DNA of 55,327 nucleotides, taken from positions 1-55,327 of the forward strand of contig CAKZTD010000065.1 in the NCBI GenBank assembly GCA_937921595.1, in the 5' to 3' direction. The notes under the pieces are model-generated. The model saw only the letters and a list, made by a program, of their open reading frames with translations, did no database searches and was not told the DNA's origin. The translations under genes and the position numbers were made by a program. This document shows positions 1 through 55,327 of the stretch, one piece after another (position 1 is the first letter of the stretch; the number at the start of each line of letters is the position of its first letter). Source of the DNA: an uncultured Saprospiraceae bacterium (GTDB taxonomy: Bacteria > Bacteroidota > Bacteroidia > Chitinophagales > Saprospiraceae).

Positions 1-1
1 A

Positions 2-676
2 GAGGGTTTCGCATTACTCGAACCTGTCGGTTGTACCGATGAAACGTACTGGTATCGAATTGAATTGACCGTTACAGATCCAGCTGGGCTTTCTAGCAAA
101 GATATCGTTGAAGTTTTTCCAAATTGTGGAATACCTTTCGGCGAAGCCATTACTTTAACAGGAATGCCTTTGGAAGACCTTGTCCATTTAACTTGGACCA
201 CAACAGATGAACAGGATATCAAAGAATATGAAATCCAAAGAAGTCTCAACAATACAGATTTCACCACCATTGGAATAGTCACAAATCAGAATCTAGGCAC
301 CTATACTTATGATGACCGAATGCCTAATTGGGGTCCTAATCGTTATCGAATAAAAGCAGTCAAAGAAGATGGCGTTTATGATTATTCCAATAAGATCTCT
401 TTGGAATATCCAGGACCACAGGATTTCACTGTTTATCCAAATCCTACAGACGGGATTTTGAATATTGCAGTCATGACCAGTAATGGACAAATTGACTTCA
501 ATTTATTTGATGCCAGTGGAAAACTAGTCTACACTTTCACATGGATGGACGATATTCAAGATGGTATCGAATTACCTATCTCGATCAAAGATCTTGCGAA
601 TGGTGTTTATTATTATAGAATTAAAAATGGAATCTCTACCTTCGAAGGTAGTGTTGTAAAAATGAATTATAGGTAA
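2..676 (+). CDS. C-terminal part of a secreted PKD/T9SS protein (5' end outside window)
   Basis: The reading frame is open to the left edge, so the gene starts upstream and only about 224 C-terminal residues are seen. The first codons encode a segment (EPVGCTDETYWYRIELTVTD) that matches the equivalent part of the next two genes (EPIGCNGEGYWYQVQLEVTD in the first of them). It is therefore the third member of the same tandem family. After this Ig/PKD-like end comes a fibronectin-III-like stretch (LTWTTTDEQDIKEYEIQRS) and a C-terminal T9SS type A sorting domain starting at FTVYPNPTDGILNI and ending in the usual YYYRIKNG...EGSVVKM pattern. A TTG at 65 could be mistaken for a start, but homology continues upstream of it. 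The catalytic propeller, if present, lies outside the window. Confidence 0.85.
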   Translation, partial: EGFALLEPVGCTDETYWYRIELTVTDPAGLSSKDIVEVFPNCGIPFGEAITLTGMPLEDLVHLTWTTTDEQDIKEYEIQRSLNNTDFTTIGIVTNQNLGTYTYDDRMPNWGPNRYRIKAVKEDGVYDYSNKISLEYPGPQDFTVYPNPTDGILNIAVMTSNGQIDFNLFDASGKLVYTFTWMDDIQDGIELPISIKDLANGVYYYRIKNGISTFEGSVVKMNYR

Positions 677-719
677 AGAATATTCAATATTTGAATCCTG
701 CTAAAATCACTTTTCTAAA

Positions 720-3413
720 ATGATCAAAAAGTTTCTCTTCATCATCCTCCTTTTCAGTTTTCAAAATGACTTGAAAGCCCAACTAATCGATGACTTTAGC
801 GAAACCACCATCACCAACGAAATCTATCGCCCAGTAGGGATTCGATTCGATAAAAATGGAACAGCTTACGTTTGGGAACGCAATGGAGTTGTACATCTAA
901 TTGACAGTACTGGCAACAAACTACCAGAACCACTCATCGATATTTCAGAAGAAGTCGGAGCTTGGGGAGATCATGGTTGTCTAGGTTTTGCAATTGATCC
1001 TGACTTTTTAGAAAATGGATATTTCTATCTGCTTTATGTAGTTGACCGACATCATCTATTTTATCATGGAACGCCAGAGTATGAGGCAGATTCCACCATT
1101 TCCAATCAAGCGACTATTGGTAGAATTACCAGATATCAAGCTGATGTAAATACAGGGTTTACCTCCACCATAAATGGCTCTCGAAAAATTCTATTAGGAG
1201 AAACCAAAGAAACTGGAATTCCTATTCTTATCGCTTCTCATGGAGTTGGTTCATTGGTCTTTGGAACGGATGGATCTTTGCTTGCTTCAGTTGGAGAATC
1301 AGCTAGTTTTTTAGCCATAGATTATGGCAGTGATCCAGGTACTTATTTTCAGCAAGCACTCGATGATGGAATCCTAAGACCTGAAGAAAATATCGGTTCT
1401 TTCAGATCTCAAATGATTGACGTGCTGAATGGCAAAATACTCCGACTCGACCCGGAGACAGGAGATGGCTTAAGTAGTAATCCTTATTTTGATGCTCAAA
1501 ATCCAAGAGCTCCGAAGTCTCGGGTTTATGCGATTGGACTAAGAAATCCATTTCGATTTACAATCAAACCTAATACTGGAAGTCATAACATAAATGATGG
1601 GCAACCGGGGATACTTTTCATCGGAGATGTAGGTGGTTCGAAATGGGAAGAATTAAGTGTTTGTGATCAAGCGGGGATGAATTTTGGCTTTCCATTATAT
1701 GAAGGTATTTTTAAAAAAGGTGCATTTTGGCAAAATAATCTTGAAAATAAAGAAGCGCCAAACCCATTATTTGATGACAATAATTGTACTAAAGAATTCT
1801 TTGATTATCAAGAACTTATCCAACAACCATTGCAAGATCAATCTAATACTTTTTCAAATCCATGTGATCCAGAATTAGTCATTAATCCTGCATTGACTTA
1901 TATCCATACACCTCCTAAAATCCAATACGCAAATAAGCTCAGTAATAAACCATCAAGAGCCTATATGCCTTTTTATAATTCAGATGGCATGGTCGACACG
2001 ATGAATCTTTCGAGTCCTTCTTCTCCAGTTCAAAGTGAACCATTCAGTGGTTATACGAGTGTTGCTGGTTTGTTTTATCAAGGGGAAAATTTTCCACCTG
2101 AATATCAAGGGAAGTATTTCCATGCTGATTATTCGTTCTGGATTAGAACCATGGATTTTGACGATAATTATAATCTCGAAGCCACAGCTGCTTTTCATGG
2201 GAACAGCTCTTACGTCTTGGATATGGCGCTAAATCCGAAAGATGACTGCATCTATTATGTGGACTTTCATAGCCGAGTACAACGAATTTCTTTTGGTGGT
2301 AATAATCCGCCCAAAGCCATTGCAGAATATGATGTCCAATATGGGAGTAGCCCATTGCTGGTAAACTTCAATGCTAGTAATTCTTTTGACCCAGAAGGGA
2401 CTACTTTGGAATACCTTTGGGATTTTGGAAACGGAAATACAGCCAGTCTTCCAACGACTAATTTTACTTTCGAAACGGTTGATGCTGCTCCTACTCCATT
2501 CGAGGTAACTTTGACGGTGACTGATAGTTTGGGAGCCAGTGACTCCACACAATTTATTATCTCCGTAAATAATACACCGCCTCAGGTTGAGATAACTAGT
2601 TTTGAAAATGGAGATTTTTATTCTGTTAATGGATATAGCATTTTGCCATTAGCTGCAACCGTTATTGATGATGAACATGACCAAAGTCAGTTAAACTATT
2701 CCTGGACCACCTTCCTAAAGCATAACATTCACGAACACGCAGAAGAATCTGTAAATCAAGCAACTACTTCTACCATCATCGAACCTATTGGCTGCAATGG
2801 AGAAGGATATTGGTATCAGGTGCAATTAGAAGTAACAGATGCAGCGGGTTTGATCGGAAGAGATACAGGTGATCTGTTTCCTTATTGTGGTGATCCCTTT
2901 TTCAGACTTAGAAGATGGGAAGGCTTTACGGAAGATCAACAGATCATTTTAGAATGGGAAGCAGAACAAGAGTCAGAGCTTACGGCTTATCTCCTTCAAA
3001 GAATAACGGCACAAGACGGCATTCAAACTCTTGGCAATATCCCTGCAGGAAGTGTCAATTATACATTTGTTGATCCTTCTCCTGTTCTTGGATTTAATAA
3101 CTATCGTTTGAAAATAATTCGCCAAGATGGAGCTTTTGATTTCAGTCCTGAAATTAGAATACTCTTCCCTCCAAAACCGGAGATCATTTTATACCCTAAT
3201 CCATCCTCTACCTTGATTACTTTCGAAGTAGCAAAAGTCAATGAACCGATGAATCTTGAGATTTTTGACACAAAAGGAGCCAAGGTTTTAGAAAGCCATC
3301 CTGAAACTGCTATTTTTGAAATAAATATTGAAAATTTAGCAGCAGGAATTTATACTTATCGTTTAAAAAATGGAGATCGTTCTTTAACTGGTAAGTTTGT
3401 AAAACTACCTTAA
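720..3413 (+). CDS. Secreted PQQ-dependent sugar dehydrogenase-like propeller with PKD and T9SS sorting domain
   Basis: 897 residues. A signal peptide (MIKKFLFIILLFSF..., cleaved near residue 21) precedes a glucose/sorbosone dehydrogenase-type beta-propeller at about 25-530. Family landmarks are SHGVGSLVFG (His174 aligns with the catalytic-base histidine of soluble glucose dehydrogenase), GKILRLDPETGDG (238-250), GLRNPFRF (273-280) and GDVGGSKWEE (302-311). A PKD domain follows (about 530-615, core YLWDFGNGN), then an Ig-like and a fibronectin-like stretch, and a T9SS type A sorting domain (ILYPNPSS to the end). The protein should be exported by Sec and then T9SS to the surface or medium. Where the paralogue at 3624 has CGDG after the His motif, this copy reads VGES, so cofactor or metal binding may be altered and sugar oxidation is inferred, not shown. 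It starts 43 nt after the previous gene and may be co-transcribed. Confidence 0.85.
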   Translation: MIKKFLFIILLFSFQNDLKAQLIDDFSETTITNEIYRPVGIRFDKNGTAYVWERNGVVHLIDSTGNKLPEPLIDISEEVGAWGDHGCLGFAIDPDFLENGYFYLLYVVDRHHLFYHGTPEYEADSTISNQATIGRITRYQADVNTGFTSTINGSRKILLGETKETGIPILIASHGVGSLVFGTDGSLLASVGESASFLAIDYGSDPGTYFQQALDDGILRPEENIGSFRSQMIDVLNGKILRLDPETGDGLSSNPYFDAQNPRAPKSRVYAIGLRNPFRFTIKPNTGSHNINDGQPGILFIGDVGGSKWEELSVCDQAGMNFGFPLYEGIFKKGAFWQNNLENKEAPNPLFDDNNCTKEFFDYQELIQQPLQDQSNTFSNPCDPELVINPALTYIHTPPKIQYANKLSNKPSRAYMPFYNSDGMVDTMNLSSPSSPVQSEPFSGYTSVAGLFYQGENFPPEYQGKYFHADYSFWIRTMDFDDNYNLEATAAFHGNSSYVLDMALNPKDDCIYYVDFHSRVQRISFGGNNPPKAIAEYDVQYGSSPLLVNFNASNSFDPEGTTLEYLWDFGNGNTASLPTTNFTFETVDAAPTPFEVTLTVTDSLGASDSTQFIISVNNTPPQVEITSFENGDFYSVNGYSILPLAATVIDDEHDQSQLNYSWTTFLKHNIHEHAEESVNQATTSTIIEPIGCNGEGYWYQVQLEVTDAAGLIGRDTGDLFPYCGDPFFRLRRWEGFTEDQQIILEWEAEQESELTAYLLQRITAQDGIQTLGNIPAGSVNYTFVDPSPVLGFNNYRLKIIRQDGAFDFSPEIRILFPPKPEIILYPNPSSTLITFEVAKVNEPMNLEIFDTKGAKVLESHPETAIFEINIENLAAGIYTYRLKNGDRSLTGKFVKLP

Positions 3414-3484
3414 GGCAATTCAAAAAATCCAGTTATTCAATCAATTTAAATTCTTATTTTAGCTAAACCATCATGATTTAATCT

Positions 3485-3562
3485 GAGCAAACAGTATTAG
3501 GTATTCGGCATTAAGAGAGCCCGAAAACCAAATGTCAAATACCGTTTTTCTTTAGCTTAGAA
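3485..3562. repeat. Degenerate copy of an intergenic palindromic repeat
   Basis: This 78-bp stretch shares its ends (GAGCAAA at 3485-3491 and TTAGCTTAGAA at 3552-3562) and its centre (GGTATTCGGCATT, then AGAG and CCCGAA) with the element at 6674-6746. Its hairpin arms pair only in part, so it looks like a decayed copy of the same REP-like element. It lies between the two full-length dehydrogenase-like genes. Confidence 0.6.
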
Positions 3563-3623
3563 ATATTTAACAACAATAATATTTTTAAGCCCTAATTGGC
3601 ATATTTGAACAAAAGACAACAAC

Positions 3624-6341
3624 ATGAAGTATATATTTTCCTTCTTTTTTATAATGTCCTTTCATTCGCTTCAAGCCCAACTCCCGGAAGATTTCTCCGA
3701 CCAAGTGGTCAGTACAAACTGGACGATGCCAATGGGTATGGAATTCGATGAAACGGGGAGAATATTTGTTTGGGAAAAAGCAGGAAAGATCTTCATCGTA
3801 GATATCAATGGTGAGAAAATAGAGGAACCTTTATTGGACATTCACGAAGAGGTAGGCAACTGGCGGGATCATGGGCTCTTAGGCTTTGCTTTAGATCCTG
3901 ACTTTTTAAATAATGGTCATTTCTATTTGCTTTATGCTGTAAATCGCCACTACCTACTTCACTATGGTACCCCTGAATATGTTGCTGATTCTACCATTAG
4001 TCATGTTGCTTCGATTGGTAGATTGACTCGTTATACTGCTGATCCGGCAACTAATTTTCAAACTACTTTAGAAAATAGTCGCAAGATTTTAATTGGAGAT
4101 AATATATCAAATGGAATTCCTTTATATCATGAATCTCATGGCGTTGGAAGTTTGGTTTTTGGAGAGGATGGAACGCTTCTGGTTTCTTGTGGAGATGGTA
4201 ATTCTAATGGCGGACCAGATATTGGAGGAGACGCTTTTAGTTCTTATGCACCGCAGGCCTTGCTAGATGGAATCATCAGCGAAGATGAAGATGTAGGATC
4301 ACTTAAATCACAATACCTTGGGAGCCTGAGTGGCAAGGTTTTACGTATTGACCCTGAAACAGGAGATGGAATTCCTTCAAACCCATTTTATGATGATAAT
4401 GCTCCTCGCTCTCCTTGGTCTAGAACCTGGGTTTATGGCTTTAGAAATCCTTTTAGAATGATTTTGCAAGAGAATACTGGGAGTTTAATTCCAGGTGATG
4501 CAGATCCAGGGACGCTCTTTATTGGCGATGTTGGAGCATCTCAATGGGAAGAATTAAATATTGCTGAACAAGGAGGACTAAATTTTGGCTGGCCTTTCAA
4601 AGAAGGCCTAATCCCCTATTGGGGAATTTGGAATGGCGAACATCCTGCAAATAAATTAGCAGCTAATCCATTGTATGATGGAAATTCTTGTCAACAAGAA
4701 TATTTCAGTTTTAAAGACTTGTTTGGTGAAGCTCGGATCGATGGTCAAGTGTATTTTCCAAATCCTTGTAATGCTAATATTCCGATTCCCGAATCAGCAA
4801 ACCCTCGAATGGAAACCGTCCCCGTTGTAACTTGGGGGCACAATGAATATAACCTACCAAGTAAAACTTACATTCCTTCTTATAATGCCGATGGTAAGCT
4901 TAGTGCTTTAGATATTACCGATCCTGCATCTACTGTTGAATCGGAAATTTTCGATGGAAATTCTAGCGTAGCTGGGGCCTTTTATCATGGCGATAACTTT
5001 CCAGAATATTACAAAGGCTTGTACTTCCATGCGGACTATAGTGGTTGGATTAAGGTTTTGCATTTTGATGAAAATATGGAACTTCAAAAGATTGAACCTT
5101 TTCATGATGAAGCAAAAGAAATCATCCAATTGATTGAACATCCAACGGATGGTTGTTTATATTTTATAAGCTTTGATAATGGAGGTTCGATTCACAAGAT
5201 TTGCTATGGTGGTAATCCTCCACCGATTGCAATTGCAAAATCAGATACCATTTATGGTCCAAGTCCATTAACTGTAAATTTCGATGCCAGTGAATCTTAT
5301 GATCCATTTGGTTTACCGATTACTTATCATTGGGATTTTGGTGATGGAACGCAAAGTACAGAAACGGATCCTCTTCATGAATTTACGACTACTGATAATA
5401 CCGCTACCCCATTCAATGTGACCCTTACTGTAACAGATAGCCTTGGATTGTCTAGTACTTCAAGTTTGGTTATTTCATTGAACAATACACCTCCTGAAGT
5501 TGAAATTATCAACCCCAAAGATAGTAGCTTTTATGCGATGAGTGGCAACTCGCTTTATCGTTTAGAAGCCGAGGTTTACGACCTTGAACACACAGGTGAC
5601 GAACTCAGTTATGAATGGCAAACTTTTGTTCATCATAATACTCACAGTCATCCAGAGGCTTCTTCTTTTGAAGTTAACCCTAGTACGGTCATCACTCCGG
5701 TAGGTTGTGAAGATGACTCTGAATATTGGTTTAGAATTCAGTTAATTGTGACCGATGGAGCTGGCTTGAAAACTAAAAGAGAAAGTCTTGTCTATCCTTA
5801 CTGTGGGCCTGATTTTTTCAGTTTAGAAAACTTAAAAGGAGAAGCAACTGAACAAACCATTGAATTAGACTGGGACATCACTTTTGAAGATGAAGTACAG
5901 CAATATGAAATTCAACGAAGTCCTTATTTTGAAACGATGGCCACTCTTCCATCTACTGGAAATGGAAATTATGCTTTCACAGATGTAGCCCCGATTTTAG
6001 GTGATAATTTTTATCGGATAAAAGCACTTCGTTCGGATGGCGTTTTTGAATATTCAAATACTGTTAAAATCGCCTTTCCTCCAATACCTGAATTTAATAT
6101 TTATCCAAATCCAACTAGTGATTTACTTTATATTGATTTGAAACAAGCAACAAGTGATCAAGTAAAATTAGAACTTTTTGATGCCTCTGGAAAGTTAATT
6201 AGCCAGATCAATTGGCCATCTTCTCCAGGGCAGTTTTTTAGTCAAAGCATATTGACTCAAGGGCTTGCTGAAGGCGTTCTTTTTTATAGATTGAAAGACG
6301 GAGAACTGGTAAAAGAAGGGAAAGTTATTATTATAAAATAA
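3624..6341 (+). CDS. Secreted PQQ-dependent sugar dehydrogenase-like propeller with PKD and T9SS sorting domain (paralogue)
   Basis: 905 residues, same architecture as the gene at 720: signal peptide (residues 1-19, ending SLQAQ), glucose/sorbosone dehydrogenase-type propeller, PKD domain (core YHWDFGDGTQS), Ig-like and fibronectin-like stretches, and a T9SS type A sorting domain starting FNIYPNPTSD. Landmarks include SHGVGSLVFG (His172), CGDG (189-192), GKVLRIDPETGDG, GFRNPFRM and GDVGASQWEE. This copy keeps the GDG after the His motif and looks the more canonical of the two. Predicted role is oxidation of an extracellular sugar or polyol using PQQ, or simply a surface propeller; substrate unknown. 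No PQQ synthesis genes are in the window. The start ATG lies 210 nt after the previous gene, with the palindromic repeat between. Confidence 0.85.
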   Translation: MKYIFSFFFIMSFHSLQAQLPEDFSDQVVSTNWTMPMGMEFDETGRIFVWEKAGKIFIVDINGEKIEEPLLDIHEEVGNWRDHGLLGFALDPDFLNNGHFYLLYAVNRHYLLHYGTPEYVADSTISHVASIGRLTRYTADPATNFQTTLENSRKILIGDNISNGIPLYHESHGVGSLVFGEDGTLLVSCGDGNSNGGPDIGGDAFSSYAPQALLDGIISEDEDVGSLKSQYLGSLSGKVLRIDPETGDGIPSNPFYDDNAPRSPWSRTWVYGFRNPFRMILQENTGSLIPGDADPGTLFIGDVGASQWEELNIAEQGGLNFGWPFKEGLIPYWGIWNGEHPANKLAANPLYDGNSCQQEYFSFKDLFGEARIDGQVYFPNPCNANIPIPESANPRMETVPVVTWGHNEYNLPSKTYIPSYNADGKLSALDITDPASTVESEIFDGNSSVAGAFYHGDNFPEYYKGLYFHADYSGWIKVLHFDENMELQKIEPFHDEAKEIIQLIEHPTDGCLYFISFDNGGSIHKICYGGNPPPIAIAKSDTIYGPSPLTVNFDASESYDPFGLPITYHWDFGDGTQSTETDPLHEFTTTDNTATPFNVTLTVTDSLGLSSTSSLVISLNNTPPEVEIINPKDSSFYAMSGNSLYRLEAEVYDLEHTGDELSYEWQTFVHHNTHSHPEASSFEVNPSTVITPVGCEDDSEYWFRIQLIVTDGAGLKTKRESLVYPYCGPDFFSLENLKGEATEQTIELDWDITFEDEVQQYEIQRSPYFETMATLPSTGNGNYAFTDVAPILGDNFYRIKALRSDGVFEYSNTVKIAFPPIPEFNIYPNPTSDLLYIDLKQATSDQVKLELFDASGKLISQINWPSSPGQFFSQSILTQGLAEGVLFYRLKDGELVKEGKVIIIK

Positions 6342-6350
6342 AGATCACAT

Positions 6351-6620
6351 ATGAACAAGATTGATCTACTAGGTTTTGTTGGTGTTTCAATGATCCTAAT
6401 CGCTTACTTCCTCAATTTAAATGGAAGGCTTGATCCTAACAATATCAAATATATTTTGCTGAATTTGTTCGGAGCAATCCTAGCTTGCTTAGCTTCTTTA
6501 TTGATGGAATATTACCCATTCGTCTTATTGGAAGGTACTTGGACCTTGGTTTCTTTAGTTGCTCTTTTTAAATACTTAATCACGCATCGACCAAAACCAA
6601 GCAGGAAATTTAAATCCTAG
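6351..6620 (+). CDS. Small three-helix membrane protein, CBU_0592-like
   Basis: 89 residues with three predicted membrane segments (about 6-24, 34-52, 56-76): LLGFVGVSMILIAYFLNL, then YILLNLFGAILACLASLLM, then a segment around TWTLVSLVALFKYL. The pattern resembles the small conserved CBU_0592-type family, whose function is not known. The start lies only 9 nt after the stop of the dehydrogenase-like gene at 3624, so the two are probably co-transcribed. The C-terminus is short and basic (PKPSRKFKS), which suggests a cytoplasmic tail. Family assignment is from memory of the pattern and moderately sure; that it is a real gene is more certain. Confidence 0.7.
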   Translation: MNKIDLLGFVGVSMILIAYFLNLNGRLDPNNIKYILLNLFGAILACLASLLMEYYPFVLLEGTWTLVSLVALFKYLITHRPKPSRKFKS

Positions 6621-6673
6621 TGAATCAGGCTTGCCCCTATTAACCATAATTTCTAAGCATTTAATATTCATCA

Positions 6674-6746
6674 GAGCAAAACCGGCATTCGGTATTCGGC
6701 ATTAGAAGAGCCCGAATACCGAATGCCGGTTCCCCTTAGCTTAGAA
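6674..6746. repeat. REP-like palindromic repeat with a 19-bp perfect stem
   Basis: A 19-nt arm at 6681-6699 (starting ACCGGCATTCGG) is the perfect reverse complement of 6712-6730, with a 12-nt loop. The arm itself repeats the words ATTCGG/TATTCGG. Flanks GAGCAAA and TTAGCTTAGAA are shared with the copy at 3485-3562. It sits between convergent genes (6620 plus, 6797 minus) and could also act as a transcription stop, but lacks a clear T-run on either side. Confidence 0.75.
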
Positions 6747-6796
6747 CAAACTTAAAACTAAAAATATTCAGTCTAAAACGAATGAGCTCCCTGATT

Positions 6797-8095
6797 CTAA
6801 GCAATACTTTTCTGCCTAAATCGAATATTATACAATAGCGGAATCGACAAGAACAAAGGCAACTGAAACAGATAGGAAAATGGCACATAGAAGAAGCCAT
6901 AAAATATGATGAGATAGAGCTTTAAAGCGATTAGCAAATAAAGCTTAGTATTCAATCCTTTCCTTCTAAAATAAAAATACCCCAACAAGATCAAAAGTGC
7001 AGTGATTCCACACGCTACGATATGAACTTTTCGATTCATCGTTAAGCGATCATCAACGGTATATTTTTCATAAGAATAGAAATACATCGCCAGACTCAAA
7101 CCTTGCGACAAATGGTGAGGAGCTGCTCCAGGTTCTTGCCAAGGTTGAGTTTCCCATTGGCCGACTGCTGTCTTTTTATAATAAGCCAAGCCTTTTGAAA
7201 TGATGGTCCAGTCTTTCGATAAAAATGGAATAATGTATAATCCAATCACTCCAATAAGAACATAAAGTGAGACTTTGAATACATTTTTAAAACCATATTC
7301 AATCCAATAAATCAATAGATAAACTGGCAACCAGAATGTAAAAGCATATCGCGAAAGCAGACAGATTAAAATACCTAAAGCCATCAACCAAAGGTTTCTA
7401 TTAAATACGCTAAGCGTCAGCAACAGATAAAAACCTACCGGTAATAATTCTACCGCCATTCCAAAGGTCCCTCTGGCAAACTGCGTAAATAAATAAACCC
7501 AAACAAATGGGATCGCCATTTTCAGAATCAATTCTACGATCGAAATATCTTGCTTGACCAATTTCATTTGATATAAGAAAATCGCAATCAGAAAGACCCC
7601 ATAAGCAGTCCAACGATAGTCAATATTGGCAAGTTCAGAGAAAATATACGGCGCCCAAAGCAGTGGATAATAGGTTGGATCAACACTATAACCTTCAAAA
7701 GGCAATGGCCTGTAAACCACTTCTCCAGCTAATAATCGCTTGACATAAAGTTCCAAAGAAGGGATGATATCCGAAAGTTTCGCATCAATTGGAAACTGTT
7801 CGAAAATACCCGACATAAAATTCCCACACCAAAAAGCTCCCAAAAGAAACAATCCAGTCACCAGTCCATACTTCCACTTCTTTGGTAAATCCTTGCTCAG
7901 TTCCACACCAGGCTTTTTAAATCCGACCAACAAAAAGGCTGCAAAACATACCGTCATCCCTGAAATCATCCAGATAACAGGACTCTTGTACATCCCAAAC
8001 TTATTTTGCCAAAAGGTTTGTAAAGCTAATTCCGATACCATTCCGAGGATTAGAATGGTCCAAAGACTATAATGAAGGATTTGTTTTCTCGTCAT
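6797..8095 (-). CDS. Polytopic membrane protein, possibly a GT87-type mannosyl/glycosyltransferase
   Basis: 432 residues with about ten hydrophobic segments across the whole length. A loop after the third helix carries YVKRLLAGEVVYRPL and YSVDPTYYPLLWAPYIFS, which resembles the first periplasmic loop of polyprenol-phosphate-dependent (GT-C fold, GT87/DUF2029-like) glycosyltransferases, where an Asp and a YPP/YP motif are typical. A membrane glycosyltransferase acting on a lipid-linked sugar donor is therefore plausible but not proved. The gene starts 30 nt downstream of the folC stop and is probably in the same transcript. No other polysaccharide genes are nearby. The start ATG is the first after the folC stop. 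Confidence 0.6.
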   Translation of the reverse strand: MTRKQILHYSLWTILILGMVSELALQTFWQNKFGMYKSPVIWMISGMTVCFAAFLLVGFKKPGVELSKDLPKKWKYGLVTGLFLLGAFWCGNFMSGIFEQFPIDAKLSDIIPSLELYVKRLLAGEVVYRPLPFEGYSVDPTYYPLLWAPYIFSELANIDYRWTAYGVFLIAIFLYQMKLVKQDISIVELILKMAIPFVWVYLFTQFARGTFGMAVELLPVGFYLLLTLSVFNRNLWLMALGILICLLSRYAFTFWLPVYLLIYWIEYGFKNVFKVSLYVLIGVIGLYIIPFLSKDWTIISKGLAYYKKTAVGQWETQPWQEPGAAPHHLSQGLSLAMYFYSYEKYTVDDRLTMNRKVHIVACGITALLILLGYFYFRRKGLNTKLYLLIALKLYLIIFYGFFYVPFSYLFQLPLFLSIPLLYNIRFRQKSIA

Positions 8096-8125
8096 ATCGC
8101 CTGCAAAGGTAAAATATATATCACA

Positions 8126-9421
8126 CTAAACCACCTCCGCCACCACAAAAATACTACCGCCAATAAAAACGAGGTCATCTACACCTGCAGCTCGCTTAGC
8201 AGCCTTCAAAGCCTTAGGCACAGAAGCATAGGCTTTGCCTTTCAAGCCAAGTGTATTCGCTTGCTGTTGCAATTCATTTGCATCAAGGCCTCTTGGAATA
8301 TCTGCCTTTGCAAAATAGTAGATTGCCGATCGTGGAAGCAATTTTAAAACCTTTGTTAGATCCTTATCATTCACCGTTCCGTAGACAAAATGCAATTGAT
8401 CTTTAGAAATCTTAGCCAAAGCTTTTTTGATCATATTCAAACCAGCTTCATTATGAGCACTATCGCAAATCACGAGTGGCTTTTCCGAAAGTTGTTGCCA
8501 ACGACCAATATAATAACTGAGTTCTTTCAGGTTTTTAAAACCACTTTTGATTGCCTTTTCGGGGATATTGAATTCCGGAAGTTTATCAATAGCTTTTAAA
8601 ACCGTTGCTATATTTTTATGCTGAAAATCTCCGTGCAGGTTTACTTTTAGATTTTTAAAAATTGGTTTCCCATTTTTCAGCACCTCATAATAGGAATGAT
8701 GAAGATCTGATTTTTTAAAGACTACTTTATATGATCTGTTTGCAAAAGAGATTGGTGCATTTCTTTTTTTTGCAATCGATTTAAAAACTTCCTTGACTTC
8801 CTTTTGCTCTTCACCGATGATTACTGGAATTCCTTTTTTGATAATGCCACCCTTTTCTTTGGCGATACTTTTCAAAGTATTCCCTAAAAACTGCTGATGA
8901 TCAAAACTAATATTGGTGATGATACTCAATTCTGGTTTTATAATATTTGTACTATCCAATCGACCTCCTAATCCAGTTTCTATGATCGCAACATCTACTT
9001 GCTCTTTTCTAAAGTAATCAAAAGCCATCGCAACGGTAATTTCAAAAAAGGAAGGCCGGATCGTTTCAAAAAGTGCTTTGTTATTTTCTACAAAATCAAC
9101 GACGAAGCTTTTGCTCGCCAAGGCTCCATTGATCTTGATTCGTTCTCGAAAATCTTTGTAATGAGGTGAAGTATACAAAGCTGTTTTATAACCTGCTGAT
9201 TGCAAAACACTACTGAGCAAATGGCCAGTCGATCCTTTGCCATTGGTTCCTGCAATGTGAATTGTTTTAAAACTTCTCTGAGGATTCCCTAAAGCTTTGC
9301 ATAGCTTTCGAATGTTCGTCAGGTCTTTTTTAAAAGCAGCATTACCAATGCGTTGAAACATTGGAAGCTGAGTATATAGAAAATCCAAAGAGGATTTGTA
9401 TTCTTGATTGATATTTGCCAT
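8126..9421 (-). CDS. folC: Bifunctional folylpolyglutamate synthase / dihydrofolate synthase
   Basis: 431 residues, the usual FolC length. It adds glutamate to dihydropteroate and to folates with ATP hydrolysis in the cytoplasm. The nucleotide-binding loop is AGTNGKGST (57-65). Further family marks are SPHYKDFRERIKING, a Mur-ligase-like centre ETGLGGRLDSTN followed by TNISFDHQQFLG, the Lys-containing segment IAKEKGGIIK, and the C-terminal domain motif CDSAHNEAG, corresponding to the D.AHN motif of the family. It appears to be the first gene of a two-gene minus-strand unit with the membrane protein at 6797. Upstream, 193 nt separate it from the end of the TonB-like gene, which ends in its own terminator. 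Confidence 0.93.
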   Translation of the reverse strand: MANINQEYKSSLDFLYTQLPMFQRIGNAAFKKDLTNIRKLCKALGNPQRSFKTIHIAGTNGKGSTGHLLSSVLQSAGYKTALYTSPHYKDFRERIKINGALASKSFVVDFVENNKALFETIRPSFFEITVAMAFDYFRKEQVDVAIIETGLGGRLDSTNIIKPELSIITNISFDHQQFLGNTLKSIAKEKGGIIKKGIPVIIGEEQKEVKEVFKSIAKKRNAPISFANRSYKVVFKKSDLHHSYYEVLKNGKPIFKNLKVNLHGDFQHKNIATVLKAIDKLPEFNIPEKAIKSGFKNLKELSYYIGRWQQLSEKPLVICDSAHNEAGLNMIKKALAKISKDQLHFVYGTVNDKDLTKVLKLLPRSAIYYFAKADIPRGLDANELQQQANTLGLKGKAYASVPKALKAAKRAAGVDDLVFIGGSIFVVAEVV

Positions 9422-9558
9422 TCTAAAGGTTTAGAATCTGCAATTTCGCAATTCTTCTTTTGATTTTTATGTTTTCAGGTGCAATTTTTACAACAAGGTT
9501 TAATTAAAAAGAAAATTTCGCCTGAGTAAAAATAAATACAAATACATTCCAAGACATA

Positions 9559-9593
9559 AAAAGACCAAACCTGAATTCCAGATTTGGTCTTTT
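9559..9593 (-). terminator. Intrinsic terminator after the second TonB-like gene
   Basis: Arms AAAAGACCAAA (9559-9569) and TTTGGTCTTTT (9583-9593) pair perfectly, with a further inner CTG/CAG pairing. The A-rich left arm gives a U-run in minus-strand RNA. It lies 21 nt past the stop at 9615 and is nearly identical to the hairpin after the neighbouring TonB gene. Confidence 0.8.
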
Positions 9594-9614
9594 AAGAATA
9601 TAAGTTTAGAAATC

Positions 9615-10406
9615 TTACTTCACTTTAAAATCATATGTGATTGTTCCACATTGCTTATCAATCCCGCCCTCTTTAAATTTCCATTTTTTCGCATTTTTCT
9701 CAGCTATCTTCTTCAATTCAATATTTGTTGAAGTAGAACCAAATTGAGTAAACTTAGCACTGATCACACTTCCTTTATTGTCTACACAAACCTTGATGAC
9801 TACTACTCCTGTTTCTTGAGATCTATCATTGACTTTTGGTCCAGAGCCAGCTCGATTAGCAAGTCCTCCACCGATCAAACCTGAGCCATTAGAAAGATCT
9901 TTCAATTTACCTGAATCAGGATTCTCATCTTTATTATTTGGAGTTTCTGAATTATCATTTCCACTTGCTAAAGCATCTTTAATTCCATTTTTGAGATCAT
10001 CAGCTTCAGTTTGTTTAGTCGCATCCTCTTCAAATTTATTGTCAGTCGTTTCTTTATTTTCTTTTTGATCTAAATCTTTTTCAGCAATTGATATAGTTTT
10101 AGAGTGATCATCCTTGATTACTTCTTTTTTAACAATCACTTTCTGAGTTTTTACTGGTTCCTTTTTTATCTCTTCTTGCTTCACAGGCATTTCCTTTTCT
10201 TTCTCTTGTGAAAGTGGAGCTATCTCTTCTTGGCTAGAATCATTGTTGTTGATAATGACAAAAATGCCAGACTCAGCAGGTTTTGGATCCTGATAATTCA
10301 GCATATTCCAAAAAAACAATACTAGAAAAGCGACACCAAATGCAATCGCAATTGACCGAGCAGTGATTTCAAATTTCTTCTTTGTTTCTAATGTGTAAGT
10401 AGTCAT
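9615..10406 (-). CDS. TonB-like energy transducer (shorter paralogue)
   Basis: 263 residues. An N-terminal cytoplasmic stretch (MTTYTLETKKKFEITARS) leads into one membrane helix (about 17-36, AIAFGVAFLVLFFWNML). A charged Lys/Glu/Asp-rich periplasmic linker follows. The last 60 residues (VVIKVCVDNKGSVISAKFTQ ... AKKWKFKEGG ... GTITYDFKVK) resemble the TonB C-terminal domain, which contacts outer-membrane receptors. It is clearly a paralogue of the gene at 10548: the N-terminus, the LIGGGLANR segment and the C-terminus align, while the linker differs and lacks the proline-rich part. It is last in the ExbB-ExbD-ExbD-TonB-TonB cluster, 141 nt after the previous gene and with its own terminator. 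Confidence 0.8.
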   Translation of the reverse strand: MTTYTLETKKKFEITARSIAIAFGVAFLVLFFWNMLNYQDPKPAESGIFVIINNNDSSQEEIAPLSQEKEKEMPVKQEEIKKEPVKTQKVIVKKEVIKDDHSKTISIAEKDLDQKENKETTDNKFEEDATKQTEADDLKNGIKDALASGNDNSETPNNKDENPDSGKLKDLSNGSGLIGGGLANRAGSGPKVNDRSQETGVVVIKVCVDNKGSVISAKFTQFGSTSTNIELKKIAEKNAKKWKFKEGGIDKQCGTITYDFKVK

Positions 10407-10491
10407 AATTTTTGGAGTTTGTTAGTTTTTAGACCGTCAGAAAGATCAAGGGTTTAAACGCTACAATAAACTTCGATGTTTCCCAATACAA

Positions 10492-10526
10492 AAAAGACCA
10501 AACCCGATTACCGGATTTGGTCTTTT
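10492..10526 (-). terminator. Intrinsic terminator after the first TonB gene
   Basis: Arms AAAAGACCAAA (10492-10502) and TTTGGTCTTTT (10516-10526), with inner CCG/CGG pairing, form a strong hairpin with a U-run in minus-strand RNA. It is 21 nt past the stop at 10548. Its arms are the same as in the hairpin at 9559, so the tonB duplication appears to have included the terminator. Confidence 0.8.
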
Positions 10527-10547
10527 AATAATTTATTTTCAGGAATA

Positions 10548-11525
10548 TTACTTCACCTTAAAGTCATAAGTAATCGTTCCACATTGCTTATCCAATTCAC
10601 CACTTTTAAACTTCCATCTCTTTGCATTCGCAATCGCAATTTGCTTCAACCTTGCATCTGAACTAGTAGAACCACTCTGTGTAAACTTTGCAGTCAATAC
10701 TCGTCCATTTCCATCAACACAAACTTTCACTACAATCTTACCAGTTGCTTGAGACTTATCGGTAATCTTTGGTCCTGCTCCTCCTCTATTACCCAATCCA
10801 CCACCAACCATTCCTGATCCCGTACTGATACCTTCTAGATTATTAGCATTTGGATCTCCATTTGGATCTCCTTGATTTCCAGAAGTTCCTGTATTCCCTT
10901 TTCCATCTCCAGTTTGACCAAACAAACCTCCGATTTCTCCTTTTAATTTATCAGCTTCTGCTTGCTTCGCAGCTGCCGCTGCCGCTTTACGATCTGCTTC
11001 CGCTTTTGCTTTAGCTTTTCTATCTGCTTCAGCTTTAGCCTTTTTAGCAGCTTCCGCATCTTTTTTACGTTTAGCTTCTAATTCTTCAGCTCTTTTTTGA
11101 CGTTCTTGCTCTCTCTTCTTTTCCAATTCCTGCTTCTTTTTCAAAGCAATTGCCTTAGAACGTTCATCTTTTACTACATCTTCCTTAACCGTTGGCGTTT
11201 TTGGAGGAGGAGTTGGATCTGGTTTTTCAACAACAGGCTCAGGTTTGACCTCAACAGGTTCTGGCTCAGAAACTTCAGGTTCTGCAGGTGTTTCTTCTAC
11301 TTCTTCTTCAGCAGGTGCTGGAGGTGGTGGCGCAGAAACTTCCTCTCCTTGACCAATATTAGGTTGACCAAAACTCACTAAAATACCTGATTCTGGTGGT
11401 TTTGGATCCTGATAAGTCAACAGATTCCAGAAAAACAATAATAGAAAAGCGATACCGAAAGCAGTAGCAACTGTTTTTGCGGTAATTTCGAATTTCTTCT
11501 CGGTTCCTAATGAATAAGTAGCCAT
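10548..11525 (-). CDS. Energy transducer TonB
   Basis: 325 residues. One N-terminal membrane helix (about 17-36, VATAFGIAFLLLFFWNLL) anchors it in the inner membrane. A proline/glutamate-rich segment (about 60-115; PPPPAPAEEEVEETPAEPEV) and a Lys/Ala/Glu helical segment (about 120-200, many KAKAEADRKA words) form the periplasm-spanning linker. The C-terminal domain (VVVKVCVDGNGRVLTAKFT, ANAKRWKF, GTITYDFKVK) is TonB-like. It should couple the proton-motive force harnessed by ExbB/ExbD to outer-membrane receptors. It follows the second exbD by 95 nt in the same direction. The Lys/Ala linker is TolA-like, so a TolA role is an alternative, but no TolB or Pal gene is adjacent. Confidence 0.85.
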   Translation of the reverse strand: MATYSLGTEKKFEITAKTVATAFGIAFLLLFFWNLLTYQDPKPPESGILVSFGQPNIGQGEEVSAPPPPAPAEEEVEETPAEPEVSEPEPVEVKPEPVVEKPDPTPPPKTPTVKEDVVKDERSKAIALKKKQELEKKREQERQKRAEELEAKRKKDAEAAKKAKAEADRKAKAKAEADRKAAAAAAKQAEADKLKGEIGGLFGQTGDGKGNTGTSGNQGDPNGDPNANNLEGISTGSGMVGGGLGNRGGAGPKITDKSQATGKIVVKVCVDGNGRVLTAKFTQSGSTSSDARLKQIAIANAKRWKFKSGELDKQCGTITYDFKVK

Positions 11526-11620
11526 AATCTAAGATTTTGTTTGCTTTTAGAATGAAATAAACACTAAAGGTTTAATCAATTCTAAAATCTTTGCTTTTTA
11601 TTAACGAAAAACAGCAAAAA

Positions 11621-12028
11621 TTATTCCCCAACAGCAACGATTGGTTCAATCCCTAATTTTGAAAATATATCTAAAACAAGAACTAAATGCTCAATTGCGG
11701 TATTTCTCTCTGGTGATACAATAACATCTAGTTTTTTACTGCCATTCTTTCGGTCTTCTTCTCTCAAAAGACGAACTAGATTATCTTTTACTGGTTCTTT
11801 TACTGTTCTTCCATTCAATTTATAATTACCCGAACGACTGATTTCTATCTCTGGAGGATTAGAATCACTGGTTCCTGGATTTCCCGCACCTGGCAATTTC
11901 ATATTCAATGAGTGAGGAGAAACCAGAGTCGAAGTAAGCATAAAAAAGATCAGCAACAAGAAGATAATATCCGTCAATGACGACATACTAAATTCAGCAC
12001 TTACTTTTGATCGTTTTTTTAAACCCAT
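11621..12028 (-). CDS. exbD: Biopolymer transport protein ExbD (second copy)
   Basis: 135 residues. The N-terminus (GLKKRSKVSAEFSMSSLTDI) leads to a single membrane helix (about 20-36, IIFLLLIFFMLTSTLV) with the conserved Asp20 in SLTDII, the proton-path residue of ExbD/TolR proteins. The periplasmic domain ends SPERNTAIEHLVLVLDIFSKLGIEPIVAVGE, typical of the family. It lies 43 nt after the other exbD and differs from it throughout the periplasmic part, so the pair may form a mixed ExbD assembly. It is part of the cluster with ExbB and two TonB genes. Confidence 0.9.
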   Translation of the reverse strand: MGLKKRSKVSAEFSMSSLTDIIFLLLIFFMLTSTLVSPHSLNMKLPGAGNPGTSDSNPPEIEISRSGNYKLNGRTVKEPVKDNLVRLLREEDRKNGSKKLDVIVSPERNTAIEHLVLVLDIFSKLGIEPIVAVGE

Positions 12029-12071
12029 GACTTAACAGTTATTTAGTGGTTAGAGGTGAGGAGTGAATCTC

Positions 12072-12473
12072 CTAGCTCTCTGTTGGTTTGGTTAAAATAA
12101 TGGCATCTCGTCTCAAATCCTTTGCAATCTTTAACACCTTCATCACTGTATTGACAGATGTTCCTTTTTCTGCAGCAACACCAATTTTTGCCGTTTCAGG
12201 ATTATCAGACTTCATGATTTCTAATTGGATAATCTTTTTTAAACTCCCCAAAGGAACCTTCTTACCATTCATGAGAAACGTTCCGTCCTTCATGATCGTA
12301 ACAGTTGTTTCTAAGGCGGCTACTGATTGCGTATTTGCTTCAGGCAAGTCAACATTATCAACTCTCACAAAGGTCGCTGTCAACATAAAAAAGATCAATA
12401 ACAGAAAGATGATGTCCGTCAATGAGGACATACTAAATTCTGCATTTACTTTATTTCTTTTTTTAAAACCCAT
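12072..12473 (-). CDS. exbD: Biopolymer transport protein ExbD (first copy)
   Basis: 133 residues. The first 34 residues (MGFKKRNKVNAEFSMSSLTD, then the membrane helix IIFLLLIFFMLTATFV) are almost identical to the next gene, including the conserved Asp20. The periplasmic part (NGKKVPLGSLKKII, then AAEKGTSVNTVMKVLKIAKD) is ExbD/TolR-like but diverged from its neighbour. It follows exbB by 80 nt; that gap holds a 12-bp inverted repeat. The near-identical membrane part with divergent periplasmic parts suggests both work with the same ExbB but differ in what they touch outside the membrane. Confidence 0.9.
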   Translation of the reverse strand: MGFKKRNKVNAEFSMSSLTDIIFLLLIFFMLTATFVRVDNVDLPEANTQSVAALETTVTIMKDGTFLMNGKKVPLGSLKKIIQLEIMKSDNPETAKIGVAAEKGTSVNTVMKVLKIAKDLRRDAIILTKPTES

Positions 12474-12501
12474 GTTCTATACATTTATTGAGGAGCGAAT
12501 A

Positions 12502-12539
12502 GTGAGGAGTGAGTAAGCTTTTCACCCCTCACTTCTCAC
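12502..12539. repeat. Inverted repeat inside the exbB-exbD gap
   Basis: GTGAGGAGTGAG (12502-12513) pairs with CTCACTTCTCAC (12528-12539) through 11 Watson-Crick pairs and one G-U pair, around a 14-nt loop. It is within the transcript, between exbB and the first exbD, and has no T-run. It could tune relative expression by stabilising the mRNA end, or be one of the word-repeat palindromes seen in other gaps here. Confidence 0.6.
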
Positions 12540-12553
12540 CCTTCACCTCTGAT

Positions 12554-13249
12554 TTAGGCCGCTGGTTCTTGTAAAAGGTCCATAAACTCTACAGTCGTTC
12601 TTTCCATTTTGAAAATTACCTTTTCGACATTTGCTACTAAAAGGTTATAACCAATAAATGCAAAGATACCGATCGCTAATCCAATCGCAGTGGTGATCAA
12701 AGCCACATAAATACCACCAGCAAGTTCTTTAGGTCCTACATTTCCTGCTTCTGACATTTTGTAGAAAGCCAAGATCATCCCAGTTACTGTTCCAAAGAAA
12801 CCAATCATCGGAGCCGCACCAGCAATACTTGCTAATCTTGATAAGTTTTTTTCTAATTTGAAAATCTCAAGGTTACCGACATTCTCAATCGCTGTATCAA
12901 TATCACGAAGCGGCTTACCAATTCTCATAATTCCTTTCTCCACCATTCTTGCGACTGGAGAATCTGTCGTTTGGCAAAGTGCTTTTGCACCGGCAATATT
13001 ACCAGCAGCAACATTTGCGCGGATATTATTCATAAAGCTATCATCAATTCTTGCCGCTTTTTGAATCGTCAACATTCTTTCTACAAAAATGTAAATAGCA
13101 AGGATTGCTAAAACAAAAAGAATAGCAATTACTGTAAATCCAAGAATTGCTCCTATCCCTCCATCACCGTAGATAATATCAAAAAGGCTTTGGCTTTTTT
13201 CAGTAGCATCTGAAGTATCTTGGAATAATAAAATGAAGTTATCTAACAT
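12554..13249 (-). CDS. exbB: MotA/TolQ/ExbB proton channel protein
   Basis: 231 residues with three membrane segments (about 33-58, 145-170 and 178-206). Family marks are the cytoplasmic stretch between helices 1 and 2 (RMVEKGIMRIGKPLRDIDTA) and the segment LASIAGAAPMIGFFGTVTGM just before and in helix 2, then ELAGGIYVALITTAIGLAIGI in helix 3, which line the proton path. It forms the inner-membrane motor with ExbD that energises TonB. It is the first gene of the five-gene minus-strand cluster, with its promoter expected in the divergent gap to the response regulator at 13564. Confidence 0.93.
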   Translation of the reverse strand: MLDNFILLFQDTSDATEKSQSLFDIIYGDGGIGAILGFTVIAILFVLAILAIYIFVERMLTIQKAARIDDSFMNNIRANVAAGNIAGAKALCQTTDSPVARMVEKGIMRIGKPLRDIDTAIENVGNLEIFKLEKNLSRLASIAGAAPMIGFFGTVTGMILAFYKMSEAGNVGPKELAGGIYVALITTAIGLAIGIFAFIGYNLLVANVEKVIFKMERTTVEFMDLLQEPAA

Positions 13250-13563
13250 GATTTAGTCTTTTAGTTTTGTTTGATTACAAGAATAATGGTTAATGAACGA
13301 TTATAAAGTCCCCAAATTATCAATTGCAAAGAGAATTTTATAGTTTTTTCCTAATTATTTGAATACATAAGCATAATCAGAAAGTATAAGGCTCGATTTA
13401 TAAGGCATTAAAGGTATCTGTTACGACACAAAGGTTAGGAATGTTATAGTTTTGTGAGGTTTTAAATGCTAATTATGGTCATTTTTGTTTCTATCGAAAA
13501 AAGAAGGATATTATGAAGGTTGTTTAAACAGAAATTGCTAGAAAATATTTTAATACAGAAATA
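13250..13563. promoter_or_regulatory. Divergent promoter region between exbB and the response regulator
   Basis: 314 nt without a gene. On the plus strand, TAGTTTTG at 13447-13454 fits the Bacteroidota -7 consensus TAnnTTTG and lies about 110 nt before the regulator start, but there is no clear TTTG at -33. Minus-strand promoters for exbB should also be here; I see only a partial match (ATAATTTG). No hairpin or RNA gene is evident. Confidence 0.3.
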
Positions 13564-14325
13564 ATGAGTTCGCTGAATAATTTTAATACAAAAGATTTAT
13601 ATGGGAAAGCCCCATCTGCAAAAGGCAAACGAATTTTGTTAGTCGAAGATGATGAGGATATCGTAGGATTATTAAAAATCCATTTGGAAGACTTAAATTC
13701 CAAATTAATTACTTGTTTAAATGGAACCGAAGGATTTGAAATTGCTAGTACCCAAGAATTTGATTTGATCATATTAGACATTATGTTGCCTGGTAAAGTT
13801 GGAACTGAAATCTGTCGAGATCTTCGAAAAGCTGGAAACTTCACACCTATTATGATGTTAAGTGCCAAAGCTGAAAAATATGATAAAATCATTGGTCTTG
13901 AATATGGCGCTGACGCATACATGACGAAACCATTCCGGATCATGGAATTTATAAATCAAACCAATACCCTACTTTCTGATGGCGAATTTTCAAACTCCAT
14001 AAAAGAAACTTGCAATGAAAATCATCCTCCATTAATCTTTGGTGACCTACTTATAAAACCGGATTGTAAAGAAGTTTTTTTAAATGATGAAGCATTGCAA
14101 TTGAGCATTAAAGAGTTTGATTTACTTTTTTTGTTTACTTCTAATCCTGGCAAAAAATATTCTCGAAGCGAGTTGTATAAAACGATTTGGGGATTTGACC
14201 TCAAAGAATATGAGTATATCGTCAATTCTTATATCAATCGCCTTAGAAATAAAATTGAACCAAATATCCAATCTCCTACTTATCTAAAAACCTCACCTGA
14301 CCGAGGATATTACTTTGATGCTTAG
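13564..14325 (+). CDS. OmpR/PhoB-type response regulator
   Basis: 253 residues. A receiver domain (about 22-137) begins KRILLVEDDED, with acidic residues at 28-30, phospho-acceptor Asp72 (LIILDIMLPG), Ser100 and Lys122 (YMTKPF), so all key residues are present. A winged-helix DNA-binding domain (about 155-252) has the transcription-loop pattern LLFLFTSNPGKKYSRSELYK and ends in YINRLRNKIEP...VRTSPDRGYYF-like form (TSPDRGYYFDA). About 20 unrelated residues precede the receiver. No histidine kinase is adjacent, so it is an orphan and its signal and targets cannot be read from context. It is divergent from the Exb/Ton cluster and upstream of the fatty-acid genes. Confidence 0.88.
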   Translation: MSSLNNFNTKDLYGKAPSAKGKRILLVEDDEDIVGLLKIHLEDLNSKLITCLNGTEGFEIASTQEFDLIILDIMLPGKVGTEICRDLRKAGNFTPIMMLSAKAEKYDKIIGLEYGADAYMTKPFRIMEFINQTNTLLSDGEFSNSIKETCNENHPPLIFGDLLIKPDCKEVFLNDEALQLSIKEFDLLFLFTSNPGKKYSRSELYKTIWGFDLKEYEYIVNSYINRLRNKIEPNIQSPTYLKTSPDRGYYFDA

Positions 14326-14702
14326 ATGAATCGTATTGAATTTGGCAGGTCAATTTTTTTCTAAACTTCTCCAAATCATAACATTTTTTCAAAAATCGAT
14401 TTCCAAACTCTCAGAAACTTAGAGTAACCTTTATATTTACATCAACGTTTCTTAAATTAGCGATACTTATCATATATGGAGTATTCCTTTTAAAAAGCCT
14501 ATTTTCCATCACTTTATTATCCTAGTTTAATTATTTCGAGATTCATCAAAGGTTTTTTTTCAGTATATTTGTCACTTTAGCGAATATTCGCTGAATATTT
14601 AGTTGTTTCTAAAACATTTCATCATAAAAAAGCATTTTTAAGTAAATAGACGGAATTATAGATATTTACATTGATCCGTCAATATTCTAAAATTATATAA
14701 CA
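14326..14702. promoter_or_regulatory. Upstream region of the fadN-fadA genes
   Basis: 377 nt without a gene. TATATTTG at 14564-14571 matches the Bacteroidota -7 element TAnnTTTG exactly, about 130 nt before the fadN start; the -33 element is not clear (TTTC at 14534-14537 is the nearest). A 6-bp inverted repeat is listed separately at 14649-14680. No small ORF or terminator-like hairpin stands out. Confidence 0.35.
14649..14680. promoter_or_regulatory. Inverted repeat GACGGA-N20-TCCGTC just upstream of fadN
   Basis: GACGGA (14649-14654) and TCCGTC (14675-14680) are exact reverse complements, ending 22 nt before the fadN start. The right half TTGATCCGTCA (14671-14681) and the left half GACGGAA recur together upstream of the BON-LysM gene (42445-42468). 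This could be a shared operator or an RNA stem in the 5' leader. Confidence 0.4.
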
Positions 14703-17153
14703 ATGGAGAAAACCCTAGTTTCTAACAAAACCGATCATTCAGGAAAAGCAGCAGATGCCCATAGCCGAAAGATCAAAAAAGTTGCAGTTCTTGGTTCAGG
14801 TCTAATGGGATCAGGTATTGCCTGCCATTTTGCAAATATCGGAGTAGAAGTTCTTTTACTCGATATCGTTCCTTTCGATATTAAAGAAGAGGACAAGAGT
14901 AATCCAATCGTAAGAAATAGCATTGTAAATGGCGCATTGAAAAATGCCATCAAATCTAAATTCGCTCCGCTTTATGATAAAAAGTTTGCGAATCGAATTC
15001 AAACTGGAAACTTCGATGATGATTTCGAAAAAATCAGTGATTGTGATTGGGTGATCGAGGTCGTGATTGAAAGATTAGATATCAAAAAGCAAGTTTTTGA
15101 AAAAGTAGATAAATTTCGAAAAGAAGGATCTTTAGTTACTTCTAATACTTCTGGAATTCCAATTCATATGATGATGGAAGGTCGAAGTGAAGACTTTGCA
15201 AAAAACTTTGCAGGGACACACTTCTTTAATCCAGTTCGCTATATGCGATTATTAGAAATCATTCCGACTCCCAAAACGGATCAGTCAGTAACTGATTTCT
15301 TAATGCATTACGGAGATTTATATCTTGGAAAACAAACTGTGCTTTGTAAAGACACGCCTGCATTTATTGCAAATAGAGTTGGTGTTTATGCAATGGCTAA
15401 AATATATCAGATCACTACAGAGCTAGGGATGAGTATTGAAGAAGTAGATGCAGTAACGGGACCTGCGATTGGAAGACCTAAAACGGGTACCTTCAGATTG
15501 GGAGATTTAGTGGGACATGATACTTCTGTAAAAGTGATCCAAGGAATTCGCGAGAACTGTCCGGATGATGAACAAGCAGGAACATTTGTAAATCCTAAGT
15601 ACATGGATTTCCTTATCGAAAATAAATGGTACGGAAATAAATCCAAAAAAGGATTTTATGAAAAAACAAAAGAGAGAGATGAAAAGGGCCGACCAGTCAT
15701 CTTGGCTTTAAATCTAGAAACCTTAGAATACGCTCCTTCTAAAAGAGCAAATATTCCAAGTTTGAAAGATGCAAAATCAATTGAAGAATTACCAAAACGT
15801 ATTCAGCATATTTTTAAAGCTGAAGATAATGCAGGTGAATTATTCCGAAGATCATTAGCTGGTTTATTCGCTTATGTTTCGAATCGTATTCCTGAAATCT
15901 CTAACAACCTCTACTCTATCGACGATGCATTACGTGCTGGTTTCGCATGGGAAATGGGACCATTCCAATACTGGGATACCGTTGGTTTAAAAGCGGGAAT
16001 CGAATTAGCAGAAAAGCATGGTGAAACGGTAGCAGACTGGGTAAAAGAAATGCTTGCTGCAGGTCATGATACTTTTTATAAAGTAGACAACGGCGTTAAA
16101 AAATATTACGATAAAGAAAGTAAATCTTACCACACAGTACCTGGTGCTGAAGAGTTTATCATTTTAGATAACCATAGAGAAAAAACTCCAGTATTTAAAA
16201 ATAGTGAAGTTGTTCTTCACGACATCGGAGACGGTGTGCTTTGTTTAGAATTCACAAGCAAGATGAATGCAATGGGTGAAGGTATCCTTAGAGGTATCAA
16301 TGAATCCATTCGAATTGCTGAAGAAGATGGTTGGAAAGGTTTGGTCATCGGAAATAATGCGACCAATTTTACAGTAGGTGCCAATTTGATGATGATTGGA
16401 ATGTTAGCCTTCCAAGGTGATTTCGATGAGATGAATATGGCTGTAAATCTATTCCAGCAAACAACTATGCGATGTAGATATTCTAGCATTCCAGTTGTAG
16501 CTGCTACTCAAGGTTATGTATTCGGTGGAGGTTGCGAAACGATCATGCATTGTGACGCTGCAGTTTGTGCTGCTGAATCTTATATTGGTTTAGTAGAAGT
16601 TGGAGTTGGTTTGATCCCAGGTGGTGGTGGAACTAAGGAATTTGCATTAAGAGCTTCTGACAAATTTTTTCAAGGTGATGTAATGATTCCTACCCTTATC
16701 GAGAAATTCAAAGCTATCGCTATGGCTACTGTTGCGACATCAGCTTATGAAGCTTTCAATCATGATTATTTATTGGCTACAAAAGATAGCGTAGTCACTA
16801 ATGCTCAACGCAACATTGGAGAAGCTAAGCTTAAGGTTTTAGAGTTAGCAAATCACTATACACAACCTATCCAAAGAAAAGACATTACCGTTCTTGGTCA
16901 AACAGGATTAGCTGCTTGTTATATTGCTGCTAATGAATTGTCTTTGGGTAACTACGCTTCTGAGCATGACATTAAGATTGCCAAGAAAGTAGCTTATGTA
17001 CTTTGTGGTGGAGACCTTAGTGGCACGCAAAAAGTTTCTGAACAATACTTGCTGGATATCGAAAGAGAAGCTTTCTTAAGCTTAGCTGGAGAGAAGAAAA
17101 CAATGGAAAGAATTCAGCATATGTTGCAAACGAATAAGCCACTTAGAAATTAG
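14703..17153 (+). CDS. fadN: 3-hydroxyacyl-CoA dehydrogenase / enoyl-CoA hydratase fusion
   Basis: 816 residues. It should catalyse the hydration of enoyl-CoA and the NAD-dependent oxidation of 3-hydroxyacyl-CoA in fatty-acid beta-oxidation in the cytoplasm. The dehydrogenase comes first: Rossmann motif GSGLMGSG (31-38), then THFFNPVRYMRLLEIIPTP and the C-terminal 3HCDH helices (RVGVYAMAK, KKGFYEK). The crotonase domain is last (about 500-720), with GGGCE (Glu612) and EVGVGLIPGGGGTKE (Glu632), the two glutamates expected for a hydratase. This dehydrogenase-first order and length fit FadN of Bacillus rather than FadB/FadJ. The thiolase gene follows after 104 nt in the same direction. No acyl-CoA dehydrogenase is in the window. 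Confidence 0.92.
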   Translation: MEKTLVSNKTDHSGKAADAHSRKIKKVAVLGSGLMGSGIACHFANIGVEVLLLDIVPFDIKEEDKSNPIVRNSIVNGALKNAIKSKFAPLYDKKFANRIQTGNFDDDFEKISDCDWVIEVVIERLDIKKQVFEKVDKFRKEGSLVTSNTSGIPIHMMMEGRSEDFAKNFAGTHFFNPVRYMRLLEIIPTPKTDQSVTDFLMHYGDLYLGKQTVLCKDTPAFIANRVGVYAMAKIYQITTELGMSIEEVDAVTGPAIGRPKTGTFRLGDLVGHDTSVKVIQGIRENCPDDEQAGTFVNPKYMDFLIENKWYGNKSKKGFYEKTKERDEKGRPVILALNLETLEYAPSKRANIPSLKDAKSIEELPKRIQHIFKAEDNAGELFRRSLAGLFAYVSNRIPEISNNLYSIDDALRAGFAWEMGPFQYWDTVGLKAGIELAEKHGETVADWVKEMLAAGHDTFYKVDNGVKKYYDKESKSYHTVPGAEEFIILDNHREKTPVFKNSEVVLHDIGDGVLCLEFTSKMNAMGEGILRGINESIRIAEEDGWKGLVIGNNATNFTVGANLMMIGMLAFQGDFDEMNMAVNLFQQTTMRCRYSSIPVVAATQGYVFGGGCETIMHCDAAVCAAESYIGLVEVGVGLIPGGGGTKEFALRASDKFFQGDVMIPTLIEKFKAIAMATVATSAYEAFNHDYLLATKDSVVTNAQRNIGEAKLKVLELANHYTQPIQRKDITVLGQTGLAACYIAANELSLGNYASEHDIKIAKKVAYVLCGGDLSGTQKVSEQYLLDIEREAFLSLAGEKKTMERIQHMLQTNKPLRN

Positions 17154-17257
17154 ACAAGTGAACAGATTAACAAGTGAACAATAAGCGATGACTATTGCTA
17201 ACTTAGAAACTTGTTATCTTGGTAACTTTTATTTTAAAAATTTTAAAATTAAAAATA

Positions 17258-18430
17258 ATGGACGCATATATAGTAAAAGCATATCGAAGTGCTGTAGGAA
17301 AAGCAAAGCGTGGAGGATTTAAAAATTATCGATCAGATGATCTTGCCGTGGATATCGTAAAACATCTTGCCGCTCAGGTTCCTAATTTCGATCCAAAATT
17401 AGTCGACGACATGATCGTTGGTTGTGCAAACCCTGAGGGTGAGCAAGGTTTTCAAATCGGAAGACAAATCTCTATGAGAGCATTGGGAATTGAAGTTCCT
17501 GGAATGACGGTCAACCGATATTGTGCAAGTGGATTGGAAACAATCTCTATCGCTGTTGCGAAAATCAAAGCAGGAATGGGCGAATGTTATATCGCTGGTG
17601 GAACGGAGAACATGAGTGTGATTCCGATGACAGGTTACAAACTAGCTCCTAGTTATATGGTGGCTAATTCGACGCCAAATTATATCGCAAGTATGGGAGC
17701 AACGGCAGAAGCTGTTGCACAAAAATACGAAGTGAGCAGAGAAGAGGCGGATGCATTTGCAGTACGTTCTCATGAGAAAGCTGCTGCTGCAATTGATGGC
17801 GGAAAATTCACTGATGAGATTGTCCCTGTTACTGTAAAAGAGGTTTTTGTAAAAGATGATAAACGAGTAGAAAAAGAGCATACCGTTGCAATGGACGAAG
17901 GTGTAAGAAGAGGAACCTCTATGGAAGGTCTTGCAAGATTACGTCCTGCTTTTAAAAATGGCGGAATTGTAACGGCGGGTAATTCTTCTCAAACTTCAGA
18001 TGGTGCAGCATTCGTTTTGGTGATGAGCGAACGATTAGTAAAACAATTGAACCTCACTCCTATCGCTCGAATGGTTTCCTGTTCGGTTGCTGGTGTTGAT
18101 CCACTTTATATGGGAATCGGTCCTTGTGCTGCGGTGCCAAAAGCATTGGCTCAGGCTGGTTTGAAATTGAACGATATCGATCAAATAGAGTTGAACGAGG
18201 CATTTGCAACTCAAGCCTTGGCAGTTATGAAAACGCTAGGTGTTGATCCGGAGATCGTTAATGTAAACGGTGGAGCAATCGCATTAGGTCACCCACTTGG
18301 ATGTACTGGTGCAAAATTGTCTACTCAGTTATTTAACGAGATGCGTAGAAGAAATCAGAAGTACGGAATGGTTACTGCTTGTGTTGGTGGTGGTCAAGGT
18401 ATTGCGGGGATTTATGAGATGTTGAATTAA
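17258..18430 (+). CDS. fadA: Acetyl-CoA C-acyltransferase (3-ketoacyl-CoA thiolase)
   Basis: 390 residues from the ATG at 17258; an in-frame TTG at 17219 would add 13 residues unlike the family, so the ATG is preferred. Catalytic residues are all present: Cys89 in NRYCASGLE, His345 in GGAIALGHPLG and Cys375 in TACVGGGQG. It performs the thiolytic last step of beta-oxidation and would work directly with the fadN product upstream. Between the genes (17154-17257) are short repeated words such as CAAGTGAAC and an inverted AACAAGT/ACTTGTT pair, but no clear terminator, so co-transcription is likely. A strong terminator follows at 18490. Confidence 0.92.
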   Translation: MDAYIVKAYRSAVGKAKRGGFKNYRSDDLAVDIVKHLAAQVPNFDPKLVDDMIVGCANPEGEQGFQIGRQISMRALGIEVPGMTVNRYCASGLETISIAVAKIKAGMGECYIAGGTENMSVIPMTGYKLAPSYMVANSTPNYIASMGATAEAVAQKYEVSREEADAFAVRSHEKAAAAIDGGKFTDEIVPVTVKEVFVKDDKRVEKEHTVAMDEGVRRGTSMEGLARLRPAFKNGGIVTAGNSSQTSDGAAFVLVMSERLVKQLNLTPIARMVSCSVAGVDPLYMGIGPCAAVPKALAQAGLKLNDIDQIELNEAFATQALAVMKTLGVDPEIVNVNGGAIALGHPLGCTGAKLSTQLFNEMRRRNQKYGMVTACVGGGQGIAGIYEMLN

Positions 18431-18489
18431 GACTGACGCAGAGAACGCAAAGAATTCACAGAGATCATAAAAAAGATCTCTTTAATTAT

Positions 18490-18527
18490 AAAAGCCGTAG
18501 ATTTTCGATTGAAAGTCTACGGCTTTT
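18490..18527. terminator. Strong bidirectional terminator between convergent genes
   Basis: A 17-bp stem (left 18490-18506, right 18511-18527, one G-U pair) closes a GATT loop; the outer arms begin AAAAGCCGTAGA and end TCTACGGCTTTT and are followed by T6. The A-run on the left makes it work in both directions, serving the thiolase gene (plus) and the adhesin gene (minus, ends 18572). Confidence 0.9.
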
Positions 18528-18571
18528 TTACTCTTATCAATTAACAACAATTAATCTTTGTGTCTTTTCCG

Positions 18572-21500
18572 CTACCTCACCACTGTCACATCACCCCGAT
18601 ACAAGCGTTGGAATCCATCCACAAATTCTACATCAATCAGATATACATAAACCCCATCTGGTCCTTCTTTTCCTTTTATATTTCCATCCCAACCTACTTC
18701 TTCGCCAGGTAAAAGATCTAAAGCCTGATAAACAATTCCTCCCCATCGGTTGAAGACTTTGAAGGAATTTATCTTTGCTACAGAGCGACCAGAATAAACC
18801 ATGAAAATATCGTTTCTACCATCAAAATTTGGAGAGAAAACATTTGGAATAAATACATCTCGATTGTTTTTGATCCTCACTGTAATTTGGTCCGTGTCTG
18901 AACAACCGCTCACTTCATCTGTAACCGTAACAGAGTAAGTTGCTGCATCAATCGGATTCAGCTGCACCTCTTGGCACATCGTACAAGTATCTATTGACCA
19001 ATTAAAAATTGGGTTTTGGCTAGTGGTTGTAGCATCTAGTATTAAGGTCTCTCCTAAGGTCAAAACAAAATCTTCCCCCAAGTCAACTTCAACTTCTCCC
19101 GGTGATCCTATAACTACTGGAAACATTTCTACGCATCCATTTGAGTCTTTAATGAAGACCTCGTATTCACCTGCTTCCAGTCCTTCGAACTCTGCAAATG
19201 GAGAATAATTAAATCCATCCAATGAATAAACATAACTTCCAGATCCTCCGATGACATCACTGACAAGTATAGAACCACTATTGTCTCCATCAAAACAATT
19301 GACTTCTACAGTCGAAACGGTTGCATCAATAAACTCAGGTTCTAATATAATTATTTCATCAAATCCTTGACAACCGTTTTCATCTTCTATCGTCACCATG
19401 TAGGTTCCTGCTGCTAAATTTTCAAGTGTAGCCTCAGTCATTCCATTGCTCCAAAGATAGGTAAGATTATTTCCTCCACTTCCTACAATAGAAATGATGG
19501 CATTTGTATTTCCATTACAACTGATCTCCTCCTCTATTGTAATCACTGAAGTAATTGCTGAGAGTGGTTCACTAATTTGTATCGAAGTTTCAGCCGTACA
19601 GTTATCACTATTGGTCACTGTTACGGAATAAACATCTGCTACTAAATTTTCAATCTGATCCGTTGTTCCTCCGTTACTCCATATAATATTTATCGGCGTT
19701 CCATTAGTCGTTACGGTTGCGATTCCATCATTTCCTTCATTACAGGAAACGGGATTTGTCTCGATTGCTTCAATAATAAATTCAGCAGGTTGAGCAATGC
19801 TTGAATTAAAGGTTGCAGTACAACCATTGTCATCTGTAACGGTCAAACTATAATCATCTGAACAAAGGTTTTCTACCAAAGCAGTATTCCCTGCACCTCC
19901 TGACCATTGGTAAGTAAAAGGCATCGCACCTCCCGAAATTCCAACTTCTAAAACTCCATCACATGTTCCGAAACAAGAAGCATCGGTTAATGAAGTTTGA
20001 GTAATAATAATTGGTTCTGGCTCTATTACTTCAATTGTAAAAGTAGCACTCCCCCATACATCAGTAATCACAATGGTATAAACTCCAGCCGGTAAATTAT
20101 TTATAATAGAAATCCCTCCTTCTTGATCAATAATCCCATTTCCATTCAATGAATTATCAGCATTTTGCCAAGTATAGTCGTATGGAAATTGACCATTGAA
20201 AGCGGTAAAACTAATTTGACCATTCGTATTTCCTGGACAATCCAAAGTGTCAGGAACTAAGACAGATTGGATATCCACAGGAAATAAAATCAATACACAA
20301 TCTTCAGTAGTACAGCCATTGTCATCCGTTACAGTTACACAATAGTTTTGTCCACCTTCTAAATTATTGGCTACACTTCCTGTTGTCGTATTTGACCATA
20401 AATAAGTATAATTTCCAGCGCCTCCATTTGGTACCGCTTCTGCAATTCCATCAGCATCTCCAAGACCAGTCGCTTCTGCAACCATATTTGCTTCTACGGT
20501 TAATTCATCCAAAACAATCAGATCCGTTGTAATAGTACTATCACATCCATTTGCTGCTATGGTTACATTTACATAAACTCCTGTTGCATTATAAATCGAA
20601 TCATCAACGATGACACTCTCTCCAAAACACAAAGTGATATCTTGATCTGTAGCGACCTCGTCAAGTATAGTCAAGAATCCAGTCACTAGACTATCGCAAC
20701 CATTGACTGCTGTTAGTGTTTCATCAATAGGCCCCGTCGTTGTATAATCTACATTACCGACAGTTACCACCGTCCCAAAACATTCTGTCAAATCTAAGGT
20801 CGTACTTATTTCATCTAAGATGGTCAACGTTCCCGTCACTAAACTATCACATCCTGCTGGTGAAGTTAGAAATTCTAAAATGGCTCCGGAAGCAGTATAT
20901 TCAGTTGCTCCGACCATCAAAGTTTGACCAAAACAAATCGTTGTATCTAAATTATTGACAATTGGAATTGGCTCTACAATTTCACCAAATGTCACGACAA
21001 TCAAACCACTGGCATCAGTAACGGTAATTGTATAATTACTTCCTGGAGCGAGGTCAGATATCGTTGCAGCTTGTCCTTGATTCAAAATCAAACCACTTCC
21101 TTGTGCAGCTCCAAAATCAACTCCCCACTCATAATTAAAAGGAGAAACTCCATCACTTACAGTAATTGATAGCTGTCCATCAGTATCTCCATTACAGGTT
21201 ACTTCCCCATCTCCGACATCTACTGAAATTGCTCCTGGATACAAGACACTAATACAGGTAACATCTTCGCATCCATTAGCTGCAGTCACTGTTACACAAT
21301 ATAATCCTGGAGATAAATTTTCTATGGTTTGAGTTGTTTCTGTGGTAGACCATTCAAATGTATAAGGAGCAATACCTCCTGTAACGGTTACGGTTGCTGA
21401 TCCATCACTTGCAGAAATATCGCTGGCTTCTTGAACTTGAAAAGCAACTGCTTCTACATTTTCTAAAACCGTAACATTTGTAAATACGGTACTGTCACAC

Positions 21501-23188
21501 ACAAAATCTGAAACGAAAAGATCAGAGTAATTCCCAGTTTCAAAATATATAGAATTTCCTATAGTTACCGATTCTCCATTACAAATCACGGTGTCAATAG
21601 TCGTTGTAATTGGATCAAGGAAAGTTACATCTCCAATAATTAAACTATCACATCCATTCGCTGCTAAAACTAATTCTTCGATTGGTCCACTTTGAGTATA
21701 GATACTATCACCGACTTGCAATGCTCCTCCATTACAAACGGTCTCATCTAAAACTGTTGTCGATTGAGGGCCTACTGGTCCGGCATCTGAAACGGTCACA
21801 CTAAAAATTCCATGTGTCTCTTCTGGCATAAAATTACTACCATCAATTAACAAGTAATAATTAGCTCCAGGTACCAGACATTGAATTTCTAGACTTTCGT
21901 CTAAACTACTTCCGTCATATACACTTGCTAATTCTGTCAATGGCCCATTACAGGCATTATTTGAAGAGCTATAAAGTGCGAATTGTAAATCAATCGGATC
22001 TATTCCAAAAGGAATCGCATCATCACTAATCATTTCAATCGTTACGTGTCCAGTCTCAGGAGCTTGAAAATTAAACCAAACCCCATTCTGAACATCAAAA
22101 TTAGTTGGATTTGGATCTGCAGTATTTGTTCCACAAAAATTAGTTTGATTCATTGCTGTCCCTACCGATCCACCCAAAGGAACTTGTCCCAATTCTTCTG
22201 CTCCACAAATCATATCAGCTGCTGCTTCAATTCCTCCGATAGCAACGACCTGCATTCCAAAGTATCCGGTCAATCCTACACCTTGACTAGGTAGATATGC
22301 ACCATCAACTAAAATATAATATTGGGTATTTGGTTGAAGACAATGAGCTATTAATACTTGATCAAGACTGGAAGCATCATGTGCTGAGTAAAGCAAGGAA
22401 ACATCCCCACAAGTTCCATCATTGGATTCATAAAGAGCTACTTGCAATCCAAAATCATCTCCAAGGTTTTGAGGGTCACTAATTCCATTGATGTAATTAT
22501 AGGCTGAAGGGTTGGCTCCTGTCATAAAACTAAACCATACTCCAATGTCATTTCCAAAAACACCTCCTTCAGTTGGTGGATTAGGGTCACCGGTATTGGT
22601 TCCACAGTAATTACTATAATTGCTTAAAAAAGGATCTCCTATTTGGCCGTCATTTGGTAAATTTCCTAAATCGATTGCATCACAAATAAGATCATTTCCA
22701 TTTCCTGCAAATCCATTGTCTAGTTCGATCGTAAAATCCAAGGTTCCATCAGAGTCCAATCCATCAATGATTTGAACGGTATAATCTAAACTTGCTCCAG
22801 GTGCAGGAATTGCATAATCATTGCAAACCTCTACCATACATTGCTCATTCAAATTACAGAAACTTCCATCATCTTCAAATACTCTAAAACATAAATTAAT
22901 AGTCGCTGGAACATTTGAAGGGCAAGTATAAAAAGCTTCATACTGCATATTTGGAAAATCAGTAAAACAAAATGGCGTAGCAGGATAAGTTTCCCATGCG
23001 TTTGCATTTATACTTACACTAAATCGTGGATCGGGATCACCGAATACATCGTCACAGGTAGTAGTGGTAGTCCCGTCCTGAACAGTAACCTGCAGATGTC
23101 CTTGCGAGAACAATTGCGGTTGAGAGAGGAATACAAGGCTGATTAAAAATAAAATTTTTTGCAGAATTTTTGTTTTTTGTTTCTTCAT
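18572..23188 (-). CDS. Very large SprB-repeat surface protein with T9SS type B (gliding-associated) C-terminal domain
   Basis: 1538 residues from the ATG at 23188; an upstream in-frame ATG at 23233 would place 15 polar residues before the signal peptide MKKQKTKILQKILFLISLVF. After the signal come a short C2/PKD-like region, two related domains of about 145 residues (each with GVWF.F and LDQVLIAHCLQPNTQYYILVDG-like ends), then at least six repeats of about 45 residues (pattern CxGxxxxVGxxxYxxxG...NGCDSLV.G..TILDE), and a series of SprB-like repeats (SVTVTDxNGC). The end is a CHU_C/type B sorting domain (NVFSPNFDGRNDIF, FNRWGGIVY, GPDGVYVYLI). It is probably exported by T9SS and held on the surface, where such proteins act in adhesion or gliding. 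It is alone in its transcript. Confidence 0.85.
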   Translation of the reverse strand: MKKQKTKILQKILFLISLVFLSQPQLFSQGHLQVTVQDGTTTTTCDDVFGDPDPRFSVSINANAWETYPATPFCFTDFPNMQYEAFYTCPSNVPATINLCFRVFEDDGSFCNLNEQCMVEVCNDYAIPAPGASLDYTVQIIDGLDSDGTLDFTIELDNGFAGNGNDLICDAIDLGNLPNDGQIGDPFLSNYSNYCGTNTGDPNPPTEGGVFGNDIGVWFSFMTGANPSAYNYINGISDPQNLGDDFGLQVALYESNDGTCGDVSLLYSAHDASSLDQVLIAHCLQPNTQYYILVDGAYLPSQGVGLTGYFGMQVVAIGGIEAAADMICGAEELGQVPLGGSVGTAMNQTNFCGTNTADPNPTNFDVQNGVWFNFQAPETGHVTIEMISDDAIPFGIDPIDLQFALYSSSNNACNGPLTELASVYDGSSLDESLEIQCLVPGANYYLLIDGSNFMPEETHGIFSVTVSDAGPVGPQSTTVLDETVCNGGALQVGDSIYTQSGPIEELVLAANGCDSLIIGDVTFLDPITTTIDTVICNGESVTIGNSIYFETGNYSDLFVSDFVCDSTVFTNVTVLENVEAVAFQVQEASDISASDGSATVTVTGGIAPYTFEWSTTETTQTIENLSPGLYCVTVTAANGCEDVTCISVLYPGAISVDVGDGEVTCNGDTDGQLSITVSDGVSPFNYEWGVDFGAAQGSGLILNQGQAATISDLAPGSNYTITVTDASGLIVVTFGEIVEPIPIVNNLDTTICFGQTLMVGATEYTASGAILEFLTSPAGCDSLVTGTLTILDEISTTLDLTECFGTVVTVGNVDYTTTGPIDETLTAVNGCDSLVTGFLTILDEVATDQDITLCFGESVIVDDSIYNATGVYVNVTIAANGCDSTITTDLIVLDELTVEANMVAEATGLGDADGIAEAVPNGGAGNYTYLWSNTTTGSVANNLEGGQNYCVTVTDDNGCTTEDCVLILFPVDIQSVLVPDTLDCPGNTNGQISFTAFNGQFPYDYTWQNADNSLNGNGIIDQEGGISIINNLPAGVYTIVITDVWGSATFTIEVIEPEPIIITQTSLTDASCFGTCDGVLEVGISGGAMPFTYQWSGGAGNTALVENLCSDDYSLTVTDDNGCTATFNSSIAQPAEFIIEAIETNPVSCNEGNDGIATVTTNGTPINIIWSNGGTTDQIENLVADVYSVTVTNSDNCTAETSIQISEPLSAITSVITIEEEISCNGNTNAIISIVGSGGNNLTYLWSNGMTEATLENLAAGTYMVTIEDENGCQGFDEIIILEPEFIDATVSTVEVNCFDGDNSGSILVSDVIGGSGSYVYSLDGFNYSPFAEFEGLEAGEYEVFIKDSNGCVEMFPVVIGSPGEVEVDLGEDFVLTLGETLILDATTTSQNPIFNWSIDTCTMCQEVQLNPIDAATYSVTVTDEVSGCSDTDQITVRIKNNRDVFIPNVFSPNFDGRNDIFMVYSGRSVAKINSFKVFNRWGGIVYQALDLLPGEEVGWDGNIKGKEGPDGVYVYLIDVEFVDGFQRLYRGDVTVVR

Positions 23189-23291
23189 AATTATTGAAGA
23201 ATTAGTTTTAAAACGGTGGCTATGTTTGTTCATCTCGGGGAATGTTTGCTTTCTCTGTTTTGTTTTGTAAACGAATTTCGAAAATCATTCG

Positions 23292-23306
23292 CTGTATGCG
23301 ATACAG
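23292..23306. promoter_or_regulatory. Small palindrome CTGTAT-gcg-ATACAG upstream of the adhesin gene
   Basis: A perfect 6-bp inverted repeat with a 3-nt centre, 104 nt upstream of the chosen start at 23188. The size suits a dimeric regulator, but a single occurrence cannot prove it. Confidence 0.3.
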
Positions 23307-23641
23307 GTTTTTATCCAATTTTAACTAGATAACAGGTAACCCTCTTAATAATAAGATTTGCGTCTTAATTATTACTAAAAAATCTAAGTATTTAGTTAAA
23401 GCTGCGTTAAACTTGCTCTAGGCTTGTTTTCTAGCAAGGTATATAGGCTCAAAGTGAATCTAAATAGGCTAATTACTGATTTGAAATGGATAGACGAATC
23501 AAAATTTCAATTTCAATCAAAATCAAAATGAGACTAGTATTTCAATTTATTAAAATGCTAAATCTAATCTTCTGCTCTTTTATTCATTGAAAACATCAAA
23601 GGCCTTCCAGTGACCAAATTTTGATTTTGATTTTTTGTCTT

Positions 23642-23674
23642 GTCATTCTGAGCTTGCCGAAGAATGATTCTTCG
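23642..23674. repeat. GTCATTCTGAG-type interspersed repeat
   Basis: The sequence begins GTCATTCTGAGCTTGCCGAA and contains the perfect palindrome CGAAGAAT-g-ATTCTTCG (23658-23674). Words of the form GTCATTCTGAGC...GAAGAAT are known as short interspersed repeats in many bacterial genomes. It is 18 nt past the stop of the proline dehydrogenase gene and may also help end its transcript. Confidence 0.5.
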
Positions 23675-23691
23675 AAATACCCAATTAGTCC

Positions 23692-24906
23692 TTAATCTTC
23701 TTTTCTTCGATTCACTTCTTCCATCACAAAACCATATTCGCGACTCATGTCTCCAGAGACTGCTGAATTCTCTTTAGCTCTTCGAATTAAATAGGGAACT
23801 ACATCACCTACCGATCCATAAACTAAATATTTAGCAACATTATAACCTTGGTCTGCCAGATTAAAAGTAATGTGATCACTCATCCCGTAGAGTTGACAAA
23901 AATTAAGATGGGGATGATCTTTAGGAATTTTCTTTTGAGCGATAAGCTCCGCTAAAAGTAGGCAACTGCCTTGATTGTGGGTTGCGTTACAGGTTCCAAT
24001 TTTTTTATAATTATCTACACAAAAACGAAGTGCAGTATTGAATGCATCATCCGTTGCTTTTTTATCTATCTGGATTGGAGATGGATACCCCATTTCTTCT
24101 GCTCGGTCTCTCTCCTTTTCCATATAGGCACCTCTTACCAATTTTGCCCCCAATAAATATCCATCTTTATTCGCTTTATCAAATGAATCGATCAAATATT
24201 GCAAGCGATCATGGCGATACATTTGGAAAGTGTTATAAACAATTACTCTTTTCCGATTATAACGCTTCATCATAATATTGACCAAGTGGTCAATCGTATC
24301 TTGAATCCAGGATTCTTCAGCATCGAAAAAAACACCCACATTTCGATCATTAGCCACATGACAAATCGCATCAACTCGTTTTAAAATATTCCGATACTCT
24401 CTTCTTGTTTCTTTATCTAGAGAGACTCCTTTTTGAATATCTTCCAATAACCCAAAACGGGCTAAGCCAGTAATCTTTGCACTGACAACTGGAACACTCT
24501 CATTGGTAGCTGCAAAATCAATGGCTCGAATACACTCATTCATCGTAAAATTAAAATCCTTTTCTGAGGACTTCGCTTCAGCACCATAATCAAGGATTGA
24601 TTGTACTTTTTTATTAAAAAGCATATCGATCGAGCCCTGACTATCCAATAAGGTTGTTCCTCCTACAAATTGCTCAAAGATCGTCGCTTTTACTATAGAA
24701 GAAACAAATGGAAATTTCATTTTCACTGTAAAAAGACCAATTGGCGATAAAGTATCCACTAACCATCGTTTGTTCATCATTGAAAACAACCATGCAGCTT
24801 TCTTAAGCTCTTTGTCATTTTTATGAGCAAAAGCAACCTCTGTATTTGAAAAATCAACTACAGGTTTTGATGAATTCTTTGCTTTTGAATCGTTGTATTC
24901 AATCAT
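23692..24906 (-). CDS. Proline dehydrogenase (monofunctional)
   Basis: 404 residues. It oxidises proline to pyrroline-5-carboxylate with FAD as the first step of proline breakdown. Family marks of the TIM-barrel PRODH domain are KLVRGAYMEKERDRAEEMGY and SPIQ..K..TDDAFN, then GTCNATHNQGS, and the C-terminal segment YGSVGDVVPYLIRRAKENS, where the Arg-Arg pair binds the proline carboxylate. The length fits the single-function enzyme; there is no P5C dehydrogenase domain and no such gene next to it. It starts 18 nt after the aroE stop, so the two appear co-transcribed, although their pathways are not linked. Confidence 0.92.
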   Translation of the reverse strand: MIEYNDSKAKNSSKPVVDFSNTEVAFAHKNDKELKKAAWLFSMMNKRWLVDTLSPIGLFTVKMKFPFVSSIVKATIFEQFVGGTTLLDSQGSIDMLFNKKVQSILDYGAEAKSSEKDFNFTMNECIRAIDFAATNESVPVVSAKITGLARFGLLEDIQKGVSLDKETRREYRNILKRVDAICHVANDRNVGVFFDAEESWIQDTIDHLVNIMMKRYNRKRVIVYNTFQMYRHDRLQYLIDSFDKANKDGYLLGAKLVRGAYMEKERDRAEEMGYPSPIQIDKKATDDAFNTALRFCVDNYKKIGTCNATHNQGSCLLLAELIAQKKIPKDHPHLNFCQLYGMSDHITFNLADQGYNVAKYLVYGSVGDVVPYLIRRAKENSAVSGDMSREYGFVMEEVNRRKED

Positions 24907-24924
24907 GGTTTCTTTTTAGCGTAT

Positions 24925-25680
24925 TCAGTTAGCGTTCTTATTTGTCCAAATCTCCCAGGATTTTTCGGCCTGACCAATGAGCATTTCGTGGCCATTTAAA
25001 ATATAGGCTCCTTGCTCTTCTCCCTTCCTCAAAAATACGGTTTTTTCGGGATTATACACTAAATCAAAAAGCAAATGCTTTTCATTTAAACTACTATATG
25101 GTAATTCAGGATAAGAATGCTCATTTGGTGACATTCCCAAAGGTGTTGTGTTTACGATGAGTTGGATATTGCTTATGACGGAAGCATTTAGATCATGGTA
25201 ACAAATTACTCCTTTTTTAACATTTCTCGAAACTAAGGTATACTCAATTTCCATTTTTTCTAAAACATATTCAATGGCTTTGGAAGCTCCTCCTGTTCCG
25301 AGAATGAGCGCATTTTCTATGTTATCAATTCCATTTTTTAAAACGAATTGCCTTATGGATTGTTCAAATCCATAAACATCTGTATTGTAACCTTTCAATC
25401 TTCCTTTCGATATTTTTATAGTATTGACCGCTCCAATTTGAGCAGCTCCAGCATCTACTTCATCCAGATATTTTAAAACTTGCTCTTTGTAAGGAATAGT
25501 TACGTTTAAACCTACTAGATCGGGATGAGATTTTAGTAAATCAGGAAATTGATCGATACTTTCTAGTGGAAACAATTCGTATTTACAATCTAGAATACCT
25601 TCTTGCTCATACTTATTGGTAAAGTACTTTTTTGAAAAAGAATGAGAAAGGGGGAAACCGATAAGTCCGAATCGCTTCAT
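24925..25680 (-). CDS. aroE: Shikimate dehydrogenase
   Basis: 251 residues, on the short side but usual for Bacteroidota. It reduces 3-dehydroshikimate to shikimate with NADPH in aromatic amino acid synthesis. Substrate-binding residues SHS (12-14), NVTIPYK with catalytic Lys65, Asn86 (AVNT) and Asp101 (YNTDVYGF) are present, and the cofactor loop is GTGGASKA (128-135). The C-terminus ends GHEMLIGQAEKSWEIW, matching the helix that closes the active site. It is the first gene of a two-gene unit with proline dehydrogenase. Confidence 0.93.
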   Translation of the reverse strand: MKRFGLIGFPLSHSFSKKYFTNKYEQEGILDCKYELFPLESIDQFPDLLKSHPDLVGLNVTIPYKEQVLKYLDEVDAGAAQIGAVNTIKISKGRLKGYNTDVYGFEQSIRQFVLKNGIDNIENALILGTGGASKAIEYVLEKMEIEYTLVSRNVKKGVICYHDLNASVISNIQLIVNTTPLGMSPNEHSYPELPYSSLNEKHLLFDLVYNPEKTVFLRKGEEQGAYILNGHEMLIGQAEKSWEIWTNKNAN

Positions 25681-25778
25681 TGATAGATTTTAAGCTGTGA
25701 ATCGTGATGCTGAAATAAGTTCCTACATACTTTATTGGTCATACTTTTATTTTTGTGTTTTACTTTTTGAATGAGTGG

Positions 25779-25880
25779 ATGAGTGAATGAGTGAATATTG
25801 GCCCTGCCCTAAGTCTCAAGTTGTTGTTTTTTACATTTAGGAGGTTATTTACTCATTTATAAATTCTCTCATTCACTCAT
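25779..25880. repeat. Intergenic inverted repeat built from ATGAGTGA words
   Basis: ATGAGTGAATGAG (25779-25791) is the perfect reverse complement of CTCATTCACTCAT (25868-25880), and the left side is itself a short tandem repeat of GA(A)TGAGTG. The 76-nt centre shows no gene. It lies between the DUF368 gene's end and the aroE start. Confidence 0.55.
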
Positions 25881-25928
25881 TTCTATTTTAGTATAATGCT
25901 TTAATAATTGATGGTATTACCGGTACTC

Positions 25929-26891
25929 CTATGACGTCTCTTTCTTACCTACTTTTTCTAATAAGAATACAACTGCAAATCCTATAATCGCTAAAATCAC
26001 CACCCAAAGAATCAAAGGGTCTCCCCCATCATATCCTGCAGGTAATACATTTTCTTCTATTAAGATTTTCTTTGGAACTCCATCTTCCATGATTATTTCA
26101 CCTGCTGAATCTCTCAACCATTCTACTGGATTTCTCCAAGGCCAGATCTTATTCAAAGAACCAATCATAAAACCAGTCAATACCGCTAAAGTTGCAGATC
26201 GATAGTGTTTAAATGTCCAAGACAATACCCGAGAAATGGTCATCAACCCAGTCAAACATCCCATAGCAAAGACAGCCATGGTTATTAATTTATCTGTAGC
26301 AAAAGTGGTGAGTGCTCCTCTTAAAGTTTCGGATACGATGTAGGTATACATTCCCAGCATCAACAAAATAAAACTCCCAGAAATTCCCGGTAATATCAAT
26401 GCTGAAATTGCCACCATGCCACATAGAAAAACAAAGACGAGATTTGTTGATCCTTCGGCTGGCGTCACGATGGTTATTCCATAAGCGACCACTGCACCAA
26501 CAATGAGCAGTAGTACCGTTTTCCAATTCCACTGCTCCACTTGTTTACCGATATATATCGCTGAAGCGATGATTAATCCAAAAAAGAAAGCCCAAATCGC
26601 AGGTGGATAACTTTCTAATAAATGAGTCACTCCAAACACGCCGACAACTACACCCATTGCCATTCCAAAAAGTAGCGTAATGAGAAAGGTTCCATTCATA
26701 GCCTTCCAAACTCCAGAGATTCCTTCTTGCTTGAAAGTACCGATCAAACTGGGGCCAAAAGCTTTGATTGAGTTCAATAGCTTTTCATAAATTCCAGTGA
26801 TAAAGGCAATCGTTCCACCTGAAACACCAGGGATTACTTCAGCGATTCCCATGGCCATACCTTTGAGTGCGAGTTGTATCTTGTCTGTCAT
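25929..26891 (-). CDS. DUF368 family membrane protein, predicted undecaprenyl-phosphate translocase
   Basis: 320 residues with about eight to nine membrane segments. The family's paired motifs are clear: GMAMGIAEVIPGVSGGTIAF near the N-terminus and ALILPGISGSFILLMLGMY in the centre, an internal repeat around PG(V/I)SG. DUF368 proteins (PopT) have been shown in other bacteria to return the lipid carrier undecaprenyl phosphate across the inner membrane so that wall and polysaccharide synthesis can continue; that role is inferred here by family. It stands alone, followed by no close gene on the minus strand, and upstream of it is the terminator of the FISUMP operon. Confidence 0.85.
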   Translation of the reverse strand: MTDKIQLALKGMAMGIAEVIPGVSGGTIAFITGIYEKLLNSIKAFGPSLIGTFKQEGISGVWKAMNGTFLITLLFGMAMGVVVGVFGVTHLLESYPPAIWAFFFGLIIASAIYIGKQVEQWNWKTVLLLIVGAVVAYGITIVTPAEGSTNLVFVFLCGMVAISALILPGISGSFILLMLGMYTYIVSETLRGALTTFATDKLITMAVFAMGCLTGLMTISRVLSWTFKHYRSATLAVLTGFMIGSLNKIWPWRNPVEWLRDSAGEIIMEDGVPKKILIEENVLPAGYDGGDPLILWVVILAIIGFAVVFLLEKVGKKETS

Positions 26892-26953
26892 TCCGCAAAG
26901 GTAAAACTTTGATGGGAATAATTAAGATTTAGGATTGGGAGAGTTTTGAAAAA

Positions 26954-26993
26954 ATAGAAGCGCTTAAAGAAGGTTTTCTTTAAGCGCTTCTAT
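26954..26993 (-). terminator. Perfect 18-bp hairpin terminator after the FISUMP operon
   Basis: Arms of 18 nt (26954-26971, beginning ATAGAAGCGCTT, and 26976-26993) pair perfectly around GGTT. The A-run at 26949-26954 gives a U-run in minus-strand RNA. It is 30 nt after the stop at 27023. Confidence 0.9.
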
Positions 26994-27022
26994 GAATATT
27001 TAGTTGGAAACTTGTAGGTTGG

Positions 27023-28303
27023 TTAGTCTTTTATGCAGCGGCAGCTTAATTGAGAATCATCGAGAGGAAGACCATTTCTAGAAACAGTTACTTCGTTTCC
27101 GAAGATCAATCTAGTCCAAACATTAGTCTGAGTTGATACCGGGTTCATAAATGTGGTATTGGTATAATACTGTCCCAAGATACCTTTCCATTGAAACTCG
27201 ATTCTTTCTGTACCTCCAAGTCGAGCATTGAACCCGCTAGGCTCAACATTTCCTCCTTGTTGATCTTCTTGCCTTTTTAATTTATCTCCAATTTCTTCAA
27301 ATCCTCCTCTTGCACCAGTAGCATCTAATTGATCAGTTGGCATTCCGAGAAAAGCCTCTAAAATTTTAAACTCTTCGTCTGATGGAATATGCCAACCAGA
27401 AGGACAAATATTTTGATTAGTTACTTCTTCAAAACTATACAAACGACCATATTCTTCACAATTACTTGCTAAATTATCATAACAAATACCAGCTCCAGCG
27501 TAATTCAAGTTTTCTGCCATCCAAGTTTGATTTCCAAGATCTACCGTTTTATAAAGTTGACCATCACGATCATCTGTCATGGAAGGTGGACAAGGCACAC
27601 AATCACTACCACCACAATCAATCCCTGTTTCATTTCCATTCATGATACCATCTGAACATTGGGCAAAAAACGGATTATCAGTTGATGTTGCTGTTCGGAC
27701 GCAACGGCAACTATGAAAAAAATTCAAATCAGTAGATAAAGGGAAAAGATCATCTCCATCCTTATCCATAAAAATATAAGCAAAATAACTTCCTCCGTCA
27801 AGTAACTGATAGCCTCTATCATCATGCTGAGTATCGAAATGTTCAATTGTTCCATTATCATCAAAAGCTGTTCCTCCATACTGAAAATGAAACCCAGCAT
27901 ACTCCAAATTAGTTTTCAAATTTCCTCCTGTTCTAAAAAGATCAGTTAATTCACCCCATTGTTGAGTTGTAGGAATAGTCCAACCTTGTGGACAAATTTG
28001 ATTTACATTTGGCCAACCTGTTGAATTATAAAGGCGACCTAATTCTTTACAATTTCCTTTCTCTCCATCTTTGCAAACAGATCTGGAATCTTCAGTATCA
28101 TAGTTTAGATTTTCGTTCATCCATTCAAGTGTATCGATAACAATGGTTGCATAATTTTGTCCATCTCTCGCGTCTTTTATTGTAGAATGAATGATGCCAT
28201 TGGCTTTTTCAATTTCGAATTCATTATTTAATAAATCATCTTTCTTATTACAAGTCAGAAACGTAAATAAAAAAAATGTAAAGAATAAATATTTATACTG
28301 CAT
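27023..28303 (-). CDS. FISUMP-domain lipoprotein (two paralogous domains)
   Basis: 426 residues from the ATG at 28303; this start gives a good lipoprotein signal (MQYKYLFFTFFLFTFLTC, lipid-bearing Cys18), while the in-frame ATG at 28330 adds nine residues. There are two copies of the Fibrobacter succinogenes major paralogous domain: residues about 40-195 (DARDGQNYATIVIDTLEWM, CPQGWTIPTTQQW) and about 240-426 (DDRDGQLYKTVDLGNQTWM, CPSGWHIPSDEEF). Between them is a Cys-rich linker NGNETGIDCGGSDCVPCPP. These domains occur on surface lipoproteins; their ligand is not known. It starts 27 nt after the barrel gene's stop and is last in a three-gene operon. Confidence 0.85.
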   Translation of the reverse strand: MQYKYLFFTFFLFTFLTCNKKDDLLNNEFEIEKANGIIHSTIKDARDGQNYATIVIDTLEWMNENLNYDTEDSRSVCKDGEKGNCKELGRLYNSTGWPNVNQICPQGWTIPTTQQWGELTDLFRTGGNLKTNLEYAGFHFQYGGTAFDDNGTIEHFDTQHDDRGYQLLDGGSYFAYIFMDKDGDDLFPLSTDLNFFHSCRCVRTATSTDNPFFAQCSDGIMNGNETGIDCGGSDCVPCPPSMTDDRDGQLYKTVDLGNQTWMAENLNYAGAGICYDNLASNCEEYGRLYSFEEVTNQNICPSGWHIPSDEEFKILEAFLGMPTDQLDATGARGGFEEIGDKLKRQEDQQGGNVEPSGFNARLGGTERIEFQWKGILGQYYTNTTFMNPVSTQTNVWTRLIFGNEVTVSRNGLPLDDSQLSCRCIKD

Positions 28304-28330
28304 TGGATTGACTTTAAAACTATTCAACAA

Positions 28331-29761
28331 TTAAAACAATCGACATTGTACTCCGAAACCTACCTGAGGAGTAAGATTCTTTATTTTGGAAGGACCAATT
28401 TTTAAGTGATCTATCTCCGTTCGGAAATCAAGATACAAGCTAAATCTACTTCGAAAATATTTATACCATCGCATATTAAAATCAGTAAACCTGTATTTTG
28501 TTGATGCTTGGTTTTTAAAACTATGTCCCAGGCTAAATTTAATTTTATAAAAATTAAGATCTAAAGCAACTCCATACATTTGCCCCAAATCATAGAACAA
28601 GTATTTTGATCTTCGACCATCTCCATTTTCTTCATAAGTTCGAACCGAACGATGGCTAAGTAAAGCAGATAACTGCAATTCTGATGTTAAAGAAGTTTTG
28701 AAGTAGTACCCTCCTTTTAACCTGAACTGTTCATTGATTTGATAAATATTATCTACAATTGGAAGCCCTGTGAAGTCTGTTATGGAATAACTGGAATTGG
28801 GAGAATCAGCCGATTTCTGTGTATACTGAGTTTCAAAATTATCATAATCAAGATTAAATTTTAATCCCATTTTGCTCCCAAATCGAATTCCAACTTTCGC
28901 TCCAAAAGAATGATTTTCTCTGATATTAGAAGGATAGAAAACCTTCGATTTCCCATATTTTATATTTGCAGGACCAGATACTTTTTTATTACTAAAATTA
29001 ACCAAAGGCACTCCGGCAGAGACAGAAGCACTTAGCCAACCTCTAGAATAACCAAAGCTTCTTGAGCCTCCTTCTTTCAATACAATTTTTAGATCTTTTC
29101 CTATACCAATTGCATGTGTTTCTGTTTTATACCCTATATAAGAAACAGTTATCGAAGAAGCATTTCCTCTATCAGCTATAGTAAATTTACCCTCAATATC
29201 CGTTACTGCTCCTCTATTAGTTCCGTTCAAAATTACTGATGCACCAATTAAAGACTCTCCTGATTGGTCCGTTATAATGCCATAAATCGAACTCCCAGTA
29301 TTAGAATTAGTGCTATTATATGATCCCTCTCTATAAGCTAAGCCTTTGTTTTTCGAAGAAAGCGCCTCTTCATAAAAAGTCATTTCTCCATATCTATATT
29401 CCTTTTCTTTTTGCTTTAACTTAAAGGATGTACGTATAGCTACCAAAGAGAGTAAAGCACCGACTCCAAATGTTTGATTGGTTTTTTTAGCGCCCGACTC
29501 AAAAGGATCTTCTACTTTGCGAAGGGCATAAGCAGTATATCCCGGTATTGCAAAAGAGGGTACCAAACTGAGGTTAAACGCTTGTCCCTTTTTAACTTTC
29601 TTGACATATTTCTCTGAAGCTTGCTTCATTAATTGATTATGCTCCTTGAGTGAATATTCTGCTTCGGAAGGTTGATTATATTTGGTATAGTTTAAATCCT
29701 GCGCTTGTAATTGCACAAGTATAAAACAAAAACCAAGAAGTAAAAGTATTTTATTTTTCAT
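28331..29761 (-). CDS. Outer-membrane protein with carboxypeptidase-regulatory-like domain and C-terminal barrel
   Basis: 476 residues. Signal peptide MKNKILLLLGFCFILVQLQAQ, then a conserved soluble stretch with one hydrophobic region (about 60-110), a carboxypeptidase D regulatory-like domain (about 155-230; GIITDQSGESLIGASVILNG, GAVTDIEGKFTI, SYIGYKTE) as found at the start of SusC-type receptors, and then about 240 residues of alternating aromatic beta-strands (KVGIRFGSKMGLKFNLDYDN, LRGGYYF-like KLKGGYYF stretches) that suggest a barrel of about 10-12 strands ending QVGFGVQCRLF. It is too short for a TonB-dependent receptor and has no plug. It sits between the MORN lipoprotein (37 nt gap) and the FISUMP lipoprotein (27 nt gap). 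Confidence 0.75.
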   Translation of the reverse strand: MKNKILLLLGFCFILVQLQAQDLNYTKYNQPSEAEYSLKEHNQLMKQASEKYVKKVKKGQAFNLSLVPSFAIPGYTAYALRKVEDPFESGAKKTNQTFGVGALLSLVAIRTSFKLKQKEKEYRYGEMTFYEEALSSKNKGLAYREGSYNSTNSNTGSSIYGIITDQSGESLIGASVILNGTNRGAVTDIEGKFTIADRGNASSITVSYIGYKTETHAIGIGKDLKIVLKEGGSRSFGYSRGWLSASVSAGVPLVNFSNKKVSGPANIKYGKSKVFYPSNIRENHSFGAKVGIRFGSKMGLKFNLDYDNFETQYTQKSADSPNSSYSITDFTGLPIVDNIYQINEQFRLKGGYYFKTSLTSELQLSALLSHRSVRTYEENGDGRRSKYLFYDLGQMYGVALDLNFYKIKFSLGHSFKNQASTKYRFTDFNMRWYKYFRSRFSLYLDFRTEIDHLKIGPSKIKNLTPQVGFGVQCRLF

Positions 29762-29798
29762 CGGGATTATTGATTTCTAAAAATTCTAATCATTCATT

Positions 29799-31592
29799 TT
29801 ATTGGGAGCAAACGCATAGGTACTTTGGTTCCATTTCGCACTTTTTCTTTTTCAATGTCCAACAAGGACAAGCGTCTGGATTTATATTACAGAGTCGCTC
29901 TAAATCTTCTAATCTGTTTTGGGCTTGACGGTTGAGTGCTTGTTTTCTTTTTTGTGTGGCGGCGGCGATGTCGGATTCGATTTTTTGCGCATTAGAATAT
30001 TTTAATTCATCGACTCTTTTTTTATTTGCTTCTTTTGTTGATTGGATATTTTTTTTAGCTCTTTTATATCTATCTCTTACTCGTTTCATTTTATAATCAT
30101 AATCACTTTTTACTTTTTCTAACTGTTCCGAATAAAAATCATCATACCCAGATCCCCTCTGTTTCCATTCTTCACAAATTCTTTTTTCTTCTTTTTCCTT
30201 TTTTATAATCGCAGGAGCTTCAGCTCTTAATTTTTCATTCAAATCAGAGCAGGCATTACAAATGCTACTTTCGCTAGCACCACTGGAGCTACTATGAAAA
30301 AATACGTATGGTAAGTCCTCGTCGTACTTTAAATATTCCCACTCTGCTCCACACTTAGCTTGATATTTAGGGCAATAATAAGAGATACTATTTAAGAGTA
30401 AACGTTTCATCTTTGGGCATTCTTCAAGAACACAGTGACACTTGGATTCCATTTTAATTGGTTCATACTTTTTAAATGCATCTAAAATTTCTTTTTCCTC
30501 TTTCTCTAAAAACTGTTCTTCTTTACTAACGTCAGGTAAATCCTTTTCTAACAAAGCAACTTCAGCTTTACTTTTTGCTATTTCATTATCAATATTTCGC
30601 TGATTCCTTCTATTTAATTCTTCTCTTGCCTTATTACGATAAGTTCGTTGAGTGACCTTATCCCCTCTATCAAATATTTCTCCTTCGACCTGACCTTCTT
30701 TTTTGACTATCATCTCACCATCCGGCCTACCATTCGAAAAATTTCCAGCAATGAACTCATCCGAAGCTTGAATGTATTTAGATCCTTCTCCATCCAAGGT
30801 CCCCATGTCAAACTGCCCAGCGTACATATCTCCGTTTGACTTTTGGAGATAACCTTTTCCATCCAAATTATTATTCCTGAAAGTTCCTTGTTCATATCGC
30901 CCATTAGCTAGAACTATAAAACCTTTCCCATTTAATTTATCATTTTCAAAATCTCCTTTATAGTGATCGCCGTTTGCAAACTTTTTCTCCCCATCACCTT
31001 CTAGAAAATTGTTTTCAAAACGCCCTTCAAATCGATCTCCATTTTTAAATTTTATAAACCCTTGACCATTTAGTTTACTATCCTTAAATCGACCTTCGTA
31101 ATGATCACCTTTTGCATATAATATTTCCCCTTTTCCATTAAGCTCATCTTTTAAAAAATAGCCTTCATAGACATCGCCATTACTTTTGACAAGCTTACCT
31201 TCTCCATGACGTTTTCCATCTCTAAAAGTACCGACAAAGACATCCCCATTGTCATATTTTAATTCCCCTGATTCCAAACTTCCTCTAGTTGTGCTACCTT
31301 CAAAAGATCCTCCTCCCGGATATTTTATTGATCCATTTCCATCGATATTTCCCTTAACAAAAGTTCCTTGATACTTTGTGCCATTATTATAGATGTATTC
31401 ACCTTTACCATGCGGAAGATTATTTTCAATTTCACCTTTGTATTTACCATGAGTAAAAGTGTAATAACCTTCAGCATCCTTATTTTTCGCATAATCTAAT
31501 TGGCTGAATTTATCAGGTATATTCACCTGACAAGAAGAGATAAAAGAGATGATAAAAACACAGATTAGAGAAAAGATTTTACTTATTTTCAT
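29799..31592 (-). CDS. MORN-repeat lipoprotein with Cys-rich coiled-coil tail
   Basis: 597 residues. A lipoprotein signal ends in ISSCQ (Cys21). From about 40 to 305 there are around 11-12 MORN repeats of 23 residues (for example YEGRFKDSKLNGQGFIKFKNG). The second half is different: a charged coiled coil (about 320-385), a Cys-rich patch (CHCVLEECPKMK, YYCPKYQAKC, CNACSDLNEK), a second Lys/Arg/Glu coiled coil (about 480-570), and a tail with nine cysteines (CNINPDACPCWTLKKKKC ... CVCSQ). MORN repeats usually bind lipids or proteins and set up scaffolds; the tail fits no family I know. It is the first gene of the operon with the barrel and FISUMP proteins. A signal peptide plus many cysteines suggests disulfides in the periplasm or on the surface. 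Confidence 0.8.
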   Translation of the reverse strand: MKISKIFSLICVFIISFISSCQVNIPDKFSQLDYAKNKDAEGYYTFTHGKYKGEIENNLPHGKGEYIYNNGTKYQGTFVKGNIDGNGSIKYPGGGSFEGSTTRGSLESGELKYDNGDVFVGTFRDGKRHGEGKLVKSNGDVYEGYFLKDELNGKGEILYAKGDHYEGRFKDSKLNGQGFIKFKNGDRFEGRFENNFLEGDGEKKFANGDHYKGDFENDKLNGKGFIVLANGRYEQGTFRNNNLDGKGYLQKSNGDMYAGQFDMGTLDGEGSKYIQASDEFIAGNFSNGRPDGEMIVKKEGQVEGEIFDRGDKVTQRTYRNKAREELNRRNQRNIDNEIAKSKAEVALLEKDLPDVSKEEQFLEKEEKEILDAFKKYEPIKMESKCHCVLEECPKMKRLLLNSISYYCPKYQAKCGAEWEYLKYDEDLPYVFFHSSSSGASESSICNACSDLNEKLRAEAPAIIKKEKEEKRICEEWKQRGSGYDDFYSEQLEKVKSDYDYKMKRVRDRYKRAKKNIQSTKEANKKRVDELKYSNAQKIESDIAAATQKRKQALNRQAQNRLEDLERLCNINPDACPCWTLKKKKCEMEPKYLCVCSQ

Positions 31593-31754
31593 TCCTTTCG
31601 TTTTTCTAAAAATACGACAACAATTACTCCTTGTTACCCGAATTCAGGAAATGAAAAACATTATTTTATAAGTGGAACAAAAACAACCATAAGTGGGCGT
31701 AAAAATGCAAGAAAAGAAAACAATATAGATTGGAAATCATTAAAAAAATTAAGA

Positions 31755-33038
31755 TCAATGCGCTCTTCCCTTAATTCGACCACTCCGACTCACCTCATCC
31801 AATTCCTTATCTTCCTTGGTCTTTTCAGTAGAGGTAATTAAGTCTCGGAGGTCAGGTTGGCCAGCATCGACCCAGGCAGTATACCAAGCATTCCCAATCG
31901 CATGAATTGATCCTCTCATGCGATCTTCGACCATTCCATCCATTCGTTTATTGAAGGCCGCAGCATAAGCTTTGCATTGCGTCCGGATGGTCGCTTCTGC
32001 TCGATCATCGTAGCAATATTGTTGATCTAAAGGAAAGGTTTTGCTTAGGGATTTTTCAATTTGTAAAACACTATCCACGTAGGTGTGACTGGTCAAAACA
32101 ATATCCCAATAATAATCTCTTGCTTTTTCAAAATAGTCAGCTTTTCCAACAAAGAAATCAAAATCTTTATCCGCAAAAAGTTCTGGAATCCGGCTTTCCC
32201 AAAAACCATGAATGCCAATTTGATTGGTAAGTTGACCATTGTAATTGGTCGTCGTATGTAAAGGGACATGTGCATCTCCTATGTAATGTCCAAACTCAGC
32301 AGAAAGCCTTAATATTCTTTGAGCATCGCGTTGTTCAAAAGCCTTGGTTAAATTTCTGTGCATCTTTTCCAAATGATAAGGAAGGATGCCATGCTCTGAA
32401 AAGTGATCTTGAGCAATCACTGATTCTGCTTTTATTCTTGAGCCCAATAACTTATTCAAACTATCTAATTCTACAATCCAGTTATCCTCGTAATATTGTC
32501 CAAGGATGTTGTTTGAAAAAAAGGACCGATAGGTTGAATATTCGATTGAATCGAGTGTAACATTCTTGTATCTTCTTTTAAAAGCTTTTGTCAATTTAAC
32601 ATTGGAATCTAAGTCTAGAATTGAAGCATTATCAATTATCTGAATCGTATCTCCTCTTTCGTTAACCACACTTAATTCCGCATATTTTAATAAAACATCT
32701 GTCCAAGTTCTTGGTAGGTTTTCAAAAGGATGGGTTCCCCATTGATCAATATCGATATAATGTCGGACCGCTTCATGACGAGTTGCGTATCTTCTTTTAT
32801 CTGGATCGACTGCATGATCGGTAATGAATTCTATATTTTTTTTATAAAAAACCATCATATCTGGAGGCAAAGTAAATACCGCCATTCTATTGATTCGACG
32901 ATGGCCAAAAAAGCCCCAGTCAGGTGAGGTGCAAATGGAAACATGATTAAATGCTGCTGATTTTCCTTTTTGAGAAACAGTATTAATCGCTGCGATGGAG
33001 CAGAAAATAACAAAAAGAAGCAACAGTATTTTATTCAT
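31755..33038 (-). CDS. Zinc-dependent phospholipase C / S1-P1 nuclease-like secreted enzyme
   Basis: 427 residues. The signal peptide is MNKILLLLFVIFCSIAAINT. The mature part begins with WGFFGHRRINRMAVFTLP (Trp41, His46), then DHAVDPDKRRYA and HEAVRHYIDID, DHFSEHGILPYHLEKM and FGHYIGDAHVPLHTTTNYNG followed by HGFWESR, a series of Trp/His/Asp residues that matches the tri-zinc sites of this superfamily. It should hydrolyse phosphoesters (phospholipid or nucleic acid) in the periplasm or outside. Unlike true S1/P1 nucleases the Trp is not at the likely mature N-terminus, which favours the phospholipase-like subgroup. It ends 162 nt upstream of the MORN gene and may or may not be in the same transcript. 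Confidence 0.78.
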   Translation of the reverse strand: MNKILLLLFVIFCSIAAINTVSQKGKSAAFNHVSICTSPDWGFFGHRRINRMAVFTLPPDMMVFYKKNIEFITDHAVDPDKRRYATRHEAVRHYIDIDQWGTHPFENLPRTWTDVLLKYAELSVVNERGDTIQIIDNASILDLDSNVKLTKAFKRRYKNVTLDSIEYSTYRSFFSNNILGQYYEDNWIVELDSLNKLLGSRIKAESVIAQDHFSEHGILPYHLEKMHRNLTKAFEQRDAQRILRLSAEFGHYIGDAHVPLHTTTNYNGQLTNQIGIHGFWESRIPELFADKDFDFFVGKADYFEKARDYYWDIVLTSHTYVDSVLQIEKSLSKTFPLDQQYCYDDRAEATIRTQCKAYAAAFNKRMDGMVEDRMRGSIHAIGNAWYTAWVDAGQPDLRDLITSTEKTKEDKELDEVSRSGRIKGRAH

Positions 33039-33143
33039 GATTATTTTTTTGGCAGTATTATTTTTGTGTTAACAAGGTAAATAAGCTATGGGACAAGCCT
33101 TTCAAAAGTACGATATATAATGAAACCACTTTTTTCTTCAATT

Positions 33144-33165
33144 CTTTTTGTCTTGACACAAAAAG
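33144..33165. repeat. Short palindrome CTTTTTGT...ACAAAAAG
   Basis: CTTTTTGT (33144-33151) and ACAAAAAG (33158-33165) surround CTTGAC. This motif, followed by more A-rich sequence, is one I associate with short interspersed repeats in Bacteroidota genomes. It lies in the 233-nt gap between the DUF4340 gene end and the zinc enzyme start. Confidence 0.45.
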
Positions 33166-33271
33166 TAAAAGGCCACTCCAAGTTTTGCCTTTGGTTTTAG
33201 AAAAAAAATTAAACAACCTACTTCATAGGTTTCTCAGAGCATCAACACAATTAGCAACACTATTTTATTTC

Positions 33272-34276
33272 CTAAAAGAATCCTTCATATTGCCAAAAGA
33301 CTTCTTTGAATACGCCTTGCTGAACCAACATAAAGTCTCCCCAACTACAATCTGCATGATATCTAAAAACGGGTTTAGAAGCATCTTGCTTAATCAATTC
33401 GCCATTTTTACCTACTTTTTGAAAAGGGATAAAACGGACTGTTTTTTCAGTACCATCTTTCAACGTCAAAGAAACAATAGCAAAAGGAACTACCGTTTTT
33501 GCAAAATCTTTCATCGTATATTCATTCTGAAAAGACTCTGCAAGTTTTGATTTAAACCCTTGAAGGTATTGCTCTGGTTTTCCTTTCATTACCTTCTTAG
33601 TAATAATTGGTGTCGTATTAAATAATGGTTCAACGGTATATTGAGAACCATCCTTTTTCATTATAAAAGATTTATTTTTTTGCTTTGGATATTCTACCGA
33701 AATCGATATTACATCTTCAGGTTCTTCATTAAAAATAGATCGGTCTCTCCAGTCGTCTCCAGTCATTGAAAATCTTGTTCTTAGACTACCAACAAACATT
33801 TTTAAATGAGTAGCAAAAGGCTCATCAGATTCAGCCATAATCATATAACTCCCTTCCCCTTTTTCATCTACACCACCTACATAATAATTTTTCAAAAGCT
33901 CTCCTTCTTTTCCATACAATTCTACCTCAATTCCATAGGTTGCTAAATCTTTGGTGATCGAAGGATAAGCAGCTTTCGCAGGACGATATTTTACTTCTAC
34001 ATTTTTAATCGCTTCTAATAGATAAGAGATTGCATTCGGGCGAGTTTTGTAAACACCTTCCAAAAGCCATTCTCCATCCTTTCTGATCAAGGTTGTTTTA
34101 TGACCTTCCCGATCTGCCAAAAACACTTTATGAACCAAATCAGGATCTATTTTAAAATCCATACTTGATGTATGGTAGGAAGCCTTCGGCTTTCCACTAT
34201 TAGTCGTAATGTACCAGGCAGCCACGCTACCTAATATTAAAAACAGAACGATTAGTATAGTTGTTGTTTTCTTCAT
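33272..34276 (-). CDS. DUF4340 domain protein, last gene of the gldFG unit
   Basis: 334 residues from the ATG at 34276, which lies one nucleotide after the gldFG stop; an in-frame upstream start at 34315 would overlap gldFG and put basic residues before the hydrophobic anchor TTTILIVLFLILGSVAAWYI. The anchor is followed by a DUF4340-type repeat of beta-rich segments: LVHKVFLADREGHKTTLIRK, WLLEG, TYGIEVELYGKEGELLKNYYVGG, and TRFSMTGDDWRDRSIF. DUF4340 genes commonly follow gldG-type genes, and the encoded protein is thought to be an accessory part of that transporter outside the membrane. The exact function is unknown. Confidence 0.85.
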   Translation of the reverse strand: MKKTTTILIVLFLILGSVAAWYITTNSGKPKASYHTSSMDFKIDPDLVHKVFLADREGHKTTLIRKDGEWLLEGVYKTRPNAISYLLEAIKNVEVKYRPAKAAYPSITKDLATYGIEVELYGKEGELLKNYYVGGVDEKGEGSYMIMAESDEPFATHLKMFVGSLRTRFSMTGDDWRDRSIFNEEPEDVISISVEYPKQKNKSFIMKKDGSQYTVEPLFNTTPIITKKVMKGKPEQYLQGFKSKLAESFQNEYTMKDFAKTVVPFAIVSLTLKDGTEKTVRFIPFQKVGKNGELIKQDASKPVFRYHADCSWGDFMLVQQGVFKEVFWQYEGFF

Positions 34277-34277
34277 C

Positions 34278-36920
34278 TTATCTATTTTGAGCGTCCTTTG
34301 CAATACCTGACGCAAAACGTTTTTTTCTAATAAATGTAAATACCAAACCAGACAACACCAAGATTACTATAGGTACAATAAGGTTCAAAACCTGCCAGAA
34401 TGTTTTTTGCTTTTGAGCTTTTACAGTATCTAATAATCTCAACTCAATTTCTTTAGAACGTGATTCTAGGATACCACGGTCATTCATTAAATACTCTATA
34501 CAATTGAGCATAAAATCTTTATTCGCAAAAGTGTAATTTTCATAACGGTTATATCCTAGTTTTGAAAACTGATTATCTTTCACACTGACCTGATTTTTCA
34601 TCACGTCACCATCCGCTATTACGATCATTTGAGTCGGCACACTCTCCTCTTTAAATTCTGCTCCGATCTCAGCAAGTCCACTAGCCATACTCTCCGATAC
34701 TCGATTTCGATATGCGGATGGAAAGACTCCTTCAAGCAAAACAGCAAGTGGTTGCTCTGGCGAATTATATTCTAAACTCTTCGGATCAATATTGACTTCG
34801 TCAAAACTGAAACGATGTGTATTCGGTCGAATACGAGTGTTCCTTGAGGAGCTTAATAAAACCTCTTTTCTAAGATTGGTTCTAACACCAATAGAGGTAT
34901 CAATGACGGTAGGAAAAAACAAATTAATTCGATCCAAACCTTTTACAATTGGGTGTTCAGATTTTGGAGAAACAATCGGATGATAATACCAAGGAAATAA
35001 TTCAAACTTCGGGGTGTTTCCTTGAACTCCAGTCTGTAAAGGAATCTTAGAACTCTCGACATCAAAAACAAAATTAGACGGTCGAATCCTAAGCCCATAT
35101 TTAAATAATAAGTTTCCTATACCTTCTGCCGAAGGCATTTCACTGGCAATGTAAGATGCTCCTCCTTGACGAGCTAATGAATCAAGTCTCATGTCCATTA
35201 CATCCAATGCCCATATTACTTTCCCTCCGTTCATGACATATTGATCAATCTTAAAAAGATGTTTATCGCTAAGTTTGGATCTTGGCTTGGGCACCATTAA
35301 AATATTTACTTTTTGATCAATCACTGTCAGGCTATCTAAGTTCAAAGCTCCTACTTCATAATAGGCAAACAGAGATTGTCTTAGATCCGCAAATTGCAGA
35401 GGTTCTAATTCTCCATGTCCAGTTGTATAAGTAATGATTGGACGATATGCAGATTCCAATTTTTGAATCGCGTTTATAATTTTAAACTCTAATAAATTTA
35501 TCGATTTACTTAAAGCTGCTTGCTCAGATATTCCAGCACCTATAGGTTCCAACAAATTGATTGTCGTATGTCTTCCACGATATGAAATCTGGGCATAGGG
35601 GTAGATGTATTTAATCTCTCTTTTATCGACTCCTGGAATTTTAATCGAAACGGGTTCAATTCCTTGCTTCCCTAAAGCTTGGACATTAGCTTGTACTTCG
35701 TCGATACTCCCTTCGGTTGGATTATTAAACTCATATTCTATCCATCCACTATACGAACGAAAATCATCCAACATCTCCTCAGCTGCATTTTGTAACCGTT
35801 TAAAATTTGCAGGAAGATCACCTTCTAAAAAAATCTTAATATCTAGAACCTCTCTTACGTTTCCTAATGCCTCAATTGATGGATCAGATAAAGTAAATCT
35901 TTTGTCATCGGTTAAATCAAATTTGGTAAAAATAAAGTTGGATAAAATCCCTATGATTACAAATATTGGGATGGCTATTAAAGGTTGAATCAAAGAGTGA
36001 AAACTGCTGGCGTTTTTATTTCTAAAAGCTCGTACCAAAGCAAAAACTAAAAGTCCGGCGAGTATACCTACTGTCATTGCTGCACCGACACCAAAGGTTC
36101 CAGAAAAGAAAAAAGAAGAAAGTACAACAGGCAATAGACCAAGTCCAATTTCTAAAAAATCTCCCTTTTTATTTTCTTCTTTTTTGATCATCCATTTTCG
36201 ACTATTGAACGAGATTAATGTCAAACTCAAAAAAGTACCAATAAGGCCAATGAAATACATAATATCGCGAGTATCTAACAATCCTCTTCTTACTGAATTA
36301 TAATGATATTCAATCCCCAACATCTTTATCAATGTATCTCCTTTTCCAAAATAGATCGGCAATCCACTCATTAATTCGAAACCCCAGTAAATAAAGAAAC
36401 TAGCAACAATACCCAGAATTAAAGCTATAATAATGTTCTTAGTCAAAGAAGAACTGAAAAGACCTACGGCTACAAATGCAGCACTCAAAAACAATAAACC
36501 AATATAACTTCCTATAACTCCTCCTGTGTCAATATTTCCTACTGGAGATCCAAGATTATAAACAGAATAAAAATATAGTAATGTCGGGATCAACATCAGC
36601 ACAACCAAGGCCATACATGCTAAAAATTTCCCTAAGATAATTTCTATATCTAATAAAGGTTTGGTCGTCAATAATTCGATCGTTCCTATCTGGTGTTCTT
36701 CCGCAAAAGAACGCATAGTAATTGCCGGAATGATAAAACTAAAAATCAAAGGCGCTCCAATAAATAACTGGTCTAGGGTCGCGAATTCATTTTCAAGTAT
36801 ACTCGTATCTGGAAAAATCCACATAATCCATCCAAGGCTCAATAAAAATACAGCAATAACGATGTATCCAACTAAAGAACTAAAAAACGAATTAATCTCT
36901 TTTTTAAAAATGCTAAGCAT
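34278..36920 (-). CDS. GldF-GldG fusion: ABC transporter permease and auxiliary domain
   Basis: 880 residues. Residues 1-240 are an ABC-2 type permease with six helices, like GldF (EINSFFSSLVGYIVIAVFLL, AEEHQIGTIELLTTKPL). Further helices (about 255-335) link to a GldG-like ABC auxiliary domain (about 340-840), recognisable by FDLTDDKRFTLSDPS, IKIFLEGDLPANFKRL, YTTGHGELEP and VWALDVMDM-like segments (VIWALDVMDMRLDS), with a last membrane helix at about 855-872. In Flavobacterium, GldF and GldG are separate and with GldA form the gliding-associated ABC transporter; here they are one chain. The gene is 117 nt after the unknown gene at 37038 and directly precedes the DUF4340 gene. Both parts are intact, so this is a true fusion and not a sequencing join. 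Confidence 0.88.
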   Translation of the reverse strand: MLSIFKKEINSFFSSLVGYIVIAVFLLSLGWIMWIFPDTSILENEFATLDQLFIGAPLIFSFIIPAITMRSFAEEHQIGTIELLTTKPLLDIEIILGKFLACMALVVLMLIPTLLYFYSVYNLGSPVGNIDTGGVIGSYIGLLFLSAAFVAVGLFSSSLTKNIIIALILGIVASFFIYWGFELMSGLPIYFGKGDTLIKMLGIEYHYNSVRRGLLDTRDIMYFIGLIGTFLSLTLISFNSRKWMIKKEENKKGDFLEIGLGLLPVVLSSFFFSGTFGVGAAMTVGILAGLLVFALVRAFRNKNASSFHSLIQPLIAIPIFVIIGILSNFIFTKFDLTDDKRFTLSDPSIEALGNVREVLDIKIFLEGDLPANFKRLQNAAEEMLDDFRSYSGWIEYEFNNPTEGSIDEVQANVQALGKQGIEPVSIKIPGVDKREIKYIYPYAQISYRGRHTTINLLEPIGAGISEQAALSKSINLLEFKIINAIQKLESAYRPIITYTTGHGELEPLQFADLRQSLFAYYEVGALNLDSLTVIDQKVNILMVPKPRSKLSDKHLFKIDQYVMNGGKVIWALDVMDMRLDSLARQGGASYIASEMPSAEGIGNLLFKYGLRIRPSNFVFDVESSKIPLQTGVQGNTPKFELFPWYYHPIVSPKSEHPIVKGLDRINLFFPTVIDTSIGVRTNLRKEVLLSSSRNTRIRPNTHRFSFDEVNIDPKSLEYNSPEQPLAVLLEGVFPSAYRNRVSESMASGLAEIGAEFKEESVPTQMIVIADGDVMKNQVSVKDNQFSKLGYNRYENYTFANKDFMLNCIEYLMNDRGILESRSKEIELRLLDTVKAQKQKTFWQVLNLIVPIVILVLSGLVFTFIRKKRFASGIAKDAQNR

Positions 36921-37037
36921 TCAGCTATTTGTTTTAAGTATAAAGACAAAATTAATAATAAAAGGAATTTGAAAAACTACAATCGAATCAATAAATATGT
37001 AGTAATGTGGTTATAATTATTAAATAGATTTTCTAAT

Positions 37038-37703
37038 CTATTTAATAAACACCTTATGTCGATCGTCATAGATCAAAATACATTTGAATAATTTCTCATC
37101 GGCATCTTCACCGAGACTTTCCAAAGCGTTGATCAACTGAGCATCGTTTCCAACCCATGATTTTAAATTCTCTGCAGTAAGGTCTTCAATTCTCCCTGTT
37201 TCAAAATCCATTATTTTTTCATAAAAAACTTCCATCTTCCGATCAACCATTGCTAGTCGATATGGCTTGCCTGTAACTGGATTATAAACAGGCATTGGGA
37301 TTTTCACATTTTCAAAATCTTCATATTCAAAATAACAAATTTTGCCTCTGACTTTTAAAGCTGCAAAATTGGTTAACTCTTTTTTTACCGCTCCTTTTTC
37401 CAATCGGATATATGGCATTCCTGCCAAGCTAATCCCCCAAATCTCTTCCAAATTGATCTTCTCTTTATTCTCTTTTATCTCGAGGAACTCAACCTGAGCC
37501 ATAAAGGTCTGTGGATTGGTCACCAAATTTCCTCGAATTTCCTCCCAGGTATAAACTGGTTTATTTTTTTGGAAAGATTCAAAATCTAAATAAACTCCAT
37601 CGTTAAAATTAAAATTCTTGGTCAATAGAATACTATCTTCCTGACCGTTGACAGAAAACGATAAGCTACTTAAAACAAAAAGGGTAATTAAAGTTCTAAT
37701 CAT
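37038..37703 (-). CDS. Unknown secreted protein translationally coupled to gldA
   Basis: 221 residues. Signal peptide MIRTLITLFVLSSLSFSVNGQ, then a soluble domain containing FNDGVYLDFESFQKNKP, a short motif I have seen in uncharacterised Bacteroidota proteins, and a mixed alpha/beta C-terminal part. I do not recognise a family with known function. Its ATG shares one base with the gldA stop (TAATG at 37705-37701), so it is almost certainly translated with gldA. A 10-bp AT hairpin (37021-37044) covers its stop codon. Placement between gldA and gldFG suggests a periplasmic partner of that transporter, but nothing in the sequence proves it. Confidence 0.75.
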   Translation of the reverse strand: MIRTLITLFVLSSLSFSVNGQEDSILLTKNFNFNDGVYLDFESFQKNKPVYTWEEIRGNLVTNPQTFMAQVEFLEIKENKEKINLEEIWGISLAGMPYIRLEKGAVKKELTNFAALKVRGKICYFEYEDFENVKIPMPVYNPVTGKPYRLAMVDRKMEVFYEKIMDFETGRIEDLTAENLKSWVGNDAQLINALESLGEDADEKLFKCILIYDDRHKVFIK

Positions 37704-38614
37704 TACTTTTTAGAAGTTAATTTTTGGAATACATCTTCAACACTTGACACCTCTTTTTTCAATTCTATGATCGTTAAATTTTCATTTACTGCATATCTAA
37801 ATAAATCCGGTCGGATATCTTTTTTCAAATCAGCGGAAAGCAACCAACGATTATTGTCCAATTTTCTTACATTAAGGACTCCATTAATTTTTGCTAATTG
37901 AGCTTCATGTGCTTTTTCTAAAAACTGGACAGCAATCAATGCTTCTCCCCGAACTTTAGACTGCAAAGTATCGATATCATCATTTGCGACTAGCTCTCCT
38001 TGGTTGATAATCACGACTCGATCACAAACCGCTTGTACTTCTTGCATAATGTGGGTAGAAAAGATAACCGTCTTCTCTTTACTCAACCTTTTGATCAAAC
38101 TTCTGATTTCTACCAGTTGATTAGGATCTAAACCTGAAGTGGGTTCGTCCAATATCAAAACCTCTGGATCGTGGATCATCGCTTGAGCTAAACCAACTCT
38201 TTGCTTATATCCTTTTGAAATTTGGCCAATCCTTTTATTCTGTTCTCTTTCCAAGCCAGTCATTTCAATCATCTCCGATACACGACTTTTTTTATTTTTC
38301 AATTTATGAACACCAGCAATGAAATGAAGATACTCTTTGATGTACATCTCCTTATATAGAGGATTGTGCTCTGGGAGGTAACCGATTTTTTTTCTGACCT
38401 CCATCGGATCAACATCCGTTTTGAAGCCACAAACGGTAGCTTTTCCAAAAGTCTGAGGAATAAAACAACTGATCATCTTCATCGTCGTTGTCTTTCCAGC
38501 ACCATTAGGCCCTAGAAATCCAAGTACCTCTCCTTTCTTCGCTTCAAAGCTCAGTCCATTGACCGCTTTTTGCGTTCCGTATACTTTTGTTAAACCTTCA
38601 ACTTTTACAGACAT
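37703..38614 (-). CDS. gldA: GldA-type ABC transporter ATP-binding protein
   Basis: 303 residues. Walker A is GPNGAGKT (35-42), the signature is SKGYKQRVGLAQAM, Walker B is VLILDEPTSGLD, and the His switch is FSTHIMQEV. The about 60-residue tail (ALIAVQFLEKAHEA...RKLDNNRWLLSADLKKD) is typical of GldA/CcmA-like ATPases. It powers the GldF/GldG membrane part; in flavobacteria this set is needed for gliding or is linked to T9SS function. The gene starts the four-gene minus-strand unit gldA, unknown, gldFG, DUF4340. Confidence 0.9.
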   Translation of the reverse strand: MSVKVEGLTKVYGTQKAVNGLSFEAKKGEVLGFLGPNGAGKTTTMKMISCFIPQTFGKATVCGFKTDVDPMEVRKKIGYLPEHNPLYKEMYIKEYLHFIAGVHKLKNKKSRVSEMIEMTGLEREQNKRIGQISKGYKQRVGLAQAMIHDPEVLILDEPTSGLDPNQLVEIRSLIKRLSKEKTVIFSTHIMQEVQAVCDRVVIINQGELVANDDIDTLQSKVRGEALIAVQFLEKAHEAQLAKINGVLNVRKLDNNRWLLSADLKKDIRPDLFRYAVNENLTIIELKKEVSSVEDVFQKLTSKK

Positions 38615-38953
38615 TAATTTTATATTTTTGAATGCGCAAAACTAATAAAACCTATAGTAGCATCAAAGCAGATTCTACCAATATAAGCTTATTTTTCATA
38701 GTTTTCAGACAAGAAAGAAACGGCATTTTTTTGAAAAATGTTTTACTAAGTCAGATTCTTCACTCACAAAGAAGCCTCTATCTTTTAAACAATACCCTTT
38801 AAGTTTTAATTTTTTGTTAAAATTGTCTTTTATCCAACATGCAAAGTAACTTCTCTAAACTCAAAGAGTCTAAAAGGCGTTCATTAGTTGTTTATCTTTG
38901 TGTTTAGTATTTAGAAATTAAATCACAATCAACTAACAAGAACTTTTTAAACC
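38615..38953. promoter_or_regulatory. Divergent region between gldA and the DUF547 gene
   Basis: 339 nt without a gene. TATCTTTG (38893-38900) matches the TAnnTTTG -7 element on the plus strand, 54 nt before the DUF547 start; there is no convincing -33 TTTG. Promoters for gldA must face the other way but are not evident. No hairpin of note. Confidence 0.35.
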
Positions 38954-40096
38954 ATGATGACCATTAAAAACACACTATCAATCTTCGGAATACTTATTTT
39001 TTTGTCCTGCGGGCAAGCTGATAATACCTCTTCCACTTCTAAGGCTGAATCAAACCTGGAGAAAGCTGTTTCTTCTACAAACATCGTGGCTTCATCTGAA
39101 ACGCCAAAATCCATTGATATGGAAAAGGCGGAAAAAGAATTGATGGAGGAAAGTTTGGATATAACTGAAGCGGAAACACCTTCTAAAGAAACTTTAAATG
39201 GAAATATTGAAAATCCAAAACCAGTTAAAGTCAGAGAGAAAGTAGAAAAAGTAAAAGAAGTGGTAACCAACTCAAAGATCAACGAAGCACCTTCAAAAGT
39301 GAAGGACATCGTAAAAGAAGTAAAAGAGATTATTGAAGAAAAGCCTACGATTGAAACTCAAGATGTAGAAATTGAAGAAGAGGTTGCAGTAGAGTTTATA
39401 GATCAGGAAATAGAAGAAGAAGCACCGATCGTCGAAAAGAAACCGGTAATTCCAGCTTTTTCTCATGAAAGCTTCAACAATTTATTGAAAAAACATGTTA
39501 GCTCTACAGGGAAGGTGAACTATAATAATCTAAAATCTGAAGAAGCAAAATTAGATGCTTATTTGAAAGATTTAGATAAAAATCCACCGGCTGCAGATTG
39601 GTCAAAAAGCAAAAAAATGGCTTACTGGATCAATGCATATAATGCAGGAACGATCAAGTTGATATTAAAAAATTATCCGCTAAAAAGTATCACAAGCCTT
39701 CATGGCGGAAAACCTTGGGACCAAAAGTGGATTCCTTTAGGTAGCAAGACTTACTCGCTTGATAATATTGAAAATGATATTTTGAGACCAGTTTATAAAG
39801 ATGCTAGGATTCATTTCGCAGTAAACTGTGCCGCAAAATCTTGTCCACCGCTTCTAAATCAAGCTTGGACAGAAGGTAACCTGAAACGTAACTTTGAGAA
39901 ACAAGCAAAGGCTTTTATCAATAACACTACTCACAATAAGATTACACCAGATGCGATAGAAATATCAAAAATATTCGAATGGTATGCTGTAGATTTTGGA
40001 GATATCATTACCTACTTAAATAAATATTCTACAGTAAAAATTAATCCCGGAGCTAAAATTACTTATAAAGAGTACAACTGGGATCTCAATAAATAA
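38954..40096 (+). CDS. DUF547 lipoprotein with long charged linker
   Basis: 380 residues. A lipoprotein signal ends in FLSCGQ (Cys19). Residues about 25-165 are a low-complexity Glu/Lys/Val linker (VREKVEKVKEVV, KDIVKEVKEIIEEK), probably extended or coiled-coil. The DUF547 domain occupies about 170-370: STGKVNYNNLKSEEAKLDAY, KKMAYWINAYNAGTIKLIL, LDNIENDILRP and IHFAVNCAAKSCPPLL, with the conserved Cys/His-like pattern. DUF547 function is unknown; some members are thought to be cysteine-protease-fold proteins. The Asn-Cys-Ala-Ala-Lys-Ser-Cys-Pro motif is fully kept. A strong terminator at 40151 ends its transcript. Confidence 0.85.
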   Translation: MMTIKNTLSIFGILIFLSCGQADNTSSTSKAESNLEKAVSSTNIVASSETPKSIDMEKAEKELMEESLDITEAETPSKETLNGNIENPKPVKVREKVEKVKEVVTNSKINEAPSKVKDIVKEVKEIIEEKPTIETQDVEIEEEVAVEFIDQEIEEEAPIVEKKPVIPAFSHESFNNLLKKHVSSTGKVNYNNLKSEEAKLDAYLKDLDKNPPAADWSKSKKMAYWINAYNAGTIKLILKNYPLKSITSLHGGKPWDQKWIPLGSKTYSLDNIENDILRPVYKDARIHFAVNCAAKSCPPLLNQAWTEGNLKRNFEKQAKAFINNTTHNKITPDAIEISKIFEWYAVDFGDIITYLNKYSTVKINPGAKITYKEYNWDLNK

Positions 40097-40150
40097 TACA
40101 CTGATCAAGCATCAGTTTTAAGATATATTTTTCATAGCTTTATATTTTGA

Positions 40151-40181
40151 GGGCACAACGATCTAGTTGTGCCCTTTTTTT
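40151..40181 (+). terminator. Intrinsic terminator after the DUF547 gene
   Basis: GGGCACAAC (40151-40159) pairs perfectly with GTTGTGCCC (40166-40174) around a 6-nt loop, followed by T7. Confidence 0.92.
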
Positions 40182-40246
40182 GATTCTTGGATTTAGGTTT
40201 TGTAAATTTTGAAAGGTTTCTAAATCTAAACTATAAAAAAGATCTA

Positions 40247-40669
40247 TTGAAAAAGTTACCACATTTCATCATCTTGATTTCAATTTTCTTTGCTTGTAAA
40301 GATACTCCTGAGGTTACGGTAGCCATTCTCCCTCCTACACCCACAGAAACAATAGCTCTATTTTTTAAAAAAGAAAAGAAGATCGAAATTTGGTCTTCCG
40401 CTCCTTCGAAGCAGCTTTTAAAAACGCTGAAAGACATAAAACTATTCGAGGTAGAGATTGGAGTTCATGAAAAAGTATCGCAAGCTTTTTTTCAAACGAA
40501 TAATTATATTTCAAAAATTTCGCGTTTTAATCCTTCCAAAGTTATCGTTCTCCCAAATGATCCAAGACCAACAGGACAATTGGAACCCTGTTTTGCTTGT
40601 TCTCATTCCACCGTCGAAATCTATGCTAAAATCGAGCTTTTGATCAAAGATTATCCCATTAATAAATAA
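40247..40669 (+). CDS. Small lipoprotein of unknown function
   Basis: 140 residues from the TTG at 40247, chosen because it gives an ideal lipoprotein signal (MKKLPHFIILISIFFAC, Cys17). An earlier in-frame TTG at 40187 lies almost in the terminator of the previous gene and would put 20 polar residues ahead, so it is less likely. The mature part has a proline-rich start (ILPPTPTE), an alpha/beta region, and ends with CFACSHSTVEIYAKIELLI. I do not recognise a family. No ATG exists in the right place, so the start is uncertain. It lies alone between the DUF547 gene and the hydroxyacid dehydrogenase gene. Confidence 0.55.
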   Translation: MKKLPHFIILISIFFACKDTPEVTVAILPPTPTETIALFFKKEKKIEIWSSAPSKQLLKTLKDIKLFEVEIGVHEKVSQAFFQTNNYISKISRFNPSKVIVLPNDPRPTGQLEPCFACSHSTVEIYAKIELLIKDYPINK

Positions 40670-40859
40670 GTATTTGTTATGCACTTTACGGGTAAATATC
40701 GATTGTTGGTGTTTTCTCACTATTTCTTATTTAAATGAGCGAATCCACTCAATCATTTAAATTGGTTCTCAAAAATATACCCTAGTTTAACAAATAAGGT
40801 TTATTTTGTGGCAAGCGTTCTGGGTATGAAAAGTTATAAAGACGTTTAAAAAGAATCAA

Positions 40860-41819
40860 ATGACAAAAATTGTAGCATTAGATGGATTTACTATAAATCC
40901 TGGAGATTTGAGCTGGGAAGCTGTCGAAAAACAAGGTGATCTTACGATCCATGATCGAACAAGCCCTGAACAAACAGTGGCTAGAGCGGAAATGGCAGAA
41001 ATACTCTTAGTCAATAAACACATCCTTGATGCTGATATTTTAGCTCAATTACCAAATCTCAAATGCATCTGTGTAACTGCAACTGGTTTTAATAATGTTG
41101 ATATCGAATTTGCAAAATCTAAAAATATCACAGTTTGTAATGTCATTGGATATAGCACCAATGCTGTTGCGCAACATGTTTTTGCGTTTATCCTTCATTT
41201 CATGAATCGAACACAGGATCACAATCATGCGGTTCAGGATAAAAAATGGAGCAATTGCCCTGACTTTTCATTTCAACTCTCCCCAATTTATGATTTGTCT
41301 AGAAAAACTATAGGGATCTATGGTTTTGGTCGAATAGGTCAGCGTGTAGCTGAAATCGCTCAAGCATTCAATATGAATGTCATTGCAAATCATAAACATC
41401 CACTTAGAGACCGTCAAGCTGGTGTCCAATTTGTACACTTAGAAGAATTGTTTGAAACGAGTGATTTTATTAGCCTCCACGCTCCATTAAACATTGATAA
41501 TGTAGGAGTTATCAATCAGAAAATATTAAACAAAATGAAACCTGGTGCTTATTTAATCAATACAGCGCGAGGTCCATTGATCAATGAATTGGATCTTCGG
41601 GAAGCTCTAGAAAATGGAGTACTGGCAGGAGCAGGATTGGATGTACTTTCTACAGAACCTCCACAAGAAAACCATCCTTTGATTGGTGTCAAAAATTGTA
41701 TTATCACGCCTCATATAGCATGGGCAAGTTTTGAAGCGAGAAAAAAATTAATGAAAAGTACTGCCGAAAATATAAAGGCATTTTTGGATGGAAATCCGAG
41801 GAATGTAGTTAACAGCTAA
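40860..41819 (+). CDS. D-2-hydroxyacid dehydrogenase
   Basis: 319 residues, a normal length. It should reduce a 2-keto acid such as hydroxypyruvate or glyoxylate to the D-hydroxyacid with a nicotinamide cofactor. The cofactor motif is GFGRIG (155-160), and the catalytic triad is present: Arg237 (NTARGPLI), Glu266 (STEPP) and His285 (TPHIAW). The position after the second Rossmann strand, usually an Asp that selects NAD, reads Asn-His-Lys-His (177-180), which could favour NADP. The substrate is not clear from the sequence: glycerate dehydrogenase-like (HprA) is the nearest match I know. Single gene; a hairpin separates it from the convergent BON-LysM gene. Confidence 0.9.
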   Translation: MTKIVALDGFTINPGDLSWEAVEKQGDLTIHDRTSPEQTVARAEMAEILLVNKHILDADILAQLPNLKCICVTATGFNNVDIEFAKSKNITVCNVIGYSTNAVAQHVFAFILHFMNRTQDHNHAVQDKKWSNCPDFSFQLSPIYDLSRKTIGIYGFGRIGQRVAEIAQAFNMNVIANHKHPLRDRQAGVQFVHLEELFETSDFISLHAPLNIDNVGVINQKILNKMKPGAYLINTARGPLINELDLREALENGVLAGAGLDVLSTEPPQENHPLIGVKNCIITPHIAWASFEARKKLMKSTAENIKAFLDGNPRNVVNS

Positions 41820-41828
41820 ACAAACTAG

Positions 41829-41873
41829 CAAGTAAATAAGTTAGCAAAACACTTTTGTTAACTTATCTACTTG
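41829..41873. terminator. Long hairpin between convergent genes, likely two-way terminator
   Basis: Arms 41829-41849 and 41853-41873 pair over 21 positions with one mismatch (41835/41867) and one G-U pair, around a 3-nt loop. The inner arms are CAAAA/TTTTG. It lies only 10 nt past the dehydrogenase stop and 16 nt before the convergent gene's stop. The T-run is poor, so efficiency is uncertain. Confidence 0.65.
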
Positions 41874-41889
41874 ATAATTTGATATTTTG

Positions 41890-42399
41890 CTATTTCATCG
41901 GTGGAATACGAAGAGACTGACCTGGAAAAATCATATTAGGATTTTTCAACATTGGTTGGTTTGCCTCAAAAATTTGCTTGTATAATTTTGGATCACCGTA
42001 TACTTTCTTAGCTATTTTAGATAAGCTATCACCTCTTTTTACTGTATAAAAGGTAGCAGCAGGAGCTGGTTTACTTACAGAAATTCGATCATCTACTCGA
42101 GCAACACCTCCTACATTTCCTAATGCAAGGATTACTTTTTCTTTGTCAGCTTGTGTTTTCACTTGACCGTAAACCGTCACCTTATCTTTAGTATAGTCCA
42201 ATTCCAATCCTTTTACTTTCACATTGGTACTATCTACCATTCCTTTAAGTAAAACTAATTTCTGCTTTTGCAAAAGTTCAGCTTGCTTTGCAGCTAACTC
42301 CTTTTCCATTTTGATAATTTCCTTAGTCTTGACAGTTGACGCATTTTTTTTGGTCAACACTTTTGAGCCTGCGCTCTTTAAAAAATCAAATAAACCCAT
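41890..42399 (-). CDS. BON-LysM domain protein (Kbp/YgaU-like)
   Basis: 169 residues. A short Lys-rich start (MGLFDFLKSAGSKVLTKK), a helical part (KEIIKMEKELAAKQAELLQK), a BON domain (about 52-110; VDSTNVKVKGLELDYTKDKV, VTVYGQV, VGGVARVDDRI), and a LysM domain (about 118-167; FYTVKRGDSLSKIAKKVYGD, IFPGQSLRIPP). This layout is that of E. coli Kbp (YgaU), a potassium-binding protein; LysM may bind peptidoglycan. No signal peptide is seen, as in Kbp. The BON-plus-LysM layout is firm; potassium binding is inferred. The inverted repeat at 42445-42467 lies in its upstream region. Confidence 0.88.
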   Translation of the reverse strand: MGLFDFLKSAGSKVLTKKNASTVKTKEIIKMEKELAAKQAELLQKQKLVLLKGMVDSTNVKVKGLELDYTKDKVTVYGQVKTQADKEKVILALGNVGGVARVDDRISVSKPAPAATFYTVKRGDSLSKIAKKVYGDPKLYKQIFEANQPMLKNPNMIFPGQSLRIPPMK

Positions 42400-42444
42400 T
42401 GATTGTCTAATTTTAGTTATTGTAATTGTGATATTAAGTAGTTT

Positions 42445-42467
42445 GACGGAAATAAGTTTGATCCGTC
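42445..42467. promoter_or_regulatory. Inverted repeat GACGGA-N11-TCCGTC upstream of the BON-LysM gene
   Basis: GACGGA (42445-42450) and TCCGTC (42462-42467), 45 nt upstream of the gene start. The right part TTGATCCGTCA is identical over 11 nt to the repeat upstream of fadN, and both left arms continue with A, so the two look related despite different spacers. Confidence 0.4.
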
Positions 42468-42854
42468 ACTTAAATTGCAATAATACCGTTTTTGAATGAA
42501 TAATAAACATTTAGAAATGAATAATTCTTGATCAGTACAGGAAGCTAAGTCTCTTTGGGATTTAAATATGAAATATCTATTCAAATTAGATACTCCATTT
42601 AATGCATGTCATTCCATTTAAAATCCCAATAAATTTTGAAAATACTCCCGAAACAAAAGGCAAAAATCTCAATAAATTAGAAATAATTGCATTTTACAAA
42701 AAAAATAGTAGTTCATAGCTCATATAAATACATTCATAAGTACATGTAAATCAATTATTTACAAATTATATTAAAAAAAAAGCACTGGTTTTATTGTCGT
42801 ATTAGTCGAATCCATAATAATATCTCAAAACGAGCATTATTTTTGAAAAACCTG

Positions 42855-42862
42855 TATATTTG
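42855..42862 (+). promoter_or_regulatory. Putative -7 promoter element for secDF
   Basis: TATATTTG matches TAnnTTTG exactly. It implies a transcript start near 42868 and a leader of about 140 nt before the secDF ATG. The -33 TTTG partner is not in the expected place, so the call is tentative. Confidence 0.35.
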
Positions 42863-42876
42863 CGCTGTTTTGCAAT

Positions 42877-42915
42877 ATGGGATGTGCGGAAAGGATAGAA
42901 CCGGTTACAAAGTAG
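42877..42915 (+). other. Possible 12-codon leader reading frame upstream of secDF
   Basis: ATG at 42877 opens MGCAERIEPVTK and a TAG at 42913-42915 closes it, inside the predicted leader. A hairpin (GTGTG 42940-42944 with CACAC 42954-42958) and T-rich sequence follow. It might be a regulatory leader peptide, but such short frames arise by chance. Confidence 0.2.
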
Positions 42916-43005
42916 TTTAAAACTTATCACTTCTTTTCGGTGTGTATCTCCACCACACATTCTGATTTTTTAATTTTTTCTAACACTTCTAAATTTTTTT
43001 TCATC

Positions 43006-46000
43006 ATGCAAGGAAAAGGCATTATTAAGTTCTTTCTTGTGGTGGTGTCGCTAATGTGTATCCTTCAGTACTACTATCTCTACCCTACTTATCAGGTAGA
43101 ACAAGCAGCTGAAGCTCACGCGGAACAACAATCAAAGGGTGAAACCGATGAGAACACGCGTAAGGGTATATACAATAGCGCAGTAGCCACCTACCTCGAC
43201 TCTATGAGTAACGAGGAAGTATTCAAAATTCCGCTTATGCCGGGATTATCTTATGATCAACTAAAGCAAAAGCAAATAGCTTTGGGACTTGACCTCAAAG
43301 GAGGTATGAGTGTCGTGCTTCAGATCGACCTTCGGGATTTCATTCGTAATATTGCAAAAAATGCCAAAGATCCCACATTAATAGAAGCGTTAGAAAATAC
43401 TAAGACTGTTCAAGCTGGAGCAAAAGAAAATACCATCGCAATTTTTGCGAGAGAATTTGATAAAGTTGCTGCTAAAAAAGCTCAAGAAACTGGGCGTGCT
43501 AAAGAAACTTTAGCTGGTAAATTTTACGGCAAACTAGAAGACGTGAATATTGAGACTTCTAATGATAAAGTAGAAGCTATTCTTCGTCAAAAAGCAAATG
43601 AAACTGTTGAATTAACTTACTTACGTCTCAAAGATCGTATCGATGAGATTGGAGTAGTACAACCGAATGTAAATCTTGATGCAGCTAGAGACCTTATTTT
43701 AGTAGAACTTCCAGGTATTAGAAACCCGGAACGTGCTCGTAAATTTTTGACCGGAACTGCAAAATTAGAATTCTGGGATATATACCGTATAAACGATACA
43801 ACTCCTAAAGGTACTTTAATAGACATATTTGCTCAGGCAGATGCTAAATTAAAGAGAATATTAGGTAATACAGATACTGAAACAGTAATTGAAACACCAG
43901 CAGCTATTATTGATACAACTTATGTATTGGATAGCTTAGGTAATAATACAGGTGAAATTGCATCTATTCAAGAAATTCCGAATGATGCCATTAATGATCC
44001 ATTTGCAGATGCGGGACCTTTATTGAAAACTTTAAATTTGAATTTCGCAGCTGGTCAGTCTACATTATCTTTTGCGGTAATGGGATCTGCACCAAGAAAT
44101 CAGATGGATAAGATCAATGAGTATTTAGAACGCCCTGAGATTGCATCAATGTTTCCTAATGATTTGGAATTTAAATGGTCAAACGAACCATTAACTTTCG
44201 ATGAAGACTCAGAGATCAGCAGCCTTTATACTAATGATACTTACCAACTGTATGCGATCAAAAAGCAAAGAGGAAAAGATGTGGCGCCTATTGAAGGGGA
44301 CCGTGTAACTGATGCGAGTTCTGCTCCAGACCCAGCTACTGGTAAAATTGAAGTTTTACTAAGTATGGATGGAAAAGGCGCGAAGAAATGGGGCGAAATG
44401 ACAACTAAAGCATCTAATGAAGGTAATCGTGAGATTGCGATCGCACTAGATGGTAAAATCATTTCTTGTCCTACTGTAAATGATCCAATCCTAGGAGGAA
44501 GATCTTCTATCTCTGGAAACTTTTCTGCTACAGAAGCAGGAGATTTAGCTAAAATGCTTCAGGTTGGTAAACTTCCTGCAACAGTTGATATTATTCAAGA
44601 AAGTTTGGTAGGTCCTTCTTTAGGACAAGAAAATATCAATCGTAGTTTGAATGCAATGTTAATTGGTTTTGGTTTAGTATTCGTTTTCATGCTCCTTTAT
44701 TACGGTTCAGGTGGATTGGTTTCAATCCTTGCTTTGTTCTTAAACATCTTCTTTATTGGAGGTGCTTTAGCAACATTCGGTACTGTATTGACACTTCCTG
44801 GAATTGCCGGTATCATTTTGACGATCGGTATGGCCGTGGATGCCAACGTAATCATCTACGAGCGGATAAGGGAGGAACTTCGGGAAGGCAAGACTTTACT
44901 TATGTCTATCCGAGATGGTTTCCAACACTCCTACTCTGCTATTATTGATGCCAACGTAACTACAATCCTTGTAGCATCTGTCCTTGCTTATTTTGGTTTA
45001 GGACCGATCAAAGGATTCGCAATCGTTTTAATCATTGGTGTTGTTTCATCATTGTTTACTGCGGTATTAGTTGGACGTTTAATGATCGACTGGTGGACAG
45101 GAGGCGAAAGAAACTTAAGCTTCTGGACTGGTATTTCTAAAAATGCTTTTACAAACCTTAACATTGATTGGTTAGGTAAAAGAAAGATGGCTTATATCTT
45201 TTCTGGTATCGTTATCGTTTTAGGAATTGGTTCTATGGCTTTAAGAGGATTCGAGCTTGGTGTAGACTTCAAAGGTGGATATTCTTACAATGTCCAAGTT
45301 GATAAAAGCATCAATACCAATGTAGATGATATTCGTAACGCATTAGAAACTTCATTTGAAAATTCTTCAACTGTTGTAAAAGCTGTAAGTACAGCAAATG
45401 CTTATAATGTAACAACGAGTTATTTAATCAAGGAAAAACCTGAAGGTGCGGATAGTTTAGCTATGCGACAATTATTCGAAGGTGTAAATACCGCTCTAGG
45501 AGGAAAGCTTGATTATGCTAACTTCAAGAATCCGGATGGTACAGGTACTTATGTAAATAACTCCAGTAAAGTCGGACCAACGATTGCTGATGACATTAAG
45601 ACGAGTTCACTTTGGGCAACCATATTCTCGCTCTTATTAATCTTTGGTTATATCTTTATCCGATTTAGCAAATGGCAATATAGTATGGGAGCCGTCGCGG
45701 CACTTTTCCATGATGTTCTATTTGTTCTTGGATTGTTCTCTCTTTTCCATGGTATTCTACCTTTCTCTATGGAAATTGATCAAGCCTTCATTGCCGCTAT
45801 CTTAACGGTAATTGGATACTCGATTAATGATACGGTGGTAGTATTTGACCGGGTTAGAGAGTACATGGGTAACTATACTAAATTGAGTAAAACAGATATC
45901 ATCAATAAAGCGATCAATAGTACAATTAGTAGAACGGTGATTACTTCACTTACTACCCTATTTGTAATCCTTATTCTTTTCATCTTTGGTGGTGGAAGTA

Positions 46001-46149
46001 TCAAAGGATTTGCTTTCGCATTATTGATTGGTGTTATCGTAGGAACTTATTCTTCTGTATTTATCGCGACACCTATTATGTCCGACTTTACTGAAGAGTT
46101 GGTAACTAAAGAGACAACAAAGAAAAGCTTCTCTAAGGCTAACGCTTAA
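43006..46149 (+). CDS. secDF: Protein translocase SecDF fusion
   Basis: 1047 residues from the ATG at 43006; the in-frame GTG at 42940 would add 22 residues that read through the leader hairpin, so it is rejected. SecD and SecF are joined in one chain, as is usual in Bacteroidota. It uses the proton gradient to help pull proteins through SecYEG. The SecD half has an N-terminal helix, LGLDLKGGMSVVLQID, an extended periplasmic domain, and PGIAGIILTIGMAVDANVII followed by ERIREELREG. The SecF half has ELGVDFKGGYSYNVQVD and AAILTVIGYSINDTVVVFDR. Twelve membrane segments are expected. It stands alone and ends in a strong terminator (46171). Confidence 0.96.
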   Translation: MQGKGIIKFFLVVVSLMCILQYYYLYPTYQVEQAAEAHAEQQSKGETDENTRKGIYNSAVATYLDSMSNEEVFKIPLMPGLSYDQLKQKQIALGLDLKGGMSVVLQIDLRDFIRNIAKNAKDPTLIEALENTKTVQAGAKENTIAIFAREFDKVAAKKAQETGRAKETLAGKFYGKLEDVNIETSNDKVEAILRQKANETVELTYLRLKDRIDEIGVVQPNVNLDAARDLILVELPGIRNPERARKFLTGTAKLEFWDIYRINDTTPKGTLIDIFAQADAKLKRILGNTDTETVIETPAAIIDTTYVLDSLGNNTGEIASIQEIPNDAINDPFADAGPLLKTLNLNFAAGQSTLSFAVMGSAPRNQMDKINEYLERPEIASMFPNDLEFKWSNEPLTFDEDSEISSLYTNDTYQLYAIKKQRGKDVAPIEGDRVTDASSAPDPATGKIEVLLSMDGKGAKKWGEMTTKASNEGNREIAIALDGKIISCPTVNDPILGGRSSISGNFSATEAGDLAKMLQVGKLPATVDIIQESLVGPSLGQENINRSLNAMLIGFGLVFVFMLLYYGSGGLVSILALFLNIFFIGGALATFGTVLTLPGIAGIILTIGMAVDANVIIYERIREELREGKTLLMSIRDGFQHSYSAIIDANVTTILVASVLAYFGLGPIKGFAIVLIIGVVSSLFTAVLVGRLMIDWWTGGERNLSFWTGISKNAFTNLNIDWLGKRKMAYIFSGIVIVLGIGSMALRGFELGVDFKGGYSYNVQVDKSINTNVDDIRNALETSFENSSTVVKAVSTANAYNVTTSYLIKEKPEGADSLAMRQLFEGVNTALGGKLDYANFKNPDGTGTYVNNSSKVGPTIADDIKTSSLWATIFSLLLIFGYIFIRFSKWQYSMGAVAALFHDVLFVLGLFSLFHGILPFSMEIDQAFIAAILTVIGYSINDTVVVFDRVREYMGNYTKLSKTDIINKAINSTISRTVITSLTTLFVILILFIFGGGSIKGFAFALLIGVIVGTYSSVFIATPIMSDFTEELVTKETTKKSFSKANA

Positions 46150-46170
46150 GAGTTCTTTTTTATAATATTG

Positions 46171-46208
46171 AAAAGCTCCTTCTCGATTTATCGGGAAGGG
46201 GCTTTTTT
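46171..46208 (+). terminator. Intrinsic terminator after secDF
   Basis: Left arm from 46171 (AAAAGCTCCTTCTCGAT) pairs with the right arm ending GGCTTTTTT at 46208, with two G-U or mismatched steps and a 2-4 nt loop, followed by T-rich sequence. Confidence 0.88.
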
Positions 46209-46305
46209 AATTTTAGAGTTTTAATTTTGAATTTGGCCAAAAATCGGAAATTAAGATCTGTTAAATTTTCACTTTAAATTCTAAAAGTCCTTTTATTCAT
46301 TGGCT

Positions 46306-46323
46306 TTGGTACGGAGTTTGCAA
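46306..46323 (+). promoter_or_regulatory. Sigma-54-type -24/-12 promoter, copy 1
   Basis: TTGGTACG-N4-TTGCA; GG at 46308-46309 and GC at 46320-46321, with exactly 10 nt between. It differs from the consensus TTGGCACG-N4-TTGCA by one base (T for C). Confidence 0.75.
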
Positions 46324-46332
46324 TTGTTTTGA

Positions 46333-46404
46333 ATGTAAGTTTTGGTTAAAAATTGTAAGATTCGTTTCCTAAGTCAATGTCCTCAAACATTGACTTATTT
46401 TTTT
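46333..46404 (+). ncRNA. Putative sigma-54-dependent small RNA, copy 1
   Basis: About 72 nt from the predicted start (12 nt after the -12 GC) to the end of the T-run. The first 38 nt are A/U-rich and probably open, with GTAAG twice and TTCGTTTCCTAAG at the end; a terminator follows (AAGTCAATG 46371-46379 with CATTGACTT 46388-46396, then A and T7). The 5' end reads ATG-TAA, so it cannot code. Confidence 0.7.
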
Positions 46405-46483
46405 GCCCATACCCCAAGTTCTCTATTCTTCCTTTAAATATTACCCTTTATTTTATCTGTTAAATTTTCATTTTAAAATGGCT

Positions 46484-46501
46484 TTGGTACAAAGTTTGCA
46501 A
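46484..46501 (+). promoter_or_regulatory. Sigma-54-type -24/-12 promoter, copy 2
   Basis: TTGGTACA-N4-TTGCA; GG at 46486-46487 and GC at 46498-46499, with exactly 10 nt between. Confidence 0.72.
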
Positions 46502-46510
46502 TTATCCTAA

Positions 46511-46582
46511 ATGTAAGTTTTGGTTAAAAATTGTAAGATTCGTTTCCTAAGTCAATGTCCTCAAACATTGACTTATTTTTTT
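46511..46582 (+). ncRNA. Putative sigma-54-dependent small RNA, copy 2
   Basis: The predicted RNA is identical to copy 1 over all 72 nt, although the promoter spacer and the bases between -12 and +1 differ (ATCCTA in place of GTTTTG). Terminator arms are 46549-46557 and 46566-46574, followed by A and T7 to 46582. Confidence 0.7.
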
Positions 46583-46661
46583 GCCCATACCCCAAATTCT
46601 CTATTCTTCCTTCAAATATTACCCTTTATTTTATCTGTTAAATTTTCATTTTAAAATGGCT

Positions 46662-46679
46662 TTGGTACAAAGTTTGCAA
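46662..46679 (+). promoter_or_regulatory. Sigma-54-type -24/-12 promoter, copy 3
   Basis: Same as copy 2; GG at 46664-46665 and GC at 46676-46677, 10 nt between. Confidence 0.72.
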
Positions 46680-46688
46680 TTATCCTAA

Positions 46689-46759
46689 TTGTAAGTTTTG
46701 GTTAAAAATTGTAAGATTCGTTTCCTAAGTCAGTGTCCTCAAACATTGACTTTTTTTTT
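46689..46759 (+). ncRNA. Putative sigma-54-dependent small RNA, copy 3
   Basis: Almost identical to the other two. The left stem arm is AAGTCAGTG (46727-46735) against CATTGACTT (46744-46752): the A-to-G change turns an A-U pair into a G-U pair and keeps the stem. The A after the stem is lost, so the T-run is continuous. The first base is T in place of A. Confidence 0.68.
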
Positions 46760-46830
46760 GCCCTGAACTGAAATCCTACTAGAAATGACAAATCAATTTC
46801 AATTCATCCGATCTATCCTTCAAGACAGCA

Positions 46831-46995
46831 TCAAGCCTGAGAATGATAAGTAAATAATTGAAACTCTTCATCATTCACTTCCAATTCCCTATATTGCCTA
46901 TATTTAGAAACCATCTTTTCATAGACCTTGCCCTGGGTTCTTAAAGTGCAACAAAGCAGCCTGCTCTGGCGTTAATATTCCAAGATTAGCAAACC
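46831..46995 (-). pseudogene. Possible frameshifted gene remnant
   Basis: On the minus strand, one frame reads FANLGILTPEQAALLHFKNP (from about 46992) and stops at 46919. The +1 frame, from about 46945, reads GKVYEKMVSKYRQYRELEVN and then DEEFQLFTYHSQA, with a stop at 46831-46833. Both look protein-like, so they may be parts of one decayed gene joined by a shift near 46930-46950. I do not recognise the family. There is no start codon, since the upstream end runs into the antisense of the next gene. Confidence 0.3.
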
Positions 46996-47003
46996 AAAAG
47001 CTT

Positions 47004-48998
47004 ATGACTAAAATACTCACTTCTACCCTATTCTTCTCTCTTCTTATCGTCAGCTGTACCTTTGTGCAAAAAATAAAAGATGGGACAACCGCATTTGAAA
47101 GAAAGCAATATTCTGTAGCCATTCCAATGCTCAAGAGCGATCATAAAAAAGCAAAGAGCCGAGTCGAGAAAGGTAAGATTGCTTATTTGGTTGCGGAATC
47201 ATATACCAATTTAAATGAAAATAAAAATGCGATTGAATGGTACCTCACTTCTTATGAAGATGGATATGGAGTGGATGCGCTAAAAGGTTATGCTTTTGGT
47301 TTGAAACAGAATGAACAATATAAAGAAGCCATGGAGGCTTTTAAAAATCTAGGGCTAGAAATCGGAAGTCCATACGAATACCGAAGGGAAATCACTGCTT
47401 GTAAAATTGCTGCTGATTGGGCAGATGCAAATAAGAGTTTGGATTATACGGTGAATATTGCTGATTTTAATACCGCTAAATCTGATTATTCGCCAACGAT
47501 TTATCAAGATGATTTCTTGGTGATCACTTCCGATCGGAGTGCTAGTGTAGGTGATGAAACGTACAATTGGACTGGTAGTAATTTCTCTGATTTGTTCATC
47601 GTCAATACGCAATCTAATAGTGTTGAATCTTTTGAAGCTCCAATCAATACCAAAGATAATGAAGGAACAGTAAGCTTTACCGAAGATTATACGGAAATGT
47701 ATTTTACTCGGTGTGCTAATAGTGATAAATATGCTGACTCTTTTTGCTTCATTATGAAAAGCACATATGACAATGGAAGTTGGTCAGTACCTGAAGCTAT
47801 TAAATTATTTGAAGAAACAAATGTAAACTACGGTGATCCAGCGATTTCAAAAGATGGCAGTACACTTTACTTTTCGGCTAATCATCCGGACGGATGGGGC
47901 GGCCATGACATTTATGTTTCTGAAAGAGAACCTGATGGTTGGTCTGTTCCAAAATTATTGAGTAGAACAATCAACACTTTGGGTAATGAACGTTTTCCAT
48001 TTATCGATGAAGACACCATGTATTTTTCATCTGATTATCTACCTGGAATGGGAGGGCTTGATATTTTTAGAAGTTATAAAATTGACAATAAGGCTTGGAG
48101 TCCAGCTCATAATTTAAAAGCACCGGTTAACTCCGGTAGCGATGATTTCAGTTATGTGGTTGATCCTAGAGCTCAAAAAGATAAAGACATTTTACAAATT
48201 GGCTATTTTACTTCTACTCGAGAAAACGGAAAAGGCGGAGACGATATTTATCAGTTTATAAAAAGAGTTCCACCTCCACCTCCTCCAATCGATACAGCGG
48301 CACCACCTCCACCTCCAATCGTTTACAAAATGATTCTTGAAGGTTATATTCTAGAAAAGATTTACGAAAACAAAGACAATCCGAATAGTCGTGTTTTAGG
48401 TCGAAAACCATTGAATGAAGCTTTGGTAAACATTTCCTTTGGGGCCAAAAGTGAAACGGTGACTGTCGGAGATGATGGGTTTTTCACGATTGTTTTGGAG
48501 GAAGAAATGGATTATAATTTTGCTGCTTCGAAAGCAGAGTATTTGAATAATTCGACCACCTTCACCTCGAAAGGAATTGGAAAAGATCCAAGTAATCCGG
48601 TTACCACTTATACGGTAGAAATCGTTTTAGATAAGATTTTCAAAAACAAAGAAATCACTTTAGAAAATATTTATTACGATTATGAAAAGTGGGACATTCG
48701 ATCAGATGCTCAACCAACTTTAGATGAGTTAGCTGGAATACTAGTTGCAAATCCTCAAATAAGAATTCAATTAGCTTCTCACACAGATTGCCGAGGTGGA
48801 ACTAGCTATAATGAAAATCTTTCTCAAAAGAGAGCCCAGTCTGCAGTGAATTATTTGATCTCTAAAGGAATTCCTGAAGATCGTTTAACGGCAAAAGGTT
48901 ACGGAGAGAATTCTCTAGCGATTGATTGTGCCTGTACTAGGTGTTCGGAAGAGGAGCATCAAGCGAATCGGAGGACGACATTTTTGATATTGGAATAG
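47004..48998 (+). CDS. PorE-like lipoprotein: TPR, PD40 propeller, regulatory-like domain and OmpA C-terminus
   Basis: 664 residues. The lipoprotein signal ends in LLIVSC (Cys18). Then come TPR-like helices (about 25-130), a WD40-like/PD40 propeller (about 150-410; DPAISKDGSTLYFSANHPDG, GNERFPFIDEDTMYFSSDYL), a Pro-rich linker (RVPPPPPPIDTAAPPPPPI), a carboxypeptidase-regulatory-like domain (about 440-540), and an OmpA domain (about 550-664; NIYYDYEKWDIRSDA, LASHTDCRGGTSYNENLSQK, RRTTF) that binds peptidoglycan. This order is that of PorE, the T9SS component that ties the machine to the cell wall. Similar proteins also occur as several copies per genome, so the T9SS role is probable, not certain. 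It starts 245 nt after the small-RNA array. Confidence 0.85.
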   Translation: MTKILTSTLFFSLLIVSCTFVQKIKDGTTAFERKQYSVAIPMLKSDHKKAKSRVEKGKIAYLVAESYTNLNENKNAIEWYLTSYEDGYGVDALKGYAFGLKQNEQYKEAMEAFKNLGLEIGSPYEYRREITACKIAADWADANKSLDYTVNIADFNTAKSDYSPTIYQDDFLVITSDRSASVGDETYNWTGSNFSDLFIVNTQSNSVESFEAPINTKDNEGTVSFTEDYTEMYFTRCANSDKYADSFCFIMKSTYDNGSWSVPEAIKLFEETNVNYGDPAISKDGSTLYFSANHPDGWGGHDIYVSEREPDGWSVPKLLSRTINTLGNERFPFIDEDTMYFSSDYLPGMGGLDIFRSYKIDNKAWSPAHNLKAPVNSGSDDFSYVVDPRAQKDKDILQIGYFTSTRENGKGGDDIYQFIKRVPPPPPPIDTAAPPPPPIVYKMILEGYILEKIYENKDNPNSRVLGRKPLNEALVNISFGAKSETVTVGDDGFFTIVLEEEMDYNFAASKAEYLNNSTTFTSKGIGKDPSNPVTTYTVEIVLDKIFKNKEITLENIYYDYEKWDIRSDAQPTLDELAGILVANPQIRIQLASHTDCRGGTSYNENLSQKRAQSAVNYLISKGIPEDRLTAKGYGENSLAIDCACTRCSEEEHQANRRTTFLILE

Positions 48999-49193
48999 AA
49001 ACCAAATAACAATGGTAAGAAGCGAGAAGTGAGTGACTTTTCTAGATATTTTTTATTGTGGTAATATTGAGATGTACTGATTTTTTATTTTGGCTGTATC
49101 AATACAATTTTTACTTTTGAAAAAGAATTAGTTTTGAATCTAAAATTTAATATTCATTTTAATTTATTTAGCATAAAACATAGAAGACAGATA

Positions 49194-49889
49194 ATGTTTT
49201 TTATGTTTTCTTTTTGTTCGCTTTTCTTTTTGAAAACCAATGGTGTTATTGCTCAAGATACTTCTGCATTTATAGTAGTTGGTATAGAGTTAGGTGGAAT
49301 GAATCAAAGTATGTTTTTGAAATCAAATGAGAACGGTTTAGGGAATGGATTATTTACTAGTGGTGTTATATTGGAATTTCCTTTTAAAAATAAATTCTCA
49401 TTTGGGACAGGTCTTGTTTATTCTAGATACGGTGGAGTTAGAACACATGAAAAAAGTGGTTTAACTAGGATTAATGAAGATGATATAATGGAGTCGGAAG
49501 TACTTAGGTCAGGCATAAAATTATCTTATTTCAGTATTCCCATTCGTATGATTTATAGATTAAAATGTAATTGCGTGTACACACAATTAGGCGTACAGCC
49601 CACATTTTATTATTCAAATTCTAACAATTATAATTACAATAGTTTTTATACGATACGTCCTGAAAATTATTCAGATCATACTATTGATTCACTTAATAAA
49701 ATGAATTGGGTCTTGGATTTCGGGATAGGGTTTAAAGCGAATTTTAGAGAGAACATTCGTTTGATTTTTCTCCCCTCATATCATAGAGTTCTTAACCCAT
49801 TTTTTGATGGTACTGAATTATCTCCTCGGAATTTTTTAAGACTGGCGTTTAGCCTCCAGTATGCTTTTTTTAAACAAAAACCGTTCTAA
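49194..49889 (+). CDS. Small outer-membrane beta-barrel protein
   Basis: 231 residues from the ATG at 49194; another ATG at 49203 is possible, and an upstream in-frame TTG (49134) is unlikely. Signal peptide MFFMFSFCSLFFLKTNGVIAQ, then alternating strands typical of an eight-stranded barrel (FIVVGIELGGMNQSMF, NKFSFGTGLVYSRYGGV, KLSYFSIPIRMIYRL, YTQLGVQPTFYY) and a C-terminus ending LRLAFSLQYAFFK. It resembles the PorT/porin-like barrels of Bacteroidota. It is 195 nt after the PorE-like gene; that gap shows no clear terminator, so they could be in one transcript. Confidence 0.75.
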   Translation: MFFMFSFCSLFFLKTNGVIAQDTSAFIVVGIELGGMNQSMFLKSNENGLGNGLFTSGVILEFPFKNKFSFGTGLVYSRYGGVRTHEKSGLTRINEDDIMESEVLRSGIKLSYFSIPIRMIYRLKCNCVYTQLGVQPTFYYSNSNNYNYNSFYTIRPENYSDHTIDSLNKMNWVLDFGIGFKANFRENIRLIFLPSYHRVLNPFFDGTELSPRNFLRLAFSLQYAFFKQKPF

Positions 49890-49935
49890 GGGATAAAAAG
49901 CGAAGGCTCCTCAAAGTATCAAGAATTGGTCTTGG

Positions 49936-52900
49936 TTATCGTCGTATCACCTTCATCATTCTATCATTTCCTTCATATTTTATTCGAACAAAATAGATTC
50001 CTGAAGGATAATCCAAAAGAGAAAATTGACCAGAAAGAATTGCTCCATCTCTTTGTAAAACTTGTTCATAAATGGATTGACCAAGTACATTTAATAGTTC
50101 AACTTGCAAAGTGTTGACGAGATTGATTCCTGATATATTAATTGTAAAAAGCCCGTCGGTAGGATTCGGTAAGATTTGAATATTGTTTTCTTTTTCAATA
50201 TTATTGTTACTTGTTGGCATAGAATTAATCCCCACACTATTGACAAAAATGCAACCAAGGCTATCTTGTACTAAAACGATGTAAGTTGCAGTATCCAGAT
50301 TTTCAAACAAACTAGAATCTTGAAAAGTAGATCCATTGTCAACGCTATACTGAAAAGGAGGAATCCCACCATCAATATTTATTAAGATAGAACCATCGGT
50401 TAAGCCAGATGTTGCATTGGTCGCTACGATAGAAAATTGAAGCGTACAAGTTTGCAAAACAAGTTCCTCTTCTATTCGACATCCATTTTTATCTTCGACA
50501 ACGATGTAATAAATATTACCAGTCAAACCAGAAAAAACCGGACTATCTTGAAAATTTTGCCCATTGTCAATACTATATTGCAATGGCTCCAAACCATTCG
50601 TTACATTCACATTAATCACTCCATCATAAGCACCAAACTCTGATTCTATAATTGTGCTTATATTGCTTTCCAAAGCACAAACAAATGGAGCGCAAAAATC
50701 CTTCACTTCAGAATCTCCAAAATCAGTATTAGAAAGTTCTGCATAAATTTTACCTTCTTCATTTGTAATCTGATAATTACCAGGATTATCAGGAGCAGAC
50801 ATTCCATCTCCAAAGTCATCGAATATGGTAAAAGTATAACACCCTTCAAGTAAACACCATTCTTCATAATGAGCAGAAGCAGCTAATTCATAAGGACCTC
50901 CTTCATAAATAACTGCACCGCTTTCATTCGTTAACTGCCAAGTTGTTTCATAAGCAAAATCATCAGTCAGTAAATAAAAATATACCGTTTCGCCACTAGC
51001 CAATACTTGAAATGTTCTCGCAAACGTATCATTTTCTAAATGCTCATCGATTACTCCATTGGGGTCAATAGTGGTCGCTGAAAGATTATTGACTCCATCA
51101 TACAAATCCCCAAGCATTACATAAATCGTATCCTTCGCCCCCGAATCTAGACTACCATACCAATGCTCCAAGGTTACAGGATTTGTATTACATTGCCATT
51201 CAACTAAAACCGAATCCAATATCTCGGCACCATGATTTTGAATGACAATTCCCGCTGTTATAAAACTATCACAAACGATCTGTTCTAAATCAATAAAACT
51301 AAAAACAGCTGCATCAAAACGTGGAAATTTTACAATTTCTGTTCTAAAGGTATCATTCAAAACATTCGCATCTTCCATCAACTGAGTGTATATTTTCACT
51401 TGATATGTTTGCACTTCAGAAAAATCAACTTCTTCTTCATCAAAAGCTACGACTAAAATACTATCTGGTTCAATCGTATCGTAAACGGCTTTCTCACTTA
51501 TAAAAACATCATCAATGATTAGTCCTAAAACGAAATCACTCTGGGGTGCTAACCCATAATTTTTAATTTGTACTTCAAGCGTTTCAGTAGAGGTCAAATA
51601 TGCAGAACTTGCTGGATTCAACAATTTCTCTACCCCAATATCTACAGTATCTCGATGCAATTGAAAAGATACAATTTTAGTCCCCCATTCTGAATTGGCT
51701 TTCATATACTCACCCGTAAACCAAAAGGTAAAACCGTTTTCTTCATCAACAGTCATACTTGAATGGTCACCCCATCTAAAACCATTATGCAGACTCAATC
51801 CACTTGCAAACTCATGTTCAGTAATAGTCATTTCATTTATCGGATCACTTTCAAACCTTCCTGTATATGCCAAGGATAAATTCTTATCTGGTCCAACCGT
51901 TGAATAAGCCATCCCAATATTTCCACCAGCATCAATAGCTATACTTCCCATAAACCGATGATTATCATCTGGTGCCAGTGTAGCTTGCTGATAAATTTCC
52001 CACTGACCACCTGTAGGTTTTCTCAGTTCATACCATCGAATCCCAGCATGATTACTTCCATCCACATCAACAACATGATTTAAAACTAAGGTTTCATGAG
52101 TTCCAAAATTTCGATAGTTAACTCGATGCATAATATTTTGCATCATTGCAGAAACAACACTGCCATTGGGTTGAGGAATGCAGGTAAAAATACTTCCATT
52201 GCAAACATCAGAATCAAAGGGTTCTGTAATCAAATCTATTGGCCCATTGATGTTAGAATTTCCAGGATTATTCCAATCAATATTCACTTCCCAAATCTCT
52301 AATTTATCTTGTCCTCCATCCCAACTATCGTCATACATTCTAAGAATTAAATGTGGACTTCCAGGAGGGGGCGGACTCAATGCTCCATCCCAATCTGCTG
52401 GCGAAGCAGTTTGAAAAGCAGAGAAGTTTGCAGCTTCGAATTCAGGGATTGACATCCGCTGAATATCACCAGGCACAGCGCCAGATAACATAGACTGTCG
52501 ATCTAAAATATAAACTGGAATATCATCCCCACCATTTTCTTTTGTTGTAACGACATAAGCATTTGGCCAAATACTGTATTTCGGATAAGTTGGAGCAGCT
52601 GTAGTTTCATAAGAATAAGCGAACCAATTTCCTAAAGGATCACTGGTTTCGGAAATCGCAACCAACATTGTGTTTGTACCAGAAGTTCCTACTTCAGAAA
52701 ACAACCAACGTCCAGCTCCTTGATCCCATAAAACCATTGGATCGCCTGAGCCTGTTTCTCCGAAAACGTCCCAAAGTGAATTCAAACTGGAAGGGCCATG
52801 AAGCGGTACTCCTGTTTTATCAAATATTTTAAAAATAGAACCATTGCCATTGGAAATCTGAATGTAATGTTCTCCACTCACATCGCCATTGGCATTGGGA

Positions 52901-53193
52901 ACAGATTCTCCAAATGCTTCATTGACATCAATACCATCAAAATTTAAAATGGGTTCGATAGGAATAACAACACTGGTTAAATTGAAAACTTCGCTAGTGA
53001 TGCTTTTTAAATTCTCATGGTTCGTTTGGATGCCTTTTTCTGCACGTGTAGTCAGAAGCCGGAGCTCACCACTAGAACCAAGAAATTTTAATTGAGATGA
53101 ATGAGGATGTTGGATTTGCTTTTGGGCATACGTATGACAAGTAATCAACAATAATGCTGACAGCAATATCAGTTTGGCAGTTGGTACTTTCAT
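49936..53193 (-). CDS. Large secreted T9SS cargo protein with CARDB-like and SprB-like domains
   Basis: 1085 residues. Signal peptide MKVPTAKLILLSALLLITC, ending near residue 23. The N-terminal 550 residues look like a beta-propeller (VPNANGDVSGEHYIQISNGN, DPMVLWDQGAGRWLFSE, YPKYSIWPNAYVVTTK); two CARDB-like domains follow (about 555-665 and 665-770, VQIKNYGLAPQSDF, VLVEWQCN), then a segment ETTWQLTNESGAVIYEGGPY, two SprB-like repeats (YSIDNGQNFQDSPVFSGLTG, YSVDNGSTFQDSSLFENLDT), and a T9SS type A sorting domain (QILPNPTDGLFTINI). Function unknown; the layout recalls adhesins or secreted hydrolases, but I see no catalytic motif. It is a paralogue of the next gene on the minus strand. Confidence 0.82.
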   Translation of the reverse strand: MKVPTAKLILLSALLLITCHTYAQKQIQHPHSSQLKFLGSSGELRLLTTRAEKGIQTNHENLKSITSEVFNLTSVVIPIEPILNFDGIDVNEAFGESVPNANGDVSGEHYIQISNGNGSIFKIFDKTGVPLHGPSSLNSLWDVFGETGSGDPMVLWDQGAGRWLFSEVGTSGTNTMLVAISETSDPLGNWFAYSYETTAAPTYPKYSIWPNAYVVTTKENGGDDIPVYILDRQSMLSGAVPGDIQRMSIPEFEAANFSAFQTASPADWDGALSPPPPGSPHLILRMYDDSWDGGQDKLEIWEVNIDWNNPGNSNINGPIDLITEPFDSDVCNGSIFTCIPQPNGSVVSAMMQNIMHRVNYRNFGTHETLVLNHVVDVDGSNHAGIRWYELRKPTGGQWEIYQQATLAPDDNHRFMGSIAIDAGGNIGMAYSTVGPDKNLSLAYTGRFESDPINEMTITEHEFASGLSLHNGFRWGDHSSMTVDEENGFTFWFTGEYMKANSEWGTKIVSFQLHRDTVDIGVEKLLNPASSAYLTSTETLEVQIKNYGLAPQSDFVLGLIIDDVFISEKAVYDTIEPDSILVVAFDEEEVDFSEVQTYQVKIYTQLMEDANVLNDTFRTEIVKFPRFDAAVFSFIDLEQIVCDSFITAGIVIQNHGAEILDSVLVEWQCNTNPVTLEHWYGSLDSGAKDTIYVMLGDLYDGVNNLSATTIDPNGVIDEHLENDTFARTFQVLASGETVYFYLLTDDFAYETTWQLTNESGAVIYEGGPYELAASAHYEEWCLLEGCYTFTIFDDFGDGMSAPDNPGNYQITNEEGKIYAELSNTDFGDSEVKDFCAPFVCALESNISTIIESEFGAYDGVINVNVTNGLEPLQYSIDNGQNFQDSPVFSGLTGNIYYIVVEDKNGCRIEEELVLQTCTLQFSIVATNATSGLTDGSILINIDGGIPPFQYSVDNGSTFQDSSLFENLDTATYIVLVQDSLGCIFVNSVGINSMPTSNNNIEKENNIQILPNPTDGLFTINISGINLVNTLQVELLNVLGQSIYEQVLQRDGAILSGQFSLLDYPSGIYFVRIKYEGNDRMMKVIRR

Positions 53194-53349
53194 AAGACCC
53201 GTTAGAAAATTTAGCTAACAAATGAACTTAATTAGGTTCCATCCTCTAACATCCATCCCCAAAAATCAATAAACCTAAAAGCCGTCTCTAAAATACTAAA
53301 AAAAGATGATTTTTTATGATCCTAATTCTTTCCATCCCATGAAAACAAT

Positions 53350-53396
53350 AAAAAAGCCTAAAAACAGGGTTGCTTCTGGGCTTTTTCTTTTAAATC
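53350..53396 (-). terminator. Terminator after the last minus-strand paralogue
   Basis: AAAAAGCC (53351-53358) pairs with GGCTTTTT (53389-53396), with two further pairs inside and a loop of about 26 nt. The A-run gives U's in minus-strand RNA. It lies 38 nt past the stop at 53435. Confidence 0.6.
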
Positions 53397-53434
53397 GTAG
53401 ATGAATTGTTAAGTTGACAAATATCTATCAGATA

Positions 53435-55327
53435 TTATTGTCTAACAATTTTCACCATTCTCTTCATGTCTTTATGTTGGAATTCAACAAAGTACATTCC
53501 TACAGGGAAATTTCTCAAAGAAAGGAATCCGGTCAAAGTATCTCCATATCTAACCAAACGACTCAACTGAATAACTTTACCACTTGCATCAAGCATTCTA
53601 ACATCCATCGTTCCTTCTCCTTGAATTCCTTTTACATTAATCTGGAATTTACCTTCAGTTGGATTCGGGAAAATTTCAATAGAATTTCCAAAGAAAGTCT
53701 CATTTGCACTTACCATAGAACCAACGGTCACTTCAATCTCTGATTCACAACCAATGTTATCAACTACAATAATCGTATAAACTCCTGCTCCAAGATTTTC
53801 AAAAATGTTTGAAGTCTGGAAAGTTACTCCACCATTGATACTGTATTGAAAAGGTTCTGCGCCATTTTCTACCATCACTTCAGCACTACCATCCATCATA
53901 CCTTCTATTGCATCATTTACTTCTGCGGAAAGCAAAAGAGTACAACTTTCAACAGTGATTTGAAATTCTACAGAACAACCATTTACATCATTGATCACTA
54001 CGTCATATACTCCACCAGCGAGTCCATCAAACAATGGTTCTTCTTGGAAGGTCATACCACCATCGATACTGTATTCATAAGGTCCTGTTCCATTAATTTC
54101 ATTAAGGTTAATGACACCGTCTAATGCACCAATAGCAGTTTCCATCATTGATGTTCCTGTTCCTTCAAGTGTACACATAAAGGGCGTACAGAATTCATTC
54201 ACTTCTTCAGTACCGAAATTAGCTTCTATTAACGAAGCTAGAATGATTCCATTCTCATCAGTAATCGTATAGTTACCTTCTACTCCTCCGAACTGAATCC
54301 CATCTCCAAATGAGTCAAAGATTCTGAAAGTATAACAACCTTCACCAATACAGAATGCTTCAGTATACTCTGTTTGATCTTGAGTATAAGGGCCACCTTC
54401 GTAAAGGATCGTCCCCATTTCATCCTCTAAAGACCAAGTTGTTTCACCAGGATAATTATCTGTCAATAAGGTAAGGATCACTTGCCCTCCTTCTGTAACT
54501 GCTTCAAAATCTCTTGCAAGATTATCATTAGTCATTTCCTCATCCGCTAATCCATTAGGATTTGAAGAGGTAGCACTGATCGTGTTTGTTCCATTTAATA
54601 AAGGAGCTACCGTTACTAAAAGTGTATCTGATGCTCCAGAAATTAAACTCCCAGTCCAAGCGATAGACTGAGGTGTTCCTCCATTAAAAGACCATTCAAC
54701 ATCAGCACTTGTAATCGTTTCTTCACCAATATTTGTGAGTACTATTCCAATTTCATGAATAGAATCACAGACCACAATATCAACGTTTGTAAAGTCACTA
54801 ATTGATACATCGTATCTGGTTAACTGACTAATGACTTGACGAATGGTATCATTTAAAATATTAGCATCATCTACAAGGTTGGTATAAACTTTAAAATTAT
54901 AATCTCCAATAGCAGACATGTCAACCGTATTTGTAAAAGTGACATTAACCACACTATCTGAATGCAAAGTGTCCGTAATCGTTTGCGATTCGATGAATAC
55001 ATCATCCACGATTAGTCCTACTTCAAAATCTGCCTGACCAGTTAAACCAAAGTTTTTCACTTCTACTTCTACTGTTTCTGCATTTGTAAGTAAAGCTGAA
55101 TTTTGTGGTGTAACTATGCTTAATGGTCCAACGTCAATGGTATCTCTTCGTAAAACAAAAGATACTATCTTAGTCCCCCATTCACTATTTTCTCTCATGT
55201 ATTCAGCCGTATACCAGAACGTTCTTCCATCATCTTCGTCTACAGACATCATAGAATAATCTCCCCATCTAGTGAACGGATTAGTACTTAATCCTTCTGC
55301 AAAAATATATTCATCAACTGTCATTTC
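53435..55327 (-). CDS. T9SS cargo protein, paralogue of the gene at 49936 (5' end outside window)
   Basis: About 630 C-terminal residues; the frame is open to the right edge. The visible start (TVDEYIFAEGLSTNPFTRWG) aligns with the paralogue's TITEHEFASGLSLHNGFRWG, so the N-terminal propeller is outside the window. Then come WGTKIVSFVLRRDTIDVG, two CARDB-like domains, EDEMGTILYEGGPYTQ, CFTF-like CYTFRIFDSFGDGIQFGG, two SprB-like repeats (YSIDGGMTFQEEPLFDGLAG, YSINGGVTFQTSNIFENLGA) and a T9SS type A domain (IEIFPNPTEGKFQINV) ending MKRMVKIVRQ. The two paralogues lie head-to-tail with 241 nt between, which holds a terminator. Confidence 0.85.
   Translation of the reverse strand, partial: EMTVDEYIFAEGLSTNPFTRWGDYSMMSVDEDDGRTFWYTAEYMRENSEWGTKIVSFVLRRDTIDVGPLSIVTPQNSALLTNAETVEVEVKNFGLTGQADFEVGLIVDDVFIESQTITDTLHSDSVVNVTFTNTVDMSAIGDYNFKVYTNLVDDANILNDTIRQVISQLTRYDVSISDFTNVDIVVCDSIHEIGIVLTNIGEETITSADVEWSFNGGTPQSIAWTGSLISGASDTLLVTVAPLLNGTNTISATSSNPNGLADEEMTNDNLARDFEAVTEGGQVILTLLTDNYPGETTWSLEDEMGTILYEGGPYTQDQTEYTEAFCIGEGCYTFRIFDSFGDGIQFGGVEGNYTITDENGIILASLIEANFGTEEVNEFCTPFMCTLEGTGTSMMETAIGALDGVINLNEINGTGPYEYSIDGGMTFQEEPLFDGLAGGVYDVVINDVNGCSVEFQITVESCTLLLSAEVNDAIEGMMDGSAEVMVENGAEPFQYSINGGVTFQTSNIFENLGAGVYTIIVVDNIGCESEIEVTVGSMVSANETFFGNSIEIFPNPTEGKFQINVKGIQGEGTMDVRMLDASGKVIQLSRLVRYGDTLTGFLSLRNFPVGMYFVEFQHKDMKRMVKIVRQ

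Follow-up and report, generated by a model that had tools for sequence, protein, structure and literature searches.

Genes and promoters in the three-unit array

The window analyzed here is a stretch of 55,327 nucleotides (contig CAKZTD010000065.1) from the genome of an uncultured Saprospiraceae bacterium, in which three tandem units lie between secDF and a gene for a PD40/OmpA-domain protein (Table 1). An earlier note on this DNA had described these units as an array of sigma-54-type small RNA (sRNA) genes; our analysis confirms the observation of three tandem genes and supports this interpretation. Both intervals between neighboring units are 178 bp, and each unit has a -24/-12 promoter in which GG and GC lie 10 nt apart, recurring at +178 and +356. 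All three share the sequence TGGTAC-N5-TTGCA, and the pattern TGG[CT]AC-N5-TTGC[AT] has just three matches on both strands of the 55-kb window, all of which are the sRNA copies. When the C of GC is taken as position -12, transcription is predicted to start at 46333, 46511, and 46689, giving RNAs of 71-72 nt up to the end of the T run. The segment had rightly been called noncoding: it begins ATG-TAA in copies 1 and 2 and TTG-TAA in copy 3, and the ORFs of at least 50 amino acids all lie outside the RNA, so a coding reading was rejected. As proposed, an intrinsic terminator closes each unit with a stem of 11 bp (copies 1 and 2) or 10 bp (copy 3) followed by seven T, the T run of copy 3 comprising nine T of which two lie inside the stem. 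Folding of 75-nt stretches gave MFE z-scores of -2.75, -2.75, and -2.25 for copies 1, 2, and 3, with the 5' part unpaired in the centroid fold of all three. By sequence, ORF list, and folds, these are short units with promoter and intrinsic terminator and without ORF, and they appear to be genuine genes for a regulatory RNA of 72 bases.

Table 1. Features of the sRNA array and its conserved neighbors in the window.
Feature	Coordinates	Strand	Basis and remarks
secDF, conserved upstream neighbor (context II)	43003..46149	+	Pfam SecD/SecF; neighbor clusters
Promoter copy 1, sigma-54-type (TGGTACGGAGTTTGCA)	46307..46322	+	GG 46308-46309, GC 46320-46321; kept in relatives
sRNA copy 1, ~72 nt	46333..46404	+	conserved core 46334-46367; covariance-model match 46334-46402, E 3.7e-11
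Intrinsic terminator copy 1	46370..46404	+	stem 46370-46380/46387-46397, T7; stem covaries across family
Promoter copy 2, sigma-54-type	46485..46500	+	pattern match
sRNA copy 2	46511..46582	+	core 46512-46545; fold and covariance-model match
Intrinsic terminator copy 2	46548..46582	+	repeat spacing and fold
Promoter copy 3, sigma-54-type	46663..46678	+	pattern match
sRNA copy 3	46689..46759	+	core 46690-46723; fold and covariance-model match
Intrinsic terminator copy 3	46727..46759	+	one A-U pair now G-U
PD40/OmpA-domain gene, conserved downstream neighbor (context II)	47004..48998	+	neighbor clusters

The differences between copies had been read as a sign of selection on the promoter core and the RNA. 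Copies 1 and 2 indeed encode identical RNAs and have just two base differences 3' of the terminator, but their substitutions (19 of 178 positions altogether) also fall upstream of the promoter. Since both copies are young, selection is not demonstrable from this pair by itself, though it is seen in relatives. The stem change of copy 3 that turns an A-U into a G-U pair is real but not the sole one, because A has become T both at the presumed +1 position and at the final base of the 3' stem arm. An additional 23-bp element is repeated 5' of each promoter (46256-46278, 46455-46477, and 46633-46655), and its different distance in copy 1 indicates that the flank of the first unit was rearranged. 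The same 8.0-Mb genome (G000) holds a fourth sRNA copy on contig C241 and, as the sigma-54 reading demands, encodes RpoN (G000:C222; PF04552, E 9.8e-52).

A widespread but patchy RNA family

Of 148 related genomes, 46 gave matches in a BLAST search with copy 1 (E <=0.01), and most of these matches cover query positions 34-67, i.e., the 5' end of the RNA. Several weak matches within the family fall in unrelated sequence. Six of the 46 genomes belong to other families; the core is absent from their matched loci even when 6 edits are allowed, and they were therefore counted as chance. A pattern made from the conserved core found at least 118 stretches in named genomes; among the 80 matches listed, 71 are labeled Saprospiraceae, two Saprospirales, three Chitinophagales, three Bacteroidetes, and one Portibacter marinus, which NCBI places in the Haliscomenobacteraceae and which carries the sRNA with a promoter of the second class described below (class B). 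We call the window's family group (f1) Saprospiraceae after these labels. The complement pattern (<=3 mismatches) matched in 80 of 299 family genomes and 37 of 112 genera, against three matches in total for a reversed control pattern, and the 80 genomes are an undercount because this pattern misses the spacer length of the window's own copies. Judged by its genes, the sRNA is widespread but patchy in the family.

Two traits mark the RNA family: its 34-nt 5' end, which is nearly invariant and left unpaired in the centroid fold, and a terminator that covaries. From 128 loci we obtained 149 distinct core matches, four of which are antisense-type sites without promoter or terminator; the other 145 form our set of units, and a terminator follows directly 3' of the core in 139 of them. 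An alignment of 58 units, hand-picked from 89 diverse ones, has 21 invariant columns, although this invariance is partly by construction because the units were collected with the core pattern. RNAalifold reports 13 pairs: all six terminator pairs show double compensatory changes, and the seven pairs of a weak 5' stem are nearly unvarying and hence little informative. The RNA contains TGTAAG twice. The earlier note had directed attention to the open stretch TTTCCTAAG and overlooked the main conserved part, the 34 nt before it, along with the second promoter class and the targets.

The proposed covariance-model search of related genomes was fruitful, with matches of our model (R1) in 32 of 298 genomes sampled from the order and in 4 of 296 sampled from the phylum. 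All of these belong to f1, and the sampled genomes outside it gave none, though the counts come without a stated share of f1 in either sample. Neither the window nor 11 relatives gave an Rfam match at gathering score, in agreement with the earlier note, which could name no sRNA family with this sequence; the only Rfam matches are at chance level (E 6.4 and 7.2), and a known RNA family was rejected on these grounds. A mobile origin was likewise set aside since viral contigs held no exact match to the core pattern.

Analysis of neighbor clusters revealed two conserved gene orders, mqn-sRNA-ald (context I) and secDF-sRNA-OmpA (context II). At several class-B loci of context I (e.g., L140, L149, and L168), a gene for a conserved protein of ~86 amino acids (MNITFEELRRIKHSLPTGSIAKIAGEL...) lies 3' of ald, and by its look only this protein might bind DNA.

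Two classes of promoter in front of the same RNA

The sigma-54-type promoter (class A) precedes 103 of the 145 units, with its first G 23-29 nt 5' of the core. Our classifier demanded at least 7 of 9 consensus bases, and the remaining 42 units all lie below this threshold. The expectation that the -24/-12 bases would not drift in relatives was borne out for GG and the G at -13 (103 of 103 each, which is partly by construction because the classifier favors those bases) but not for the C at -12, which drifts (C 58, A 24, T 16, G 5; n=103). The rpoN gene is found in 144 of 148 relatives, including all 126 near-complete ones.

Among the 42 units without a class-A promoter, all but one have a promoter of sigma-A type preceded by a palindrome (class B): 35 have TAnnTTTG a few bases 5' of the core, after ACATATT-N-AATATGT, and six show the same layout with TAnnTTTA, leaving one (L102) unassigned to either layout. 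Passages in two studies give TAnnTTTG as the sigma-A -7 box (PMC7366714; PMC9723704). In class-B units such as L032, L035, and L152, the palindrome sits immediately 5' of this box, which suggests a site for a regulator of the class-B sRNA promoter. With either promoter class, transcription is predicted to begin no more than a few bases from the first base of the core. Loss of rpoN, considered as the origin of the second class, was rejected because the gene is nearly universal.

At the mqn-sRNA-ald locus, the units beside 33 ald neighbors comprise 17 of class A, 14 of class B, and two unlabelled. The promoter label needs four changes on the tree of alanine dehydrogenases (31 proteins), with a single origin being compatible, and one on the tree of mqn proteins (also 31). 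The simplest reading would be one exchange of promoter class at this locus. The sRNA offers a clean case in which the start and sequence of an RNA are kept while the promoter class differs at an orthologous locus.

Complements of the core at gene starts

Complements of the core were seen just 5' of start codons. Rows of the complement search with at most one mismatch were accepted as sRNA genes uninspected, except two, which together with 15 rows of 2-3 mismatches make 17 inspected ones. Four of these are sRNA copies (L045, L242, and L245) or an sRNA-like variant (L239), and 13 are not sRNA genes: five sites lie in sense orientation <=60 nt before an ATG (L235, L241, L247, L248, and L249), one is 85 nt before a possible ATG or within a longer ORF (L236), five are inside ORFs (L234, L238, L240, L244, and L246), and two are in neither position (L237 and L243). 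At L247 (G077:C104, minus strand), the gene whose ATG follows 48 nt after the site encodes a TviB-like nucleotide sugar dehydrogenase (surface polysaccharide). Elsewhere in this genome, L047 (G077:C286) has tandem degenerate ~28-nt repeats of the core complement at ~945-1115 and 1710-1760, i.e., ~60-235 nt and 55-105 nt 5' of two minus-strand ORFs that are small, lipoprotein-like, and paralogous; the repeats are perhaps a multi-site target or a sponge.

Two gene families came out of these searches. Family A consists of the orthologues at L241 and L249, proteins of ~745 amino acids with a type A sorting domain of the type IX secretion system (T9SS), and has homologues in 13 of 249 genomes. Family B, found via a weak BLAST match in G004 (L252), comprises proteins of ~1012 amino acids with a T9SS type B sorting domain, one of which (L298) also has SprB and Ig-like repeats; its orthologues occur in all five genomes of the window's genus, plus others. 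All four members tested have the T9SS sorting domain TIGR04131 or TIGR04183, and the two families have no Pfam domain in common. Because ald adjoins many sRNA copies, alanine dehydrogenase was considered as a target as well, and the ald start regions at L169 and L117 have 20 and 19 complement-covered bases, as two single genes and not a family.

The window's own genome has a family-B gene with CTTAGGAAAAGAATC at -26 to -12, complementary save one base to GATTCGTTTCCTAAG. The latter holds TTTCCTAAG, which had been put forward as a candidate for mRNA pairing, and this idea fits in silico with the start region of a T9SS cargo gene. By duplex energy, this gene ranks 3 of 627 own-genome start regions, its stretch having been included on purpose. 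Another locus of this genome, L288 (C11, 1222-7137, minus strand), encodes a 1972-aa protein with a signal-like start, carries CGAATCTTACAA directly 3' of the ATG, and shows no T9SS domain with NCBIfam. The duplexes of these two candidate own-genome targets are moderate, at -22.9 kcal (5 of 300 shuffles as good) and, for L288, -24.2 kcal (1 of 300). Across the 627 start regions, duplex energies gave no genome-wide enrichment of complement over shuffles: 29 starts reach -18 kcal or better (shuffle mean 28.8), 17 reach -20 (mean 9.2, 0 of 24 shuffles as high), and one reaches -22 (mean 2.3). If the RNA acts by pairing, it would therefore have few targets, and a global regulon is unsupported by these start regions. 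Of 596 gene starts from relatives' loci, six reach -24 kcal versus 0-2 for reversed and 12 shuffled cores, two of the six being sRNA genes read backwards.

The test of both families by duplex energy (start region -70 to +20 against 500 dinucleotide-shuffled sRNAs, counting those as good) was mixed. With the core alone, the closer homologues of family A gave counts of 12 (G224), 0 (G179), 0 (G303), 3 (G164), 347 (G062), 409 (G255), and 172 (G013), i.e., four of seven at 12 or fewer, and four distant homologues gave 21, 79, 197, and 245. For family B, the core plus CCTAAG gave 2 (G003), 2 (G000), 3 (G002), 2 (G001), 0 (G038), and 44 (G069), so that five of six are at 3 or fewer; for the core alone, the same genes in this order gave 10, 97, 22, 21, 1, and 22. 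Among 13 further family-B orthologues compared with 300 shuffles, just four had 9 or fewer as good, either with the core alone (G156, G167, G280, and G219) or with core plus CCTAAG (G156, G167, G229, and G219).

Recurrent complement in the start regions of these unlinked genes was seen by coverage, i.e., the number of bases under 8-mers complementary to the core, counted with discovery genes excluded and 1000 shuffles over a region of -120 to +45 that was chosen post hoc after sites farther upstream and past the ATG had been seen. Family A has 124 covered bases in 11 genes (shuffled mean 29.3, maximum 88) and family B has 418 in 19 genes (mean 79.0, maximum 299), with 0 of 1000 shuffles as high in either case and again for 9-mers (79 and 329 bases), although T runs supply part of the 8-mer coverage, e.g., in G221, G081, G326, and G228. 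At least 23 bases are covered in 12 of 19 family-B genes versus 5 of 1117 control genes (start regions containing an sRNA gene dropped), the top control being the window's own secDF with 31 bases from T runs. Against controls, Mann-Whitney tests gave p values of 4e-14 (family B) and 4e-4 (family A, five non-discovery genes whose genomes carry the sRNA), with orthologues being non-independent in both comparisons. The controls have similar mean sense and antisense coverage (2.79 and 2.90). Among orthologues, the sites move between about -120 and +35, use differing parts of the core, and are often split into one part 5' and another 3' of the ATG.

Seven of the 13 family-A genomes carry the sRNA (G013, G255, G164, G303, G224, G283, and G075), and no sRNA was detected at E 0.05 in the other six (G179, G062, G202, G044, G222, and G072). 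Strong sites are present in five of the seven, two of them being discovery genes, whereas the gene has 0 (four genomes) or 8 (one) covered bases in five of the six; the sixth, G179 (91% complete), has a strong site. By 8-mer coverage, sites are missing from the family-A genes of G255 and G013 although both genomes carry the sRNA; for family B, G169 and G229 lack sites as well, and G285 and G069 have just 8 covered bases. In G352 and G056, a site lies 5' of a secreted-protein gene without a detected sRNA, which cautions against over-reading single sites.

Proposed mechanism and alternatives

Computation establishes the anatomy of these genes, the RNA family, its two promoter classes, and the recurrence of core complement around the start codons of genes for T9SS cargo. 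On this basis, we consider it likely that the array encodes a trans-acting sRNA that is made from a sigma-54 promoter and blocks translation of selected secreted surface proteins. Each unit would be a gene for a base-pairing RNA of ~72 nt, transcribed from the -24/-12 promoter by RpoN holoenzyme with an enhancer-binding activator and ending at the intrinsic terminator, as we infer from the DNA. The largely unpaired 5' ~34-40 nt would pair before, across, or just past the start codon of a few mRNAs, chiefly those for large T9SS cargo proteins; this pairing would block 30S binding and thus lower synthesis of the target, and multiple gene copies would give a stronger dose. Flavobacteria, which belong to the same phylum, are described in part of one study as having no Shine-Dalgarno sequences (PMC9723704). 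The sigma-54 regulon of Flavobacterium psychrophilum (PMC9723704) suggests by analogy that stress on the envelope or on secretion may be the signal. The inferred elements of this scheme are expression, the use of RpoN for transcription, an effect of repression and not of activation, and the signal.

Several other readings deserve weighing. The RNA could be a decoy that titrates an RNA-binding protein via its repeated TGTAAG, with complement in mRNAs being secondary. Its 5' end is more invariant than pairing with two variable targets needs (an invariance that is partly by construction), but the enrichment of core complement in both families, set against similar sense and antisense coverage in the 1117 controls (where alone sense was counted), makes us regard a decoy as unlikely. 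Somewhat harder still to believe is that the antisense sites are functionless fragments of the same dispersed repeat that landed in 5' regions: sRNA genes do duplicate in tandem and L047 shows tandem degenerate copies without promoter or terminator, yet the sites lack promoter and terminator, vary in place, length, and core part among orthologues, recur in two gene families, and are absent from five of six homologues in genomes without a detected sRNA.

The remaining alternatives concern the genes themselves. That class-A promoters are sites of another factor might be argued from the C at -12, kept in just 58 of 103 units; we think this improbable given GG and the -13 G at near-constant spacing to the core in 103 distinct units (partly by construction) and the presence of rpoN in nearly all relatives. 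We give the least credence to the units being leaders or attenuators of the downstream gene, because the terminator right after the core, the tandem arrangement, and the several gene contexts speak against it, even though conserved downstream genes (OmpA type or ald) lie on the same strand.

We return to the base-pairing sRNA, which probably lowers the production of large surface proteins. Extending this reading, we tentatively suggest a brake on T9SS: under stress on the envelope or secretion route, sigma-54 would turn on a dose-amplified sRNA that stops T9SS surface cargo from being translated. One branch would have seen its input rewired between sigma-54 and a palindrome-controlled sigma-A promoter, with the RNA's first bases and output kept. 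This fuller scheme is more doubtful than its core. The base-pairing sRNA itself would be a regulatory RNA found widely in a large family of bacteria that are for the most part uncultured, and it would connect sigma-54 with T9SS cargo through translation.

Comparison with known systems

Base-pairing and sigma-54-driven sRNAs are known kinds; what appears to be new is this sRNA family together with the targets predicted for it and the exchange of promoters. A literature search for Saprospiraceae and sRNA as whole words returned no paper, and broader searches, judged by title and abstract start, showed no such RNA among the matches listed. The Qrr RNAs of Vibrio are short trans-acting RNAs encoded in several copies under sigma-54 promoters; they are controlled by LuxO and target a quorum regulator. 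The window array resembles them as a multi-copy short RNA with sigma-54 promoters but differs in having a single strong hairpin (the terminator), another gene context, and other predicted targets, and neither it nor 11 relatives match a known RNA family model such as would mark a Qrr. In E. coli, the envelope-stress sRNAs MicA and RybB are driven by SigmaE and block start regions of surface-protein mRNAs. The proposed logic of alternative sigma factor, sRNA, and blocked surface-protein start regions is alike, with the difference that the sigma factor is SigmaE there and would be sigma-54 here, and that the window sRNA has no Rfam match.

Within the Bacteroidota, GibS of Bacteroides thetaiotaomicron is described in passages of one study as a conserved, mostly unfolded intergenic sRNA with seed regions (PMC7366714). 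Compared by description and not by sequence, the window sRNA is likewise conserved, intergenic, and largely unfolded; GibS was shown in seven Bacteroides species. Another RNA of this phylum is Rfp36, a putative regulatory RNA of F. psychrophilum that part of another study lists under a sigma-54 (SM4) promoter and assigns to a co-expression cluster that includes the sprB gliding operon and exported proteins (PMC9723704). This likeness as a Bacteroidota RNA with a sigma-54 promoter is again one of description, and model R1 has no match outside f1 in the sampled phylum. The sigma-54 regulon given there comprises chaperones, envelope stress, gliding genes, exported proteins, and Rfp36 itself (PMC9723704), and by analogy, control of surface proteins under envelope stress would fit this content.
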